A DNA stretch of 54,026 nt from Cytophagales bacterium. GTDB taxonomy: Bacteria; Bacteroidota; Bacteroidia; Cytophagales; Cyclobacteriaceae. The position numbers were made by a program, and so were the translations under genes. The stretch covers positions 1 through 54,026 of the forward strand of contig JAKSDO010000241.1 in assembly GCA_022360055.1 (NCBI GenBank). Direction: 5' to 3'. The notes beneath the pieces are model-generated. The model made no database searches. It was not told the DNA's origin and saw only the letters and a program-made list of their open reading frames with translations. Positions 1 through 54,026 of this stretch are shown here, one piece after another (position 1 is the stretch's first letter; each line of letters opens with the position of its first letter).

Positions 1-142
1 TCCATGAATTTTTCGGATTAGTATCGATCTTTTGAAGACCGTCAAATTTATAATCGTCGAATTTCCCAAAATTCCGGTTTCCCTGAGGGCAGTACAGCCT
101 GTAAATATCCGGAAATCTATATTCCTGACGTTCAAACGCCAT
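1..142 (-). CDS. possible edge-truncated ORF, unknown
   Basis: An ATG at 140-142 on the minus strand opens a frame that stays open for 47 codons to the left edge. The amino-acid composition looks protein-like (rich in Y, F, D, R, with no low-complexity runs), but I recognise no family. It would lie downstream of the permease gene, about 120 bp beyond its stop, in the same direction. The opposite strand also carries an 83-codon frame (32-283) with only a TTG start, so the coding strand is not certain. Too little is visible to assign a function. Confidence 0.2.
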   Translation of the reverse strand, partial: MAFERQEYRFPDIYRLYCPQGNRNFGKFDDYKFDGLQKIDTNPKNSW

Positions 143-261
143 TTAATCCGCATCAATGATGTACGTGTTGATGATGTGGTTGGCGTCAGAAGTATCTTCT
201 ACCTGCCAGTTGCAAATGAAATTTTTGCAGGAGCGTATGAATTCAAAAAATCAAATGGGAA

Positions 262-1530
262 CTATACTTCCCCGTCGTACTGATAGCCAATACTTTCCAC
301 CTTATCTTTAACCGCGTCAAGATCGATGTCACCTCCCCTCATTTTCACTTTTCCGCTTTCAAGGTCGATTTCAATATTTTCAATTCCCGTAATTGTCGAT
401 AGATTGTTTTCTACGTTGGATTTGCAATGGTTACAGGTCATTCCGCTAACTTTTACTGTTTTCTCGTCCATAACACCATTATTTATTGCTGTTTGTGTTT
501 TTTTCCTCACTAAATGTTTTTGAATATAACCGTTTATTAAAAATATAATCAAGAGCACAGACGATGCGAACTTCATCCAATGGGGCAATATATGTGAGCC
601 GTGGCCATCCTGAATGTGGACTATATACGATGTAAACCATTCCCTGGGCAAAAATTCATTAACTATTACACCAAAGATTACGGCACCGGCTATAATTGAT
701 ATTAAATAAGAGGTCAGTGTTTTTTTTCCTAACACTTTTCCGATAACCGTAATGGTTGCTGCATTGGTTGCCGGGCCTGCCATTAAAAAAACAATTGCCG
801 CACCGGGCGACAGACCTTTCATCAACAGCACCGCAGCAATAGGAACTGATCCCGTAGCACAGACATATAAAGGTATGGATGCAATCAGGACGATTAGCAT
901 GCTTAAATACTCATTCCCCAGATCATTTGTAAAAAAATCATCCGGTATGAGCACGGCCATTAAAGCAGCCAATAGCAATCCAATAATCAACCACTTGGAA
1001 ATGTCCTGCAGGAACTCAACAAAGGCATAGTGCATCATATTGCTGAGCCCGTTCCTTTTTGCGCCCGATACATTTTGCCTTTGGCGTTCTTTTACCTGAT
1101 CGGATACTTCCTGTATTTTTTCAATAGAATTCGTAACAAGGCCTCCGATTACGCCGGTTATGAGGGCAATGATAGGCCGGATAATTGCCAAAGGTAGGCC
1201 AAGCAGTGAATAGGTAGCCAAAATTGAATCTACCCCTGTTTGCGGAGTAGAAATTAAAAAAGACACGGAAGACCCTTTTGATGCGCCGTTCTTGTAAAAT
1301 GATATTCCCGTTGGAATAACGCCGCAGGAGCATAATGGAAGAGGAATCCCAATCAAAGCTGCGTTTAAGGTGGAATTGAAATTGTTCTTTCCGAGGTATC
1401 TGGTTACCTTTTCTTTTGGAAAATAAACGTGTAAAATACCTGCGATCAAAAATCCAAGCAATAAATATGGCGCCATTTCCAACGTCAAATCCCACAGCGC
1501 TACCAAATAATTATATGCCAGATCAACCAT
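262..1530 (-). CDS. SO_0444/ArsP-like permease with C-terminal HMA domain
   Basis: Integral membrane permease of the DUF318/ArsP-like superfamily (SO_0444-type Cu/Zn efflux transporters). It has 422 residues from an ATG start. The first ~330 residues form about eight to ten hydrophobic segments, with the family signature PLPLCSCGVIPTG near residue 65 and a second conserved segment around a GPATNAAT motif. The last ~65 residues are a heavy-metal-associated domain with a GMTCNHC motif (two metal-binding cysteines), a typical fusion in this family. The probable role is export of, or resistance to, a soft metal or metalloid from the inner membrane. The substrate cannot be read from sequence. It is transcribed divergently from the kinase gene at 1848 and has no obvious operon partner. 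Confidence 0.85.
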   Translation of the reverse strand: MVDLAYNYLVALWDLTLEMAPYLLLGFLIAGILHVYFPKEKVTRYLGKNNFNSTLNAALIGIPLPLCSCGVIPTGISFYKNGASKGSSVSFLISTPQTGVDSILATYSLLGLPLAIIRPIIALITGVIGGLVTNSIEKIQEVSDQVKERQRQNVSGAKRNGLSNMMHYAFVEFLQDISKWLIIGLLLAALMAVLIPDDFFTNDLGNEYLSMLIVLIASIPLYVCATGSVPIAAVLLMKGLSPGAAIVFLMAGPATNAATITVIGKVLGKKTLTSYLISIIAGAVIFGVIVNEFLPREWFTSYIVHIQDGHGSHILPHWMKFASSVLLIIFLINGYIQKHLVRKKTQTAINNGVMDEKTVKVSGMTCNHCKSNVENNLSTITGIENIEIDLESGKVKMRGGDIDLDAVKDKVESIGYQYDGEV

Positions 1531-1847
1531 GTTAATTAAATCGAAATATAAATTCTGAATTCAAAAGTACTATTTTACACGCAATATCTTAAACAGGAAA
1601 TCCTATTAGTGATATTATTCTTTTGAAGAGCCATCAAACTAATTTGTTCCTTTTAACATTAACCGTAAATCGAAGAAATTGATTAAAATAATTGATATCT
1701 TTGCTATGCCCTCCTCACGATTGTGCATATTACTTTTTGTTTAAAGGTTTTTACTATTTCCCGAATGTAATTTATCTGGAAAGTTTACAAAATATATAAA
1801 TTTAAAAACATCAATTTTTATTGTTGATTTTAAAGTCGTCTTTTATT
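1531..1847. other. divergent intergenic region
   Basis: This 317-bp AT-rich gap separates two divergent genes, so it must hold both promoters. On the plus strand TATCTTTG at 1696-1703 matches the Bacteroidota -7 consensus TAnnTTTG and lies about 145 bases before the kinase start. No convincing -33 TTTG is seen at the usual spacing. I see no RNA gene or repeat here. Confidence 0.35.
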
Positions 1848-4241
1848 ATGCGACAGTTGATCAGGTTTACTTTAGCATTGCTTTTTGCATTAGTCCATGT
1901 CTCATTTAGCTATGCTCAAAATAAGGCTATCTTCAATCCATTGATCGATAGCTTAAAAAAAGAATTAAATTTTGCATCTGATAGCACCAAGGTAGACCTC
2001 CTAAACAAGATCGCTTACAACTACTATTATTTCAATAACGATTCGATCGAAACTTACGCAGTCAGGTCGGTTGAGCTTGCCAGAAAGCTTGGCTATAAAA
2101 GAGGACTTTCGGAGGCCCTGCGAATGATGGGGACCGCATATAAGGTAAAGAATCAGGGTGGAAAAGCGGTAAACTGGCTTTTTGAAGGGTTGAAGACTGC
2201 CCGGTCGATAAATTATCATCAAGGGATAGCAGATAATCTTAACAGTCTCGGAATTTTGTACAAATCGATTGAAGATGCGGAACAAGCCTTGCGGTACTTC
2301 AAACAAAGTGTAGAGCATCAGCGGCTTGCTGAAAATTCTTTAAGAGAAGGATTATTGTATAATAACATTGCCGTCATTTATCTTGACAATAATGAGCTGG
2401 ACAGTTCAGAATATTACTTTAATAAATCGCTGATGCTCCTGGATTCTATCGGAGATGAAAAATGGCTTGCGATGGTTTACAGCCAATACGGGGCACTACT
2501 TATCAAACAAGAGCAGGTAGAAGAAGCTTATGAATTATCCAATCGGGCCCTGGAGATAAGCATCAGAACCGGTCAGTCTTTTCATCTTAGGAAATCATAC
2601 CAGAATCTTGCGGAAATATACCTTCTCCGAAGGGATTATAAAAAAAGCTCTCAGATGGCGGGAAATGCGCTTCAGTTGAGTAGAGAAATTAAGTTTTTCC
2701 CGTTTATAATCGAAGCTTTCGAGGTGTTATACAGAATTAACAGGGATTTTGGGTATTACAAAAAAGCTCTGGACCATCATGAAAAATATACCGGTTACAA
2801 AGACAGTATGAGAATACAACAACTTCAGATCGAATCCGACCTTTTAAACTTTTTAACAGAATTGGATTCAAAGGAGCGGGAAAATATGAATCTGAGAAAA
2901 GAAAACCGAAGCCGGAGAGCTCAAAATATTGCGAATGAAGCCTTGATATACCGTCAGACAATTATTGGAATTGGTATACTTATAATACTGGTGTTTGTTT
3001 CAATTTTGGCGACGATCTTTTTTCGCCTTCGACAGAAAGAACGCAATATCAATGTGAAGCTTCAAAAATCCAATAAAGAGCTGGAAGATCAAAAAGAAGA
3101 AATCACATCTACCCTTCAAATAGTCAAACACTTGAATGCACAGCTTCAGGCGCAAAACAATACACTCAATCAGATCGCCATAGTCTCCATCACCGATCTA
3201 AAGGGGAGTATAATCAGCGTAAATGAAAACTTTTGTAATGTCACTGGCTATGGTCGCGATGAATTATTGGGAAATAACCATAATATTTTAAATTCAGGAG
3301 AACATTCGAAAGATTTGTTTCGAGACATGTGGGAAACAATACTAAGTGGCAGGACCTGGAGAGGAGAACTGAAGAACAAGAAGAAAAATGGAGAGTTTTT
3401 CTGGGTAGATACGGCGATAGCACCGGTATTTAACGATGAGGGAAAACCAAAGCAGTTTTTCTCATTGAAATTTGAAATAACAAAACGAAAAAACTACTTA
3501 ACCGAACTTGCGGTAAAAGGGCAGGAACTTCAAGATTTGAATAATCTTAAAGATAAGTTATTATCGGTCGTATCACACGATTTCAGAGGTCCTTTAAATT
3601 CACTGAGAGGAACGTTGACTTTATTCTTAAAAGGGGCCATATCAAATAAGGAGCTGAATATGCTCACTAAGGACTTGGCCGATAAGCTGGAAAATACATA
3701 TAATCTTCTGGAGAATTTACTGAGCTGGGCTAAAAGTCAAATGAAAGGAATGAGCGTGTACCCTAAAAAGATAGAGATAAAATCCCTGGTAGATAGCTGC
3801 ATCAATTTGTTATCTCCTGTCGCAGAAAAAAAGCTTATTAAAATTACCAACAAGATTGCCACCGGAATACATGTGTTTGCTGACAATGAAATGGTTAAGT
3901 TGGTATTGCGCAATTTAATATCAAATGCAATTAAGTTTACCTCTGCGGGAGATCATATTTGCATCGACGCACAAATTTCTGAAAATGAGATCATGATGTC
4001 TATTCAGGACAATGGCTTAGGAATTAGTAACGAAAATCAGGATAAAATCTTCAAACCTGAGAATTTTAGCACAATCGGCACCTCCAATGAAACCGGAATG
4101 GGACTTGGTCTCTTATTATGTAAGGATTTTGTCGAGAAGAATAATGGAAAAATCTGGTTTGAAAGCGAGTTCGAAAAAGGCAGTACTTTTTATTTTACGC
4201 TACCGACAATAGAAAGTGAAAACCAGTCAAGTCTTTCTTAA
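1848..4241 (+). CDS. TPR-PAS sensor histidine kinase
   Basis: Membrane-bound hybrid-free sensor kinase of about 797 residues. I chose the ATG at 1848 rather than the upstream TTG at 1821 because it begins directly with a signal peptide (LLFALVHVSFSYAQ). Residues ~40-330 are periplasmic TPR repeats. One membrane helix follows near 371-392, then a coiled coil, a PAS domain (~445-550), a HisKA helix with phospho-acceptor motif VVSHDFRGPLNSL (His577), and a HATPase domain with the N box NLISNAIKF and G boxes DNGLGIS and GMGLGL. It is a periplasmic-sensing two-component kinase of a design common in Bacteroidota. No response regulator lies beside it, so its partner is unknown. The gap to the epimerase gene is only 45 bp, so co-transcription is possible. 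Confidence 0.9.
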   Translation: MRQLIRFTLALLFALVHVSFSYAQNKAIFNPLIDSLKKELNFASDSTKVDLLNKIAYNYYYFNNDSIETYAVRSVELARKLGYKRGLSEALRMMGTAYKVKNQGGKAVNWLFEGLKTARSINYHQGIADNLNSLGILYKSIEDAEQALRYFKQSVEHQRLAENSLREGLLYNNIAVIYLDNNELDSSEYYFNKSLMLLDSIGDEKWLAMVYSQYGALLIKQEQVEEAYELSNRALEISIRTGQSFHLRKSYQNLAEIYLLRRDYKKSSQMAGNALQLSREIKFFPFIIEAFEVLYRINRDFGYYKKALDHHEKYTGYKDSMRIQQLQIESDLLNFLTELDSKERENMNLRKENRSRRAQNIANEALIYRQTIIGIGILIILVFVSILATIFFRLRQKERNINVKLQKSNKELEDQKEEITSTLQIVKHLNAQLQAQNNTLNQIAIVSITDLKGSIISVNENFCNVTGYGRDELLGNNHNILNSGEHSKDLFRDMWETILSGRTWRGELKNKKKNGEFFWVDTAIAPVFNDEGKPKQFFSLKFEITKRKNYLTELAVKGQELQDLNNLKDKLLSVVSHDFRGPLNSLRGTLTLFLKGAISNKELNMLTKDLADKLENTYNLLENLLSWAKSQMKGMSVYPKKIEIKSLVDSCINLLSPVAEKKLIKITNKIATGIHVFADNEMVKLVLRNLISNAIKFTSAGDHICIDAQISENEIMMSIQDNGLGISNENQDKIFKPENFSTIGTSNETGMGLGLLLCKDFVEKNNGKIWFESEFEKGSTFYFTLPTIESENQSSLS

Positions 4242-4286
4242 TTTTTTTAACTTAACCTCGCATTGTTAACTTTCTAATTTTCATCT

Positions 4287-5300
4287 ATGCATCTCAAGAT
4301 TTATGAATTTGATATGAAATTGAAATATCCTTTTTCAATTTCAAGACATACATATTTTAGTCAGCCAACAGTAATAATTGAATTGATTCATGAAGATTTC
4401 TCCGGTTATGGAGAAGCTACTCTAAATCCATATTATGATATTACCATAGAAAATCTCAAGGACTGTTTTACAAAAATGAATAAACGACTCGGTGATTATT
4501 CATTTGAATCTCCGGATAAGCTTTACAAAGATTTTATGGAATTCTTGGACATGAATTCATTTGCCCTGGCCGCGCTGAACAATGCCAGTTGGGATTTGTT
4601 TGGCAAGATGAAAAAAACGCCTGTTTCGAATATTATCGATTTGCAAAAAAAAGATGAACCGCCATCGAGCTATACTTTGGGCATTGATACGAAAGACGGA
4701 TTGTTGATGAAAATGGCCGATTTGCCATGGCCGATTTATAAAATAAAGGCCGGTACCGACAATGACCTGGATTTAATAAAATATGTCAGAGCCAATACAG
4801 ACGCCATACTGCGGGTAGATGCGAACTGCGCCTGGGAATTAGACAAAACACTATGGCTTGCAAAAGAGCTTAGGAAACTTGGAATCGAGTTTATTGAACA
4901 GCCACTTCCGGCGGGTCATCCGGATCAGGAAATTTGTTTTGAAAAATCTGTTCTTCCTTTAATTGCGGATGAAAGCTGTCGCAAAGAGGCGGATGTAGAT
5001 CGGTGCCTTAACAGATTTCACGGTATAAATATCAAATTGCTGAAGTGTGGCGGGCTTACACCCGCTATAAAAATGGTGAAAAGAGCTCGCGAGTTGGGAT
5101 TAAAGATCATGGTAGGATGCATGACAGAATCTTCAGTCGGAATATCTGCCGCCTCTCAATTAATCCCTTTTGTCGATTATGTCGATCTCGACGGCCCCCT
5201 TTTACTGGCTGAGGACGTTGCAGATGGCGTACATTATGAGTTTGGAAAAATCAGGCTATCGGGAAAAATTGGAGTTGGAATAAATTGTCTGACAAAATAG
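4287..5300 (+). CDS. L-Ala-D/L-Glu (dipeptide) epimerase
   Basis: Enolase-superfamily dipeptide epimerase of 337 residues, predicted to interconvert L-Ala-D-Glu and L-Ala-L-Glu released from murein peptides. Visible catalytic features are the KxK motif YKIKAG (Lys152/Lys154), the three Mg2+ ligands Asp178 (RVDAN), Glu204 (FIEQPL) and Asp228 (IADES), and the opposite catalytic lysine in the NIKLLKCGG segment (Lys250). A DLD motif at 300-302 corresponds to the DxD motif known in Ala-Glu epimerases, which supports this specificity over muconate cycloisomerase or o-succinylbenzoate synthase. It is followed by a serine hydrolase and an NlpC/P60 endopeptidase in the same direction, the expected partners for murein tripeptide recycling. 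It has no signal peptide and is cytoplasmic. Confidence 0.88.
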   Translation: MHLKIYEFDMKLKYPFSISRHTYFSQPTVIIELIHEDFSGYGEATLNPYYDITIENLKDCFTKMNKRLGDYSFESPDKLYKDFMEFLDMNSFALAALNNASWDLFGKMKKTPVSNIIDLQKKDEPPSSYTLGIDTKDGLLMKMADLPWPIYKIKAGTDNDLDLIKYVRANTDAILRVDANCAWELDKTLWLAKELRKLGIEFIEQPLPAGHPDQEICFEKSVLPLIADESCRKEADVDRCLNRFHGINIKLLKCGGLTPAIKMVKRARELGLKIMVGCMTESSVGISAASQLIPFVDYVDLDGPLLLAEDVADGVHYEFGKIRLSGKIGVGINCLTK

Positions 5301-5330
5301 ATTTCAAGGATAACCAAAAAGCCGATAAGA

Positions 5331-6569
5331 ATGAAATTCCATTTATTTCTCTCCTACTTGATTATTACAGTGTCTGCTTTGAGTTGTACGGAAAAGGAAG
5401 GATTTATCGAATCCGTGATGAGGGAGTCCGGTAAATTTGAGCTTATACTCGATAATATTGAGAAATATAAAGTTCAGATTATCTATACACAAATAGACCG
5501 GGATTCAATGAATCGGGCTTTGTTCAAAACCTATAGACTCAGGGTAAGCGAAAATGAGTATTTCTATCCGGCAAGTAGTATTAAATTACCGGTGGCAGCA
5601 CTGGCAATCGAAAAAATTAATGACGAACTTTTGAGCGGATTCACCCTTGCATCAACCATGCTTATCGACAGCGCTTTTTCAGGCCAAACAAGCGTCGATA
5701 GCGATTCATCTTCTCGCACCAGCTTTCCTTCGGTTGGGCATTATATAAAAAAGCTTTTTTTAGTGAGCGACAATGATGCCTACAACAGATTGTATGAGTT
5801 TTTAGGTCAGCGGGAAGCAAATTTGCGATTAATCAGAAAGGGCTACAAGGATATACGAATTACCCACCGGCTTTCACTGCCACGCTCAATTGAAGAAAAC
5901 AGGCATACCAACCCAATGAGATTTTACAATGAAGATGCCCTGGTGCATCGACAGGATAACTTGTACAATGAGGTAGAACTAAAAAGCGATACGGCGATTT
6001 TACTCGGTAAAGGATATGTGAACAATGGGCAGCTCATAAATGAACCGATGGATTTCAGCTATAAGAATGCCATAAGTCTTGAATCATTACATAAGATTTT
6101 GCTTACCATAATGTTTCCGGAAAATTTTTATCCTGTCGAGCGCTTTAATTTGCATCGGAGCGATTATCAGTTTTTATATGAATTCATGTCGAAATACCCG
6201 GAGGAATCAGATTTTCCATATTATGGGAATAAATATAAGGATGACTATTGCAAATTTTTAATGTTTGCCGGGACCAATCAAAATATTGATGAAAAAATCC
6301 GGATCTTCAATAAAATTGGGGAAGCTTATGGTTATTTAATAGATATGGCCTACATCATAGATTTCGAAGAAAAAATTGAATTTGTACTTGGTGCCGTTAT
6401 ACATGTAAATGAAAACGAAATACTAAATGACGGTATTTACGAATACGAAACAATTGGTTATCCGTTCATGAGGGATCTGGGCCGGTTATTCTACGAATAT
6501 GAGCTCAAGCGAGACAGACAATACAAGCCAGACTTAAGTAAATACAATTGGAAATCATGGAAAGAGTAA
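5331..6569 (+). CDS. class A beta-lactamase-like serine hydrolase lipoprotein
   Basis: Predicted lipoprotein of 412 residues with signal and lipobox VSALSC (Cys19). It has the penicillin-binding/beta-lactamase fold signatures: an SxxK motif at Ser82-Lys85 in PASSIKLP and an SDN triad at 147-149. The protein is longer than true class A beta-lactamases (about 290), and I see no canonical Omega-loop ExxLN or clean KTG, so hydrolysis of a cell-wall peptide or ester is more likely than antibiotic resistance. It lies 30 bp after the epimerase gene and overlaps the endopeptidase gene, which points to one operon for murein peptide turnover. The exact substrate is unknown. Confidence 0.78.
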   Translation: MKFHLFLSYLIITVSALSCTEKEGFIESVMRESGKFELILDNIEKYKVQIIYTQIDRDSMNRALFKTYRLRVSENEYFYPASSIKLPVAALAIEKINDELLSGFTLASTMLIDSAFSGQTSVDSDSSSRTSFPSVGHYIKKLFLVSDNDAYNRLYEFLGQREANLRLIRKGYKDIRITHRLSLPRSIEENRHTNPMRFYNEDALVHRQDNLYNEVELKSDTAILLGKGYVNNGQLINEPMDFSYKNAISLESLHKILLTIMFPENFYPVERFNLHRSDYQFLYEFMSKYPEESDFPYYGNKYKDDYCKFLMFAGTNQNIDEKIRIFNKIGEAYGYLIDMAYIIDFEEKIEFVLGAVIHVNENEILNDGIYEYETIGYPFMRDLGRLFYEYELKRDRQYKPDLSKYNWKSWKE

Positions 6570-7723
6570 GATATTGTTATGTAATGATTGTTATACTCGT
6601 CGGTATATTTTCTTGCGATACTACGCAGAAGGATGTTGAAAAAAGGATCCATGAAATACGACATGAGTTTGCCCCTGATGGACGGGTAGCCATATTTGAT
6701 ATAACAACGAAAGGTTCGAATCCGATAATACTGGAAGGAGAAACCAATCTTGAAGCCGCTAAAGGGAATCTACTGCTCTTACTTAAAAAGGAGAACATAG
6801 AATTTATGGATCAAATATCTCTGCTGCCTGATGAAAACATCGGTGAAGAAAAATACGCTTTAATCAATATTTCAGTCGCAAACTTGAGAGGGCGACCAAA
6901 ACACAGTGCCGAGTTGGTCACCCAGGCGCTTTTGGGTACGCCGGTGAATTTACTGAAGAAAAGAAATGGCTGGTACCTGATTCAAACACCGGATAAATAC
7001 ATTGCCTGGATTACTGAAGGGAGCCTTGAAAGAATGGATCAATTTGAACGAGAAATATGGAGAAAAAAGTCAAAAATCATATACCTGAAGACATATGGAT
7101 ACTCTTTTGATCGAGAAAAAAATGAGCGCGTATCAGATTTAGTTGCCGGAAACACTTTGGTGCTTGAACAGGAAATGGAAAATGAGTGGCTTGTGACCTA
7201 TCCGGATGGACGACAGGCTGTAATCCCCAAAAGTGAAGCTTCGACCATTCATAATTGGGATGAAAATATTCAGATTTCGGCGTCATCAATCTCTCAAACA
7301 GCCAAAGATTTGATGGGAATCCCATATTTATGGGGCGGAACATCAACCAAAGGATTGGACTGTAGTGGATTCACAAAGACCGTATACTTGCTTCATGGGC
7401 TTGTGATTCCGAGGGATGCATCACAACAGGTATGTGAAGGAGAATTGATAGATGTTGAAAGAGATTTTTCGAATCTGGCAATTGGCGATTTACTTTTTTT
7501 TGGCAATAAAAATAAGGATCGGACCGAAAGCGTGGTGCATGTCGGTTTATGGTTGGGAAACGATCAATTCATTCATGCTTCAGGGGACGTGCACATAAGT
7601 AGTATGGATTCTTTGTCCGACGATTTTGATCGGTACAACTTCAGCCGATATTTGAGGACTAAGCGTTATATTGGTTCCGGTACGGCGGGCATTAACAGGT
7701 TAACTGATATTTATAGTGAATAA
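6557..7723 (+). CDS. SH3-NlpC/P60 endopeptidase lipoprotein
   Basis: Cell-wall cysteine endopeptidase, about 388 residues. I place the start at the ATG at 6557, since the upstream TTG at 6548 adds only three residues. The gene then overlaps the preceding stop by 13 bp. The N-terminus is a lipoprotein signal (VILVGIFSC, Cys20). Residues ~95-230 are two bacterial SH3-like modules. The C-terminal ~130 residues are an NlpC/P60 domain with catalytic Cys269 in GLDCSG, His328 in VVHVG and His340 in FIHASG. The YkfC-like family cleaves gamma-D-Glu-diaminopimelate bonds after L-Ala-D-Glu, which gives the epimerase encoded upstream its substrate. This context strongly supports the role. Confidence 0.88.
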   Translation: MERVRYCYVMIVILVGIFSCDTTQKDVEKRIHEIRHEFAPDGRVAIFDITTKGSNPIILEGETNLEAAKGNLLLLLKKENIEFMDQISLLPDENIGEEKYALINISVANLRGRPKHSAELVTQALLGTPVNLLKKRNGWYLIQTPDKYIAWITEGSLERMDQFEREIWRKKSKIIYLKTYGYSFDREKNERVSDLVAGNTLVLEQEMENEWLVTYPDGRQAVIPKSEASTIHNWDENIQISASSISQTAKDLMGIPYLWGGTSTKGLDCSGFTKTVYLLHGLVIPRDASQQVCEGELIDVERDFSNLAIGDLLFFGNKNKDRTESVVHVGLWLGNDQFIHASGDVHISSMDSLSDDFDRYNFSRYLRTKRYIGSGTAGINRLTDIYSE

Positions 7724-7737
7724 TAGAAAAATAAAAA

Positions 7738-7757
7738 CTGCCCTGACGGCAGCTTTC
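7738..7757 (+). terminator. terminator after the murein-peptide operon
   Basis: CTGCC (7738-7742), a five-base loop and GGCAG (7748-7752) form a short stem followed by CTTTCTT. It lies 15 bp after the endopeptidase stop and fits a weak intrinsic terminator. Confidence 0.5.
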
Positions 7758-7939
7758 TTACTATGGAATCAATTTTGTAAAAAACATGTCGAATAGCCTG
7801 TATATTCATACTACCGTCACCTTATCAGACTTTCTGCGCGACAAACTCAATGGTTTAATATGGTTCGATCCCGTCAAAAAGCGAATGTTCCGGACATATT
7901 GTGCGCTCCTTATGATACCGGTACGATTATGCGGATGCA

Positions 7940-9214
7940 TTATGAATTATCCTCGAAATCTTCTTCATAAACCGTGGAATTTCTTCCGTGCGAAGGTGAA
8001 AAAGGATGATTTTTTAGCTTTAAAAAATCAACTTTGCCGGCCCCGTTAAATTTAAATTTAAAACCGACAATTTTCCCAAGATCCATCGTATAGTTTTGAG
8101 TGATCTTTAATTGATCGTTTATAAAGATTGTACATGTTTTATCTTCTACTTTCAATTTGAAATCGATCCATTCTTTTATTTCACATCCTAAAGCGGATAA
8201 ATCATGACTTTTCCCCGAAAGGTATGTATTTCCGAGCGTGAGGTTAATATTGCTTACACATCCCGGCTGGCAAAGCGGAATGTTAAATCTGCCTTGAGTG
8301 CAGATAAGTGAAATCCTGCTCTCGCGGCATACGCTTCCCAATTCCGAATCATTTTTTATGCGACATTCATATTCAAAATTATTGGCGTCAATTTCGTCCA
8401 TTTTTTTTACAAGGTAATAGTCAACCCAAAAATCCTTATCTTGAAAGTGTTTTTCTTTGTTTGAATAATTACTAAAGTCAGCGGTTAGAATTCCTCCGGA
8501 AGTAGTCATCATATTTTCAATGTAAATTGGCTCCGGGAACCGTTCGATCATCCCGGTCCAGCCATTGCTTTCTACCAGGACTTCATGCTCCTTTATGACT
8601 TGATCGTTGGCCGCTAGCTTAGCGTGAAAGTATCCGGGATAATAATAAAATGAAGTGTGCTGGGTCTCTTTGGGAGAGATTCGAACACGACGCCTCCGGT
8701 CCCAGGATTGCTGAATAAAAAAACTGTCTGCAATTACCTTGCTCACATCATAATCGAAGATTACTGTATTTGGTAACCCGTCCGAGACTTTCCTGCTGTT
8801 GAATACTACTTCGTCAGATTTAAAGAATACCTGCCTTCTGTCAATTAGAAAAAACAGGCTCAAAAAAGCAATTAGCACTACAATAACAACCAGCATTTTT
8901 TGATGAAAGAGACCTTTGATCGACCATAAATTCGTTTTCTCGGAAGTTCTTTCATAACTGTTTTGAAAATCCCGCCAGTGTTTATAGTCCAGAAATCGAG
9001 CGAGCACATTCAACGTTGAAGCGGACGGTCTGCTTTGATAATCAACCTTTCCCCAAATTCTTTTTAGGGTGGTAACGCTGAGATTAGTCCCTGTTTTTGT
9101 AAATATCTCTTCCGACAAGAGCTCAAAATCCTGATTTTTCCAAGACTCCGGTGAACCCCAATCTAATTTTTGTTCGATCTCCGCCAGACAGTTTTTTATA
9201 TCAGAATGATCCAT
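7940..9214 (-). CDS. membrane-anchored HTH-like protein with periplasmic ConA-like domain
   Basis: A 424-residue protein that I can describe only by architecture. Residues 1-85 form a small helical module (LSVTTLKRIWG ... SASTLNVLARFLDYKHWRDF) that recurs at the N-terminus of many Bacteroidota proteins and looks like a helix-turn-helix. One membrane helix follows at 107-124, leaving ~300 residues outside the cytoplasm. The C-terminal ~180 residues are beta-rich and end in a GFKFKFNGAGKVDFLKLKN segment, resembling the concanavalin/DUF1080-like end of the divergent neighbour at 9406. A one-piece transmembrane regulator that senses an extracytoplasmic ligand is plausible but unproven. It starts at an ATG, and the 191-bp divergent gap would hold shared regulation. 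Confidence 0.6.
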   Translation of the reverse strand: MDHSDIKNCLAEIEQKLDWGSPESWKNQDFELLSEEIFTKTGTNLSVTTLKRIWGKVDYQSRPSASTLNVLARFLDYKHWRDFQNSYERTSEKTNLWSIKGLFHQKMLVVIVVLIAFLSLFFLIDRRQVFFKSDEVVFNSRKVSDGLPNTVIFDYDVSKVIADSFFIQQSWDRRRRVRISPKETQHTSFYYYPGYFHAKLAANDQVIKEHEVLVESNGWTGMIERFPEPIYIENMMTTSGGILTADFSNYSNKEKHFQDKDFWVDYYLVKKMDEIDANNFEYECRIKNDSELGSVCRESRISLICTQGRFNIPLCQPGCVSNINLTLGNTYLSGKSHDLSALGCEIKEWIDFKLKVEDKTCTIFINDQLKITQNYTMDLGKIVGFKFKFNGAGKVDFLKLKNHPFSPSHGRNSTVYEEDFEDNS

Positions 9215-9405
9215 TAAATCTCATTTGGGGACAAATATCAAACTAATTTCCGAAGAAAATTCAATTGTTTCAATTTGAATGAAATTGAACAGGTTTTGAA
9301 TTTGCAATGCACGATCATTCTGAGAATTTTAAATAGAATGTCCCATTTAGAAAAGCCATTTAGAAGAGTAAAATATTCCGATTTTGAAAACGAATTAATT
9401 TGACT

Positions 9406-10071
9406 ATGAAAAAGTTCCTTTTAAGCATTACAACATTGGTTATTCTGTCTGGTGCTTTGCTTGCTCAGACTAAAATTTCATTGATAGACAATCGCGAATT
9501 AGAAGCGGTAAATGTTGATTTTTCAACAGTAAAATATAAAATGGTAGAGTCTGTGAAGGTGGTTCCAAAACCTGAAAAGACAGAAGCCAAATTTTTAAAA
9601 GTAAAAAATGTCGAATTTAAAGATGGAATAATTGAAATTGATATTTCCGGGAAGCCCGGTAAAGGAGCACAGGGTGGAGCCAGGGGATTTGTGGGAGTAG
9701 CTTTCAGAATCAATGATGATAATTCAGAATTCGAATGTTTTTATCTGAGACCGACTAATGGTAGAGCAAATGACCAATTGCGCAGGAATCATTCTGTTCA
9801 ATACATTTCATTCCCGGATGATCCGTGGCACAAATTGCGTAAAGAGACTCCTGGAAAATACGAGTCGTATGTAGATTTAGTTCCCGGAGAATGGACAAAA
9901 GTGAAAATACAGGTGGAAGGTGGTCAGGCAAAGTTGTATGTTCACGGTAATGAGCAACCCACGCTGCTCGTCAACGATTTAAAGCTTGGAACAAACCGGA
10001 ATGGAAGCATCGGATTATGGGTAGGTCCCGGTACTGAAGCTCATTTCTCGAATTTGAGGATTGCTCAATAA
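9406..10071 (+). CDS. secreted ConA/DUF1080-like protein
   Basis: Secreted protein of 221 residues starting at the ATG at 9406 (the TTG at 9400 is less likely). The signal peptide is MKKFLLSITTLVILSGALLAQ. The mature part is beta-rich and ends with NRNGSIGLWVGPGTEAHFSNLRI, the usual closing strand of concanavalin-like/3-keto-disaccharide hydrolase (DUF1080) domains. No catalytic residues can be assigned with confidence, so binding of a carbohydrate or polymer is as likely as hydrolysis. It is transcribed divergently from the membrane-anchored regulator-like gene, which carries a similar C-terminal domain. The two may therefore belong to one response. Confidence 0.6.
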   Translation: MKKFLLSITTLVILSGALLAQTKISLIDNRELEAVNVDFSTVKYKMVESVKVVPKPEKTEAKFLKVKNVEFKDGIIEIDISGKPGKGAQGGARGFVGVAFRINDDNSEFECFYLRPTNGRANDQLRRNHSVQYISFPDDPWHKLRKETPGKYESYVDLVPGEWTKVKIQVEGGQAKLYVHGNEQPTLLVNDLKLGTNRNGSIGLWVGPGTEAHFSNLRIAQ

Positions 10072-10124
10072 GTTTTTAACATTTATCTTTTTCTACTGTT
10101 AAGTTAATCATAAAACGACGTTTT

Positions 10125-10301
10125 TGTCATTTCGAGACCTAACTTTTTATACAAAACGCACAAATTTGAATAACGTGGTCTTGTGTATTTATTTGCTTTA
10201 CAGATTATTATAAAAACACGTCATCGGTACGTCAGGAGAGATCTGGCTTATTCGTGGTGGCCCGGTGTTGATTGAACCAGATTTCTCACTCCGAAATGAC
10301 A
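10125..10301. repeat. REP/MITE-like element with 10-bp terminal inverted repeats
   Basis: TGTCATTTCG at 10125-10134 is exactly inverted as CGAAATGACA at 10292-10301. Inside, GAGAGATCTGG (10236-10246) faces CCAGATTTCTC (10278-10288), inverted with one mismatch. The element carries no ORF and is more GC-rich than the surrounding gap. Termini of this sort are common in short interspersed repeats of Bacteroidota. No second copy is seen in this window. Confidence 0.55.
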
Positions 10302-10413
10302 CTTTATTTTTTACTTAATTTGACGTAATGCCACAAAAATGCATCTCTGAATTTAGGCACTATATCGCCCTAAATTGATTAGATCGAGATTTTTTCATCG
10401 AATTCCTGTTAAT

Positions 10414-10428
10414 TTGTCGGGGCGACAA
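10414..10428. promoter_or_regulatory. palindrome upstream of the MbnP-like gene
   Basis: TTGTCG-GGG-CGACAA is a perfect 6-bp inverted repeat 88 bp before the MbnP-like start. On the plus strand six T residues follow closely, so it could be a weak terminator. Its position also suits an operator. Nothing decides between the two. Confidence 0.35.
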
Positions 10429-10515
10429 TTTTTTCCAATTATTTTTTAAACAAAATGAACTTTATTCTATTCAATAAGTGTTTTTATTTTGTCGTTTATA
10501 TCTAAAAACTGGCAA

Positions 10516-11337
10516 ATGAAAATTTTAAAACCAATAACCCTGATTTTTGGAATTGCAGTTGTTTTGTCTTCGTGCAAGAAAAATGATGACCCGGAAGAGA
10601 AAAAACCGACCGGTTCCATTGTCTTTAACTTTGAACATTTCGTCGATGGCATCGAAATTGTTTTTGATGAAATGAAGTACGTTAATGCCGCCGGGAATCA
10701 ATATGAAGTTACGGAAATCCAATGGTTTATATCCGATGTTGTCTTAAAGAGATCGGATGGCAGTAAAGTTTTACTGGATGAAGAGAAATTTGCGCATTAT
10801 ATCGATACAAATATCCCGGAGACCGAGACATGGGAGTTACCTGATGAAATACCTGCGGGGGATTATTCATCTATTTCGATGACATTCGGTATCAAAGGGG
10901 AGAAAAATAAACCTATGATGTTTACGGATCCTCCGGAAAGCGATATGCTTTGGCCTATTAATCTCGGCGGAGATGAGGGCGGCTATCACTATATGAAGCT
11001 TAACGGATTTTGGATTAGTAAAGATGATCAACGCAAGCCTTTCAATTTCCATTTGGGAGTCGGGCAGGAGCGAGACGTTGATAACAATATAACCGGCTTC
11101 ATACAAAACTGGTTCGAAGTTGAGTTGCCCTCATCTTCTTTTTCGGTTGAAGAGGAGACCAAGATAATCAATATTCGAATGAATGTCGAAAAATGGTGGG
11201 ATCAGCCAAATCTATACGACCATGACGAGATTGGCGGAAGCATAATGCACAATCAGAAAGCAATGAAGATGGGAGTGGAAAATGGTAAAAATGTATTCTC
11301 TATTGGATCCATAAGTATTTTGGATGCTGATCTATAG
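10516..11337 (+). CDS. MbnP-like periplasmic lipoprotein
   Basis: Predicted lipoprotein of 273 residues. The ATG at 10516 starts a clean signal with lipobox VVLSSC, whereas the upstream TTG at 10489 is weaker. The mature protein resembles the MbnP family: a beta-sandwich beginning GSIVFNFEHFVDG, a conserved NQYEVTEIQWFISDV segment, and a Gly/Tyr/Met-rich stretch (GDEGGYHYMKLNGFW). In the characterised methanotroph pair, MbnP is a copper-binding periplasmic protein whose tryptophan is oxidised to kynurenine by the di-heme enzyme MbnH. Here the next gene, 53 bp downstream, encodes a di-heme peroxidase homologue, so the pairing is kept. No methanobactin genes are present. Copper handling is an inference by analogy. 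Confidence 0.78.
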   Translation: MKILKPITLIFGIAVVLSSCKKNDDPEEKKPTGSIVFNFEHFVDGIEIVFDEMKYVNAAGNQYEVTEIQWFISDVVLKRSDGSKVLLDEEKFAHYIDTNIPETETWELPDEIPAGDYSSISMTFGIKGEKNKPMMFTDPPESDMLWPINLGGDEGGYHYMKLNGFWISKDDQRKPFNFHLGVGQERDVDNNITGFIQNWFEVELPSSSFSVEEETKIINIRMNVEKWWDQPNLYDHDEIGGSIMHNQKAMKMGVENGKNVFSIGSISILDADL

Positions 11338-11390
11338 TAATATTAGTTACTTAAAATTGATTTGAGTATTATTATTTTTAAATATACGTT

Positions 11391-12614
11391 ATGAAAAGAA
11401 TTTTCACATTTGGTATGGCTGTGCCGCTGTTTGCAATTGCGACGATTTGGTCTTGCAACACAGAAAACACGAGTGAGAATTTTCAGCCCGATGCTTTTAG
11501 TCCCACGCCTTATGCGATTCCGGAGGCGCAATTCTTCCCGAAGAAGCTGAATATCCCAAATGATAATCCGATGACTCTGGAGGGCGTGGAGCTGGGAAGA
11601 TACCTTTTTTATGATGGAAGGCTATCCGGGAATACCTCGAAGAATATGTTGATGAGTTGTGCCACCTGCCACATCCAGGAAAATAGCTTTGAGGTCGGCA
11701 TCGATCACCCAAGATTTACGGGAGGAAAAACTTTTGGATTGCCTTCTGAAGAATTTCCAAACGGAAAACCTACGCCAAACTACATGCTTTCACTGGTTAA
11801 TTCGGTTTATAATCATAACGGATATCTTTGGAACGGCTTTGTAAGTAATGAAAACGAATTCAAAGGAAGTGAACATGCGAATGTACCCCCTGAAGAGGAT
11901 TATCACTACAAAAGCGTTGAATCACTTGTTTGGATGTCAATCACGGCTTCGCACGAAATGAACAGTACCGTGGAGAAAAGTGTTGCCGCGATCGAAGCGG
12001 TCCCTATGTATAAGGAAAAGTTTAAAGCCGCATTTGGGACGGAGGAAGTGACTTATGAGCGAATAAGTAAGGCCATTGCTCAATTTGTACGATCAATTGT
12101 CTCCCATAATTCCAAATTTCATAAATACCTCAGACAGGAAGCGGAGTTAACTGTTCAGGAAAAGAGAGGCCACGACCTTTTCTTTTCCGAAGATGCGGAC
12201 TGTTTTCATTGCCATGGCGGCTCCGTGCTTATGACCACCAATGAGTATTTCAACAATGCAAAAGACGAAACTTTCAGTCAAGAAGGCCACGACCGATATT
12301 CGGTCACAGGGGATCCCATGGATATTGGAGCTTTCCGGGCCCCTTCGCTGATCAATGTGGAGTTAACGGCGCCTTATATGCATGATGGAAGGTTTAAGTC
12401 TTTGGATGAAATCATAGATTTTTATTCCGAAGGACTGGTATATTCCGACTATGTACATCCGTTAATGAAAGGTGTGAGAGAAAAAGGAGTACAGCTCAAC
12501 GATGAGGACAAAGCAGCCTTGAAAGCTTTTTTGCTCGCCTTGACAGACCACGAATTGATTCAGGATCCCCAATACTCCTGTCCTCCCGAGCTAAAAGAAT
12601 GGAGCGGCCAGTAA
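11391..12614 (+). CDS. MbnH/MauG-type di-heme c peroxidase lipoprotein
   Basis: Di-heme cytochrome c peroxidase-family protein of 407 residues with a lipoprotein signal (IATIWSC, Cys22). Two CxxCH haem sites are visible, SCATCH at Cys90-His94 and DCFHCH at Cys271-His275. The family blocks GVELGRYLFYDGRLSG and APYMHDGRFKSLDEIIDFYS are also present. It would sit in the periplasm or on the outer membrane. Its place directly after the MbnP-like gene argues for an MbnH-type partner oxidase rather than a classical hydrogen-peroxide scavenger. The length suits the MauG/MbnH clade. The reaction on the partner is inferred from the methanotroph pair and has not been shown for this lineage. Confidence 0.85.
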   Translation: MKRIFTFGMAVPLFAIATIWSCNTENTSENFQPDAFSPTPYAIPEAQFFPKKLNIPNDNPMTLEGVELGRYLFYDGRLSGNTSKNMLMSCATCHIQENSFEVGIDHPRFTGGKTFGLPSEEFPNGKPTPNYMLSLVNSVYNHNGYLWNGFVSNENEFKGSEHANVPPEEDYHYKSVESLVWMSITASHEMNSTVEKSVAAIEAVPMYKEKFKAAFGTEEVTYERISKAIAQFVRSIVSHNSKFHKYLRQEAELTVQEKRGHDLFFSEDADCFHCHGGSVLMTTNEYFNNAKDETFSQEGHDRYSVTGDPMDIGAFRAPSLINVELTAPYMHDGRFKSLDEIIDFYSEGLVYSDYVHPLMKGVREKGVQLNDEDKAALKAFLLALTDHELIQDPQYSCPPELKEWSGQ

Positions 12615-12666
12615 TATCATGACAAGCTGACTTCTACAATTAGTTGAGTTTGCCAGTATGTCTTTG

Positions 12667-12712
12667 TGGAACCATTTTGTTCCAAAAACCAAACCTTTGG
12701 CACGCCTTTTGA
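12667..12712 (+). promoter_or_regulatory. sigma-54-like promoter with upstream palindrome
   Basis: TGGCACG at 12698-12704 and TTGA at 12709-12712 match the sigma-54 -24/-12 layout, except that the -12 dinucleotide is GA rather than GC. Just upstream, TGGAAC-N6-GTTCCA (12667-12684) is a perfect inverted repeat that could be an activator site. A strong Shine-Dalgarno AAAGGAG (12726-12732), unusual in this phylum, precedes the ATG at 12739. Confidence 0.45.
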
Positions 12713-12738
12713 GTTTATATAATTGAAAGGAGTGTAAA

Positions 12739-13143
12739 ATGAATTTTCTAAATAACAGAACATTTTTGAAGGACATACTAAAACAAGCCGATGTAATGAA
12801 TACGGTGAATGGAGGTGTGCGGCAAACCGAATATAGTGTTCAAAAAATGGGAAATGACGTCCTGATCAAAATTTCAAATCCTTCGGTTTCACTGGAATCG
12901 TTCAATTTTACCATCAATAAGGATGAATTGTTTATCAACATCATGCATGTGGAAAAGTCGTCAGCTCATGACCAACTGTTGATGTATCCATTATTCTTTA
13001 AAGTGGTGGTCATCCCATATTATGTTGATATAAATAGAATAGAGGCAACTTATGAAAGTGGAATTTTTAAAATTTTGTTACCGTATAACAACAATTTGCC
13101 AAAAAGGCCGTTTAAAGTAAAAGTAAAGAATAGAGATAATTAA
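12739..13143 (+). CDS. small heat-shock (Hsp20/alpha-crystallin)-like protein
   Basis: A 134-residue cytoplasmic protein with an alpha-crystallin-like layout: a variable N-terminus of ~35 residues, a beta-sandwich region (NDVLIKISNPSVSLESFNF ... INKDELFI) and a C-terminal strand close to the family signature, IEATYESGIFKILLPYN. Overall similarity to classical Hsp20 is weak, so it may be a diverged member with a holdase or other role. It is preceded by a sigma-54-like promoter and a strong ribosome binding site and followed by a strong terminator, so it is a single-gene unit. Stress control is plausible from the promoter type. Confidence 0.6.
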   Translation: MNFLNNRTFLKDILKQADVMNTVNGGVRQTEYSVQKMGNDVLIKISNPSVSLESFNFTINKDELFINIMHVEKSSAHDQLLMYPLFFKVVVIPYYVDINRIEATYESGIFKILLPYNNNLPKRPFKVKVKNRDN

Positions 13144-13165
13144 ACATTAACCAGATAATTGCCGG

Positions 13166-13193
13166 AGCCCCGAAAAAATTCGGGGCTTTTTAT
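13166..13193. terminator. strong terminator between convergent genes
   Basis: AGCCCCGAA (13166-13174), loop AAAA, TTCGGGGCT (13179-13187), then TTTTATT. The stem is perfect, 9 bp. The A-run on the other side also lets it serve the leftward GH2 gene. Confidence 0.85.
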
Positions 13194-13269
13194 TGCCCGT
13201 CTTGCAACCATCTTCTATTTGCAGTGTACTTTGGGTCTCAACACATACGTAAGGCTATTCGACGCATAA

Positions 13270-16047
13270 TTACTCAAATACAATTGTCGGATCAAGTGGA
13301 TACCTTCCAAAGTCTTTACCATAAATAGCCAACCCTCCGGCATTCGTTGCATCAACCTCAAAGCGAATAGTGATTTTTCCATCTGCTTTTAGTCGATCGA
13401 TCATGGTTTTATTCATTGGTGTTTTTACCAAATAACCGTAAGTACCCGCTTCTCGCAATTTTCGATCCTTTGGCTGAGCGTGCCATGAAAGTATGCCTCT
13501 GTGATCGGCCGGATCATCCTCTAAATCAATCTCAGAGACCATTTTTCCATTAACGGAGATAGCTACCTTTGATGGGTTTGGATACTCGTCGGTCATCGGG
13601 TAAGCGTTTGGGTTCTGACTGGGATCCTGCATGCCCTTACCGCGCATATAATCATTTCCGGCATTGTCTTTTTGGACTTTATCCTTGCCGTTTAATGGCT
13701 TTGAGGATAATTCGGCAATCAGTGTTCCCTGTTTGTAATCCGTTAAATCCATACCACCAGGTAGAGCTACTACATATTCAAAATATCCATGTCCGGCACC
13801 ATTTACCTTCAAGCCATCCAAAACGTTCCATTGCTTTTGAGACCAGTTTGCATCAGAGTAGGAGGCAGGGCTAAACATTAAAGTGTTTTCGGGGATCGGA
13901 CCTCCGGTTACTCTAAAAGTTGTAAAATTCGAATGCAGCAATTGTCCATCTGTGTTCACAAGCTGCATGCTGAAAATGTAAATTCCCGATTGGTCGGGCA
14001 TCGTCACTTTCAAAGGATCCAAATCTCTTTGTTCCCAGGGGCGCAAAGAGATTTTTTGAACTGTCGAACTTATGTCCTTCTTTTCTCCCAGCGTGTTCCA
14101 ACCATATAAGTTTAGTTTCAAATCCACTTCTCCTTCCGGAATTTTTTCGGTCATTATTGACAACCTGACAGGTACCTCAATGCGCGCTCCGGGTTTTGCT
14201 TCTTTGCAAAGATCTATTCCGGGGGCCAGGTAAATGTAAGTGTGCATGTCGTTAAGCTTCATTCCGTCGACAAGCTCTTCCATTCCGGTGTATTTCATCG
14301 TTCGATCGTATTTCCAATAGCCGTTCCATTCATTGATTACATCGTGATGTTCTGTGTACAGCCAACCTGCAACTTTGGGATGTCGCCTGAATTCATTTAT
14401 CATGATATGATAGTCCCAGCTCCAGTCCACATCACCCGTGCTTCCCTCATAACCCCAAACATTTCCGCATTCGCTATTGAACATAGGCACATCCGATTGA
14501 AAATGTCCATCTGTGAAATTCCAGGGAGAGCCTATATAAGTTTGTTTGGTGACATTGCCCAGGAAATCTTTCCAGGCATATCCCGGGAGATATGAGTGCC
14601 ATGTATTTATATCGGTAATCACATGGTCGTAATTGCACGGAGAATTATCTTCTACCAGCCTGGTCGAATCGAGCATCTTGGCATCATGATACATTTGAGC
14701 TACCCACTCCTGTGTCTCTTTTTTATATACGCTATTTCCATTTTCATCCTTGGAGAAGAGTCCCCATGTTTCATTGAACAAAACCCACGAGAAAATGGAT
14801 GGATGGTTGTAATCCCGCGCAATCATGCCTTCCATGGCTACTCTGGTTTCTCGTTGCATATCCGAATCGGGCCGGCCCCAACTGTTTGGCACATCGGCCA
14901 TAATCAAATGCCCGAGTCGATCGGCCCAATACAATTTTCGTGGAATGGGCACTTTAATATGTACACGCTGACCGTTCAAGCCGATCTCCTTTGATCTCCA
15001 AATTTCGTTTTTTATAAATTCGTCAGAAGGAAATGTATAATAACCTTCAGGATGATAGGCCTGATCCAAAGCTGTTTGCAGGTAAATCGGCTTATTATTT
15101 AATGCCACATATGGAATATCAGTCCCGGGCAACTTCTCAACACCGATCTTGCGCATGCCGAAGTAGGTACTGATCACATCGGGAGAGTTACCCTGTAAAA
15201 TCAATTCAACGTCATAAAGGTACGGATCTTCCAGGGACCACAACCTGGGCTCAGGTACATCCACCTCAAAAAAAAGATCGGATTGTCCTGCATTTGCCAA
15301 GGCCTTTCCAATAGTATACTTACCGGATTCTTCAACAAAATTGAGGAGAACTTCAGCATCAGCCTCAAGCGCCTTTTCAAATAAAACGCTCACATGAAGT
15401 TTTTCGCGATCGATATCAGGAGTAAAATAAAAATTCTTTATGAAATGATCGGGACGCGCCTCCAGGTAAACCGTTTGCCAAATTCCTTTTGCATTTCCGT
15501 ATCCCTGTTTACCAAATAATTTAAAATCGTGTGGCAAATCGTCCACTCTCAGTACCAGCTCGTGTTCAGAGCCAAACTTTATATGTTCTGTAAGTTCAAA
15601 TTCGAAGGGGGTATAACCTCCCTGGTACCGACCAACTTCATTTCCGTCGATCCATCCTTTGGTCAGCCAATCGCTTGCACCTATGATCACAAACACGCGC
15701 ATACCTTTCCATGCTCCGGGAATTGAAATTTTTCTTTTATACCAGGCAATATCCTCGGTATTTTCTACTTCGCTTAGCGGAGCGCCCCATGGAAAAGGAA
15801 CAAGTATTTTTTTTGTAAAGGGTTTTTGTCCATAATACCAGCTTTCTTTCTCTCCCATGTTGGCGCCATCAAATTCAAATTCCCAATAACCATTCAGGTT
15901 TATCCAGTTGGATCTTTCAAAATCCGGTCGCGGGTGCTCCGGAAGCGGAATGTTTTCTTTGAGGTTTTCAGCCCTGTCGCACGCAACAATACAAAATGAT
16001 ACCACTAGAATAATAACCTGAAAATGCAATGGTTTTATCAATTTCAT
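13270..16047 (-). CDS. glycoside hydrolase family 2 lipoprotein
   Basis: Exported GH2 enzyme of 925 residues from the ATG at 16047. The N-terminus is a lipoprotein signal (SFCIVAC). Domains in order are a jelly-roll sugar-binding domain (~35-200), an immunoglobulin-like domain (~205-310), a TIM barrel (~315-620) and C-terminal beta domains of ~300 residues. The acid/base is Glu426 in LFNETWG and the nucleophile is probably Glu526 in FNSECG. The family includes beta-galactosidases, beta-glucuronidases and beta-mannosidases, and the substrate cannot be fixed here. The C-terminal extension is longer than in LacZ-like enzymes. The gene stands alone, with no SusCD pair next to it. Confidence 0.88.
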   Translation of the reverse strand: MKLIKPLHFQVIILVVSFCIVACDRAENLKENIPLPEHPRPDFERSNWINLNGYWEFEFDGANMGEKESWYYGQKPFTKKILVPFPWGAPLSEVENTEDIAWYKRKISIPGAWKGMRVFVIIGASDWLTKGWIDGNEVGRYQGGYTPFEFELTEHIKFGSEHELVLRVDDLPHDFKLFGKQGYGNAKGIWQTVYLEARPDHFIKNFYFTPDIDREKLHVSVLFEKALEADAEVLLNFVEESGKYTIGKALANAGQSDLFFEVDVPEPRLWSLEDPYLYDVELILQGNSPDVISTYFGMRKIGVEKLPGTDIPYVALNNKPIYLQTALDQAYHPEGYYTFPSDEFIKNEIWRSKEIGLNGQRVHIKVPIPRKLYWADRLGHLIMADVPNSWGRPDSDMQRETRVAMEGMIARDYNHPSIFSWVLFNETWGLFSKDENGNSVYKKETQEWVAQMYHDAKMLDSTRLVEDNSPCNYDHVITDINTWHSYLPGYAWKDFLGNVTKQTYIGSPWNFTDGHFQSDVPMFNSECGNVWGYEGSTGDVDWSWDYHIMINEFRRHPKVAGWLYTEHHDVINEWNGYWKYDRTMKYTGMEELVDGMKLNDMHTYIYLAPGIDLCKEAKPGARIEVPVRLSIMTEKIPEGEVDLKLNLYGWNTLGEKKDISSTVQKISLRPWEQRDLDPLKVTMPDQSGIYIFSMQLVNTDGQLLHSNFTTFRVTGGPIPENTLMFSPASYSDANWSQKQWNVLDGLKVNGAGHGYFEYVVALPGGMDLTDYKQGTLIAELSSKPLNGKDKVQKDNAGNDYMRGKGMQDPSQNPNAYPMTDEYPNPSKVAISVNGKMVSEIDLEDDPADHRGILSWHAQPKDRKLREAGTYGYLVKTPMNKTMIDRLKADGKITIRFEVDATNAGGLAIYGKDFGRYPLDPTIVFE

Positions 16048-16267
16048 GATCAAGAATTTTGGGGGCTAAAAATAACGTTGAAAGATACTAAATAATTCTT
16101 CGTTTAATTCGAATGAACGGTTCTAAAAGTTGACAATTCACGAAAGGTGAACTAAGTCCGGAGAATTAGATTTATTTATTCCCACAAGTATTTGAATGTA
16201 ATAAATTGGATTTAAAATATTTTTTAAATTCTATGTCTGAAAATAAATTGCACGAAAATTTGAGTAA

Positions 16268-16804
16268 GTGGCTGACAAGAAAAAAAACATAAGGGCGATA
16301 ATTATTGTATCCGTATTAATCATTGCAATCGGATTGTATTTGTTAAAACCTGTTCTTTTTAAATCAAGAAGTAGCGCGCCTAAGAAATCTGATAAGTCGA
16401 TTACTTGGGAGCCTCAATTTCATAAAGAAGGTTCATTGGTTTTCTTGAATGCGGAGAAGGATACGATCAGGCAGGTTGATATCGAAATTGCTGACAATAC
16501 TCAGGAAAGCACCCAAGGAATGATGTTTCGCACAAGCATGCCCTATGACCGGGCCATGCTTTTTATTATGCAGTATGAACGCGAACAGTCTTTTTGGATG
16601 CGCAACACAAAAATATCTTTGGATATTATTTACGTAAATGGTAACAAGGAAATAGTAACCATCTATAAACATACGCAACCCTATTCGCAATCGCCCATTC
16701 CTTCGTTTAAGAAAGCCAAGTATGTAGTCGAAACTTCGGCGGGCTTTTGTGACAAGTTTGGTATCGAAGAAGGAAACTTTATCGAATTTGCTCGTGTTGA
16801 ATAG
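16268..16804 (+). CDS. DUF192 family membrane-anchored protein
   Basis: A 178-residue protein with one N-terminal membrane helix (IIIVSVLIIAIGLYLL) and an extracytoplasmic DUF192 domain. The domain shows the family blocks TQGMMFRTSMPYDRAMLFI, SFWMRNTKISLDIIYV and YVVETSAGFCDKFGI. The start is GTG at 16268: an in-frame TAA lies immediately upstream and no ATG occurs before the domain. DUF192 proteins are widespread and poorly characterised. The next gene follows by 17 bp in the same direction, so the two may be co-transcribed. Confidence 0.85.
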   Translation: MADKKKNIRAIIIVSVLIIAIGLYLLKPVLFKSRSSAPKKSDKSITWEPQFHKEGSLVFLNAEKDTIRQVDIEIADNTQESTQGMMFRTSMPYDRAMLFIMQYEREQSFWMRNTKISLDIIYVNGNKEIVTIYKHTQPYSQSPIPSFKKAKYVVETSAGFCDKFGIEEGNFIEFARVE

Positions 16805-16821
16805 AATAATCCGGTATCGGT

Positions 16822-17415
16822 ATGCGTGAATACCAATGTGATAACTGTTCTGAGCCTATTGCCACATCGGAAAGGATCTGCCCGAGTTGTGGATACCCGC
16901 AGCGCGGAGATAAGTCTGAAAAAATCAGATACAACACAAAATTAATGAGGGTCAAAGACCTCGTCGAAGACTCGGAAAAATCAATTAAGGGCATCCTCTC
17001 TTTTGCCATTATATTTTTCTTTATGGCCTTTGTAGTATTTTTATTTTCGGTATTGTTTAAAGAAAATCATTATTCGGGCGCGCTGGTCTACCTGGCCTGT
17101 GGAATTATCTACTATCTGCTCAACCGAATCGGCTCTAAATCTTCGTATCTTATGGCCGTTCTGGCGTTCTTTTTCTATCTGGGACATACCATATTTGAGT
17201 TTTCTAACAATATGTTCCTTCAAAGCCCTGTAGAATTGGATAAATCATTTACGGAGTCTCGGGGCGCAACCTTGTTTTTTGCCCTTATCCCATTTGCATA
17301 TATGCTTTTTCGCGTGGCTTTAATGATCGTTTCAGCGAAATACTTCTGGACCGAAATGAAATTAAAACGCTATGGAAAATTGGTTGAACATGTTCGTTCT
17401 TCCGGAGGTCAATAA
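16822..17415 (+). CDS. zinc-ribbon membrane protein, unknown function
   Basis: A 197-residue protein with an N-terminal zinc ribbon (CDNC at 6-9 and CPSCGYP at 20-26) followed by a short linker and four hydrophobic segments between ~55 and ~180. I do not recognise a specific family. The ribbon is the kind that binds one Zn2+ and serves as a protein or nucleic-acid docking module. It follows the DUF192 gene by 17 bp. Length and layout suggest a small regulatory or assembly factor in the inner membrane. Confidence 0.6.
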   Translation: MREYQCDNCSEPIATSERICPSCGYPQRGDKSEKIRYNTKLMRVKDLVEDSEKSIKGILSFAIIFFFMAFVVFLFSVLFKENHYSGALVYLACGIIYYLLNRIGSKSSYLMAVLAFFFYLGHTIFEFSNNMFLQSPVELDKSFTESRGATLFFALIPFAYMLFRVALMIVSAKYFWTEMKLKRYGKLVEHVRSSGGQ

Positions 17416-17865
17416 ATGTAAGAAAAATAGGGGCAAGACGTTCAATTCATCTATAAAGCGTTGATTTCATATCAACAGCCACCTCTTCAGGTCCGCCATT
17501 TTGCGCTGCGCTTCCGATGTCTTGGAATCCGGATTAATTGATCATAAAATGTATATCGGTTTGAGGGATAAGATTTGCCACTAAACAGCGCCTGTTCAGC
17601 GGATCCCGAAAACATTTCGGATATGTTGATTTTTCTGAATTTTATGCGCAAACCTGCAACATGGAAGTCCGAAAATAGTAACAGGCGGGAAGTCCCGCCT
17701 GTTTACCTTATCAATGAAGAGGAGCTTATCCGTCAACTTTGAAGGTTGTTGGATAAAATAAGGTAAACAAGTAGAAGATCGGGATTTATTTTACCTCTAA
17801 CTAATTAAATCTGATTTCTGAAACAAATTAAAGAAACTGATCTTTTTACTTGTCACCTTATATCT
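17416..17865. other. 450-bp gap between convergent genes with nested hairpins
   Basis: No ORF is credible here. The right half contains the hairpin array described at 17681-17768, which may end transcription from both sides. The left half has no feature I can name. Confidence 0.55.
17681..17768. ncRNA. structured element: three nested or adjacent hairpins
   Basis: ACAGGCGGGA-AG-TCCCGCCTGT (17681-17702) is a perfect 10-bp stem. It overlaps GTTTACCTTAT (17701-17711), which is exactly inverted as ATAAGGTAAAC (17758-17768). Between these arms lies an imperfect stem, TTATCCGTCAAC facing GTTGTTGGATAA. The arms compete for GT at 17701-17702. This may be a bidirectional terminator at the 3' side of cysH, or a small structured RNA. 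T-runs are weak, so simple termination is not certain. Confidence 0.4.
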
Positions 17866-18573
17866 TTATAGATGAAGACCACATTCAGTTTTTACTGTTT
17901 GTGCCCATCTTCCTTTTCTTTTCTTTCCTTTTAACGTACAATGCTTACATCCTATGGATTCGTAGCCTAACGGTTTCAATGGATGTACAGGCAAATTGTT
18001 CTCTTCTATAACCCTTAAAGCTTCTTCTTCGGTAACATCAAGGATCGGATAAAACTTGATAACTCCTTTTTTTTCCTCAAATATATTGAGTCTTTCCCTA
18101 TGACTACTTTGCCAGGACATCAGCCCGGAAATCCATAACTCGTATTTATCTCTAATTTTTTCAAATGGTTCTACCTTATTAATCTGGCAGCATTGATCCG
18201 GGTCGTACCTCCATAATTCTCCCAATTGAGAAAACTCGTTTTGCTCTTTGTCGGGAATAATATCAATTACTTTAAGGCCAAACAAGTTAGTAAGTTTTTC
18301 TTTATATTCCAGCGTTTCTTTGAAATGATATGTTGTATCAATGAAATGAACCGGCTGACTTATTTTATTTCTGTAAAAAAGATAGAGCTGGAACACGGCC
18401 GTGGTCCCAAATGATGAAGAAAGCAGGATATTGTCGAAGTCATTGTAGATTTCTACAATCCTTTCGTCCGGGGTGAGTTTTTGATATTTCTCATTCAACT
18501 GGTGCAAGTCTGGCTTTTTCACAGAAACGTGTAATGGATTAATAAGAGGTTTATTTTTTACTGCGGCGATCAT
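17866..18573 (-). CDS. cysH: assimilatory APS/PAPS reductase
   Basis: Adenylyl-sulfate or phosphoadenylyl-sulfate reductase, 235 residues, reducing activated sulfate to sulfite in the cytoplasm. Family motifs are SSSFGTTA (nucleotide-binding loop), WQSSHRERL, and the C-terminal KTECGLH with catalytic Cys231. It also has a CC pair (Cys128-Cys129) and CxxC (Cys209, Cys212). That four-cysteine set binds a 4Fe-4S cluster in the APS-using subtype, so APS is the more likely substrate. The start overlaps the stop of the siroheme synthase gene by 4 bp (ATGA), and it is the last gene of the sulfur operon. Confidence 0.93.
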   Translation of the reverse strand: MIAAVKNKPLINPLHVSVKKPDLHQLNEKYQKLTPDERIVEIYNDFDNILLSSSFGTTAVFQLYLFYRNKISQPVHFIDTTYHFKETLEYKEKLTNLFGLKVIDIIPDKEQNEFSQLGELWRYDPDQCCQINKVEPFEKIRDKYELWISGLMSWQSSHRERLNIFEEKKGVIKFYPILDVTEEEALRVIEENNLPVHPLKPLGYESIGCKHCTLKGKKRKGRWAQTVKTECGLHL

Positions 18574-19160
18574 GCTATGGGCTTTTTCGATACAAAAGAC
18601 GAAGTAAGTTCATTCAAGGCATTTACCTTTTGTTGAAAATCTCCTTTTAAATTATTTCTGAAAGCATTAAGGTTGTCGACAAGATCCTGAATTGTGTCAG
18701 GGAGTAATTCTTCCATGTATTCTCTAAATCGTTTTGCAAATGTAGGTGATTTTCCATTGGTGCTAATGCCGATTTTCAAGTCTCCTTTTTGCACTACCGA
18801 ACCCAGATAAAAATCGCATAAATCGGGCGTGTCAGCCACGTTTGTCAATATTCGTCTACTTCTGGCAACGGTTTTTATTCGTTCATGAAGTTTGCGATTG
18901 TTTGTCGCCAACATGAGAAGATCTTTACCATGCAGGTCACTGAAAAAGAACTTTCTTGTCAGAATCCTGATATTGTTGTTGCTTTTCGCAATCTCAAGAA
19001 TCTCATCGCAAACACTTTCTGCAATAACAGTCACTTTTGCTGCCGGGCTGTTTTTTAATAGTGCGTTTAATTTTTCCAATCCTACGGGACCTGCACCTAC
19101 AAGCAGGGTTTGTAGGTTTTCGAGCTTCAGAAATATTGGGTATAATTTATTCTGTCCCAT
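18570..19160 (-). CDS. precorrin-2 dehydrogenase / sirohydrochlorin ferrochelatase
   Basis: Met8/CysG-N-type siroheme synthase of 196 residues. It oxidises precorrin-2 and inserts iron to make siroheme, the cofactor of the sulfite reductase encoded in the same operon. Visible features are the NAD-binding loop VGAGPVGLEKL near the N-terminus, TNVADTPDLCDF in the middle, and the segment SVVQKGDLKIGISTNGKSPTFAKRFREYMEELLP that marks the family. It lies 10 bp after cobA and overlaps cysH by 4 bp. The methyltransferase half of a CysG is not fused here but is encoded separately just upstream. Confidence 0.92.
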   Translation of the reverse strand: MGQNKLYPIFLKLENLQTLLVGAGPVGLEKLNALLKNSPAAKVTVIAESVCDEILEIAKSNNNIRILTRKFFFSDLHGKDLLMLATNNRKLHERIKTVARSRRILTNVADTPDLCDFYLGSVVQKGDLKIGISTNGKSPTFAKRFREYMEELLPDTIQDLVDNLNAFRNNLKGDFQQKVNALNELTSSFVSKKPIA

Positions 19161-19170
19161 CTCTAATATT

Positions 19171-19947
19171 CTATTTGTGTTTTAAATAGGAATTCACGAG
19201 GTCGCCAAATTCCTCTTTTTTAGTAAATCTGACAATCTCACCAACAACAATTATTGCCGGAGACGACAATCCATTTTCCTTCACCGTTTCGGAAATCGTA
19301 GCAACAGTTCCCAATCCCAACTTTTCATCGGGCTGGGAACCGTTTTGTACGATTGCTACAGGAGTATTTTCTTTGCCGGAAGCTTTAAACACTTCCATGA
19401 TACTGGTCAGGTTTTTCATTCCCATTAGTATGATCACCGTAGCGCTGGATTTGGCCGCAAGTATCAGATCTTCCGAGAATTCTCCGGATGCTGTCGTACC
19501 TGTAACCACCCAAAAGCTGTTGGAAATCCCTCTGTGCGTCAATGGAATATGCTGAAGGGCCGGAACGGCCAAAGCGCTGCTTACCCCCGGGACAACTTCG
19601 GTTTTGATTCCGTATTTAGCGGCGTTGTTTATTTCTTCCAATCCCCGGCCAAAGACAAAAGGATCTCCTCCTTTCAGTCGAACAACATGTCGGCGGTTTT
19701 TGGCATACTTTACGATCAATCGGTTGATCTCGTGTTGTTGAAGATGATGCAATCCGGCCCGTTTACCAACAAATATTTTTTTTGCTCTTGCCGGGGCATA
19801 GTGGAGAAGCTCTTCATTCGAAAGGGCATCGTACAGAACGACATCTGCTTCAGCCAGAGCTTTAATCCCTTTTACGGTAATCAAATCGGGATCACCGGGA
19901 CCGGCGCCGACAAGCGTCAGTTTTGCACGATGTAATTTCTTATTCAT
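19171..19947 (-). CDS. cobA: uroporphyrinogen-III C-methyltransferase
   Basis: SAM-dependent methyltransferase of 258 residues that makes precorrin-2 from uroporphyrinogen III. Motifs include LVGAGPGDPDLITVKG at the N-terminus, VVRLKGGDPFVFGRG, VVPGVSSALAVPALQHIPLTHRG and LMGMKNL, all standard for the CobA/SUMT family. It begins 2 bp after the sulfite reductase stop, so translation may be coupled. Its product feeds the siroheme synthase encoded next. No other cobalamin genes are in view, which points to siroheme rather than B12 as the end product. Confidence 0.95.
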   Translation of the reverse strand: MNKKLHRAKLTLVGAGPGDPDLITVKGIKALAEADVVLYDALSNEELLHYAPARAKKIFVGKRAGLHHLQQHEINRLIVKYAKNRRHVVRLKGGDPFVFGRGLEEINNAAKYGIKTEVVPGVSSALAVPALQHIPLTHRGISNSFWVVTGTTASGEFSEDLILAAKSSATVIILMGMKNLTSIMEVFKASGKENTPVAIVQNGSQPDEKLGLGTVATISETVKENGLSSPAIIVVGEIVRFTKKEEFGDLVNSYLKHK

Positions 19948-19949
19948 AA

Positions 19950-22073
19950 CTAAACAGCCTCGGCAACTTTGCTATTCCTGACGGATCTTATTTCATTCAA
20001 AAAAGCTTTTGCCCTTTTGAAATATTCGCTCGCAAATTCTTCGGTCGGTTCGTTTTTACTGATTTGAAGAACATGCTCTTTGAAGGAGCCTTCGATGAAA
20101 TTGAAAGTACCCGTTTCAACAAAAATTCGATCAAAATCATTGATTACAGACATGTGTGAATTGTTCTTAACGTTCTCACCCAGTAACATGGCTTTTGCGC
20201 TATTCACAAAAACATTATAGCTGTGATAGACCGAATCCGAATACAGACCATTACTCAATGTCTCTTTAGCCCACTCCAGTTTTTCATCAGAATCAAACAA
20301 TAAAGTTGATACCAAATCGATAATTACTCCGGCGCATTCACCAACAGCGGTTTGCACAACAAATTTATGTTCTCGTCCCCAATCGATGTAATCGGTTTCA
20401 TTCAATTCATTCAGATTGGCCAGCGGTTTCAAAAGATTATAAAAGTACATCTTGCCTTGCCTTTTGAAATAATCTTTGAAATACTCACCGTCATTTCCGT
20501 TGGCATCGTAATCATCTAAAATTGTCCGTAACGTATCCGGGGCCTTTTTACTCGGAACCTTCACTACGCGCTCGGCCACTTCACCTTCTCCGTCCGAATT
20601 CACACCACCTCCAAGCATTACCTGAACTGCCGGCAATACGTTCAGGCCGTTTTTCATCGAGCTTCCATGGAAACCGATACTAGCCATGCCGTGCTGACCG
20701 CACGAATTTGGACAACCGCTGATTTTTATTTTCAGATCATTGTTATGAATTAAATCAGGATACTCATTTTTGATAACTTCCTCAAGTGCTTTTGCCAATC
20801 CCGTACTGCTGGAGATTCCGAGGTTACACGTATCTGTTCCCGGGCAGGCCGTAATGTCTGCAGGAGAATCGAAACCAGGCTCAGCAAGCCCGACACGGTT
20901 TAATTCATTGAACAATGGTTTTAATGCATCTTTTCTGATGAACTTAAGCAAGTATCCCTGGTTGACAGTAATTCTGATATCGTCTGCGGCATATTTCTCT
21001 GCTATATCGGCAAATCTCCGTGCCAGATCGGAGGACATATCCCCCAACAACAATTTTATATAAACGCCATAGTATCCTTTTTGCTTTTGCTCAAAAACAT
21101 TGGTTTCAAGCCATTTTTCAAACTTCGCAACATCCTCAACCTTCACAGATGAATAATCACTATCCTCCGGAAGTTTAGGTGTGCTGACAAACGATGCATG
21201 GTCTACCTTGAATGTTTTTACTTTTAATGCCTTTTGCTCTTCTGCAACAAGGCGTAATAGTGCTTCCAATCCAAGATCGTTTAAAAGAAATTTCAACCTG
21301 GCCTTTTGTCTTCGGGCTCTTTCTCCAAATCGGTCAAATACCCTTAAAACTCCTTCAATAAATGGTATGAGCTGATCTTCTCCTAAAAACTCATAAGCCA
21401 ATTTGGCCAGAAAGGGCTGAGCACCCAATCCGCCGCCAATATAAACTTTAAACCCTCGGATCTCCCGGCCATTTTCGATCCTTATTTTAGGGATTATCCC
21501 AACATCGTGAATGAAAGTAAATGCAGAATCTTCCTCACTTGAGGATAACGCAATTTTGAATTTTCTTCCCATTTCCTGGCAAACCGGATTTCTAAGGAAA
21601 TATTCAAAAATTGCATGCGCATACGGACTCACGTCAAAAGGCTCATTGGGATCAATACCTGCTTTATCCGATGCAGTGACATTCCTGACTGTATTTCCAC
21701 ATGCTTCCCGAAGGGTAATGTTGTCCTGTTCCAGTTTCGCCCACAGTTCCGGCGTTTTGTCCAGGCTCACATAATGGATCTGAATATCCTGGCGCGTGGT
21801 GGCATGAAGCTTGCTGCTCGCATATTCATCAGACAGGTCTGCAATTCTCCTAAGCTGACGAAACGACATTTTTCCATAGGGAATTTTAATCCGGACCATC
21901 TGTACGCCGGGTTGACGTTGCCCGTATACACCCCGGGCAAGACGAAGGGCCCTGAATTTCTCCTCATCGATTTTCAAATTTTTAAACTTGGCGATTTTAT
22001 CGGCAAGATCAATGATGTCGTTTTCGATAATCGGATTGTTTAAATTTTCTAATTCACTCCTGAAACTTAGCAT
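19950..22073 (-). CDS. sir: ferredoxin-type sulfite reductase with C-terminal helical extension
   Basis: Siroheme and 4Fe-4S hemoprotein of 707 residues that reduces sulfite to sulfide. The two half-repeats of the nitrite/sulfite reductase fold fill residues ~40-540. Cluster ligands are Cys410 and Cys416 (TACPGTDTC) and Cys454 and Cys458 (GCPNSCG). The motif HATTRQDIQIH lies near residue 90. Residues ~560-700 are an extra all-helical domain, HEPN-like in appearance, which standard ferredoxin-dependent enzymes of about 560 residues lack. Nitrite reduction cannot be excluded from motifs alone, but the operon (siroheme synthesis, CysH) and the Cys-rich leader favour sulfite. Confidence 0.9.
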   Translation of the reverse strand: MLSFRSELENLNNPIIENDIIDLADKIAKFKNLKIDEEKFRALRLARGVYGQRQPGVQMVRIKIPYGKMSFRQLRRIADLSDEYASSKLHATTRQDIQIHYVSLDKTPELWAKLEQDNITLREACGNTVRNVTASDKAGIDPNEPFDVSPYAHAIFEYFLRNPVCQEMGRKFKIALSSSEEDSAFTFIHDVGIIPKIRIENGREIRGFKVYIGGGLGAQPFLAKLAYEFLGEDQLIPFIEGVLRVFDRFGERARRQKARLKFLLNDLGLEALLRLVAEEQKALKVKTFKVDHASFVSTPKLPEDSDYSSVKVEDVAKFEKWLETNVFEQKQKGYYGVYIKLLLGDMSSDLARRFADIAEKYAADDIRITVNQGYLLKFIRKDALKPLFNELNRVGLAEPGFDSPADITACPGTDTCNLGISSSTGLAKALEEVIKNEYPDLIHNNDLKIKISGCPNSCGQHGMASIGFHGSSMKNGLNVLPAVQVMLGGGVNSDGEGEVAERVVKVPSKKAPDTLRTILDDYDANGNDGEYFKDYFKRQGKMYFYNLLKPLANLNELNETDYIDWGREHKFVVQTAVGECAGVIIDLVSTLLFDSDEKLEWAKETLSNGLYSDSVYHSYNVFVNSAKAMLLGENVKNNSHMSVINDFDRIFVETGTFNFIEGSFKEHVLQISKNEPTEEFASEYFKRAKAFLNEIRSVRNSKVAEAV

Positions 22074-22096
22074 GGTTATTTTTGATTTTTGAACAT

Positions 22097-22130
22097 AAAA
22101 AAAGCCTTTCGCGAATTCGAGAAAGGCTTG
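22097..22130 (-). terminator. attenuator terminator in the sulfur-operon leader
   Basis: Read leftwards, AAGCCTTTC and GAAAGGCTT (22129-22121 and 22110-22102) make a 9-bp stem around a CGAATTCG core, followed by seven T residues (22103-22097). It ends about 23 bases before the sulfite reductase ATG, so it lies inside the leader and would switch off the whole operon if formed. Confidence 0.85.
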
Positions 22131-22196
22131 AGTTACATCCTATTTTTTTATTTACTATCACAAAACATTTTGGATTGAACCCAATGCACCTCTCTC
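22119..22196 (-). promoter_or_regulatory. predicted antiterminator pairing
   Basis: GAGAGAGG, coded by 22196-22189 inside the leader ORF, can pair over all eight positions (one G-U) with CCTTTCTC at 22126-22119, the 5' arm of the terminator. A second pairing, GATTGAATCC (codons 4-7 of the leader ORF) with GGGTTCAATC (codons 35-37), encloses the Cys codons. These are alternative folds as expected for attenuation. They were drawn by eye, without energies. Confidence 0.6.
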
Positions 22197-22286
22197 AAAA
22201 TTTTGCATACAACAACACCAGTGCCAACAGGCACACCGCTTTGATGCCGAAAATTTTTGGTTAACAGGATTCAATCTAATGCTCAT
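22158..22286 (-). CDS. Cys-rich leader peptide of the sulfur operon
   Basis: A 42-codon ORF with an ATG at 22286 and a TGA at 22158-22160, sitting between the Fur gene and the sulfite reductase gene. Its centre reads RCACWHWCCCMQ: five Cys codons and two Trp codons in ten positions (residues 18-27), while the flanks hold no other cysteine. It ends 28 bases before the terminator hairpin. This is the classical arrangement of an amino-acid-responsive leader peptide: scarcity of charged tRNA-Cys would stall the ribosome at the Cys run and change RNA folding downstream. The operon makes sulfide, the precursor of cysteine, so the codon choice fits. An upstream TTG could extend the frame to 22343 but adds only ordinary sequence. 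Confidence 0.75.
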   Translation of the reverse strand: MSIRLNPVNQKFSASKRCACWHWCCCMQNFERGALGSIQNVL

Positions 22287-22340
22287 ATGATGAATTTTTC
22301 TATGATCGAAATGCAATTTTACTGCTTTAAAATTTAATAT

Positions 22341-22348
22341 CAAAAATA
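22341..22348 (-). promoter_or_regulatory. candidate -7 promoter element of the sulfur operon
   Basis: On the minus strand TATTTTTG matches the Bacteroidota -7 motif TAnnTTTG, about 55 bases before the leader-peptide ATG. I find no good -33 TTTG at standard spacing, so this is tentative. Confidence 0.35.
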
Positions 22349-22461
22349 CTTACGAATTATTTGTTTCGCCGTATAATATTTTGCCGAAAACTTAATATTA
22401 AATTAATCTTTTGTCCTGGATACGACTAAGTGACAATGGTCACAATTCGGCAATTAAAGGA

Positions 22462-22917
22462 TCAGCTCTTTTTTTTCTCCGGATTGTTTAGATGACCATA
22501 GAAATAAAGCGAATGGCTGGTAACGGTAAAATCAAATGTTTCTTCCACAAGTTTCTGAATTTCCATGACTCTTGGATCACAAAATTCAAAGATCTGCTCC
22601 GTATCCGTACAAATCACATGATCGTGTTGCCTAAATCCATGGGACTTTTCGTATAAGGAAAGATTTTTGCCAAACTGATGCTTCTTCACCAGATCGCACT
22701 CAAGCAGCAAATCGAGGGTATTGTATACGGTCGCCCGGCTTACACGGTAATTTTTATTTTTCATATTGATGTAAAGCGATTCTACATCAAAATGTCCGTC
22801 ATTGGTGTAAATTTCTTCTAGAATTGCAAAGCGCTCCGGTGTTTTGCGAAGTTCTTTTTCTTCAAGATATTGCCGAAACAACTCCTTAATTTCTTCAAAT
22901 TTATCGGGTGCGATCAT
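22462..22917 (-). CDS. Fur-family transcriptional regulator
   Basis: Metal-dependent repressor of the Fur/PerR/Zur family, 151 residues. It has the N-terminal winged helix ([14 protein letters not shown] ... [13 protein letters not shown]) and the metal-binding HDHVICT motif with FEFCDPRV after it. The C-terminal CxxC structural zinc pair found in many members is absent, as in some Fur proteins. Whether it senses iron, peroxide or zinc is not decidable from sequence. It is transcribed in the same direction as the sulfur operon but separated by ~390 bp with its own leader, so it is probably independent. A CobW-type GTPase is encoded nearby on the other strand, which makes a zinc or iron link possible. 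Confidence 0.9.
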
Positions 22918-22938
22918 GTTTTTTACAAGTACAACTAA

Positions 22939-22952
22939 TTGTTAATTAACAA
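22939..22952. promoter_or_regulatory. palindrome upstream of the Fur-family gene
   Basis: TTGTTAATTAACAA is a perfect 14-bp palindrome ending 22 bp before the regulator's start codon, a typical position for autoregulation by a Fur-type dimer. It does not match the E. coli Fur box closely. Confidence 0.4.
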
Positions 22953-23392
22953 ATTTAACCAAATATTAGTTCGACAATCATGATTTAAATCACTTATGGC
23001 ACGTTAACTATATAATCGATAACCAGGTGAATTGTTTTGGATTGTTTGGTCAAAGGAGATATTTATTCCAGTTTTGCGTTTAAAACGAGAAATATTGCTA
23101 CTATTCTTTGCCGGAAATTGTAATGAAACCGGCGCGGCCGGAGCGAATTCAGGACGCACATGAGCATGATTATATTGCTCTGTGTGTCAGCAACTTAAAA
23201 AAATATAAACGGATGAAACAGGCCATGCCTGAGATAATTATTGAGACACATAAGATCATGATGATCAACGGCACATGGTGAGGTTTTTGCAAATTTTAAA
23301 CGGATGAAACCGGCGCGGCCGGAGCGAATTCAGGACACACAAGGGCATGATTATATTGCTCTGTGTACAGCTAACTAAAAAAGTATAAACGG
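22953..23392. other. intergenic region with duplicated elements
   Basis: The 440-bp stretch upstream of yidD is taken up mainly by two copies of a 95-bp repeat (described separately) and the 85 bp between them. The 170 bp next to the Fur gene is AT-rich promoter DNA. Confidence 0.6.
23123..23218 (+). repeat. 95-bp direct repeat, copy 1
   Basis: This copy matches 23304-23398 with about ten differences and one base indel. It begins ATGAAACCGG and ends AAACGGATGAAA. It includes the GC-rich stem CCGGC-GCG-GCCGG and a longer imperfect stem around CAT-GATTATAT-TGCTC. Copy 1 opens a 52-codon frame from its first ATG (to 23281) that starts MKPARPERIQD. In copy 2 the same start gives only 23 codons. 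Coding is therefore doubtful. Confidence 0.75.
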
Positions 23393-23398
23393 ATGAAA
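23304..23398 (+). repeat. 95-bp direct repeat, copy 2, ending in the yidD start
   Basis: Second copy, 181 bp downstream of the first. Its last bases AAACGGATGAAA contain the start codon of yidD, so the repeat carries the translation start context of that gene. A tandem duplication of the yidD leader is the simplest explanation. Confidence 0.75.
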
Positions 23399-23638
23399 AA
23401 AACGGTTACATGGATTTTGATCGCTTTGGTCCGGTTTTATCAATCAGCAATATCGCCGTTGTTTCCCGGCTCGTGCAGGTATACACCTACCTGTTCGCAA
23501 TATATGGTAGAGGCCATAAAAACATATGGTCCCTGGAGAGGATTGATCCTGGGATTAAAACGGTTTGGCAGTTGCCACCCCTGGGGGGGTAGCGGATACG
23601 ATCCTGTTCCAAAAAAGGAGCGACGACATGACAAATGA
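23393..23638 (+). CDS. yidD: membrane protein insertion efficiency factor YidD
   Basis: Small peripheral membrane protein of 81 residues that assists YidC-dependent insertion. The family signature is complete: [27 protein letters not shown], then [28 protein letters not shown], with the three conserved cysteines. In many bacteria yidD lies next to rnpA and yidC. Here it stands apart and overlaps the CobW-like GTPase gene by 11 bp, which implies translational coupling. The leader upstream is a duplicated 95-bp element. Confidence 0.95.
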
Positions 23639-24575
23639 AAAAATACCTGTTACTATAATTACCGGTTTTTTAGGAGCCGGCAAAACGACTCTACTCAATC
23701 ACTTAATTCGGAAACATCCCGAAAAGAAGTTTGCAATTATTGAAAATGAGTTCGGCGATGTTCCTATTGATCAGGAGTTGGTCGTAAACGCAAAAGATGG
23801 GATTTTTGAGATGGCGAATGGGTGTATCTGTTGCTCGCTAAATGCGGAATTGGGAGAATTGCTTCAAAAACTTACGAGTGATGATTATGATTTTAATCAT
23901 TTGATCATTGAGACTACCGGAATAGCGGAACCAGATGGAATTGCATCTGCGTTTATCGGAAGAAGGCGATCTTCAAAATTTATACTGGATGCAACGATTT
24001 GTTTGGCTGATAGTCATGACATAACTCAAAACCTGAAGGAACGGGGTGAAGCGCACAAGCAGATTTCATTCGCTGATGTTGTCGTTTTAAACAAGATCGA
24101 TCTTGTTTCTCAAGACGAACTTGATGCAGTACGTATAGCAATCACAACGCAGAATGCAGAGGCATCTGTTTTTCAATGTAGTTATGGCAACATTCACGAG
24201 AATGTGTTGGATTTGAAAGCATACGACAGCCACAGGTTGGAGCGCAAATTGTTGAATCCCCACCGTCATCATCAGCACAATGAACTTGTTGCTCATAGCT
24301 TTGAAATTGAAGAACCTTTGATTTCCGAAAGGTTTGAGCATTGGATTACCATGTTGCTTTTTTTAAGCGGATATCAGATTTACCGAATTAAGGGAGTTCT
24401 TAATCTAAAGGGAGAAACCAATAAAGTTATTTTTCAATCCGTGAGATCCAATAGCAAACTTGATGTCGGCAGTCCGTGGACGGAAGGTGAATTCAGGGTA
24501 AGCAAGATTGTTTTTATCGGGAATAACATCAAGCGAGCACTTCTTGAAAAAGGTTTAAAGGGCTGTTTGGAATAG
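23628..24575 (+). CDS. CobW/YjiA-type G3E GTPase (metallochaperone)
   Basis: G3E-family P-loop GTPase of 315 residues, with start ATG at 23628 inside the 3' end of yidD. The Walker A motif is GFLGAGKTT at 13-21. The metal-binding CxCC is GCICCS (Cys66, Cys68, Cys69), and NKIDLV is the guanine-specificity loop. A His-rich stretch (HRHHQHNE) lies between the GTPase and the C-terminal CobW domain. COG0523 proteins deliver zinc or other metals to client enzymes. The Fur-family gene ~700 bp away and the histidine cluster fit a zinc role, but the metal is not proven. Cobalamin synthesis is unlikely, since no cob genes other than the SUMT are present. Confidence 0.9.
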
Positions 24576-24681
24576 TATTTTGATTGAATGGTCGATCGTT
24601 ATCGGTTAATTCCCGTAATTGACTAACGACCATTGACACTGGTTGCTTTATTCAAAGATTGGTTTTCTTTTAATTAAGTAT

Positions 24682-24873
24682 TTATTCCACAGCTTCATCC
24701 TTCCTTTTTTTATTGATCCAAAATGGGGCCGTAGCAAACCAAACCAGCATGGCAAATGCCATGATTTGTTTGTTGGTTTTAATATCCAAATCTCCAAAGA
24801 ATACCATAAAGGATGGAATTATTGTTCCTGCGAGTGCCAGGTATGATATGATTTTTAAAAGTGTAAATTTCAT
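24682..24873 (-). CDS. small two-helix membrane protein beside NCS1 transporter
   Basis: A 63-residue protein with two hydrophobic helices (LLKIISYLALAGTIIPSFMVFF and IMAFAMLVWFATAPFW) and a charged C-terminus (INKKRKDEAVE). I choose the internal ATG at 24873, because it overlaps the transporter stop by 4 bp (ATGA), a common operon join. The longer upstream frame would run into the transporter gene. It may be an accessory subunit of the transporter, like other short partners of permeases. I do not recognise a named family. Confidence 0.6.
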   Translation of the reverse strand: MKFTLLKIISYLALAGTIIPSFMVFFGDLDIKTNKQIMAFAMLVWFATAPFWINKKRKDEAVE

Positions 24874-26279
24874 GATAAAACAGTTTTCGATGAGACTTTC
24901 GATTGATACAATTTGCTGGCAACGACATAAATAGTCGAGGCCACAAACCATCCGGGCAAACCGAGGAAAAACACTTCAATTCCCATAAATCTATTCATTA
25001 GCAATCCGGCAACCAGTGTCACAATCCATGCTGTTGCCGCGGCCCAATTCAGCATCTTTCCGGTCTTTTCAGCATAAAAATCAGACAGCCCAAACCGCTT
25101 GAGCACATAAAAATCGATGAAGATCACAGCTCCCATAGGCATGAGGAGGAATCCGTAAATTGCAACAAAATCCAACAATTTCATCACCAGGGCCGGAAAG
25201 CAGGCCGCTAGGGTAGTAACCAATCCGGTAATCATAGTGACTTTCCAGGTTTTCCATTTCGGCACAATGGACTGAAGCGCCAGGCCGGCACGATAAATGG
25301 TAGGATTGGCTGTGGTCCAACCGGCAATGATCACGCAAACCGCTCCGGCAATTCCGGAGGCATTATAGGCTACCACTCCAGGAGCAAATTCCGAACTGTT
25401 GTTGGATTGCTGTAAGAAAAGGGCATAAAGAATTCCCGATGCAATCCATGCAAAATAGTGCCCGATGTACATACCTGTGGCAGAGGAAAAACCGTATTGC
25501 CATTTTTTTGCATACCTGAGAATGGACAGATCAGACATCCCGATATGCATTGCCATATTCGCGAACCAGGCAAAGAAAATCACATGCCAAATGGTAAATT
25601 GACTTTGGCCCCGCAATGGAACGCCCGACCAGATTTTTTCATTGGCAACTGGCCAGAGGTCAGAAAAAGAATCTACGCCTAATTGTGGCAAGACTGCAAT
25701 TCCGGACGAAAGAAAGATCAGGATCATCCAGGGAGCTGCTACATTTGCAAAGCGAGATACCTGCTTATATCCAAACATGGCAACCAGCGTTGTAAAGGCT
25801 CCAACAAAAAATACGGTAGCGATCCATCCAAAACTATTTGGCAGCATGTCATGTAGAGAAGGCATCGAAAGTCCGAAAGGAATCCCTACGGCAGTGGCCG
25901 AAACAGCAATCATTGATCCTGCGAGGAAGCAAAACATAATGCCATTTACCAGGTTGTAGAGCTTCACAAGGTTATTCCCACAGATTTTCTCCAACTGAAA
26001 ATATATGGTCATCCGGGCTTTTACGGCAATTGGGGCACACAAAAGACCCCAGCTTAGTACCGCAAGCAAATTTCCGATCAGCAAACCGAAAACCAGATCA
26101 AAGGCAGCTACTCCATGAGCGACAAAGAGTGGTCCGATGACAAATTCAGTCCCAGCCGTATGCTCACCAGCATACATACCAATAAAACTTTTTAGTCCTT
26201 TTAGCTTGGATCTTGGGATCGGTTCCCGTTCAAACTCATTTACGGAATCGAGTTGGGCCACAATGCCTTTTTTCTTCAT
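24870..26279 (-). CDS. NCS1-family purine/cytosine permease-like transporter
   Basis: Integral membrane transporter of 469 residues with about twelve helices. The N-terminus (KGLKSFIGMYAGEHTAGTEFVIGPLFVAHG) and the later MFGYKQVSRFANVAAPW and ANPTIYRAGLALQSI segments follow the nucleobase:cation symporter-1 pattern of cytosine permease and related proteins. The substrate is not certain: members carry purines, pyrimidines, hydantoins, thiamine and others. No catabolic gene for such compounds lies alongside. The small two-helix protein encoded at the 3' end, with a 4-bp overlap, is its only operon partner. Confidence 0.82.
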   Translation of the reverse strand: MKKKGIVAQLDSVNEFEREPIPRSKLKGLKSFIGMYAGEHTAGTEFVIGPLFVAHGVAAFDLVFGLLIGNLLAVLSWGLLCAPIAVKARMTIYFQLEKICGNNLVKLYNLVNGIMFCFLAGSMIAVSATAVGIPFGLSMPSLHDMLPNSFGWIATVFFVGAFTTLVAMFGYKQVSRFANVAAPWMILIFLSSGIAVLPQLGVDSFSDLWPVANEKIWSGVPLRGQSQFTIWHVIFFAWFANMAMHIGMSDLSILRYAKKWQYGFSSATGMYIGHYFAWIASGILYALFLQQSNNSSEFAPGVVAYNASGIAGAVCVIIAGWTTANPTIYRAGLALQSIVPKWKTWKVTMITGLVTTLAACFPALVMKLLDFVAIYGFLLMPMGAVIFIDFYVLKRFGLSDFYAEKTGKMLNWAAATAWIVTLVAGLLMNRFMGIEVFFLGLPGWFVASTIYVVASKLYQSKVSSKTVLS

Positions 26280-26555
26280 ATTTTGATTTTAAAAAGCGGG
26301 TGCATACTTCAGTCGATATGCAATATAATGGTTTTAAAAAACCGGTAAATCATGGAGTATCATGAATTATTGATAATTTTTACCATTCGGTTGGAAATAC
26401 AATAAAATCGGTTTTTAACGGTTAAAATATCATAACTGAAATAGGAGGGCAAATGAAAAGATTTTTATTAGTTTCTATTTCCGGGCGAAACAATTCATTA
26501 GATTTATGATTTTTATTATTTTAATGACAAAAATAATTTTCAATTCCGATTAAAT

Positions 26556-27896
26556 ATGGCTTATCTGTTCAGGTTATTTATCCTGGGATTTATTCTTATA
26601 ATCTCAATTACTCCGGGCATCGGACAATACGAGGTGGTGACTATTGCAAAGGATAACATAGGCGGAATTGGCCCTTGTCAACCCTCGATATTTATTAGTC
26701 CGAAATCTCCAAATATCATGGTCTCAAGCTTTATAAGTGAAAAGACCATGCAAACCAGTGGTACAAAAACAAGACACAATCGAATTTATTTGTCTAAAGA
26801 TTTTGGAAAATCATGGAGCGCACGAAACGTAAAATCCCGGTATGGCGATTTTGGTGATCCCTGTATTATTGCGGATAACTCCGGTTATTTTTATTATATC
26901 CATCTTTCCGATCCCAAGAAAATGGGTTGGGAAGGCAGCATGGTGATGGACAGAATTGTTTGCCAGAGGTCGATAAATGGCAAATCGTGGAATAGCGGGG
27001 CTTCGATCGGATTAAATCCGCCCAAGAAACATGAAAAAGCCTGGGCCACATTCGATGAAACTTCTGGCAGAATCTATGTCGCCTGGACCCAGTACGATCA
27101 TTATGCCTCTTCCAATCCACAGGATAGCGCCAATATTATGCTTTCGTTTTCCGATGATCGCGGCCTTACCTGGACACCATCGATTCGAATAAATCAATAT
27201 GGCGGCAATTGTGAAGGCGGGTCCGCAACCCCAATAGGCGCGATACCGGTAGCCGGACCCGAACAGGAAGTGTATGTAACCTGGGCGTATGATGAAAAAA
27301 TATATTTCGACCGTTCGTCCGACGGGGGAATTTCATGGTTAAAAAAAGATCGAATTGTCGCTGAGCAACCGGGCGGCTGGCATCCGGACGTACCCGGATT
27401 TGGAAAAGCTTCCGGTGCGCCTGTGAGTGGGGTAGACATAAGCTATGGCGATCATCACGGGACAATCTATGTGAATTGGGCCGATCAAAGAAATGGAGCG
27501 AGCGACACGGATATTTGGATTTCAAAATCTACAAATGATGGAGAAACCTGGTCAAAACCTATAAAAATAAATGATGATGAAACGGTGATGATGGGCAGAC
27601 ATCAATGCTACAACTGGATGGCAATTGACCAGATTACTGGCCATATTTACATTGTTTTTTATGATCGCCGAAATCATCCCGATAATAATACGGATGTATA
27701 TCTTGCCATCTCAACAGACGGGGCGGAAACCTTTAAAAATGTGAAGATAAGCAAAACGCCATTTGAACCTGACCCCGATGTTTATATGGGAGATTATATA
27801 AACATTTCCGCATATGGAGGATTTGTGCGGCCTGTTTGGAGTTCCCTTCAGGGCGACCAGCTCAGTATTCTTTCCGCAATCATAGATCTGCGATAA
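26556..27896 (+). CDS. secreted BNR-repeat (sialidase-like beta-propeller) protein
   Basis: Secreted six-bladed beta-propeller of 446 residues with a signal peptide ending near GIGQ. At least four Asp-box repeats are visible (SKDFGKSW, SDDRGLTW, SSDGGISW, STNDGETW) plus a weaker STDGAETF. The N-terminal FRIP motif and arginine triad of true sialidases are not evident, so the enzymatic activity is open. Related propellers are common in polysaccharide-degrading Bacteroidota. The gene stands alone, with a terminator-like hairpin about 90 bp after its stop. Confidence 0.75.
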   Translation: MAYLFRLFILGFILIISITPGIGQYEVVTIAKDNIGGIGPCQPSIFISPKSPNIMVSSFISEKTMQTSGTKTRHNRIYLSKDFGKSWSARNVKSRYGDFGDPCIIADNSGYFYYIHLSDPKKMGWEGSMVMDRIVCQRSINGKSWNSGASIGLNPPKKHEKAWATFDETSGRIYVAWTQYDHYASSNPQDSANIMLSFSDDRGLTWTPSIRINQYGGNCEGGSATPIGAIPVAGPEQEVYVTWAYDEKIYFDRSSDGGISWLKKDRIVAEQPGGWHPDVPGFGKASGAPVSGVDISYGDHHGTIYVNWADQRNGASDTDIWISKSTNDGETWSKPIKINDDETVMMGRHQCYNWMAIDQITGHIYIVFYDRRNHPDNNTDVYLAISTDGAETFKNVKISKTPFEPDPDVYMGDYINISAYGGFVRPVWSSLQGDQLSILSAIIDLR

Positions 27897-28275
27897 GCAG
27901 GGTTTGTTTTCATATGTGAATGTCTAATTTGTTAATCTTAAACGGATTTGAATGTATTGCCCCGGAACATTCTTGAGGAAAATTTAATCCGAAAAATTCA
28001 TAATTTTTCGGGTCGGGAAGCATCCTATTCGGGATCCTCCAAATTTGGGCTATTGTATTTTATGCCTCAGCGGGATTAATCCAACTTATTTATCCGCTCT
28101 CATTAAAGTGTGCGCTGCGATATTGGAAAATATGACGGACAGCTTCCAGACGTTGCCAGCCGGAAATTAATCTGACTATTTACAGCAATGCGCAACCGGA
28201 GAGATCAGTCGGATGGTGCGTTCCTTAGTTAATTTTATGAATCAAACCTGATCCAATAAATAAGAACGGCCAAAG
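27897..28275. other. intergenic region with hairpin
   Basis: A perfect inverted repeat CCGAAAAATT-CAT-AATTTTTCGG (27989-28011) is a likely terminator for the convergent pair around it. The other ~260 bp show no ORF or repeat that I can support. Confidence 0.6.
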
Positions 28276-29238
28276 CTACCGGACAAGTTTGAATGCTTTT
28301 TTCATGGCATCTGCAGTAGCATTTAATGCCGCCGCATCATCCATATCGCTCAGAGCCCGGTTAAACGGCTCGGCACGGGTTGGTCCATCATAATCAATTT
28401 CAACGAGCGCATCCATGAATGTCTGCATGTCGATTACTCCGGTAGCCATTGGAAGCTCACGTTTTCCGTCGAGCTGTTCGTCTGCGCTAAATCCTGCACG
28501 TGCATCATTAAGGTCAACAGTAATAATTTCTTCCTTGGATAGTGAAAGCAGGTCCGCCTTTGTCTCTCCTGCGCAGAACCAATGAAAGCTATCCAACTGC
28601 ACACCTATATTTGGTTCGCCGGTACTTTGATATAACTCTTTGCATTCGGCAAGTGTATGGATAAATGCGTATTTATCGCGGGCCATCAGTGTTTTTGGGC
28701 CGACATATTCCAAACCGAATTTGATATCATAAACACCCAAAATTCTGGCGATCTCTTTCAATCGTTTGGAATGTAGCTTAAAGTTTTCGATGTATGTCAG
28801 ATGAGCATGCGTTGGCATGATCCAAGTCGACATTCTGGTAACCCCGGCCTTTTGTAAAGCTTCCGCATGTTTTGGAAGTCCGTCTAATCCCTTTTTAAAA
28901 GTGGCTTTATCCTTTCTGAAATCCATGGGTAAACCGGATGCTCCCCAGGTGATATGTTTGGATTTCATCTTGGCTGCAAACTCATCAATTTGTCCATCGC
29001 TCCATTCGGCCAGAGTACCGGAATATGCGACTATGGATTCAAATCCATATTCAGAGGCTTTTTCGAGAAGCTGTTCCTGATCCAGTTTTACGCCTATTGC
29101 CCCCGGGTTTAACCCCATTTTAAATTTCCTTTCCTTTTTAATGGTCATCGCTTTTATGCCCGATAAAGAAATAAATGACAAAGCGGATGCAGCAGCAGTA
29201 TTCTTAATAAAATTTCTGCGGTTCTTTGAGCTATTCAT
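28276..29238 (-). CDS. Tat-exported sugar phosphate isomerase/epimerase-like TIM-barrel protein
   Basis: Xylose isomerase-like TIM-barrel protein of 320 residues. The N-terminus has a twin-arginine motif (RRNFIKN) followed by a hydrophobic stretch (AAASALSFISLSG), typical of the Tat-exported members found in Bacteroidota and Planctomycetes. Metal-ligand segments are visible as FGLEYVG, GVQLDSFHWF and TRAEPFN. The family acts on sugars or inositol derivatives, and the exact reaction is unknown. It precedes the DUF5916 gene (29330-31594), with 91 bp separating the two loci in the same direction. Confidence 0.8.
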   Translation of the reverse strand: MNSSKNRRNFIKNTAAASALSFISLSGIKAMTIKKERKFKMGLNPGAIGVKLDQEQLLEKASEYGFESIVAYSGTLAEWSDGQIDEFAAKMKSKHITWGASGLPMDFRKDKATFKKGLDGLPKHAEALQKAGVTRMSTWIMPTHAHLTYIENFKLHSKRLKEIARILGVYDIKFGLEYVGPKTLMARDKYAFIHTLAECKELYQSTGEPNIGVQLDSFHWFCAGETKADLLSLSKEEIITVDLNDARAGFSADEQLDGKRELPMATGVIDMQTFMDALVEIDYDGPTRAEPFNRALSDMDDAAALNATADAMKKAFKLVR

Positions 29239-29329
29239 TGATAAGTGATTTATGGTGGCCTAAAAATGTAGCTCAAATTAATGCATTTCAGTCAATAATA
29301 TAAAATCGTAAACGCTTAAAATGCAATGT

Positions 29330-31594
29330 CTAGATGTTGAACCAATACGTTAGCTTGGCAACCAGAGCCCTGTTTTTTGATTTGAACTGATCAGGAAAAT
29401 AATTTTCGGTATAAACCATAAAAAAATCAGAAACCGGTGCATATCGATATTGAAGTCGCGCATTTACATTTACGTTGTCAATTTGACTATTATATTGAAA
29501 AAATGTTGTCAGGAAAATATCCTTGGTAAATGTAATATCAAGTCTTGGCCCCAGAAGCCAAATCGTTCCGCTTGAATGAGGAGCAGGTAATGAAATTTTG
29601 TTGTATGAATAATTGAGACTTGCGACACCCATTATTCCTAGCCGATAGTTCAATGTGCCGTCAAACCTAACTAAACTCCCATTATAAAACTGACCGATTT
29701 GGGTTTCCAGTTCAAAATAGAAGTTTTGTCGCCGGTCCGAGTCGTATTCGGCGACAAAACTTGTATAGTTATAATCACTACCTGCTTCAAGAGGAGGCCC
29801 TTCAATTGGATCGAAATCCTCAAATAAGAACGTATAATCATTTCGAATTCCTCCTGTAAATGTTGCACTGGATCCAAAGTTTAACTCATAATATGCAATG
29901 TACTGATGATCGGTTTTACCATAGGTGTGATTCCATATATACTCTGTTTTTACCCCGGGACCATGACTTGCAATGCTGCTTTTGGGATAGAAAAGAAATT
30001 GAATGCCGGGAGCTATCATATTATAATCTTTTCGTGGAGCAAACCCAACTTCGGGATTAAAGTTCTTGCCGACAATTCGATGGTCCCATTCCAGCTTTAG
30101 GGCCTGCACATCATAAAATATATTTACGCCATGGGCAAAGGCGCTTTTGTTATTGCCTGGCGAAATGGACTGATGATAGAACAGCTTTCCATACCATTTG
30201 TTGTTTGCAGAGGCTAGATTATAATCAATTCCCACCAATCTATTGTAGTCCGTTCTTGAAAAACCATTTGACAAGGTTGAGTCATTTTCCAGGATGTTCG
30301 TGGCTTGTTTGTTTATGCCAATTACGGAGATGTTTGACCTGGTAAACATCTGCCTTTGAATCGCGAAAACCGAATAATTAAACCCCGGTCTTAGAATGGA
30401 TTCATCCTTTGCTGTTTGCAAATTCATTAGTCCGATGCGCCAATTTTTGTCAATCCTTCCACTCAATCTGGCTCCATAGTGAATTTTATTTTGCACAAAC
30501 AGCGAAGTATTCGGATCCCTGGCGATACCAATCCTTCTCGAAAAGAACGGTCTGAGACCCGAAGCTCCAAATGATGCGAAAATATCCTGATTTTCAAGAA
30601 AGAATTGACGCCGTTCGGGGAAAAACAATTCAAACCTTGTAAGATTGGATTGTTGTACATCGGCCTCGACCTGGGAAAAATCAGGATTAAATGTAAGGTC
30701 CAGATTTAACGATGGAGTTACTGCAATTTTGAGATCGCCACCGATATTCCCCACATAATCCGTATCTGACCCTTCTACAAAATCTTTTGATACTAATCCG
30801 GATAGATAAGGTATCATTGAAATGTTGGCTCCGGGTTTTGGTAATGGTTCGTCGAAGGTTAAATCTCCGGAAAATGCAAGTGAGAAGATATTCTGATTTC
30901 TCGGAATATGATTCCATGTCGATCTTTCGGCAGTTTTGCTATCCAGTCTATAGAAATTTGCCTTCCATATTGTTGATCCGTCCCTATAACGTAATGTTTT
31001 GAAAGGTATAGCTATTTCTGCCGTCCAGTAACCATCATAGGTCCTGGCTTCGGAATACCATTTGTTGTCCCAGGAAAGACTAAAACCAGATTGAGATCCC
31101 GAAGCACCTGTGATCCCGGATAACAGACCTTCGCGCTGTACACCGTAGGGATTTATACCAAAAATCATCCCGTTGGTTTTATCTGAAAAGGGATCAAAAA
31201 TCACTGAAATCACATCGTTGTGATTCCCCCTAAAATCCCTGCGCAAAGAAGTCGTCACCCACGGACCCGGCTCAAGGTCGATCACTTTAAAACCTACGTA
31301 AATAAACTGATCATCAAAGGTGATTTTGGCCTCTGAAATGGTATTGGAAGTCATTGTGTCCATCGGAAAATACTGCCAGAAATTTGTGGCAATGTTTGCA
31401 TGTTGCCAATCCTGCTCATCCAGGATACCATCGGTTTTAATTTTTCCCAGGGCTTTTTTCACATGGAGCTGTTGAGTTTTGTTTGAATTATCCTGCCCGA
31501 ATATTTGCATTTCCGGGGTGGAAATGATCAATACCCATAGCAATAAACTTTTGAAATTTTTCACAGATTTTATGATAGCACGAAAACTAGACAC
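29330..31594 (-). CDS. DUF5916 outer-membrane protein with CBM9-like domain
   Basis: Secreted or outer-membrane protein of 754 residues. Residues ~40-235 form a carbohydrate-binding CBM9-like sandwich (KIKTDGILDEQDWQHA ... ITFDDQFIYVGFKV). The remaining ~500 residues are amphipathic beta-strands ending in an aromatic residue pattern typical of a beta-barrel (LTYWFNI). This is the DUF5916 family layout. No ATG is available near the N-terminus: either GTG at 31594 or GTG at 31564 starts it, and the latter leads straight into a signal-like segment (FKSLLLWVLIISTPEMQIFGQ). The function in the family is unknown. Sugar binding or transport at the outer membrane is likely. Confidence 0.8.
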   Translation of the reverse strand: MSSFRAIIKSVKNFKSLLLWVLIISTPEMQIFGQDNSNKTQQLHVKKALGKIKTDGILDEQDWQHANIATNFWQYFPMDTMTSNTISEAKITFDDQFIYVGFKVIDLEPGPWVTTSLRRDFRGNHNDVISVIFDPFSDKTNGMIFGINPYGVQREGLLSGITGASGSQSGFSLSWDNKWYSEARTYDGYWTAEIAIPFKTLRYRDGSTIWKANFYRLDSKTAERSTWNHIPRNQNIFSLAFSGDLTFDEPLPKPGANISMIPYLSGLVSKDFVEGSDTDYVGNIGGDLKIAVTPSLNLDLTFNPDFSQVEADVQQSNLTRFELFFPERRQFFLENQDIFASFGASGLRPFFSRRIGIARDPNTSLFVQNKIHYGARLSGRIDKNWRIGLMNLQTAKDESILRPGFNYSVFAIQRQMFTRSNISVIGINKQATNILENDSTLSNGFSRTDYNRLVGIDYNLASANNKWYGKLFYHQSISPGNNKSAFAHGVNIFYDVQALKLEWDHRIVGKNFNPEVGFAPRKDYNMIAPGIQFLFYPKSSIASHGPGVKTEYIWNHTYGKTDHQYIAYYELNFGSSATFTGGIRNDYTFLFEDFDPIEGPPLEAGSDYNYTSFVAEYDSDRRQNFYFELETQIGQFYNGSLVRFDGTLNYRLGIMGVASLNYSYNKISLPAPHSSGTIWLLGPRLDITFTKDIFLTTFFQYNSQIDNVNVNARLQYRYAPVSDFFMVYTENYFPDQFKSKNRALVAKLTYWFNI

Positions 31595-32288
31595 AGTAAT
31601 TTACTAATTACAGAAATGAAAGGATTGACAATTGTCTGCTTTATTCCATATGGAATTAGTAATTGAGCGGGAAGCGTTTAATTTTGGATCAGTGATTCTG
31701 ATGAGTTTTCTCGCTCGAGCACTCGCTCGGATTTCTTCTCAAGGCGCTGCGCTATGAGTAGCTTTGAGCGTTCTATCCTACTGACTGTCAAAAACATCGG
31801 ATGGTTTTCTGTCGATTGAAAATTCATAACCTGTCCATTTTATTTGCTCACCTGCCTAGCCGGCAAAGGTAGGCCCAATGAAATGGCGCCAAAATCAAAG
31901 CTCAAGACACCCGCTGACTGCACAAGCCCACCCTGCGTAAAATGTTCTGTTTTTGGAAGGCCGGAGATTTAGTCGATGCGATACGAACATTTTGAAGGCC
32001 GTCCATCCCACAGGCCCGTCTTGATCCTGCGCTGAGTTTGGGTTTTCCCCGCCTGCAGAAGCTCTATGGATCTTCTTCGATTTGATATTCATACATATCC
32101 CCATAATATACACATGGATCCAAAATTTAGGGGTGTCCCTCAAGTTTTAGGATGGATCCGAGGTCTTTGGGAATTAATATTTCTCCGAGAATTTGAAAGT
32201 AAGCAAGAAGCGTTTAATTTTGAGCTTTACTTAAAGAAGCTAAGGAATAAGGCCTATATCCGGACAACTTATTCTGAATGTTTCATTT
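31595..32288. other. degenerate region upstream of tRNA-Pro
   Basis: This 694-bp stretch holds decayed coding fragments rather than genes. The phrase AAGCGTTTAATTTTG occurs twice (near 31672 and 32206), which suggests duplicated GIY-YIG remnants. The small frames on both strands carry no recognisable protein apart from that at 32144-32311. Confidence 0.5.
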
Positions 32289-32311
32289 CGGGGTGTGGCG
32301 CAGTCCGGTAG
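32144..32311 (+). pseudogene. GIY-YIG endonuclease C-terminal remnant
   Basis: The frame reads GLWELIFLREFESKQEAFNFELYLKKLRNKAYIR, which matches the C-terminal half of GIY-YIG family nucleases (an aromatic-Glu-x-Phe motif, then the Ala-rich helix with K/R tail). The N-terminal GIY...YIG part is absent, and the frame stops inside the tRNA gene. It is a fragment, not a working gene. Short GIY-YIG genes next to tRNA loci are frequent in Bacteroidota. Confidence 0.45.
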
Positions 32312-32362
32312 CGTACTTGCATGGGGTGCAAGGGGTCGTGGGTTCAAATCCCGCCACCCCGA
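32289..32362 (+). tRNA. tRNA-Pro (anticodon GGG)
   Basis: Acceptor stem CGGGGTG (32289-32295) pairs with CACCCCG (32355-32361), with discriminator A at 32362. The anticodon arm CTTGC-ATGGGGT-GCAAG gives anticodon GGG. The T arm GTGGG-TTCAAAT-CCCGC is perfect. CCA is not encoded. The D arm (GGCGCAG ... GGTAGCGTA) is normal for proline tRNA. It is intact and probably the integration site of the island to its right. Confidence 0.95.
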
Positions 32363-32363
32363 C
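32347..32363 (+). other. putative attL (tRNA 3' end)
   Basis: AATCCCGCCACCCCGAC at the 3' end of tRNA-Pro is repeated with two mismatches at 47471-47487 in the same orientation. Integrase remnants follow within 130 bp, so this is the likely left attachment site. Confidence 0.6.
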
Positions 32364-32365
32364 TG

Positions 32366-32403
32366 AAAAAAAGGCCTTTAGCGTTGTTCTAGAGGCTTTT
32401 TTT
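32366..32403 (+). terminator. terminator after tRNA-Pro
   Basis: Seven A residues, GGCCTTTAG, a short loop, CTAGAGGC and seven T residues form an intrinsic terminator with one bulge and one G-U pair, starting three bases after the tRNA. Confidence 0.75.
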
Positions 32404-32485
32404 ATACTTTCACCCAGAATCGTGCCACGAAATGTGCCACATATTGTGTACAAAACGTACATGTTTACTCACCCTAGTTTCTGAA

Positions 32486-33160
32486 TGAAGTTCGGTTTTA
32501 ATCTCGAAAAACTATCTGACGATATGTATCCCTATCGCCTAGCAAAATTGGTGAGTTTCGATAATAACATCCATAAGGATTGGTATATTGAATTTTGGGT
32601 ATGGCATATTCAAAAGAACAAATTGCACTAATTAAAAAGGAAATTGAAAAAAGAAACGATCATCAGCTACAACTATTCATTGAATTTATTACTGCTTTAC
32701 AAGACCTGGCCATGAAACAAGACTTATTAAAGTTGAGCATTTGGAATATGACAGACTATTTATTCCTGCATACAATAGTAAAAATAAAAAAGGCGATTGG
32801 GTAAGTATACCAAGGATATTCAGAAACAAGCTTGAACGTATGGAATTAAATAGATATCCTGGCGAATATTTTCTTTTCACAAAAGACCAAAGACCTGGAT
32901 TGGTCCCCGTTGGAATTAATTATTTTTATAGGCGATATGCGAAAATATTGGAAAGCACTGGGCTTAAAAATTCAAGCTTTAAATACGATATTTATGGATT
33001 TAAACATTCCGGTAATATCAATATGTACTTGAGTGGAGTGCCTTTGGATGTTATTCAGAAGCAAAACAGGCATCAGAGTATAGACCAGACTATCCAATAT
33101 TTGAGAAACCTGGATCTGTTTCGTACATCTGATGCCTTCGACGACGTGAAATCATTTTAA
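32486..33160 (+). pseudogene. tyrosine recombinase (integrase), deleted and frameshifted
   Basis: Remains of a Bacteroidota-type tyrosine site-specific recombinase. An N-terminal piece (ATG at 32486, reading FGFNLEKLSDDMYPYRLAK ... DWYIEFWVWHIQKNKL) breaks near 32605. The sequence then jumps to the catalytic core (YSKEQIALIKKEIEK), so roughly 150 residues are deleted. A second lesion near 32690, best explained by loss of 4 bp in a TTTA-type repeat, shifts the frame to YYCFTRPGHETRLIKVEHLEYDRLFIP. The C-terminus runs intact to 33160 with YGFKHSGN and IQKQNRHQSIDQTIQYLR. No single product could be active. It adjoins tRNA-Pro and presumably inserted the island. Confidence 0.85.
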
Positions 33161-33585
33161 CTCAATCCATAAAATAAATAATCTATACTTCTTTCATTTC
33201 ACTAAATATATCCAGCAGATCAAACAATGTCTGGTTAGCATTGCTTATTTTAATCCGTTGAGAGCCTGCATTCTCAGGAAAATTCACCTGGCTAACTTAC
33301 CTGTTAAAATGGATTAAATCGCTGAATAATTTGAAGACCGGCAAGCTTCTATATAGTTGGTTTAGGTCAAATAATGAGGATAAAACCTCAGCCGGTCCCA
33401 ATCATGGATAGTTATCTGTAAAATGATCCCTAATTTAAAAAACATTAGAAAAAGTATCTTTTACAATTATTTTCCGTTTGTGGAAGATCTCAAAAATTGG
33501 CCAATTTTATTTTTTTATATCGTATTAACACGTATATTCTTTGGGGTTTGCCCTTGCAATTTTGTATAGAAGATAAATCATTCCT
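33161..33585. other. intergenic region with gene remnant
   Basis: On the minus strand 33183-33295 reads QVNFPENAGSQRIKISNANQ and continues TLFDLLDIFSEMKEV before a TAG. This looks like the C-terminus of a lost gene, perhaps a transposase, but I cannot name the family. A stop codon lies just upstream in that frame. The rest is AT-rich and shows nothing else. Confidence 0.35.
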
Positions 33586-33936
33586 ATGTTGTTTAATAAA
33601 GGTGATTTGGTGCGTGTTGTCCTTGGAACAAGAGTTGCGAAAATCACTGGCTTTGAATATGATATTTACTTGAAAAAAGAAAAGGTTAAACTTGAGTATC
33701 AAGATGGCTCTATATCCTGGGCCTCCGAAAATGAATTATTATCGTATGATCACCCCGACCTTGATCGTATCGCAGACGTCTGGAAAAGGCTTATGAAGAA
33801 AGGTTGGAAGCATATTATAGTGATACAAAAAAGCGGGGATCCTAAACTCTATCATAAAGCGTGTAAAGACGTTAATGAGCAAGATTTCAACTACCCCCTA
33901 TTTCCTCTCAATTTCAAATTCACCAATTCAGCGTAA
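33586..33936 (+). CDS. hypothetical island protein
   Basis: A 116-residue protein starting at an ATG. The N-terminal ~55 residues look like a small beta-barrel (GDLVRVVLGTRVAKITGFEYD ... KVKLEYQDGSISWASENEL), reminiscent of SH3/KOW-type folds. A helical Trp/Lys-rich segment (VWKRLMKKGWKHIIVI) follows. No signal peptide or membrane segment is present. I do not recognise the family. It lies alone inside the island. Confidence 0.5.
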   Translation: MLFNKGDLVRVVLGTRVAKITGFEYDIYLKKEKVKLEYQDGSISWASENELLSYDHPDLDRIADVWKRLMKKGWKHIIVIQKSGDPKLYHKACKDVNEQDFNYPLFPLNFKFTNSA

Positions 33937-34433
33937 AAAATGCATATTGAATTTCTTATACGATCGCCATATACATGAGTGTTGCAACAATTACTGATAT
34001 CATTACTCAACTTTTGCAACTCCTATCAACTAGTCAAAAAAACTAATGTAGAGAGTCAATCATATTTGCACCAACAATGCTTAGGCTCATCTTAAAGGTC
34101 AAAAAATTCAAATTAGCTAAAGTAAGTAGTCAGGTTAAACTAAACACCTTAAATTCTATTTCTATCATTGCAAACATAACCGTGAGTAAGGAGTTAAAAA
34201 ATATCAATCTTTGATGTTTTTATGTATATTTTTTGTTTTATCCCGATTTAAATACTGCACTCTCCACACCCTACCTGAATAGTAGAATGCGAAGTGTTTC
34301 CATCGATAAACATTTTTAACTCGTCTTCACCCCACCATCGATCACTTTTTGTTCCATGAGCCGGTTAAATTCTCCGGGCTGATGGAAGGTGTTTCAGCAT
34401 TCGATGTGTTAAATACAAAAACTTTACCTCACC
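33937..34433. other. 497-bp gap in the island
   Basis: Downstream side of the DUF2961 gene. A minus-strand frame ending at 34317 (NTFHQPGEFNRLMEQKVIDGG) is open for about 25 codons and may be a remnant. No terminator with a clear T-run and no complete gene is visible. Confidence 0.4.
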
Positions 34434-36485
34434 TCACACTTCAATCATCAGATAATCCAGGCCAATCTTGTGTTCATCTGCGTGCTTAGCTTTGAGGCGA
34501 GCCACCAGCTTCACTCTATTTTGTCCTTTAGGTAAAATGATGTTTTCTGATTTATACTCTTTCAAGCCGAGCTGTTCATTGTTAAAATCTAGGTTTTCAA
34601 AAACCAACTGGTCGTTCAAATAAACATCGGCCGCACCATAGTTTGGTCCGTTTGTAAATACCATCCTCAAAGTTCCGGTTTGTTCTTGCGAAACGTTGAA
34701 GTTCGTCACAAGTTTGTCTCCTTCTTGAGCACCTGTCCATAACAGGTGATTCTGGGCACTCCATTCGTGTGAAAGAAAAGCTTCATTAATTGCCTCACCA
34801 CCACTAACTTTTTCCCAAGCGAAATTCTCGGCTTCATAACGCTTGGCGAGTTTAACCGGTATTTGAACATCTTCTATATTGTTGGTGTATTCAGCCTTTG
34901 AATCGTATGTACCATACCAGAAAACAGTTGGTGCGTAGTCCATCTTTATGTTGCTATCCCAGTGCCATAACTCCATGTCGAAATGATACGAAGAATTGAA
35001 CGGTATCACATCCAGCATGCGCCAACGGCTCATAGTACTCATCCCCGGACTTCGGTTTCCTTCTCCACAAGGCTGAGCCAGAAACGGCATGGAAAAATTG
35101 ACGACACTACACCAGGCATAGCCATAGTAATCTTCTGTTCCTGTTCCAAAATGTGATGGGAAACTTTCGCCATCTACATATATCTTTTCATCACCTTCCC
35201 CCCACCATAATTTACTATTGTTAAACAGGGTTAAAGCATCGCCTACATGTTTGCCTTTTCCTTTGATAGAAATAAAGTTCACGTCTTGTTTTTCCTTCGT
35301 AGCAATATCATGATACAAACGCCAGTTGGCATAAAAATACAAGCTCTTATCATCCCACTTCCAATCGGATGTGTGGATATCCATCTTCTTAATTTCCACA
35401 TCCTGTTCGCCATGGTTGTGAATTGCTATTTGAGCCGATTGCTTAAACGGCATCGGAAACCACATCGTCATCTCTCTCTCATTGGTTACGCGGCTATAAC
35501 CCGATTGATACGGAGAAATCTTATAACCTGTACCAAAGAAATCGCCCACAGGTACCCAAACCGTTTTTTTGCCATCAAACGTCATACAAATAACGGTTGA
35601 ACGCAATGCCTGCTCCATATTATCAGTATTTATCTTAAGCGAAAACTGCTTTATGGCCTTCGATCCTTCTATAGACGTTGACAAGGATTTATCAGGGGCA
35701 ATTCTACCACTTTCGGTAATTTGTTTCAGCTCTTCTGATTTTAGTTGTGGATCTTCTAATTTGGCTTTGGCTTGCTTAATGGCTTCAGCATATTTACCAT
35801 TCTCCCAATCGCCTTTTTGGTAGGTTTCCACCTCAGTCCCTTCCGAATAGCTGCGGTAATTAATCTGATAATAGAGAATATCACCCATATAATCATACCA
35901 TGTGGGCTCCGAAACCCGGTCTTTATCCTCTTCATAGGTTATTTTACAATGTTTGGCATAAGGCAAAGGAAAATACAGGTTGTGCCCGGAAAACCATCCT
36001 CCATGTTCGAAAAAAGCCGCCGTGGTTTGCGAAAATGGTGTGCCTACAAACTGGTTCTCAGAAATAATCTCATCAATTCTGCCCTCTATCTGGGGTGTTT
36101 CGGAATGGTCGAAATAGAAACGATATGTTCCCATTGAGAAAGTTTTGGCGTGCCAGGCGTGCCAGATACGCACAATTACACCCGGACCATTGGCATCCAA
36201 CAGCACATATTCCACACGTCCATCATCCAAAGTATCTACCCGATCAAACTGACAGGCATCAGAATTATGGAACCATCCTTCTTCATCCTTACTAACAGCT
36301 TCTCTTGAGTAACTGCTGGACTGAAGCGTTTTAAAATCATCGTCCAGATGGGCTAACCTGTTCTTATCGGTCATTTCATTCAGAAGCGTCTCTATGGTTA
36401 CTTTTTTCTGGGCTCGAGCATTACATGTACCCAGCAATAGAGGCAAGGCCAATAACAACAAATAATAACTTAATTTCTCCTTCAT
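34434..36485 (-). CDS. DUF2961 / GH172 family protein
   Basis: Secreted protein of 683 residues starting at the ATG at 36485, directly before a signal peptide (LLLLALPLLLGTCNARAQ). The DUF2961 core has FFDHSETPQIEGRIDEII-like early strands and the conserved GTGTEDYYGYAW block after VDGESFPSHF. DUF2961 is now glycoside hydrolase family 172, with members acting on fructofuranosyl and arabinofuranosyl linkages. The last ~130 residues are a second beta-domain (NFNVSQEQTGTLRMVFTNG ... LDYLMIEV), probably carbohydrate-binding. It is the enzyme of the adjacent SusCD locus. The same frame is open for 125 more codons upstream, but those code for a fragment of a different DUF2961 copy. Confidence 0.85.
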   Translation of the reverse strand: MKEKLSYYLLLLALPLLLGTCNARAQKKVTIETLLNEMTDKNRLAHLDDDFKTLQSSSYSREAVSKDEEGWFHNSDACQFDRVDTLDDGRVEYVLLDANGPGVIVRIWHAWHAKTFSMGTYRFYFDHSETPQIEGRIDEIISENQFVGTPFSQTTAAFFEHGGWFSGHNLYFPLPYAKHCKITYEEDKDRVSEPTWYDYMGDILYYQINYRSYSEGTEVETYQKGDWENGKYAEAIKQAKAKLEDPQLKSEELKQITESGRIAPDKSLSTSIEGSKAIKQFSLKINTDNMEQALRSTVICMTFDGKKTVWVPVGDFFGTGYKISPYQSGYSRVTNEREMTMWFPMPFKQSAQIAIHNHGEQDVEIKKMDIHTSDWKWDDKSLYFYANWRLYHDIATKEKQDVNFISIKGKGKHVGDALTLFNNSKLWWGEGDEKIYVDGESFPSHFGTGTEDYYGYAWCSVVNFSMPFLAQPCGEGNRSPGMSTMSRWRMLDVIPFNSSYHFDMELWHWDSNIKMDYAPTVFWYGTYDSKAEYTNNIEDVQIPVKLAKRYEAENFAWEKVSGGEAINEAFLSHEWSAQNHLLWTGAQEGDKLVTNFNVSQEQTGTLRMVFTNGPNYGAADVYLNDQLVFENLDFNNEQLGLKEYKSENIILPKGQNRVKLVARLKAKHADEHKIGLDYLMIEV

Positions 36486-36860
36486 ATCATTAATTTTTTG
36501 TAAATAATTATAGAATGCAATACTCTCATAATTAGCCGCTATACTATTGGTTGGCCCCTTTTCAACTATAACTCGAATTGAATCTATAAAAGACACCAGA
36601 TCTGTTAAATGCCAACGATACGCGGATGCATAACCCATCTCGCCCCTATCAAATTTTGGAAATACATGCAATGGAAAGCAGCCCGCATTGTTTCGTCGTC
36701 CGGGGACTGAATCCCAACAACAGTCAAAATATTTTTCTTTTCCTGTTCCATGAATACGCATTTCTCCGTCACATGTAAATATTTCGTCACCTTCCAGCCA
36801 AACCGGTAATTGAGTAGTAGCCAATGCATCATGAGTTGCTGCCTCTGTTTTTACCCACAC
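36486..36860 (-). pseudogene. C-terminal remnant of a second DUF2961 protein, fused in frame
   Basis: 125 codons in frame with the gene downstream, without a stop between. The text WLEGDEIFTCDGEMRIHGTGKEKYFDCCW matches the DUF2961 block that reads YVDGESFPSHFGTGTEDYYG in the intact neighbour, so this is the 3' half of a paralogue. Only a GTG could start it, just after a TGA, and no signal peptide is present. Read-through could in principle give an N-terminally extended product, but a remnant left by recombination between tandem copies is more likely. Confidence 0.7.
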
Positions 36861-36999
36861 ATGTCATCTAAAAATGAGTAATGGTTCACTTGAAACAAAA
36901 ATTTTTAATGATCAAAACTTTATTACTCTGTATTATTACTAGAAAAGAGGAAGGCATTCCATATACCTTCCTCTTTGATGTTTATTCTATTACTCTTTT

Positions 37000-38676
37000 T
37001 TAATTCCAGCCTGGGTTTTGTTCTAGGTTTTCATTTAGTTGTAATTGATTTAATGGCAATGGGAATAGATAATGCTTTTGTTCAAATTGTCTGTTTACAG
37101 CATCATCAGCAATTACATGACCATCCTCGTCAACTTGTATATCAACACCTACCACTATTTGATCGCTTGGAGGAAATGTAGGCCACTGAGTTCCTTCAAA
37201 CTTGACCCCTAGCAATGATTTTGGCAATGCGTTTTCTGCCTCTTTCCATCTCCTTAGATCGTTAAAACGAAAACCTTCTGCAGCCAATTCTATAGTTCTT
37301 TCTCTCCTTATCTCCTGCTTCATATCCAACCCATTGGCAGTTACAAAAGCATTTGTTAAATCAGGCATTCCTGCCCTTTCCCTTAATTTGTTGATCGTAT
37401 TATCAAGTTCACCATCTGTTATTGCATCATTTTTTTCAAATAATGCTTCAGCTAGATTCAGGTAAACCTCGCCAAGTCTTATTTCTATATAGTCATAATA
37501 ACTGCGCCCTAAAATACCGGCATCTTCCGTATCTGACTGGAATTTAAATGGCAAATACCCACTTTTAGTTGGTCCGTTGGTACCACCTCCAATTACGACA
37601 GTGTATACCCGCTCATATCCACTGTATATAACAGTAGAACCAGGGATCATAATTGATTGTGTCATTCTGGGATCACGATCTATAAATTCAGAATCTATTA
37701 AGTCATATCCCTGGAATAATGATGATTTATCAATAGGTAAACCATCAGCACATAGGTACATATCCGCCAATACTTTTGTTGGGCTTGCATTATGCGCATC
37801 TACAGATCTAGTGGTTCCATGCGTTATATTTAGCTCATTACTATATTTGCGGACTAAGATATTTTCGCTGCTCCCAGTGCCTCCTTCGATAAACAAGTTG
37901 TAATAACTTTTAGTAACGCCATCCGGATGCGTATAAAGTGCATATTCGCCCAGATCTATTACCGCCTGAGATGCTTCAATGCATGTTGTCAAATAAGCAT
38001 CTGCATTGCCGGTTCCATGGTATTTTGCCCAGGTGCCTTCAAACAGCGCAATCCTTGATTTTAATGCCAAAGCAGCTCCTTTACTTATCTTTCCTTTATC
38101 AATATCTGCTATGTCACGTTCATTTGGCAAATTGGCCGCCGCCCAATCTAAATCATCAAAGACAAAAGCTACAACATCAACTCTGGGAGTCCTGGGCGCG
38201 TATAATTCTTCTGAATCAATATCCAGTACACTCTGCACTAAAGGAACATCTCCAAATTTGGATACCAGTGCGAAATAAGCACGGGCTCTGAAAAAACGAG
38301 CCACTGCAGCATACTTTGCAATATCAGATTGTATTTCGGTAGCTATTTCATAATTCTCAAGCAACCTGTTAGTAGCCCTGATTAATGCGTAACTATTATT
38401 CCAAGTAGCATCTTCCTGAGGTTCAATATACGTACCCCCACTAACCTGGTCTGTAAAATTACCAACATAGGTATCCGAATTTCGATCTAACGTTCCTCCA
38501 CCGTGATTTCCCAAACTATGATAAAACTGAGTTGCCGCTTTCTCGAAATCTTCCTCTACTTTCCAAAAAATCTCATCAGAGATTGTATCCAGCGGCGACA
38601 GATCTAAATCATCATTACAAGCACTGAATAAGGATCCTATAAATAAAAATATTATTATTAATCTACAATTTTTCAT
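37000..38676 (-). CDS. SusD/RagB-family lipoprotein
   Basis: Outer-surface glycan-binding lipoprotein of 558 residues (signal with lipobox GSLFSAC). The family architecture is clear: N-terminal PLDTISDEIFWKVEEDFEKA, central TPR-like helices (AAVARFFRARAYFALVSKFGDVPLV), and the C-terminal RagB block (LYLNLAEALFEKND ... INKLRERAGMPDL ... IELAAEGFRFNDLRRWKEAE). It starts 10 bp after the SusC stop, so the two are co-transcribed and form the outer-membrane uptake complex. With the DUF2961/GH172 enzyme downstream, the likely ligand is a furanose-containing glycan such as an arabinan or fructan. Confidence 0.95.
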   Translation of the reverse strand: MKNCRLIIIFLFIGSLFSACNDDLDLSPLDTISDEIFWKVEEDFEKAATQFYHSLGNHGGGTLDRNSDTYVGNFTDQVSGGTYIEPQEDATWNNSYALIRATNRLLENYEIATEIQSDIAKYAAVARFFRARAYFALVSKFGDVPLVQSVLDIDSEELYAPRTPRVDVVAFVFDDLDWAAANLPNERDIADIDKGKISKGAALALKSRIALFEGTWAKYHGTGNADAYLTTCIEASQAVIDLGEYALYTHPDGVTKSYYNLFIEGGTGSSENILVRKYSNELNITHGTTRSVDAHNASPTKVLADMYLCADGLPIDKSSLFQGYDLIDSEFIDRDPRMTQSIMIPGSTVIYSGYERVYTVVIGGGTNGPTKSGYLPFKFQSDTEDAGILGRSYYDYIEIRLGEVYLNLAEALFEKNDAITDGELDNTINKLRERAGMPDLTNAFVTANGLDMKQEIRRERTIELAAEGFRFNDLRRWKEAENALPKSLLGVKFEGTQWPTFPPSDQIVVGVDIQVDEDGHVIADDAVNRQFEQKHYLFPLPLNQLQLNENLEQNPGWN

Positions 38677-38686
38677 CGTAATTGAA

Positions 38687-41600
38687 TTAAAAGGTTAGAC
38701 TTAAACCTAAAGCAAATCGCTTCATGAACGGATAAATGCTATGACCTCCATCTGTATTTTCCGGATCATAACCACCATCAACATGGGAAAGCGTAAACAG
38801 GTCTTCTCCACTAAAGTAGAATCTTACATTTTGAAGACCTGCCTTCTGGGAAACATCATTGGGAATTGTATAACCCAACTGAATATTCTTCAATCGGATG
38901 TAAGCTCCATTAATCCTATTCATCGAAGAATATTGATAATTCCAACCATTCGAATCACCCATTGTTAACCTTGGATATTTTGCATCAGGATTCTCAGGTG
39001 TCCAGGTATTGCCATAGAATCGTTCCAAAGGCTGTAACCACGGACGAACCCATGGGTACTCAAAACCACCATGATAATAGATGGTTCTCTTCGCAACTCC
39101 CTGGATAAAGGCAGAAAAATCAAATCCTTTGTACTTAGCTGAAACATTAAAGGCATAATTGTAACGTGCTACATTTGTACCCAAATCAACTATATCTGCA
39201 TCATTACCCTCCGAATCTGCTGCTGAGATCCTACCGTCATTATTAAGATCTTTAAATTTAGCATCACCAATTCCAAGGTGAGATGGAACCCCTTCTAATT
39301 CTTTATAGGCATCTAATTCTTCTTGATTTTGAATAAAGCCATCAATTTCATACCCAAAATAAGTACCAATCGCATATCCCTCACGGTTATATTGTCTATT
39401 GACCTCCGCAATGTCAGCACCGTCCAAATCAACTAATTTATTAGTATTATCATCAAGAATTGCTGAAACAGAGTATGAGAAATCATCACTTATCCTATCT
39501 TGCCATCCCAGCGACAATTCAAAACCCTTGGTTTCAAGAGTACCTACATTTAGTTGTGGTGGAGCACCACCGAGTACCGCTGGAAGATTTACATTCAAGA
39601 GCATATTTTCATTTCTCTTCTTATAGATATCGAAGGTTCCAAATAGTCTTGAATCTAAAAATGCAAAATCAACACCCAAATTGCTAGTGGTGATTTCCTC
39701 CCAGGTTCTTATCTGCGAAACTAATTTCCTTTCCCATGCACCTGGAGCCTGTTGGATGCCCCCGAATGGATACACACCACCTTGATCAATAAGAGCAATA
39801 TAGTCATAGAAATTACCATCGTCTTCGTTAAAATCCTGGTTTCCACTTGTTCCACGAGATAAGCGAAATTTCAAATTGTCAAAGACACCAAGATTTTTGA
39901 TAAAGTCTTCCTCAGAAGCCCTCCATGAAAGCGCAGCGCCATAAAAGTCACCCCATCGCACATCGCGGTGGAAAACGGAGGTGCCGTCACGACGATAATT
40001 CACCTCAGCGTTATATTTTGATTTATAACTATAACTCAACCTCGAATACAAGGATGAAATAGCCCAGTGGTAAGCGCCTTGATTATTATATTGCTCATCA
40101 GTACTTCCCAGATTTAATGTCCACAGCTCATTTTGTGTATAATCAAGTCTCTCTGCCCATACATTATCTTGTTCCTTATTTTCATGAGAAGCACCAACCA
40201 TTAGACCTACCATATGCTGATTAAATTCCTTGCGGTAATCTAAATAGCCGGTAAAGTTCTTATAAAGTCCTTCATTCCTATTTAGGTTAGAAAAACTACG
40301 CCTTCTTAATAAACCGGCTGGCTGATTTCCCCAAAAAAATGACTCGATAACGGGGCCATATCTATCTTGTTTAAAAAAGGTTTTGTTTACACCAAGTTGT
40401 CCATACGCTGTTAACCCATCAATAATATCATACTCCAACAGAATATTTGCATTGAGGTTATCCGATGTTCGAGTCCACTTACCATTTTCCTTATCAGCCA
40501 GTTGCCTTGGGTTTGCTTGCCCCCATTGCGAAAGATAGTTCGAACCATCTTCAGTTCTGTTGGGCAGCCAAACAAACCTACTTACAACCCTATTGAATAT
40601 CCCATTTACACCTGCTGCCGGTTGAATCGATTCAAGATTCTCATAACTCAATTTTGTTTTAAGTCTTAAATTATCAGAAATATTAAAACCATAATTTAAC
40701 CTTAAATTTATGCGATCTGCCTCATCATAAGCATCTTTTAAAATACCGTTAACCTTCACATATCCCACAGATAAATTGTAGTCGGTATTTGCTCCCCCTC
40801 CAATTATATTCAGGTTATGATTCCATTGCGATCCAAAATCCTTATATAAAAGAGACTTCCAATCCTCTTCAACAGTAAATATGCGAGCATTTTCACCAGG
40901 CCCCCACAGGGCATAAGCAAGTTGCTCGCCTCTGGCTATTGCGTCGGCAACTTCCGGGATTGCCCATTCAGAAGTACCCCCTGTTGCCTCCACTGCTTCA
41001 ATTTGCATTTCTGCATACTGCTGCATATTCACAGTATTAATAAAGTTTAATGGCTGGTTCAATGAATATGAACCGTTATAATTTATAGCCAGGGGTTTAT
41101 TATTTCCTCCTGTTTTGGTTGTAATCAATACAACTCCTCCCGCAGCGCGGGCACCATAAATAGCGGCAGAAGCATCTTTTAAGACAACAGTACTCTCAAT
41201 ATCGTTAGGATTGATATTATTAATGTTACCCTCGATACCATCAATCAAAACTAGCGGGGAATTACCTCCAGCACTTGTTGAAGAGGAACCTCTTACTTGC
41301 AAGTTGTAGTTTTCCTGTCCTGGTTGTCCGCTACTTCTGGTAATTGTCAGACCAGGCAATGTACCTTGCAAACCACTAACAGTGTTTGTTATTGGTCGTG
41401 ATTCCAGTACTTCACCTGTGACCTTAGAAACAGCACCTGTGATGGTATTAATGGATTTTTGACCATAACCTATCACCACAATCTCTTCCAAAGCTGTGAT
41501 ATCCTGCACCATGGCAAGGTCTATAACAGTTTGGTTACCTACCACAATTTCCTCCTGCACATAGCCAACAGAACTGAATACCAATATAGATTCCGTTCCT

Positions 41601-42145
41601 GGTACTTCCAGGGAATAATTGCCTTCTACATCAGTGACAGTACCTTGTGAAGTTCCTTTTACAATCACATTTACACCAGGGAGCCCCTCCTGGTCCTCAG
41701 AAGAAGTAACCTTACCGGTTATTGTTCTACCTTGTAGTGAAATTTCAATCATTTCTACATTGTTTCTGAGATCAGATTTTGAGGCATGAGTCACTGATAT
41801 ATTGTTGTTAACTTGCCTAAACTTTAATTTTGAAGTTTTGGAAATGTTCATCAGCACTTCAAAAACAGGCAAGGATCCTTTTTTGTCTATCTTTATCAAT
41901 TGATCCTTATCAATGTCCTTCTCTAGATAAAAAAAGGTGAAATCAGTATCCGATTCAATGATATTGATTACTTCTTTGAGGCTCTGTTCTTCCGCTTGAA
42001 TTTCTATATAGGTATCACTAATGCTTTTGTATTGAGCATTAGAATCAAATGCAAATAGCACCCCGATAGTAAGCATTTGAGCAACCAAGCCATATGTAGA
42101 AAGTTTTATAGCCATAATTGCATAACGTATTAGTGTTAATTTCAT
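38687..42145 (-). CDS. SusC/RagA TonB-dependent transporter with STN domain
   Basis: TonB-dependent outer-membrane transporter of 1152 residues. After the signal (LSTYGLVAQMLTIGVLFAFDSNAQ) come a secretin/TonB short N-terminal (STN) domain (~40-115), a carboxypeptidase-like regulatory domain (GRTITGKVTSSEDQEGLPGVNVIVKGT), the plug (NTITGAVSKVTGEVLESRPITN ... VLIDGIEG) and a long beta-barrel ending in LGLSLTF. The STN domain is the hallmark of transducers that signal to a FecR anti-sigma factor when substrate binds. The adjacent fecR and ECF sigma genes complete that trans-envelope switch. SusD follows by 10 bp. Confidence 0.96.
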   Translation of the reverse strand: MKLTLIRYAIMAIKLSTYGLVAQMLTIGVLFAFDSNAQYKSISDTYIEIQAEEQSLKEVINIIESDTDFTFFYLEKDIDKDQLIKIDKKGSLPVFEVLMNISKTSKLKFRQVNNNISVTHASKSDLRNNVEMIEISLQGRTITGKVTSSEDQEGLPGVNVIVKGTSQGTVTDVEGNYSLEVPGTESILVFSSVGYVQEEIVVGNQTVIDLAMVQDITALEEIVVIGYGQKSINTITGAVSKVTGEVLESRPITNTVSGLQGTLPGLTITRSSGQPGQENYNLQVRGSSSTSAGGNSPLVLIDGIEGNINNINPNDIESTVVLKDASAAIYGARAAGGVVLITTKTGGNNKPLAINYNGSYSLNQPLNFINTVNMQQYAEMQIEAVEATGGTSEWAIPEVADAIARGEQLAYALWGPGENARIFTVEEDWKSLLYKDFGSQWNHNLNIIGGGANTDYNLSVGYVKVNGILKDAYDEADRINLRLNYGFNISDNLRLKTKLSYENLESIQPAAGVNGIFNRVVSRFVWLPNRTEDGSNYLSQWGQANPRQLADKENGKWTRTSDNLNANILLEYDIIDGLTAYGQLGVNKTFFKQDRYGPVIESFFWGNQPAGLLRRRSFSNLNRNEGLYKNFTGYLDYRKEFNQHMVGLMVGASHENKEQDNVWAERLDYTQNELWTLNLGSTDEQYNNQGAYHWAISSLYSRLSYSYKSKYNAEVNYRRDGTSVFHRDVRWGDFYGAALSWRASEEDFIKNLGVFDNLKFRLSRGTSGNQDFNEDDGNFYDYIALIDQGGVYPFGGIQQAPGAWERKLVSQIRTWEEITTSNLGVDFAFLDSRLFGTFDIYKKRNENMLLNVNLPAVLGGAPPQLNVGTLETKGFELSLGWQDRISDDFSYSVSAILDDNTNKLVDLDGADIAEVNRQYNREGYAIGTYFGYEIDGFIQNQEELDAYKELEGVPSHLGIGDAKFKDLNNDGRISAADSEGNDADIVDLGTNVARYNYAFNVSAKYKGFDFSAFIQGVAKRTIYYHGGFEYPWVRPWLQPLERFYGNTWTPENPDAKYPRLTMGDSNGWNYQYSSMNRINGAYIRLKNIQLGYTIPNDVSQKAGLQNVRFYFSGEDLFTLSHVDGGYDPENTDGGHSIYPFMKRFALGLSLTF

Positions 42146-42296
42146 AATTTTGTCATGTTTTGTTAAACATTTTGTTTTTCAAATAATTCCAAGTTCCTGA
42201 ATATTTGGTGACGCACATTTTCAGGAATGATTTTGCCCCGGATTATAATTCTTCTGGGGCATTTTTTTTAGCTCGTATCAAACATTTTTCACATGG
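42146..42296. promoter_or_regulatory. hairpins between fecR and susC
   Basis: TTCCTGA (42193-42199) and TCAGGAA (42221-42227) are exact inverse repeats. A second stem, TGCCCC-GGA with TC-TGGGGCA (42234-42261), is followed on the plus strand by eight T residues (42262-42269). The T-run is on the strand opposite to the genes, so it would end antisense rather than sense transcripts. The susC promoter should lie in this gap. Confidence 0.5.
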
Positions 42297-43337
42297 TTAA
42301 AAGTTTATTTCAATCTTATTGGCACTGAGGAATTTGTACTCGAATTGATAACTATCACTAAGCACCATCATGATATTTTCCAGTGATTGATTCTTAAACC
42401 TTCCGTTCGCTTTGAAACCTTTGGACCTCCATCCATTATTTACCACAAACTGAACATCAAACCAACGCTTTAATATTTCCAGGGATTCATCTAGTGACTT
42501 ACTTTCAATATAGATTATGCCATCAACCCAAGCAGTTTTCGACACAATGTCAAAAGATTGTTTCTTCAACTTGTTCGAAGAAATTGACACTTCTTCACCA
42601 GGAGTTAACTCAACTATCTCTCCATTCTGAATTGATCCATTGAGAGGTTCAACTTTAACTTTGCCGGTAACTAGTGAAACTGTTGTTTTCCCATTTACCA
42701 TTTTCGTTCTCACGTTAAATGAGGTTCCTAATGCAGTAGTTCTAGCTGAATCGGAAATGACCATAAAAGGATGATCTGGATCTTTCTTCACTTCGAAAAA
42801 ACCTTCACCCGCTATATGTACTTCTCTTGTGTCTACACCAAAATCTTCGCTATACCTGATGGTTGAACCCGGAAATAGCTTCACTACAGATCCATCCCTA
42901 AACTTGAAAGAGGAAATGCTGCCAAGCGGACTTTGCTTTTCTATCATTGTAACTCCGGGAGAAACAATTTCAGAATGTCTTGTAAAATCTCTTAAAACTA
43001 AAATCAAAAATAGAATAGATATACTTGCTGCAATGCCATATAAATAGAGCTTAGTTTTTTTTGATTTTTCTTCTCTTTTACCAAAATCGTTTTCTTCGAA
43101 TATTTCTTTTTCGATTGAATTCCAGACATCAACCTTTTCTTCCTGCAATAATTCTTTTGACCCAATTGAAAATGGAATATAGATTTCTCTTGCTTTCCTG
43201 ATTGCTTCTTTTCTTCCCTGTTCTCCATTCTCCCATTGTTTCCAAAACTCAATGCAATCTTCATCAGGATCAATTATCAGCTTAGTGAAATACTCATCCC
43301 TTAATAACTCTTTTACCAGTTTATCAATATTATCCAT
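42297..43337 (-). CDS. FecR-family anti-sigma factor
   Basis: Inner-membrane anti-sigma factor of 346 residues. The cytoplasmic N-terminus (~1-90) binds the ECF sigma factor. One membrane helix lies near 95-112 (LYGIAASISILFLILVL). The periplasmic FecR domain has the blocks GSVVKLFPGSTIRYSEDFGVDTREVHIAGEGFFEVKKDP and TTALGTSFNVR. A C-terminal DUF4974 module (FKANGRFKNQSLENIMMVLSDSYQFEY) receives the signal from the STN domain of the SusC protein. It lies 106 bp downstream of the sigma gene and is followed by susC. Confidence 0.95.
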   Translation of the reverse strand: MDNIDKLVKELLRDEYFTKLIIDPDEDCIEFWKQWENGEQGRKEAIRKAREIYIPFSIGSKELLQEEKVDVWNSIEKEIFEENDFGKREEKSKKTKLYLYGIAASISILFLILVLRDFTRHSEIVSPGVTMIEKQSPLGSISSFKFRDGSVVKLFPGSTIRYSEDFGVDTREVHIAGEGFFEVKKDPDHPFMVISDSARTTALGTSFNVRTKMVNGKTTVSLVTGKVKVEPLNGSIQNGEIVELTPGEEVSISSNKLKKQSFDIVSKTAWVDGIIYIESKSLDESLEILKRWFDVQFVVNNGWRSKGFKANGRFKNQSLENIMMVLSDSYQFEYKFLSANKIEINF

Positions 43338-43443
43338 AAATACTGTTTATCTTTTGTCAAAGAAACATCAATAGAGTAGATCTACTCCATTTAAGAAAAA
43401 AATTATAAAAAAATCCAGATCTTCTTCTAAATCACCAAACGGA

Positions 43444-44058
43444 TTACTTGGTTAGGTGGTGCTTGAGGACTTTTAGCGCAGAACTTATTTTATTATAGAC
43501 CGATTGTTTGTTAATTCCCATGATTATGGCAATATCTTCACAAGTGTAACCATGGAAAAACCTTAAATTTATTGCTTCAAGTTTGGATTTAGATAACTTG
43601 CGCAGAACTGAGGGGAGCCCATGTATTCTTTCATCCATAACCTCTTCTTCAATTGATTTATTGATCAGCACCTCAAAATGGCTTGAACTAAAAATACTCA
43701 AGCTTTTCTTTTCCCTCTTTAGCATACGTAGAAGTTTTCTTCGAAAGGAAACAAAAAAGTAATTTTTTATCTTAGTTACTTCCCCAAGTTTGTTTCTTTT
43801 TTGCCATACTTCAATGAACAAATCTTGAATACAATCCAAGACCACTTCTTTATCCCCACCCAGTGATATTCCGTATTTGTACAAGTCATCAACATTTTGC
43901 TCATAAATATGCCTGTATGCAACAGGACTACCACCCTTAAATGCTCTCCAAATATCGAGTTCATTTATATCCGTATCAACACCCTTAGCAGAATGAAGGA
44001 GTATTTGATTTCCATCATTCCTTGGCGCTGTATCATCTAACTTAAACTCTGCCTTCAT
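43444..44058 (-). CDS. ECF sigma-70 factor of the glycan locus
   Basis: Extracytoplasmic-function RNA polymerase sigma factor of 204 residues. Region 2 reads GGSPVAYRHIYEQNVDDLYKYGISLGGDKEVVLDCIQDLFIEVWQKRNKL. Region 4 is the helix-turn-helix LSKSKLEAINLRFFHGYTCEDIAIIMGINKQSVYNKISSALKVLKHHL. It belongs to the Bacteroidota SusCD-associated type. The first ~25 residues are a short extension before region 2, possibly a later start in nature, but the ATG at 44058 is the only one nearby. It heads the sigma-FecR-SusC-SusD-DUF2961 order. Confidence 0.95.
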   Translation of the reverse strand: MKAEFKLDDTAPRNDGNQILLHSAKGVDTDINELDIWRAFKGGSPVAYRHIYEQNVDDLYKYGISLGGDKEVVLDCIQDLFIEVWQKRNKLGEVTKIKNYFFVSFRRKLLRMLKREKKSLSIFSSSHFEVLINKSIEEEVMDERIHGLPSVLRKLSKSKLEAINLRFFHGYTCEDIAIIMGINKQSVYNKISSALKVLKHHLTK

Positions 44059-44529
44059 TTCTGAGTGTTAAAGCACATACTCGAATGCATGATTTACAAA
44101 ATTATGCACAAAAAATGAACAATAAAATGTAGATTATTGACTCTTTTATGTAGAATCTGCATACTTATGATTTAAATATACCTAATATTATCTTAGCCTT
44201 GGCAAAATCAAAAAAACTATAATCGAATCAAAATGACTCTCCTTTCCGTTAATTCGAAACTTACCATTTTCTAGTATTTGTATTCACTTTTGTTCAACAG
44301 GCTTTTCCTTAAGTTAACTACTTCGAGACCTCAGGTCATTGATTGTTAAAATATTTCTAATTGATAATCCTACTTTGTCATATTTAATAAAGAAAGCCCC
44401 TGTTGTGTGTTTTCACAAACAGGAATCAATGGATTAAGTTGTTGGTGACAACACACAGTAACGGCAAGAATCTAAACTTGGCAAAGCAGAAAAAATTTGA
44501 TTTTAGCTTCCTGTATTCACTTTCCCTAA
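44059..44529. other. upstream region of the sigma gene
   Basis: AT-rich non-coding DNA that should contain the sigma-factor promoter. The right side borders the transposase remnant. A plus-strand frame over 44403-44639 is the reverse of that remnant and is not a gene. Confidence 0.45.
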
Positions 44530-44840
44530 CTTATCAGCAAATTTCCTTTCGGTTTCAGGTTGGCCCACTGCATTTGTTAAAGAACCCTTATCCCAAAACT
44601 CTCCACCCCGTTATCACTCCTTCACTTCCGGACACTTAGAAAACACCTCTCTGGCTATTATACTTTCTATTGTTCTCACCATTTTTGGTCACATTATAAC
44701 CTGGCATTTTCTGAACCAGGAAATGTACATGATCATTATCTGTCCCAACTTCCAAAACCTTCATCCCAAATTCACCACCTATTGCCATAACCATTGTAAA
44801 AATTACAGATGTGATCTGCTGGAAACCTAAATAATGACTT
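44530..44840 (-). pseudogene. IS200/IS605-like Y1 transposase remnant
   Basis: Three pieces of a TnpA HUH transposase can be read on the minus strand. The first is GGEFGMKVLEVGTDNDHVHFLVQKMPGYNVTK, with the HVH of the HUH motif at 44722-44730. After a frame change of one base comes MVRTIESIIAREVFSKCPEVKE. After two stop codons comes RGGEFWDKGSLTNAVGQPETE. These match the order HUH, IIKSxxAREIF, WGGEFWxxGYFxxTVG of the family. The 5' third and the Tyr region are missing. It is a dead insertion sequence inside the island. Confidence 0.75.
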
Positions 44841-44911
44841 TTATCAATAAAAGAATAAAAAAGTATTATTGAAATAATGAATTTAATAGCTACTAATATG
44901 ATTTTTGATTG

Positions 44912-46396
44912 CTATCGCCCAAGACACCTAAAAACTGCCCAACACTCTGGAGTGGTGAAAAGTTCGTTTGGTAAATTCCAAAGAGATTCTTGTAATTCTT
45001 GAATATTGATTCGTACTTCTTTGGGCAATTTACTTAGCTGTTCACTTTTTAGCAGAAATTGCTTCCATCGTCCTTTCCTAAGCATTCCCTGCATGGAGGT
45101 TAATCCACGATCAGGTGTGACCTGTCCGGAAATAAACCAACTTGCTAATAGATATGTAGTTAAAGCAGCTAATGTATCAGGGACTGCCCAAAGAGTTCCA
45201 ATTACTGTTTTAGCCCCGGCAATTCTAAATGCCATATCTATTCCATAATAATCCTCCCAACCTTGATTAATATTTCCATCAAGAGCAGTTTCGCAAGCGG
45301 CCAAAATAACAACTGGCCTGCTATATAGAGTCCAATCCTTTATGATATCAGCAGTTACTTTGCTGCCACTTATTTCGAGATAACTATATTGCCAACCTCT
45401 CATACTTGTTCTTCCATGTGCACTCCAGCTTAACCAAATGCAATCAGAAAAATCTTCATCAAACTCTGTTATAACTTTTTTTACTAGAACTTTTATATTT
45501 TGAGATCTCAACTGCTGCTTAATCACATTAAGATTATTTTTTTCAAATTCAAGCCACTTTAGATTCGATGTGTCATCCTTAATTGCTATTAACTTTGGAG
45601 ATCTTCCTTTTTTATTTTTTCTCTTAAACTCATTGAACGCAAGTTGGCCTGAAAAAATCAATTCGCATAATGATGTTGAATAACTCATGACTTTAACATA
45701 GTCATGGATATATTCACCATTTCTAATTGGAATAGCATGGAGCGGCAGGAAGTTAATTAGTCTGTCCGGGAGGAATATCACCTCCGTCGGGGCATGAGGA
45801 TTCAATAATAATGATAGGATATGAGCCCCTAAAAATTGTAGATCTTTCCGAATAGATTCAAAACTAAAATTTCCTCCTAATACTTTATTTGTATTTGTCT
45901 CGAGACTGAATTTGAATTCATCCTTTAATCCAACCATATATGATAAACCATATAAAATGTTGCCATAACCGACGATACCTCCATAACCTTTTCTTTTGCC
46001 ACCATTCCTTGCAGCAAAAATTGCCAGACGATTTTCAGTTAAAAAATGGAAAGTTATTATTGTAGTATCATGCTGTCGCTTATTTAAAAATTGAGCAACA
46101 TCTATCGGCGAAACTACTGCATCAAGAAAGGCAATAGTGTCAAGTCCTGACATATGTGCTTCATGCCTTAGCAATTCATGGGAGGAAGCCACAGACTTAG
46201 CAGCATTAAGTGCACAGAATGTTTCATCAATTGAAACACGTCCGCATTTCATGTCGTCCAACATAGCAATGGAGCTATTCCTCAGCAATTCTGTATTATC
46301 CTTTATAAATGCCTGACGTTCTTCATAATCAAGCATTACACCAGCCATTTGAATTACTTCCCAAAATTTGCGTACATATTCAGGTAACTCATTCAT
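44912..46396 (-). CDS. CHAT-domain (caspase-like) protease
   Basis: A 494-residue soluble protein. The C-terminal ~330 residues are a CHAT (caspase HetF associated with TPRs) peptidase: FLPDRLINFLPLHAIPI, then SWSAHGRTS with catalytic His327, ILAACETAL with catalytic Cys368, and GAKTVIGTLWAVPD. Both residues of the dyad are present, so it should be active. The N-terminal ~150 residues are helical and without TPR repeats that I can see, so they may be a sensor or adaptor. It starts 31 bp after a PD-(D/E)xK nuclease gene in the same direction. CHAT proteases act in bacterial immunity and programmed cell death, so a two-gene defence unit is a reasonable inference. Confidence 0.85.
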   Translation of the reverse strand: MNELPEYVRKFWEVIQMAGVMLDYEERQAFIKDNTELLRNSSIAMLDDMKCGRVSIDETFCALNAAKSVASSHELLRHEAHMSGLDTIAFLDAVVSPIDVAQFLNKRQHDTTIITFHFLTENRLAIFAARNGGKRKGYGGIVGYGNILYGLSYMVGLKDEFKFSLETNTNKVLGGNFSFESIRKDLQFLGAHILSLLLNPHAPTEVIFLPDRLINFLPLHAIPIRNGEYIHDYVKVMSYSTSLCELIFSGQLAFNEFKRKNKKGRSPKLIAIKDDTSNLKWLEFEKNNLNVIKQQLRSQNIKVLVKKVITEFDEDFSDCIWLSWSAHGRTSMRGWQYSYLEISGSKVTADIIKDWTLYSRPVVILAACETALDGNINQGWEDYYGIDMAFRIAGAKTVIGTLWAVPDTLAALTTYLLASWFISGQVTPDRGLTSMQGMLRKGRWKQFLLKSEQLSKLPKEVRINIQELQESLWNLPNELFTTPECWAVFRCLGR

Positions 46397-46427
46397 TTTA
46401 CCTTTTGAAAATTGATCGTTTTTTTAT

Positions 46428-46955
46428 TCAATTAAATAATATATTTTGAAGTTGATGTGTATCACGATCCAAGGTCGTTGTATTAAGCACTTCTGGATCT
46501 GAAAAAACAATCCAAGAGATAATAGGAAGATTGATGTCATTACTATCATCAGCTTTATTTCGTGTTTTCCAAGTCAGTTCGTCCTTACTAACCCTAATAA
46601 GAGCAATCCCATGTTTTGAGGCATAATCAATTGCTCCTTTTTGATAGTTTGATGTTGAAAAAATAATTCCTTTCTGAGCACCTATGGTACGAATTCGATC
46701 ATTAAGTACCTGAACCACATCACGCTTTATAGAATAATGATGACACTTGCATTCAACCAATACCTTAAAATTTGTACCAAATACCTCAAAACAAGCCACA
46801 ACATCTATCTCATACTCACCATCTAAACCAATAAGTTTAGCTCTATGTTCTGCTTTAAAATTAGTTAGGTCCTTCCCTAGATTGGAGAGCAATTTGTAAA
46901 CATGCTTTTCGAATTGAATTGGAGAGAGTAAGGGACAGGTTGAATGAGATTCCAT
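46428..46955 (-). CDS. Mrr-like PD-(D/E)xK restriction endonuclease domain protein
   Basis: A 175-residue nuclease, with start at the ATG at 46955 (the TTG at 47003 adds 16 unconvincing residues). The restriction-endonuclease-like core is complete: a first helix with Glu16 (FEKHVYKLL), Asp51 in GEYEIDVV, the ECK motif (Glu68, Lys70) in VLVECKC, and the Mrr_cat segment GIIFSTSNYQKGAIDYASKHGIALI. There is no DNA-recognition or methylase domain, and no methyltransferase gene nearby, so classical restriction-modification is unlikely. The C-terminal ~45 residues are unassigned. It lies upstream of the CHAT protease gene by 31 bp, within the island's right end. Confidence 0.85.
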   Translation of the reverse strand: MESHSTCPLLSPIQFEKHVYKLLSNLGKDLTNFKAEHRAKLIGLDGEYEIDVVACFEVFGTNFKVLVECKCHHYSIKRDVVQVLNDRIRTIGAQKGIIFSTSNYQKGAIDYASKHGIALIRVSKDELTWKTRNKADDSNDINLPIISWIVFSDPEVLNTTTLDRDTHQLQNILFN

Positions 46956-48129
46956 TTCTATAGATTTTTTCTCTATTGCATAATGCAGTATTGAACTAAT
47001 CAACTTATATCTATAAGATAGTCTATTTTGATCAATAATTTATGATGAATTATGAAAAATGGATACTTTCGCTACCTAGTGAAAGAACTGGGGGAGGCTA
47101 CATAATAGTGAATGCTTTAATCCCATCAAATATGGGTAGATTTTTGCCACTTATTTTTAATGGGCGAAAAAAGACACGTACTTTATATTGATTTTGAAAC
47201 TTTAAATTCTAATATTTTGAGGAGGCAATGAATTTTTCCATTTTTTACTAACATTGACCTATCAGTAAAGAAGTTTATTTGGATAGCTTAAATACTCAAA
47301 ATGATTCCGAAAGTCAATAAAATTTGCCCAATTTTACTTATACTTACGCTACAGTTTTTTCCCATCAAGTTAATTCATTTGGTATCAAAATGCAGGTGAG
47401 TTAACCGGTGAGTCTCAATAAATAGCTCATTGTAAAAAATTGGAAAATAGAGGGTTATGGATTACGTTGTAATCCCGCCGCCCCAACAAAACCCACTGAT
47501 AGTCAGTGGGTTGTATTTTTTGCGGATATATTTTCAAATACTTATTGACATTGTCTAAAAAGGCTAACTCTAATTAAGTATTGTCAACCGCTACTCGTTG
47601 ATCCTTCTTATTAGGAAAAAACGGCAATTCTATTGCCTTCTTTCAGTATAACCATCTCATAGAGGATCAAGTCGGGATTCTTACTTGTTGAGGCTTATGT
47701 CCCAGAACCGCAACCTACATTTACTATAATAGATTAATGCACTAAGCTCAATTTTTCAATTCGTAGTTAGTACATCTCCCACATCCAGTAGCCATCTGTA
47801 AATATCAGGTCAAATCAATATATTGTGAACATAGTAACATTATCTTGGTAAATTTTCTGTTTCTATATTCCCCCGACCTACACGCCTTTCTCTGTTAACA
47901 GCATAGTTTTCGTAATTCGTATTTTTCACAAAAACATAAAGCATAGTTTTTTAGTAATAATGATAAACTTAATAGTCAGAATATTTTAAAATTATGACAA
48001 ATGGCATGTTTTTAATGCTACTTCTTGATTTCCTTTGCAGTGAAAATTCAGATCAACTGATAAGATAAGTTTACGTATTAAATTAAAAGGAATTTATTAT
48101 TGTGAAAAATCACCTTTAAAAGTAAATGA
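46956..48129. other. 1.2-kb gap spanning the right island edge
   Basis: The left ~500 bp is AT-rich promoter DNA of the nuclease/protease unit with no ORF. The partial tRNA copy and hairpin at 47471-47521 mark the island end. The remaining ~600 bp to the carboxyltransferase gene hold no ORF or repeat that I can support. Confidence 0.55.
47471..47521 (+). other. putative attR: tRNA 3'-end copy plus terminator
   Basis: AATCCCGCCGCCCCAAC (47471-47487) repeats the last 17 bases around the tRNA-Pro 3' end with two mismatches. It is followed by ACCCACTGA-TAG-TCAGTGGGT (47491-47511) and a T-rich tail, a hairpin of the kind that follows tRNA genes. The simplest reading is that this is the original DNA downstream of the tRNA, displaced 15 kb by insertion. 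Confidence 0.6.
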
Positions 48130-49686
48130 ATGACAGTAGCGGAAAAGATAGAATTATTAAAGCAAAAAAGAGAGCAGGCTCAACTCATGGGAGGCAAGGA
48201 CAGAATTGCCAAACAGAAGAAGAAGGGTAAGCTTACGGCACGAAAGAGAATTGATTTACTTTTTGATAAAGATACCTTTCGTGAGGTTGATATGTTCGTA
48301 AAGCATCGTTGCATAAATTTTGGTCTTGAAAAGGAAGAAATCACTTCAGATGCAGTAATTGTAGGACATGGAAAAGTAAATGGCAGGGTTGTTTTTGCAT
48401 TTTCTCAGGATTTCACGTCCAGGGGGGGGTCATTAGGTGAGATGCACGCAGCGAAAATCTGCAAGATCATGGATTTGGCAGTAAAAGCGGGAAGTCCGGT
48501 TGTTGGCCTCAATGATTCAGGTGGAGCCAGAGTAGAAGAAGGAGTGGATGCGCTAAGGGCTTATGGAGATATCTTTAGGAGAAATGCGAAAGCCTCTGGT
48601 GTTATACCTCAAATATCGGCCATTATGGGGCCATGCGCAGGAGGAGCAGTTTATTCGCCTGCCATGACTGATTTTGTCTTTATGGTTAAGAAGAATAGTC
48701 ATATGTTCATCACCAGTCCCTATGTAATCAAGACTGTGACAGGAGAGGAGACTACCTTTGAGGATCTTGGTGGGGCGATGGCTCACAACACCAAGAGTGG
48801 AAATGCACACTTTGCCTGTGAAAACGACGAAGAAACCATAGAGTCGATTCGTGAATTGCTAGACTACTTGCCCAGCAATAATCTTGAAGAGGCGCCGGAT
48901 ATCATGATGGATGACGACCCGGCCAGAACTTGTGATGAGCTGGATACTATCATTCCTGAAGATGCCAAGATGCCATATGATATGAAAACCGTCATAGAAT
49001 CTGTACTGGACCAGGGTCATTTTTTTGAGGTACATCAGCACTATGCTGAAAATGCCATAGTAGGATTTGGTCGGCTAAATAATAAATCAGTAGGCGTGAT
49101 CGGAAATCAGCCACTTGTGCAGGCCGGTTGCCTTGACATTGATGCTTCCGATAAAATAAGTCGTTTTGTTCGTACTTGTGATGCATTTAATGTGCCCATC
49201 ATCACTTTCGTGGATGTGCCGGGCTATCTCCCAGGTGTTCAGCAAGAGTTAGGTGGTATCATTCGGCATGGAGCCAAGCTCCTGTGGAGCTATTCAGAAG
49301 CATCGGTTCCCAAGTTTACCGTGGTCACAAGGAAGGACTATGGTGGAGCATATCTTGCCATGTGTGCCAAATCCTTAGGTGCAGACATGGTATTTGCGTG
49401 GCCTACTGCAGAGATCGCAGTGATGGGCGCAAAAGGAGCAGTAGAAGTTATATCTACTTACAGAAGTGAGATCAATAAGGCCGAGGACAAAGAGGCTGCA
49501 AGAGCAGAAAAAATTGAAGAGTATGAGAAGGCTTTTAGCGTACCTTACCTGGCTGCAGAAAGAGGATATATTGATGCAGTGATCATCCCTCACGAAACAA
49601 GGATTTGTCTCATTGAGGCTTTGGATGCAATGGCATCGAAAACTGAAGTTTCACCACCGAAAAAGCATGGAAATATTCCTTTGTAA
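48130..49686 (+). CDS. acyl-CoA carboxyltransferase (transcarboxylase 12S / MmdA-type)
   Basis: Carboxyltransferase subunit of 518 residues of the propionyl-CoA carboxylase beta / methylmalonyl-CoA decarboxylase alpha / transcarboxylase 12S family. The crotonase-fold halves show GGSLGEMHAAKICKIMDLA, GLNDSGGARVEEGVDAL, the oxyanion-type MGPCAGGAVYSPAMTDF, and in the second half FVDVPGYLPGVQQELGGIIRHGAKLL and GGAYLAMCAKSLGAD. It transfers a carboxyl group between biotin and an acyl-CoA, most likely methylmalonyl-/propionyl-CoA. The next two genes supply a small subunit and a biotin-carrying 5S-type subunit. No biotin carboxylase gene is in view. Confidence 0.9.
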   Translation: MTVAEKIELLKQKREQAQLMGGKDRIAKQKKKGKLTARKRIDLLFDKDTFREVDMFVKHRCINFGLEKEEITSDAVIVGHGKVNGRVVFAFSQDFTSRGGSLGEMHAAKICKIMDLAVKAGSPVVGLNDSGGARVEEGVDALRAYGDIFRRNAKASGVIPQISAIMGPCAGGAVYSPAMTDFVFMVKKNSHMFITSPYVIKTVTGEETTFEDLGGAMAHNTKSGNAHFACENDEETIESIRELLDYLPSNNLEEAPDIMMDDDPARTCDELDTIIPEDAKMPYDMKTVIESVLDQGHFFEVHQHYAENAIVGFGRLNNKSVGVIGNQPLVQAGCLDIDASDKISRFVRTCDAFNVPIITFVDVPGYLPGVQQELGGIIRHGAKLLWSYSEASVPKFTVVTRKDYGGAYLAMCAKSLGADMVFAWPTAEIAVMGAKGAVEVISTYRSEINKAEDKEAARAEKIEEYEKAFSVPYLAAERGYIDAVIIPHETRICLIEALDAMASKTEVSPPKKHGNIPL

Positions 49687-49744
49687 ATGCTACCAAGTGG
49701 TTCGAACGGCACCATATTTTTACCAACGTCAAAAACTTAAGAAG

Positions 49745-50032
49745 ATGAAAGTTACAATCGAAAAAAATTCAAACAACTTAAAAAGTTTATCAAACAAAGG
49801 GCTTGAAATGACAAAAAGAGAAAAACTGAAAAAAGTAGTTGCAGTAGCAGTAGCCTACTATTTGGAAGAGGAGCAAAAAAGTGCCTTATCATTGACAAAT
49901 GGTGGAGCAAATAGAAGGTGGGTAAGTACCCGACAAGCAATGCATATGAGAGAGAGAACCATGGTGCAGCAGCGCGGACGTATGGCAAGCACAAGGACTT
50001 TATTCAGACGAACAGAAACAGCAGCAAGTTAA
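49745..50032 (+). CDS. small acyl-CoA carboxylase-associated protein
   Basis: A 95-residue soluble protein between the two large subunit genes. I start it at the ATG at 49745, 58 bp after the first gene; the upstream codons of the frame overlap that gene. The middle reads KLKKVVAVAVAYYLEEEQ and then ANRRWVSTRQAMHMRERTMVQQRGR. This Ala/Val helix followed by a W...R..QM..R tail resembles the C-terminal region of OadG/PccE-like accessory subunits, but there is no membrane helix, so it is not a sodium-pump gamma subunit. A role in complex assembly is an inference. Confidence 0.6.
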   Translation: MKVTIEKNSNNLKSLSNKGLEMTKREKLKKVVAVAVAYYLEEEQKSALSLTNGGANRRWVSTRQAMHMRERTMVQQRGRMASTRTLFRRTETAAS

Positions 50033-50174
50033 TGCCAATTGGCAGCAGGTTGCCATGAATTATAGGCCGGTGTAGGGGCATAGAAAAATCATTGGCAGCC
50101 ATCAATTCTATTCGTAAACATTTTCTTAGATACAAACAGTTATCACCATAACTAAAATTTTAAAATCAGATAAG

Positions 50175-52082
50175 ATGAGTTATGACAATCATGGCGTACT
50201 CGGAATGACCGAGGTGCGATATAATGCAGATAGGCCAAAAGCTGAAAATCCAATCAAAATTAATGATGTAACACTTCGTGATGGGCATCAATCATTGTTC
50301 GCCACCAGGGGCCGAACTGAGGATATGATTCCTGTGGCCGAGATGATGGATGAGGTAGGTTTTAATGCCATGGAGACATGGGGTGGTGCAAGCTTTGATG
50401 CCATGCATCGATACCTGGGTGAGGATCCATGGGAGCGTTTGATCACGCTGAAAAAATATATCAAAAAGACTCCTTTTTCAATGCTGCTGAGAGGGCAGAA
50501 TGTTGTTGGTTACCGCAATTATGCTGACGATGTTGTCAGCGCCTTTGTACAAAGAGCCATTGATCACGGCATGGATATTTTTAGATGTTTTGATGCGCTC
50601 AATGACTACCGAAATTTTGAAACGGCGGCGAAAGTGATCAAAGATAATGGAAAGCATTTCCAGGGGGTGGTATGTTATACATTGACCGAACCTCGATTAG
50701 GTGGAAAAGTGTACAACATGGTTTATTACCTCAACAAAGTTCGTGAGCTCATTGATTTCGGAGTGGATTCTGTCTGTATCAAAGACATGGCCGGACTAAT
50801 TGCACCTTACGATATCTACAACATGATTCGTGAGATCAAAAAGTTTACGGATGTTCCAATCAATCTGCATACGCACTTCACGTCAGGCATGGGTGATCTC
50901 TCCATTTTTAAGGCTGTTGAAGCCGGGGTTGATATCGTGGATACTTGCATTGGTCCCTATGCGTATAGGACGTCACATCCTGCTGTAGAACCATTAATTA
51001 TGTCGCTTCTTGGCACCACGAGAGACTCAGGACTCGATATCAACAAAATAACAGCTATCGCTGATGAAATGGAAAAACACATTCCGAAATACAAGCACCT
51101 CGATAGCAGTCCGAAGTACTCCATCATTGATATCAATGTTCTGCTACATCAGACGCCAGGAGGTATGCTCTCCAATTTGGTCAATCAGCTAAAATCAATG
51201 GATGCACTTGATAAACTGGAGGAGGTATTCAGGCTCTTACCAAAAGTGAGAAAAGACCTAGGTAGTATTCCACTGGTAACACCTACATCACAAATTGTTG
51301 GGGTACAAACAGTTAACAATGTATTGTTTGATGAAGTAGAGGGAGAATATGCACAAATCACCAAAGAGGTAAAGGATCTTTGCTATGGACTTTATGGTAA
51401 GACAACACGAGATATAAATCCTGAAGTTCGCAAAAAAGCACTGAAAGACTACCCAAGAGGTGAAGAACCTATCGATCAGAGGCCGGGAAGTATCCTTGAG
51501 CCGGAGTTAGAAGAGGTTCAGAAAGACTTTGGAGAACTGGCCAAAAATATTGATGATGAAATCTTGTGCGCGCTTTACCCTGTGACAGGTAAACGATTTC
51601 TGAAGTGGAAATATGGTCTTAGTGAGGTACCACCGGAAGTAAAAGCCAAAACCTTGAGTAAGGTTGAAAAAGAAGAGGAACTTATTCGAAGAGCGTTAGC
51701 GGGAGAACTTACCGTTAAGAAAAATGGATTGTCACGGCAATTGGAAGTAAAAGTTGACGGAGAGACTTTTAGTGTGGAAATTGATGACCCAAATGCTGTA
51801 GCTCCAACACAATTCAGACCGCGAAAAACAAAGGGAGCGGCCAAGGAGATCGATCTTTCTGGAAAGCTTAGCGCCCCTCTACCTGGTATGATCATCGAAT
51901 ACAAGAAGCAAGTGGGAGATGAAGTCTCACCAGGTGAGACGGTGGTTGTTCTCGAAGCAATGAAAATGATGAATAATCTTGAATCTGCTGTAGGTGGTAT
52001 CGTGAAAGAAATCAAGTTTAGCTCCGGAGACTCTGTTTCGAAAGGGGATGTCCTAATGGTTATAGATCCTGATAAAAAATAA
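50175..52082 (+). CDS. 5S-type carboxyltransferase fused to biotin carrier domain
   Basis: A 635-residue protein joining a pyruvate/oxaloacetate carboxyltransferase barrel to a biotinyl domain. The N-terminal ~460 residues match transcarboxylase 5S, OadA and PycB: NDVTLRDGHQSLFATR (metal ligand Asp), VCIKDMAG (the carbamylated lysine), and NLHTHFTSGMG (His-x-His metal ligands). The last ~75 residues are a biotin carrier with EAMKMMNN, where the Lys is biotinylated, preceded by LSAPLPGMI. Together with the 12S-type gene this makes a transcarboxylase: methylmalonyl-CoA + pyruvate to propionyl-CoA + oxaloacetate. A pyruvate carboxylase or Na+ decarboxylase cannot be ruled out, but neither a biotin carboxylase nor an OadB is present. 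Confidence 0.88.
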   Translation: MSYDNHGVLGMTEVRYNADRPKAENPIKINDVTLRDGHQSLFATRGRTEDMIPVAEMMDEVGFNAMETWGGASFDAMHRYLGEDPWERLITLKKYIKKTPFSMLLRGQNVVGYRNYADDVVSAFVQRAIDHGMDIFRCFDALNDYRNFETAAKVIKDNGKHFQGVVCYTLTEPRLGGKVYNMVYYLNKVRELIDFGVDSVCIKDMAGLIAPYDIYNMIREIKKFTDVPINLHTHFTSGMGDLSIFKAVEAGVDIVDTCIGPYAYRTSHPAVEPLIMSLLGTTRDSGLDINKITAIADEMEKHIPKYKHLDSSPKYSIIDINVLLHQTPGGMLSNLVNQLKSMDALDKLEEVFRLLPKVRKDLGSIPLVTPTSQIVGVQTVNNVLFDEVEGEYAQITKEVKDLCYGLYGKTTRDINPEVRKKALKDYPRGEEPIDQRPGSILEPELEEVQKDFGELAKNIDDEILCALYPVTGKRFLKWKYGLSEVPPEVKAKTLSKVEKEEELIRRALAGELTVKKNGLSRQLEVKVDGETFSVEIDDPNAVAPTQFRPRKTKGAAKEIDLSGKLSAPLPGMIIEYKKQVGDEVSPGETVVVLEAMKMMNNLESAVGGIVKEIKFSSGDSVSKGDVLMVIDPDKK

Positions 52083-52128
52083 GATAACATAATTTAAGTA
52101 GGCACGAGTAAATGGCACCGTTAAATGG

Positions 52129-52560
52129 TTAGACTTGGATTTTCAGAAGGTTACTTGGAGCTTCTCCGCAATAATTTGAAAACTCTCTGGAAAATTCATG
52201 TTGTCGTTCCTAACAAAGATAATCTGCTACTTGTGATACATTGAGATTCGGATAGCTTAAAAGGCCTCTGGCTTCTTCCATTCGTATTTTTCGTGTACGT
52301 TTTTATGGAGTGGTTCTAGTGGCTTTTTTGCACGAATGTATAGTTGTCGCTCTGCTGTATCCTGCCATATCGGAAAGATGCTTTAATGTTGGCCTGAATG
52401 TTTTTTGCTTTCTGATTCATCTTTCCAAAGCCCACCATAACTCTTCTTTTTTGGGATACTTGGTAGAGCTCTTCAATTTCGCTTGAGATGTCCAGTAAAG
52501 CGCAAAACTTTTGTCAGGCTTTACATTATCACCATAGGATGAGAAACTTTAGAATAGTTT
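52129..52560 (-). pseudogene. AraC-family regulator with three in-frame stops
   Basis: One continuous minus-strand frame reads a full AraC helix-turn-helix module with stops at three points. The order is KKEELWWALER-TGA-IRKQKTFRPTLKHLSDMAGYSRAT, then TTP-TAA-KRTRKIRMEEARGLLSYPNLNVSQVADYLC-TAG, then ERQHEFSREFSNYCGEAPSNLL. These match the family pattern (RPxLxxLAxxAGxS, RMxxARxLL, VAxxLGF, FSREFxxxxGxxPS). No frameshift is needed through this stretch, but the stops kill the product. The N-terminal effector domain is not recognisable upstream. It has no visible relation to the carboxylase genes. Confidence 0.8.
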
Positions 52561-52722
52561 TTTAAATGCTACTTGTATTTCGTTGGTACCTTATTTTGGT
52601 TATATCAATAAAACTACCCTTGCAATTAATCAAATCTTTTAGAATAAGAATTTTTTTTGCTTCATTACTAGATGTGAACCACAATGATTGATTATCGCCT
52701 TTTCAAGTTTGTCAAAAATAAG

Positions 52723-52749
52723 GTAAAAGCCCCTCCGGGTAGAGGGGCT
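52723..52749 (-). terminator. terminator reading leftwards
   Basis: AGCCCCTC (52728-52735), a six-base loop and GAGGGGCT (52742-52749) form a perfect 8-bp stem. On the minus strand TTTT follows, so it ends transcripts coming from the operon at 52920-54026. Confidence 0.75.
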
Positions 52750-52919
52750 CACTATGATTATCATCAATTTGCCTTTCCAGTGGTACTCCGGTTCTGCTAT
52801 AGCCCTCGGAATATTCATAGATGTAATATTACAATACATATATCAGGCAATAGGTGTCCATCACTCAAGAGACGCGCAATTGCTTGTTCAAAAGAAGTCA
52901 ATCAAAGATAAATGGATGA

Positions 52920-53339
52920 TCAATCCTTTTTTTCAAATTGGATCTGACCATCAGGTAAAAAACAAGGGCTTGGCCTGAATTTTCTCAAATCATAATTTAA
53001 AGTGTCCTCATCAAATTTATCCGCATACTTTTCAAATACTATTTTTTCAGCTTGGAGGACCGAGTGTACGGTTGAGTCAGTTTTTGGTCCGTATATATCA
53101 CTCAGTTCTTTTAACTCATATTCAAGTAAATCAACCTGTGACGTATCGCAATAGTAGTTGACGTTTACCAGATGCGTTAACCATGCCTGTGATTGAGCAT
53201 CCCGCCCCTTTATTTTTTGGAGATGTTCATTGAATTTCTGCCTATTCTGAATTCTAAAACGAGGATTTTTAGGGATATTTACAAAATACCCCGACGCAAT
53301 GAATTGGGTTGTCTTTAATATTTTCCAAAGTTCTTTCAT
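52920..53339 (-). CDS. hypothetical protein of edge operon
   Basis: A 139-residue soluble protein from an ATG, rich in charged residues and mostly helical by eye. Segments such as SGYFVNIPKNPRFRIQNRQKF and WLTHLVNVNYYC give no family I know. It begins 9 bp after the stop of the preceding gene, so the two are one operon. No signal peptide or membrane helix is present. Confidence 0.55.
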   Translation of the reverse strand: MKELWKILKTTQFIASGYFVNIPKNPRFRIQNRQKFNEHLQKIKGRDAQSQAWLTHLVNVNYYCDTSQVDLLEYELKELSDIYGPKTDSTVHSVLQAEKIVFEKYADKFDEDTLNYDLRKFRPSPCFLPDGQIQFEKKD

Positions 53340-53348
53340 GGCGCAATA

Positions 53349-54026
53349 TCAATGGTTTTCAGATGACATTTTTTCCTGAATATATCGCTTGGCGATTCCC
53401 AATTCCCACTCGTTAAAAATATGTTTTAATTCAAGTGGGTTTTTATAATTTGATTTGATATTGAATTCCGATAAGTCCAATTTTAAAATTAAATGATCAA
53501 CGGTTTTAACAACTTCATTGTATTTGTCATATTCTTCCAGGAGTTTATCGCGATCTACTTTAAGACTATCCAGGATTAGTTGGTAAGTTGCTTTAGTTGA
53601 CAAATAATCATTTGGATTATCCTTCAATATTTCTGATAAACTTTTTGCCTGCGCCTCGCGAACTTCCAAAATCTGTTTATTTAACATTTCCAACTCCAGT
53701 TGTGTAGTCACTAGGATTTGTTGAATTCCAATTGCACGAGCTTCTTCAACACTCATGTAGGCCTCAAATACAATCTGAAAAGATCCAATAAACTGATTTG
53801 TGAAAAATGTTTGCTTCGTGAAAACTTGCCCGGATGCCCCAAAGAAAAGGTGTAAACCTCCAGACAGTGGTAAATCCCGCAATTCTGCTTTTCGCGTGGC
53901 ATTAGATGCTGTGGCAAACTGTGAGAGGACTCCGGTTATCAAAGCTTTCACGCGTTTTATTATCAAACTGTAATCCCCGGCGAATGTGCCACTAAAATCT
54001 TTCACTTCATCTATTGTGTTCTTAGA
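53349..54026 (-). CDS. hypothetical coiled-coil protein, 5' end outside window
   Basis: The frame is open to the right edge, so the true start is beyond the window; the GTG at 54005 is not needed. At least 225 codons are visible. There is an early Ala/Thr/Gly-rich segment (ITGVLSQFATASNATRK), then heptad-like helices from ~90 to ~170 (EEARAIGIQQILVTTQLELEMLNKQILEVREAQ) predicting a coiled coil. No catalytic motif is seen. It is co-directional and 9 bp from the next gene. Confidence 0.55.
   Translation of the reverse strand, partial: SKNTIDEVKDFSGTFAGDYSLIIKRVKALITGVLSQFATASNATRKAELRDLPLSGGLHLFFGASGQVFTKQTFFTNQFIGSFQIVFEAYMSVEEARAIGIQQILVTTQLELEMLNKQILEVREAQAKSLSEILKDNPNDYLSTKATYQLILDSLKVDRDKLLEEYDKYNEVVKTVDHLILKLDLSEFNIKSNYKNPLELKHIFNEWELGIAKRYIQEKMSSENH

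Follow-up and report, generated by a model that had tools for sequence, protein, structure and literature searches.

In Proteobacteria, attenuators of the his, trp and leu type combine a leader open reading frame (ORF) with codons of the pathway, an antiterminator that competes with an intrinsic terminator, and an upstream hairpin. Cysteine leader peptides have been predicted ahead of the cys operons of Actinobacteria, and no terminators are described for them in the excerpted text (PMC1262725); for mycobacteria, translation attenuation is attributed to Canestrari 2020 in the relevant portion of PMC13236596. In Rhodobacterales, the uORFC-8-2 motif is a predicted leader with two tandem Cys codons, followed by an intrinsic terminator, upstream of the cysteinyl-tRNA synthetase gene cysS (PMC8632094, as excerpted). 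Within Bacteroidota, leader-peptide attenuation has been inferred for amino-acid operons of Flavobacterium psychrophilum, and the excerpt names neither a Cys leader nor a sir operon (PMC9723704). A sequence-only reading of the locus described here knew of no such described system in this phylum; in agreement with it, a search of the open-licence literature gave no report of a leader peptide that controls sulfur assimilation in any member of Bacteroidota.

The locus lies in a contig of 54,026 nucleotides from a Cytophagales bacterium of the family Cyclobacteriaceae (hereafter, the window), where a Cys-rich leader precedes a sulfite reductase operon. From its sequence and from comparison with relatives, we consider it very probable that this leader is a ribosome-mediated transcription attenuator of the operon, reading the supply of charged Cys-tRNA. 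Like the his, trp and leu attenuators, it has clustered regulatory codons in an ORF (whose translation is inferred from synonymous variation), a terminator ahead of the first gene, a conserved antiterminator that shares the 5' arm of the terminator, and a predicted upstream hairpin. It differs from them in its Cys codons, in the sulfur assimilation operon that follows, in its occurrence in Bacteroidota and in the tandem copies found in several relatives; moreover, in its own genus the antiterminator segment lies well ahead of the stop codon. The uORFC-8-2 motif shares the order of Cys-codon leader and intrinsic terminator, whereas the alphaproteobacterial examples in the excerpted report (PMC8632094) precede cysS and the leaders described here precede sir (as in the window) or cysM-like genes, with clusters of three or more Cys codons that in other lineages are often mixed with Met codons. 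Similarly, the actinobacterial leaders have runs of Cys codons upstream of cysteine or sulfur operons but no terminator in the description available (PMC1262725), and the polycysteine small ORFs of mycobacteria are likewise defined without one, whereas the window leader has an intrinsic terminator. Cys leader peptides as such are thus already known from Actinobacteria and Rhodobacterales; what is unusual here is how widely they occur, together with their tandem arrangement, the presence of Met codons and a conserved Trp-bearing core.

The leader, its terminator and the operon in the window

The features of the locus, all on the minus strand, are the following, in the direction of transcription.

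22341..22344, minus strand: candidate -33 element TTTG, 19 nt ahead of the -7 element (conserved alignment columns and consensus)
22314..22321, minus strand: candidate -7 element TAAAATTG, with five of the six specified bases of the Bacteroidota consensus (conserved alignment columns)
22158..22286, minus strand: Cys-rich leader peptide ORF of 42 codons (list of reading frames; core kept in relatives)
22267..22276, minus strand: 5' arm of the enclosing stem P1 (3 of its 10 pairs have both partners changed in a comparison of seven near leaders)
22209..22235, minus strand: regulatory codons Cys-Ala-Cys-Trp-His-Trp-Cys-Cys-Cys (sequence; core across 22 leaders)
22188..22199, minus strand: antiterminator segment, or region 2, with an 8-bp core (duplex fold, pair counts, permutation)
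22173..22182, minus strand: 3' arm of P1 (same seven near leaders)
22097..22129, minus strand: intrinsic terminator including its U tract; the antiterminator uses the same 5' arm (minimum free energy fold, terminator search, RNAalifold)
19950..22073, minus strand: sir, sulfite/nitrite reductase family protein of 707 aa (Pfam NIR_SIR and NIR_SIR_ferr)
19171..19947, minus strand: cobA, uroporphyrinogen-III C-methyltransferase of siroheme synthesis (above the NCBIfam cut-off)
18570..19160, minus strand: cysG(N), siroheme synthase N-terminal domain protein (TIGR01470, above cut-off)
17866..18573, minus strand: cysH, phosphoadenylyl-sulfate reductase (NF002537, above cut-off)

The ORF, its spacing and its two pairings had all been proposed by the sequence-only reading, and each was recovered. 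The 42 codons, which translate as MSIRLNPVNQKFSASKRCACWHWCCCMQNFERGALGSIQNVL, run from an ATG at 22286-22284 to a TGA at 22160-22158; the ORF list opens this frame at a TTG further upstream, with the ATG inside it. The terminator, AAGCCTTTCTCG-AATT-CGCGAAAGGCTT at 22129-22102 with a T-run at 22103-22097, starts 28 bases past the ORF and ends 23 bases ahead of the sir ATG (22073). It was returned by the minimum free energy fold, by a dedicated terminator search and by RNAalifold, and was absent from the list of a simple terminator scanner. The eight-position pairing joins GAGAGAGG (22196-22189), which begins 12 nt past the last Cys codon, to CCTTTCTC (22126-22119) in the terminator; duplexfold lengthens it to 12 pairs with an energy of -15.9 kcal/mol, where shuffles average -7.5 (p 0.003). 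The ten-position pairing that encloses the Cys codons, P1, joins GATTGAATCC (22276-22267) to GGGTTCAATC (22182-22173), and near relatives show compensatory changes in it. The energy folding that the same reading had called for shows the terminator in the minimum free energy structure, and the leader RNA is more stable than its shuffles (z -4.27; none of 200 as good).

At gathering score, the Rfam covariance models found only a tRNA elsewhere in the window, and neither a riboswitch nor a T-box; the best match in the leader region was PyrR, with 21.8 bits against a gathering score of 54 (E 0.9), and an Rfam identity was rejected. Similarly, no NCBIfam model matched the leader peptide.

The gene order sir-cobA-cysG(N)-cysH bears out the siroheme/sulfite reductase operon named in the sequence-only reading, and is a sulfate/sulfite reduction set. 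The NCBIfam sir models match below their curated cut-offs, and the name sulfite reductase therefore rests on the Pfam domains and on the siroheme and cysH neighbors. The candidate -7 element is to be compared with the consensus TAnnTTTG given for Bacteroidota in the excerpt of PMC7366714; this candidate promoter would place the transcription start near 22306. Directly upstream of the attenuator, on the same strand, lies a gene for a Fur/PerR-family regulator (22462-22917, minus strand).

Conservation of the peptide and of the pairing

The sir gene was sought in 79 relatives and matched in 48. In the genus of the window, all five further sir loci that were fetched have the leader, with the core SASKRCACW[HY]WCC, and a sixth genome (G005) has a covariance-model match of 137.8 bits just upstream of sir. 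A degenerate pattern of the core was found in 44 stretches among GTDB contigs. Of these, 18 come from Bacteroidota, and every one of the 18 lies just upstream of sir, which is its next long frame; Imperialibacter and Microscilla are among the genera with this type of leader. In the 26 stretches from other phyla, sir is next in none (two have no next frame inside the stretch), and these look like chance frames. As a separate observation, two Aliivibrio species (L034, L062) share a short frame, SACWYWCCNCFWF, unrelated to sir and maybe due to chance, which in L062 lies, by eye, about 10 nt upstream of a sugar-kinase-like gene.

Over 22 leaders the core reads R[C/R][A/E]CW[FYH]WCC. Its Arg is present in all 22 and uses six codons; the following position is Cys in 19 and Arg in three; Ala is present in 21, with four codons, and replaced once by Glu; Cys and Trp are invariant, as are the Trp-Cys-Cys that follow a Phe, Tyr or His. 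Since residues are nearly fixed while synonymous codons vary, selection appears to act on the peptide, which points to translation of the leader frame. A chance ORF was rejected on this conservation and on a strand control (below). A hairpin, GUGCC-UGUU-GGCAC, was also considered as the cause of core conservation and was rejected: by eye, it is present in the own genus and absent from the Phe-bearing cores.

The Trp-aromatic-Trp of the core is conserved although simple codon counting has no need of it. This bears on a different reading of the leader, as an arrest or sensor peptide in which nascent R-x-A-C-W-[FYH]-W-C-C would stall the ribosome on a ligand (cysteine, sulfide, a metal or thiol stress) rather than through simple lack of Cys-tRNA. 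The joint conservation of Arg, Ala and both Trp with the Cys residues favors it, as does the fact that most of the remaining peptide cannot be aligned beyond the genus. However, what other families keep is only clusters of Cys (and Met), variously arranged and followed by the same layout; this agrees with codon supply rather than with a fixed peptide or metal motif, and we consider an arrest peptide distinctly unlikely.

Both pairings were compared among relatives. In seven near leaders, P1 scored together with the terminator has a covariation score that none of 500 shuffles reached. In 18 leaders, the antiterminator helix is 90.9% paired, a value matched by 2 of 500 shuffles, and its covariation score was equalled by four; two of its pairs have both partners changed, and 227 of the 500 shuffles have at least as many. 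Among the matches listed for covariance model R1, 11 have at least 96 bits, all of them at sir leaders (the window's own included), and many weaker ones span the terminator half only.

In the genome of the window, the sir leader is the only one found among runs of four Cys codons, the R1 matches listed and the stretch upstream of the gene similar to O-succinylhomoserine sulfhydrylase (OSHS). Of 32 matches to four consecutive Cys codons (TGYx4), 30 were examined by eye and none was leader-like; R1 counted eight further matches in this genome, with E up to 0.5; and no poly-Cys leader lies upstream of the OSHS-like gene.

The statistics on layout cover 71 leaders (41 from a first set and 30 at class level), selected because they had a Cys cluster and a terminator that could be located; they are therefore not a random sample, and some genera or genomes contribute several. 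Left out as weak, later noticed or lacking a terminator were L027, L030 (which has the core as in the window and no terminator found), L077, L081, L093 and L140, as well as the first leader of L105 and the terminator-less poly-Cys leaders L115, L116, L118, L121, L158 and L159. The offset from the last Cys codon to the start of the antiterminator segment, taken as the best partner of the terminator's 5' arm, has a median of 12 nt (interquartile range 9-14.5) and falls within 5-20 nt in 63 of the 71, against 42% in shuffles. Given the geometry of the ribosome, a segment so placed would stay free while a Cys codon occupies the A site.

The antiterminator pairing beats mononucleotide shuffles (p<0.05) in 31 of the 41 leaders of the first set and in 20 of the 30 at class level; in the other 20 of the 71, no antiterminator better than shuffles was found at this threshold. 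When terminators were swapped among the first 41 leaders, native pairs gave -12.9 kcal/mol and swapped pairs -9.9. Since many terminators share the motif AGCCTTTCC, this control was supplemented by a permutation over all 71: the summed free energy of leaders with their own terminators is -945.6, against -703.9 (sd 20.8) when permuted (z -11.6), and none of 20,000 permutations did better, relatedness being ignored in this test.

The comparison that the sequence-only reading had proposed thus came out in its favor: the Cys cluster and the pairing of antiterminator with terminator are kept, the enclosing stem is kept near home and there are compensatory changes. Its interpretation as a Cys attenuator is supported by this conservation of cluster, pairing and layout.

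Folding with a ribosome on the leader

When Cys-tRNA is scarce, the ribosome would stall in the Cys codons and leave free the segment that begins 12 nt downstream. This segment could then pair with the 5' arm of the terminator as the arm leaves RNA polymerase, before the 3' arm is made, and the antiterminator so formed would allow readthrough into sir-cobA-cysG(N)-cysH. With ample Cys, translation would continue to the stop codon, the antiterminator segment would be masked or held within P1, the terminator would form and transcription would end. P1 probably plays the part that the 1:2 pause hairpin has in trp-type attenuators.

Truncated and full-length RNAs of 41 leaders were folded with a ribosome footprint. 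In 31 of the 41, a ribosome stalled at the first Cys codon lets the antiterminator form (P at least 0.8) while the 3' arm of the terminator is still to be transcribed; in 12 of those 31, the antiterminator is lost (P 0.04 or less) when the ribosome stands at the stop codon instead. This classical logic is seen, for example, in L015, L018, L022, L083, L105, L110, L112 and L013. In the group of the own genus (seven leaders), the antiterminator segment ends 17-27 nt ahead of the stop codon, and a ribosome there leaves the antiterminator at P 1.00 in six and 0.65 in the seventh (L007); with no ribosome, P is 0.51-1.00.

In full-length RNA with no ribosome, the terminator has P of at least 0.68 in 40 of the 41 leaders, and placing a ribosome on the first Cys codon brings the antiterminator to P 0.5 or more in just three of them (0.02 in the window leader). 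Equilibrium folds thus favor the terminator despite a stalled ribosome, and they do not explain the off state in the own genus. Since the terminator wins in full-length folds, readthrough must be decided before its 3' arm is made; the switch would be decided during transcription, through steric effects of the ribosome between the arms, through P1 or through the kinetics of terminator formation.

A terminator favored at equilibrium would also be expected of a fixed partial terminator, or of the end of a transcript from the upstream fur-like gene, which lies on the same strand, with the ORF playing no part. However, the core is conserved and translated, and antiterminator and spacing are matched to the terminator; in addition, the upstream gene varies in length and strand among relatives while the leader stays, and in the window the fur-like gene lies about 330 nt away from the terminator, with a candidate promoter in between. 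We consider either form of this alternative highly improbable.

Breadth, methionine codons and other genes

The order-level sample comprised 241 genomes, 136 with a sir match, and the class-level sample 198 genomes, of which 48 matched at E 1e-100. Loci were taken from the search of 79 relatives (30) and from the order sample (26 new ones), together with 60 further stretches from those two genome sets (some of them longer versions of loci) and 40 at class level, all fetched from part of the matching genomes. After deduplication, 128 upstream gaps of sir with a length of 130 nt or more were available, nine of them fetched through the motif itself. A frame with at least three Cys in ten codons is present in 68 of the 128 on the sir strand and in 16 on the opposite strand; with at least four Cys, the numbers are 55 and five, and 47 of 119 on the sir strand without the nine motif-fetched gaps. 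The three-residue rule applied to other residues gave none for Trp and ten for His. Under this rule no Cys leader was found in 60 of the 128 gaps, and the system is therefore not universal. Leaders were seen in the family of the window, in several other families of its order and in eleven families outside the order; in the class sample, leader and terminator stand directly before sir in 19 of 40 stretches, and one (L200) has two further upstream.

Met codons are frequent inside the Cys clusters. Within the clusters and two positions to either side, 111 of 448 non-Cys residues are Met, against 78 of 1664 elsewhere, and without the Trp-core clade the counts are 95 of 274 against 60 of 997. By sign, again without this clade, enrichment is seen in 40 leaders against five (p 8e-8, uncorrected for relatedness). 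In L227, L228 and L224, Met codons are interspersed with Cys codons, as in MCMCMCMCCCM. The mixed clusters suggest dual sensing, so that leaders of other lineages perhaps sense both Cys and Met.

Serial pairs of attenuators, with one terminator per leader, were found in L015, L083, L197, L198, L200, L201 and L206, and likewise in L207, L214, L218, L220 and L226. L105 is also tandem, and no terminator was found for its first leader.

Cys leaders are not restricted to sir. A cysM-like gene, sought in the 79 relatives, gave 12 matches at E 1e-60, none in the genus of the window. Cys leaders precede it in seven relatives (L262-L268; 58-100% identical), twice in tandem; three of these loci (L262, L264, L267) were first noticed through their leaders and the other four independently. 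An eighth locus (L269, 55%) has no Cys leader, nor do four distant homologues (38-40%), except for a weak frame with three Cys in L273. Among the cysM leaders, the antiterminator beats shuffles in five of nine and fails in four. In the three loci that were read, a JAB-domain (Mec-like) gene follows the cysM-like gene, with the domain assigned for one.

A second kind of leader has a cluster of four to eight Cys codons at its end and precedes an OSHS-like gene or its ferredoxin partner, in seven of 30 loci against one of 30 on the opposite strand; those with terminal poly-Cys are L104, L107, L108, L110 and L141. Before sir, poly-Cys leaders with as many as ten consecutive Cys codons are found in L115, L116, L118, L121, L158 and L159. 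No intrinsic terminator was found for these leaders, whose final 4-10 Cys codons lie at the stop codon or close to it, and in the stretch that follows these terminator-less leaders C exceeds G in 11 of 11 (percentiles within loci 0.85-0.998). Their arrangement resembles the actinobacterial one and may, judging from base composition, be of a Rho type.

These leaders, together with the absence of terminators from the excerpted description of actinobacterial Cys leaders (PMC1262725), are what speaks for control acting mainly on sir translation, as for the mycobacterial polycysteine ORFs, or on Rho access, instead of on an intrinsic terminator. However, an intrinsic terminator with a matched antiterminator is present in the window and in the 71 leaders (for which the terminator was a criterion of selection), and for this locus such control has a very small probability.

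A broader possibility is a class-wide regulon of sulfur-amino-acid attenuators in Bacteroidota, in which the R-x-A-C-W-[FYH]-W-C-C peptide would arrest the ribosome according to sulfur status, as a sensor beside the Cys and Met codons, and tandem units would combine Cys and Met supply. We regard this extended scheme as speculative and rather unlikely.

Recurring ahead of sir in many families, and in some also ahead of cysM-like genes, such a leader switch would be a simple answer to the control of sulfur assimilation, and these leaders offer a ready set of sensors for cysteine and perhaps for methionine. Branched-chain leaders are known to read several amino acids of one pathway; similarly, a leader with Met codons within its Cys clusters may respond to both of these amino acids. 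The tandem arrays may act as attenuators in series, and the Trp-bearing core raises the question of whether a leader that reads codon supply can double as an arrest peptide.
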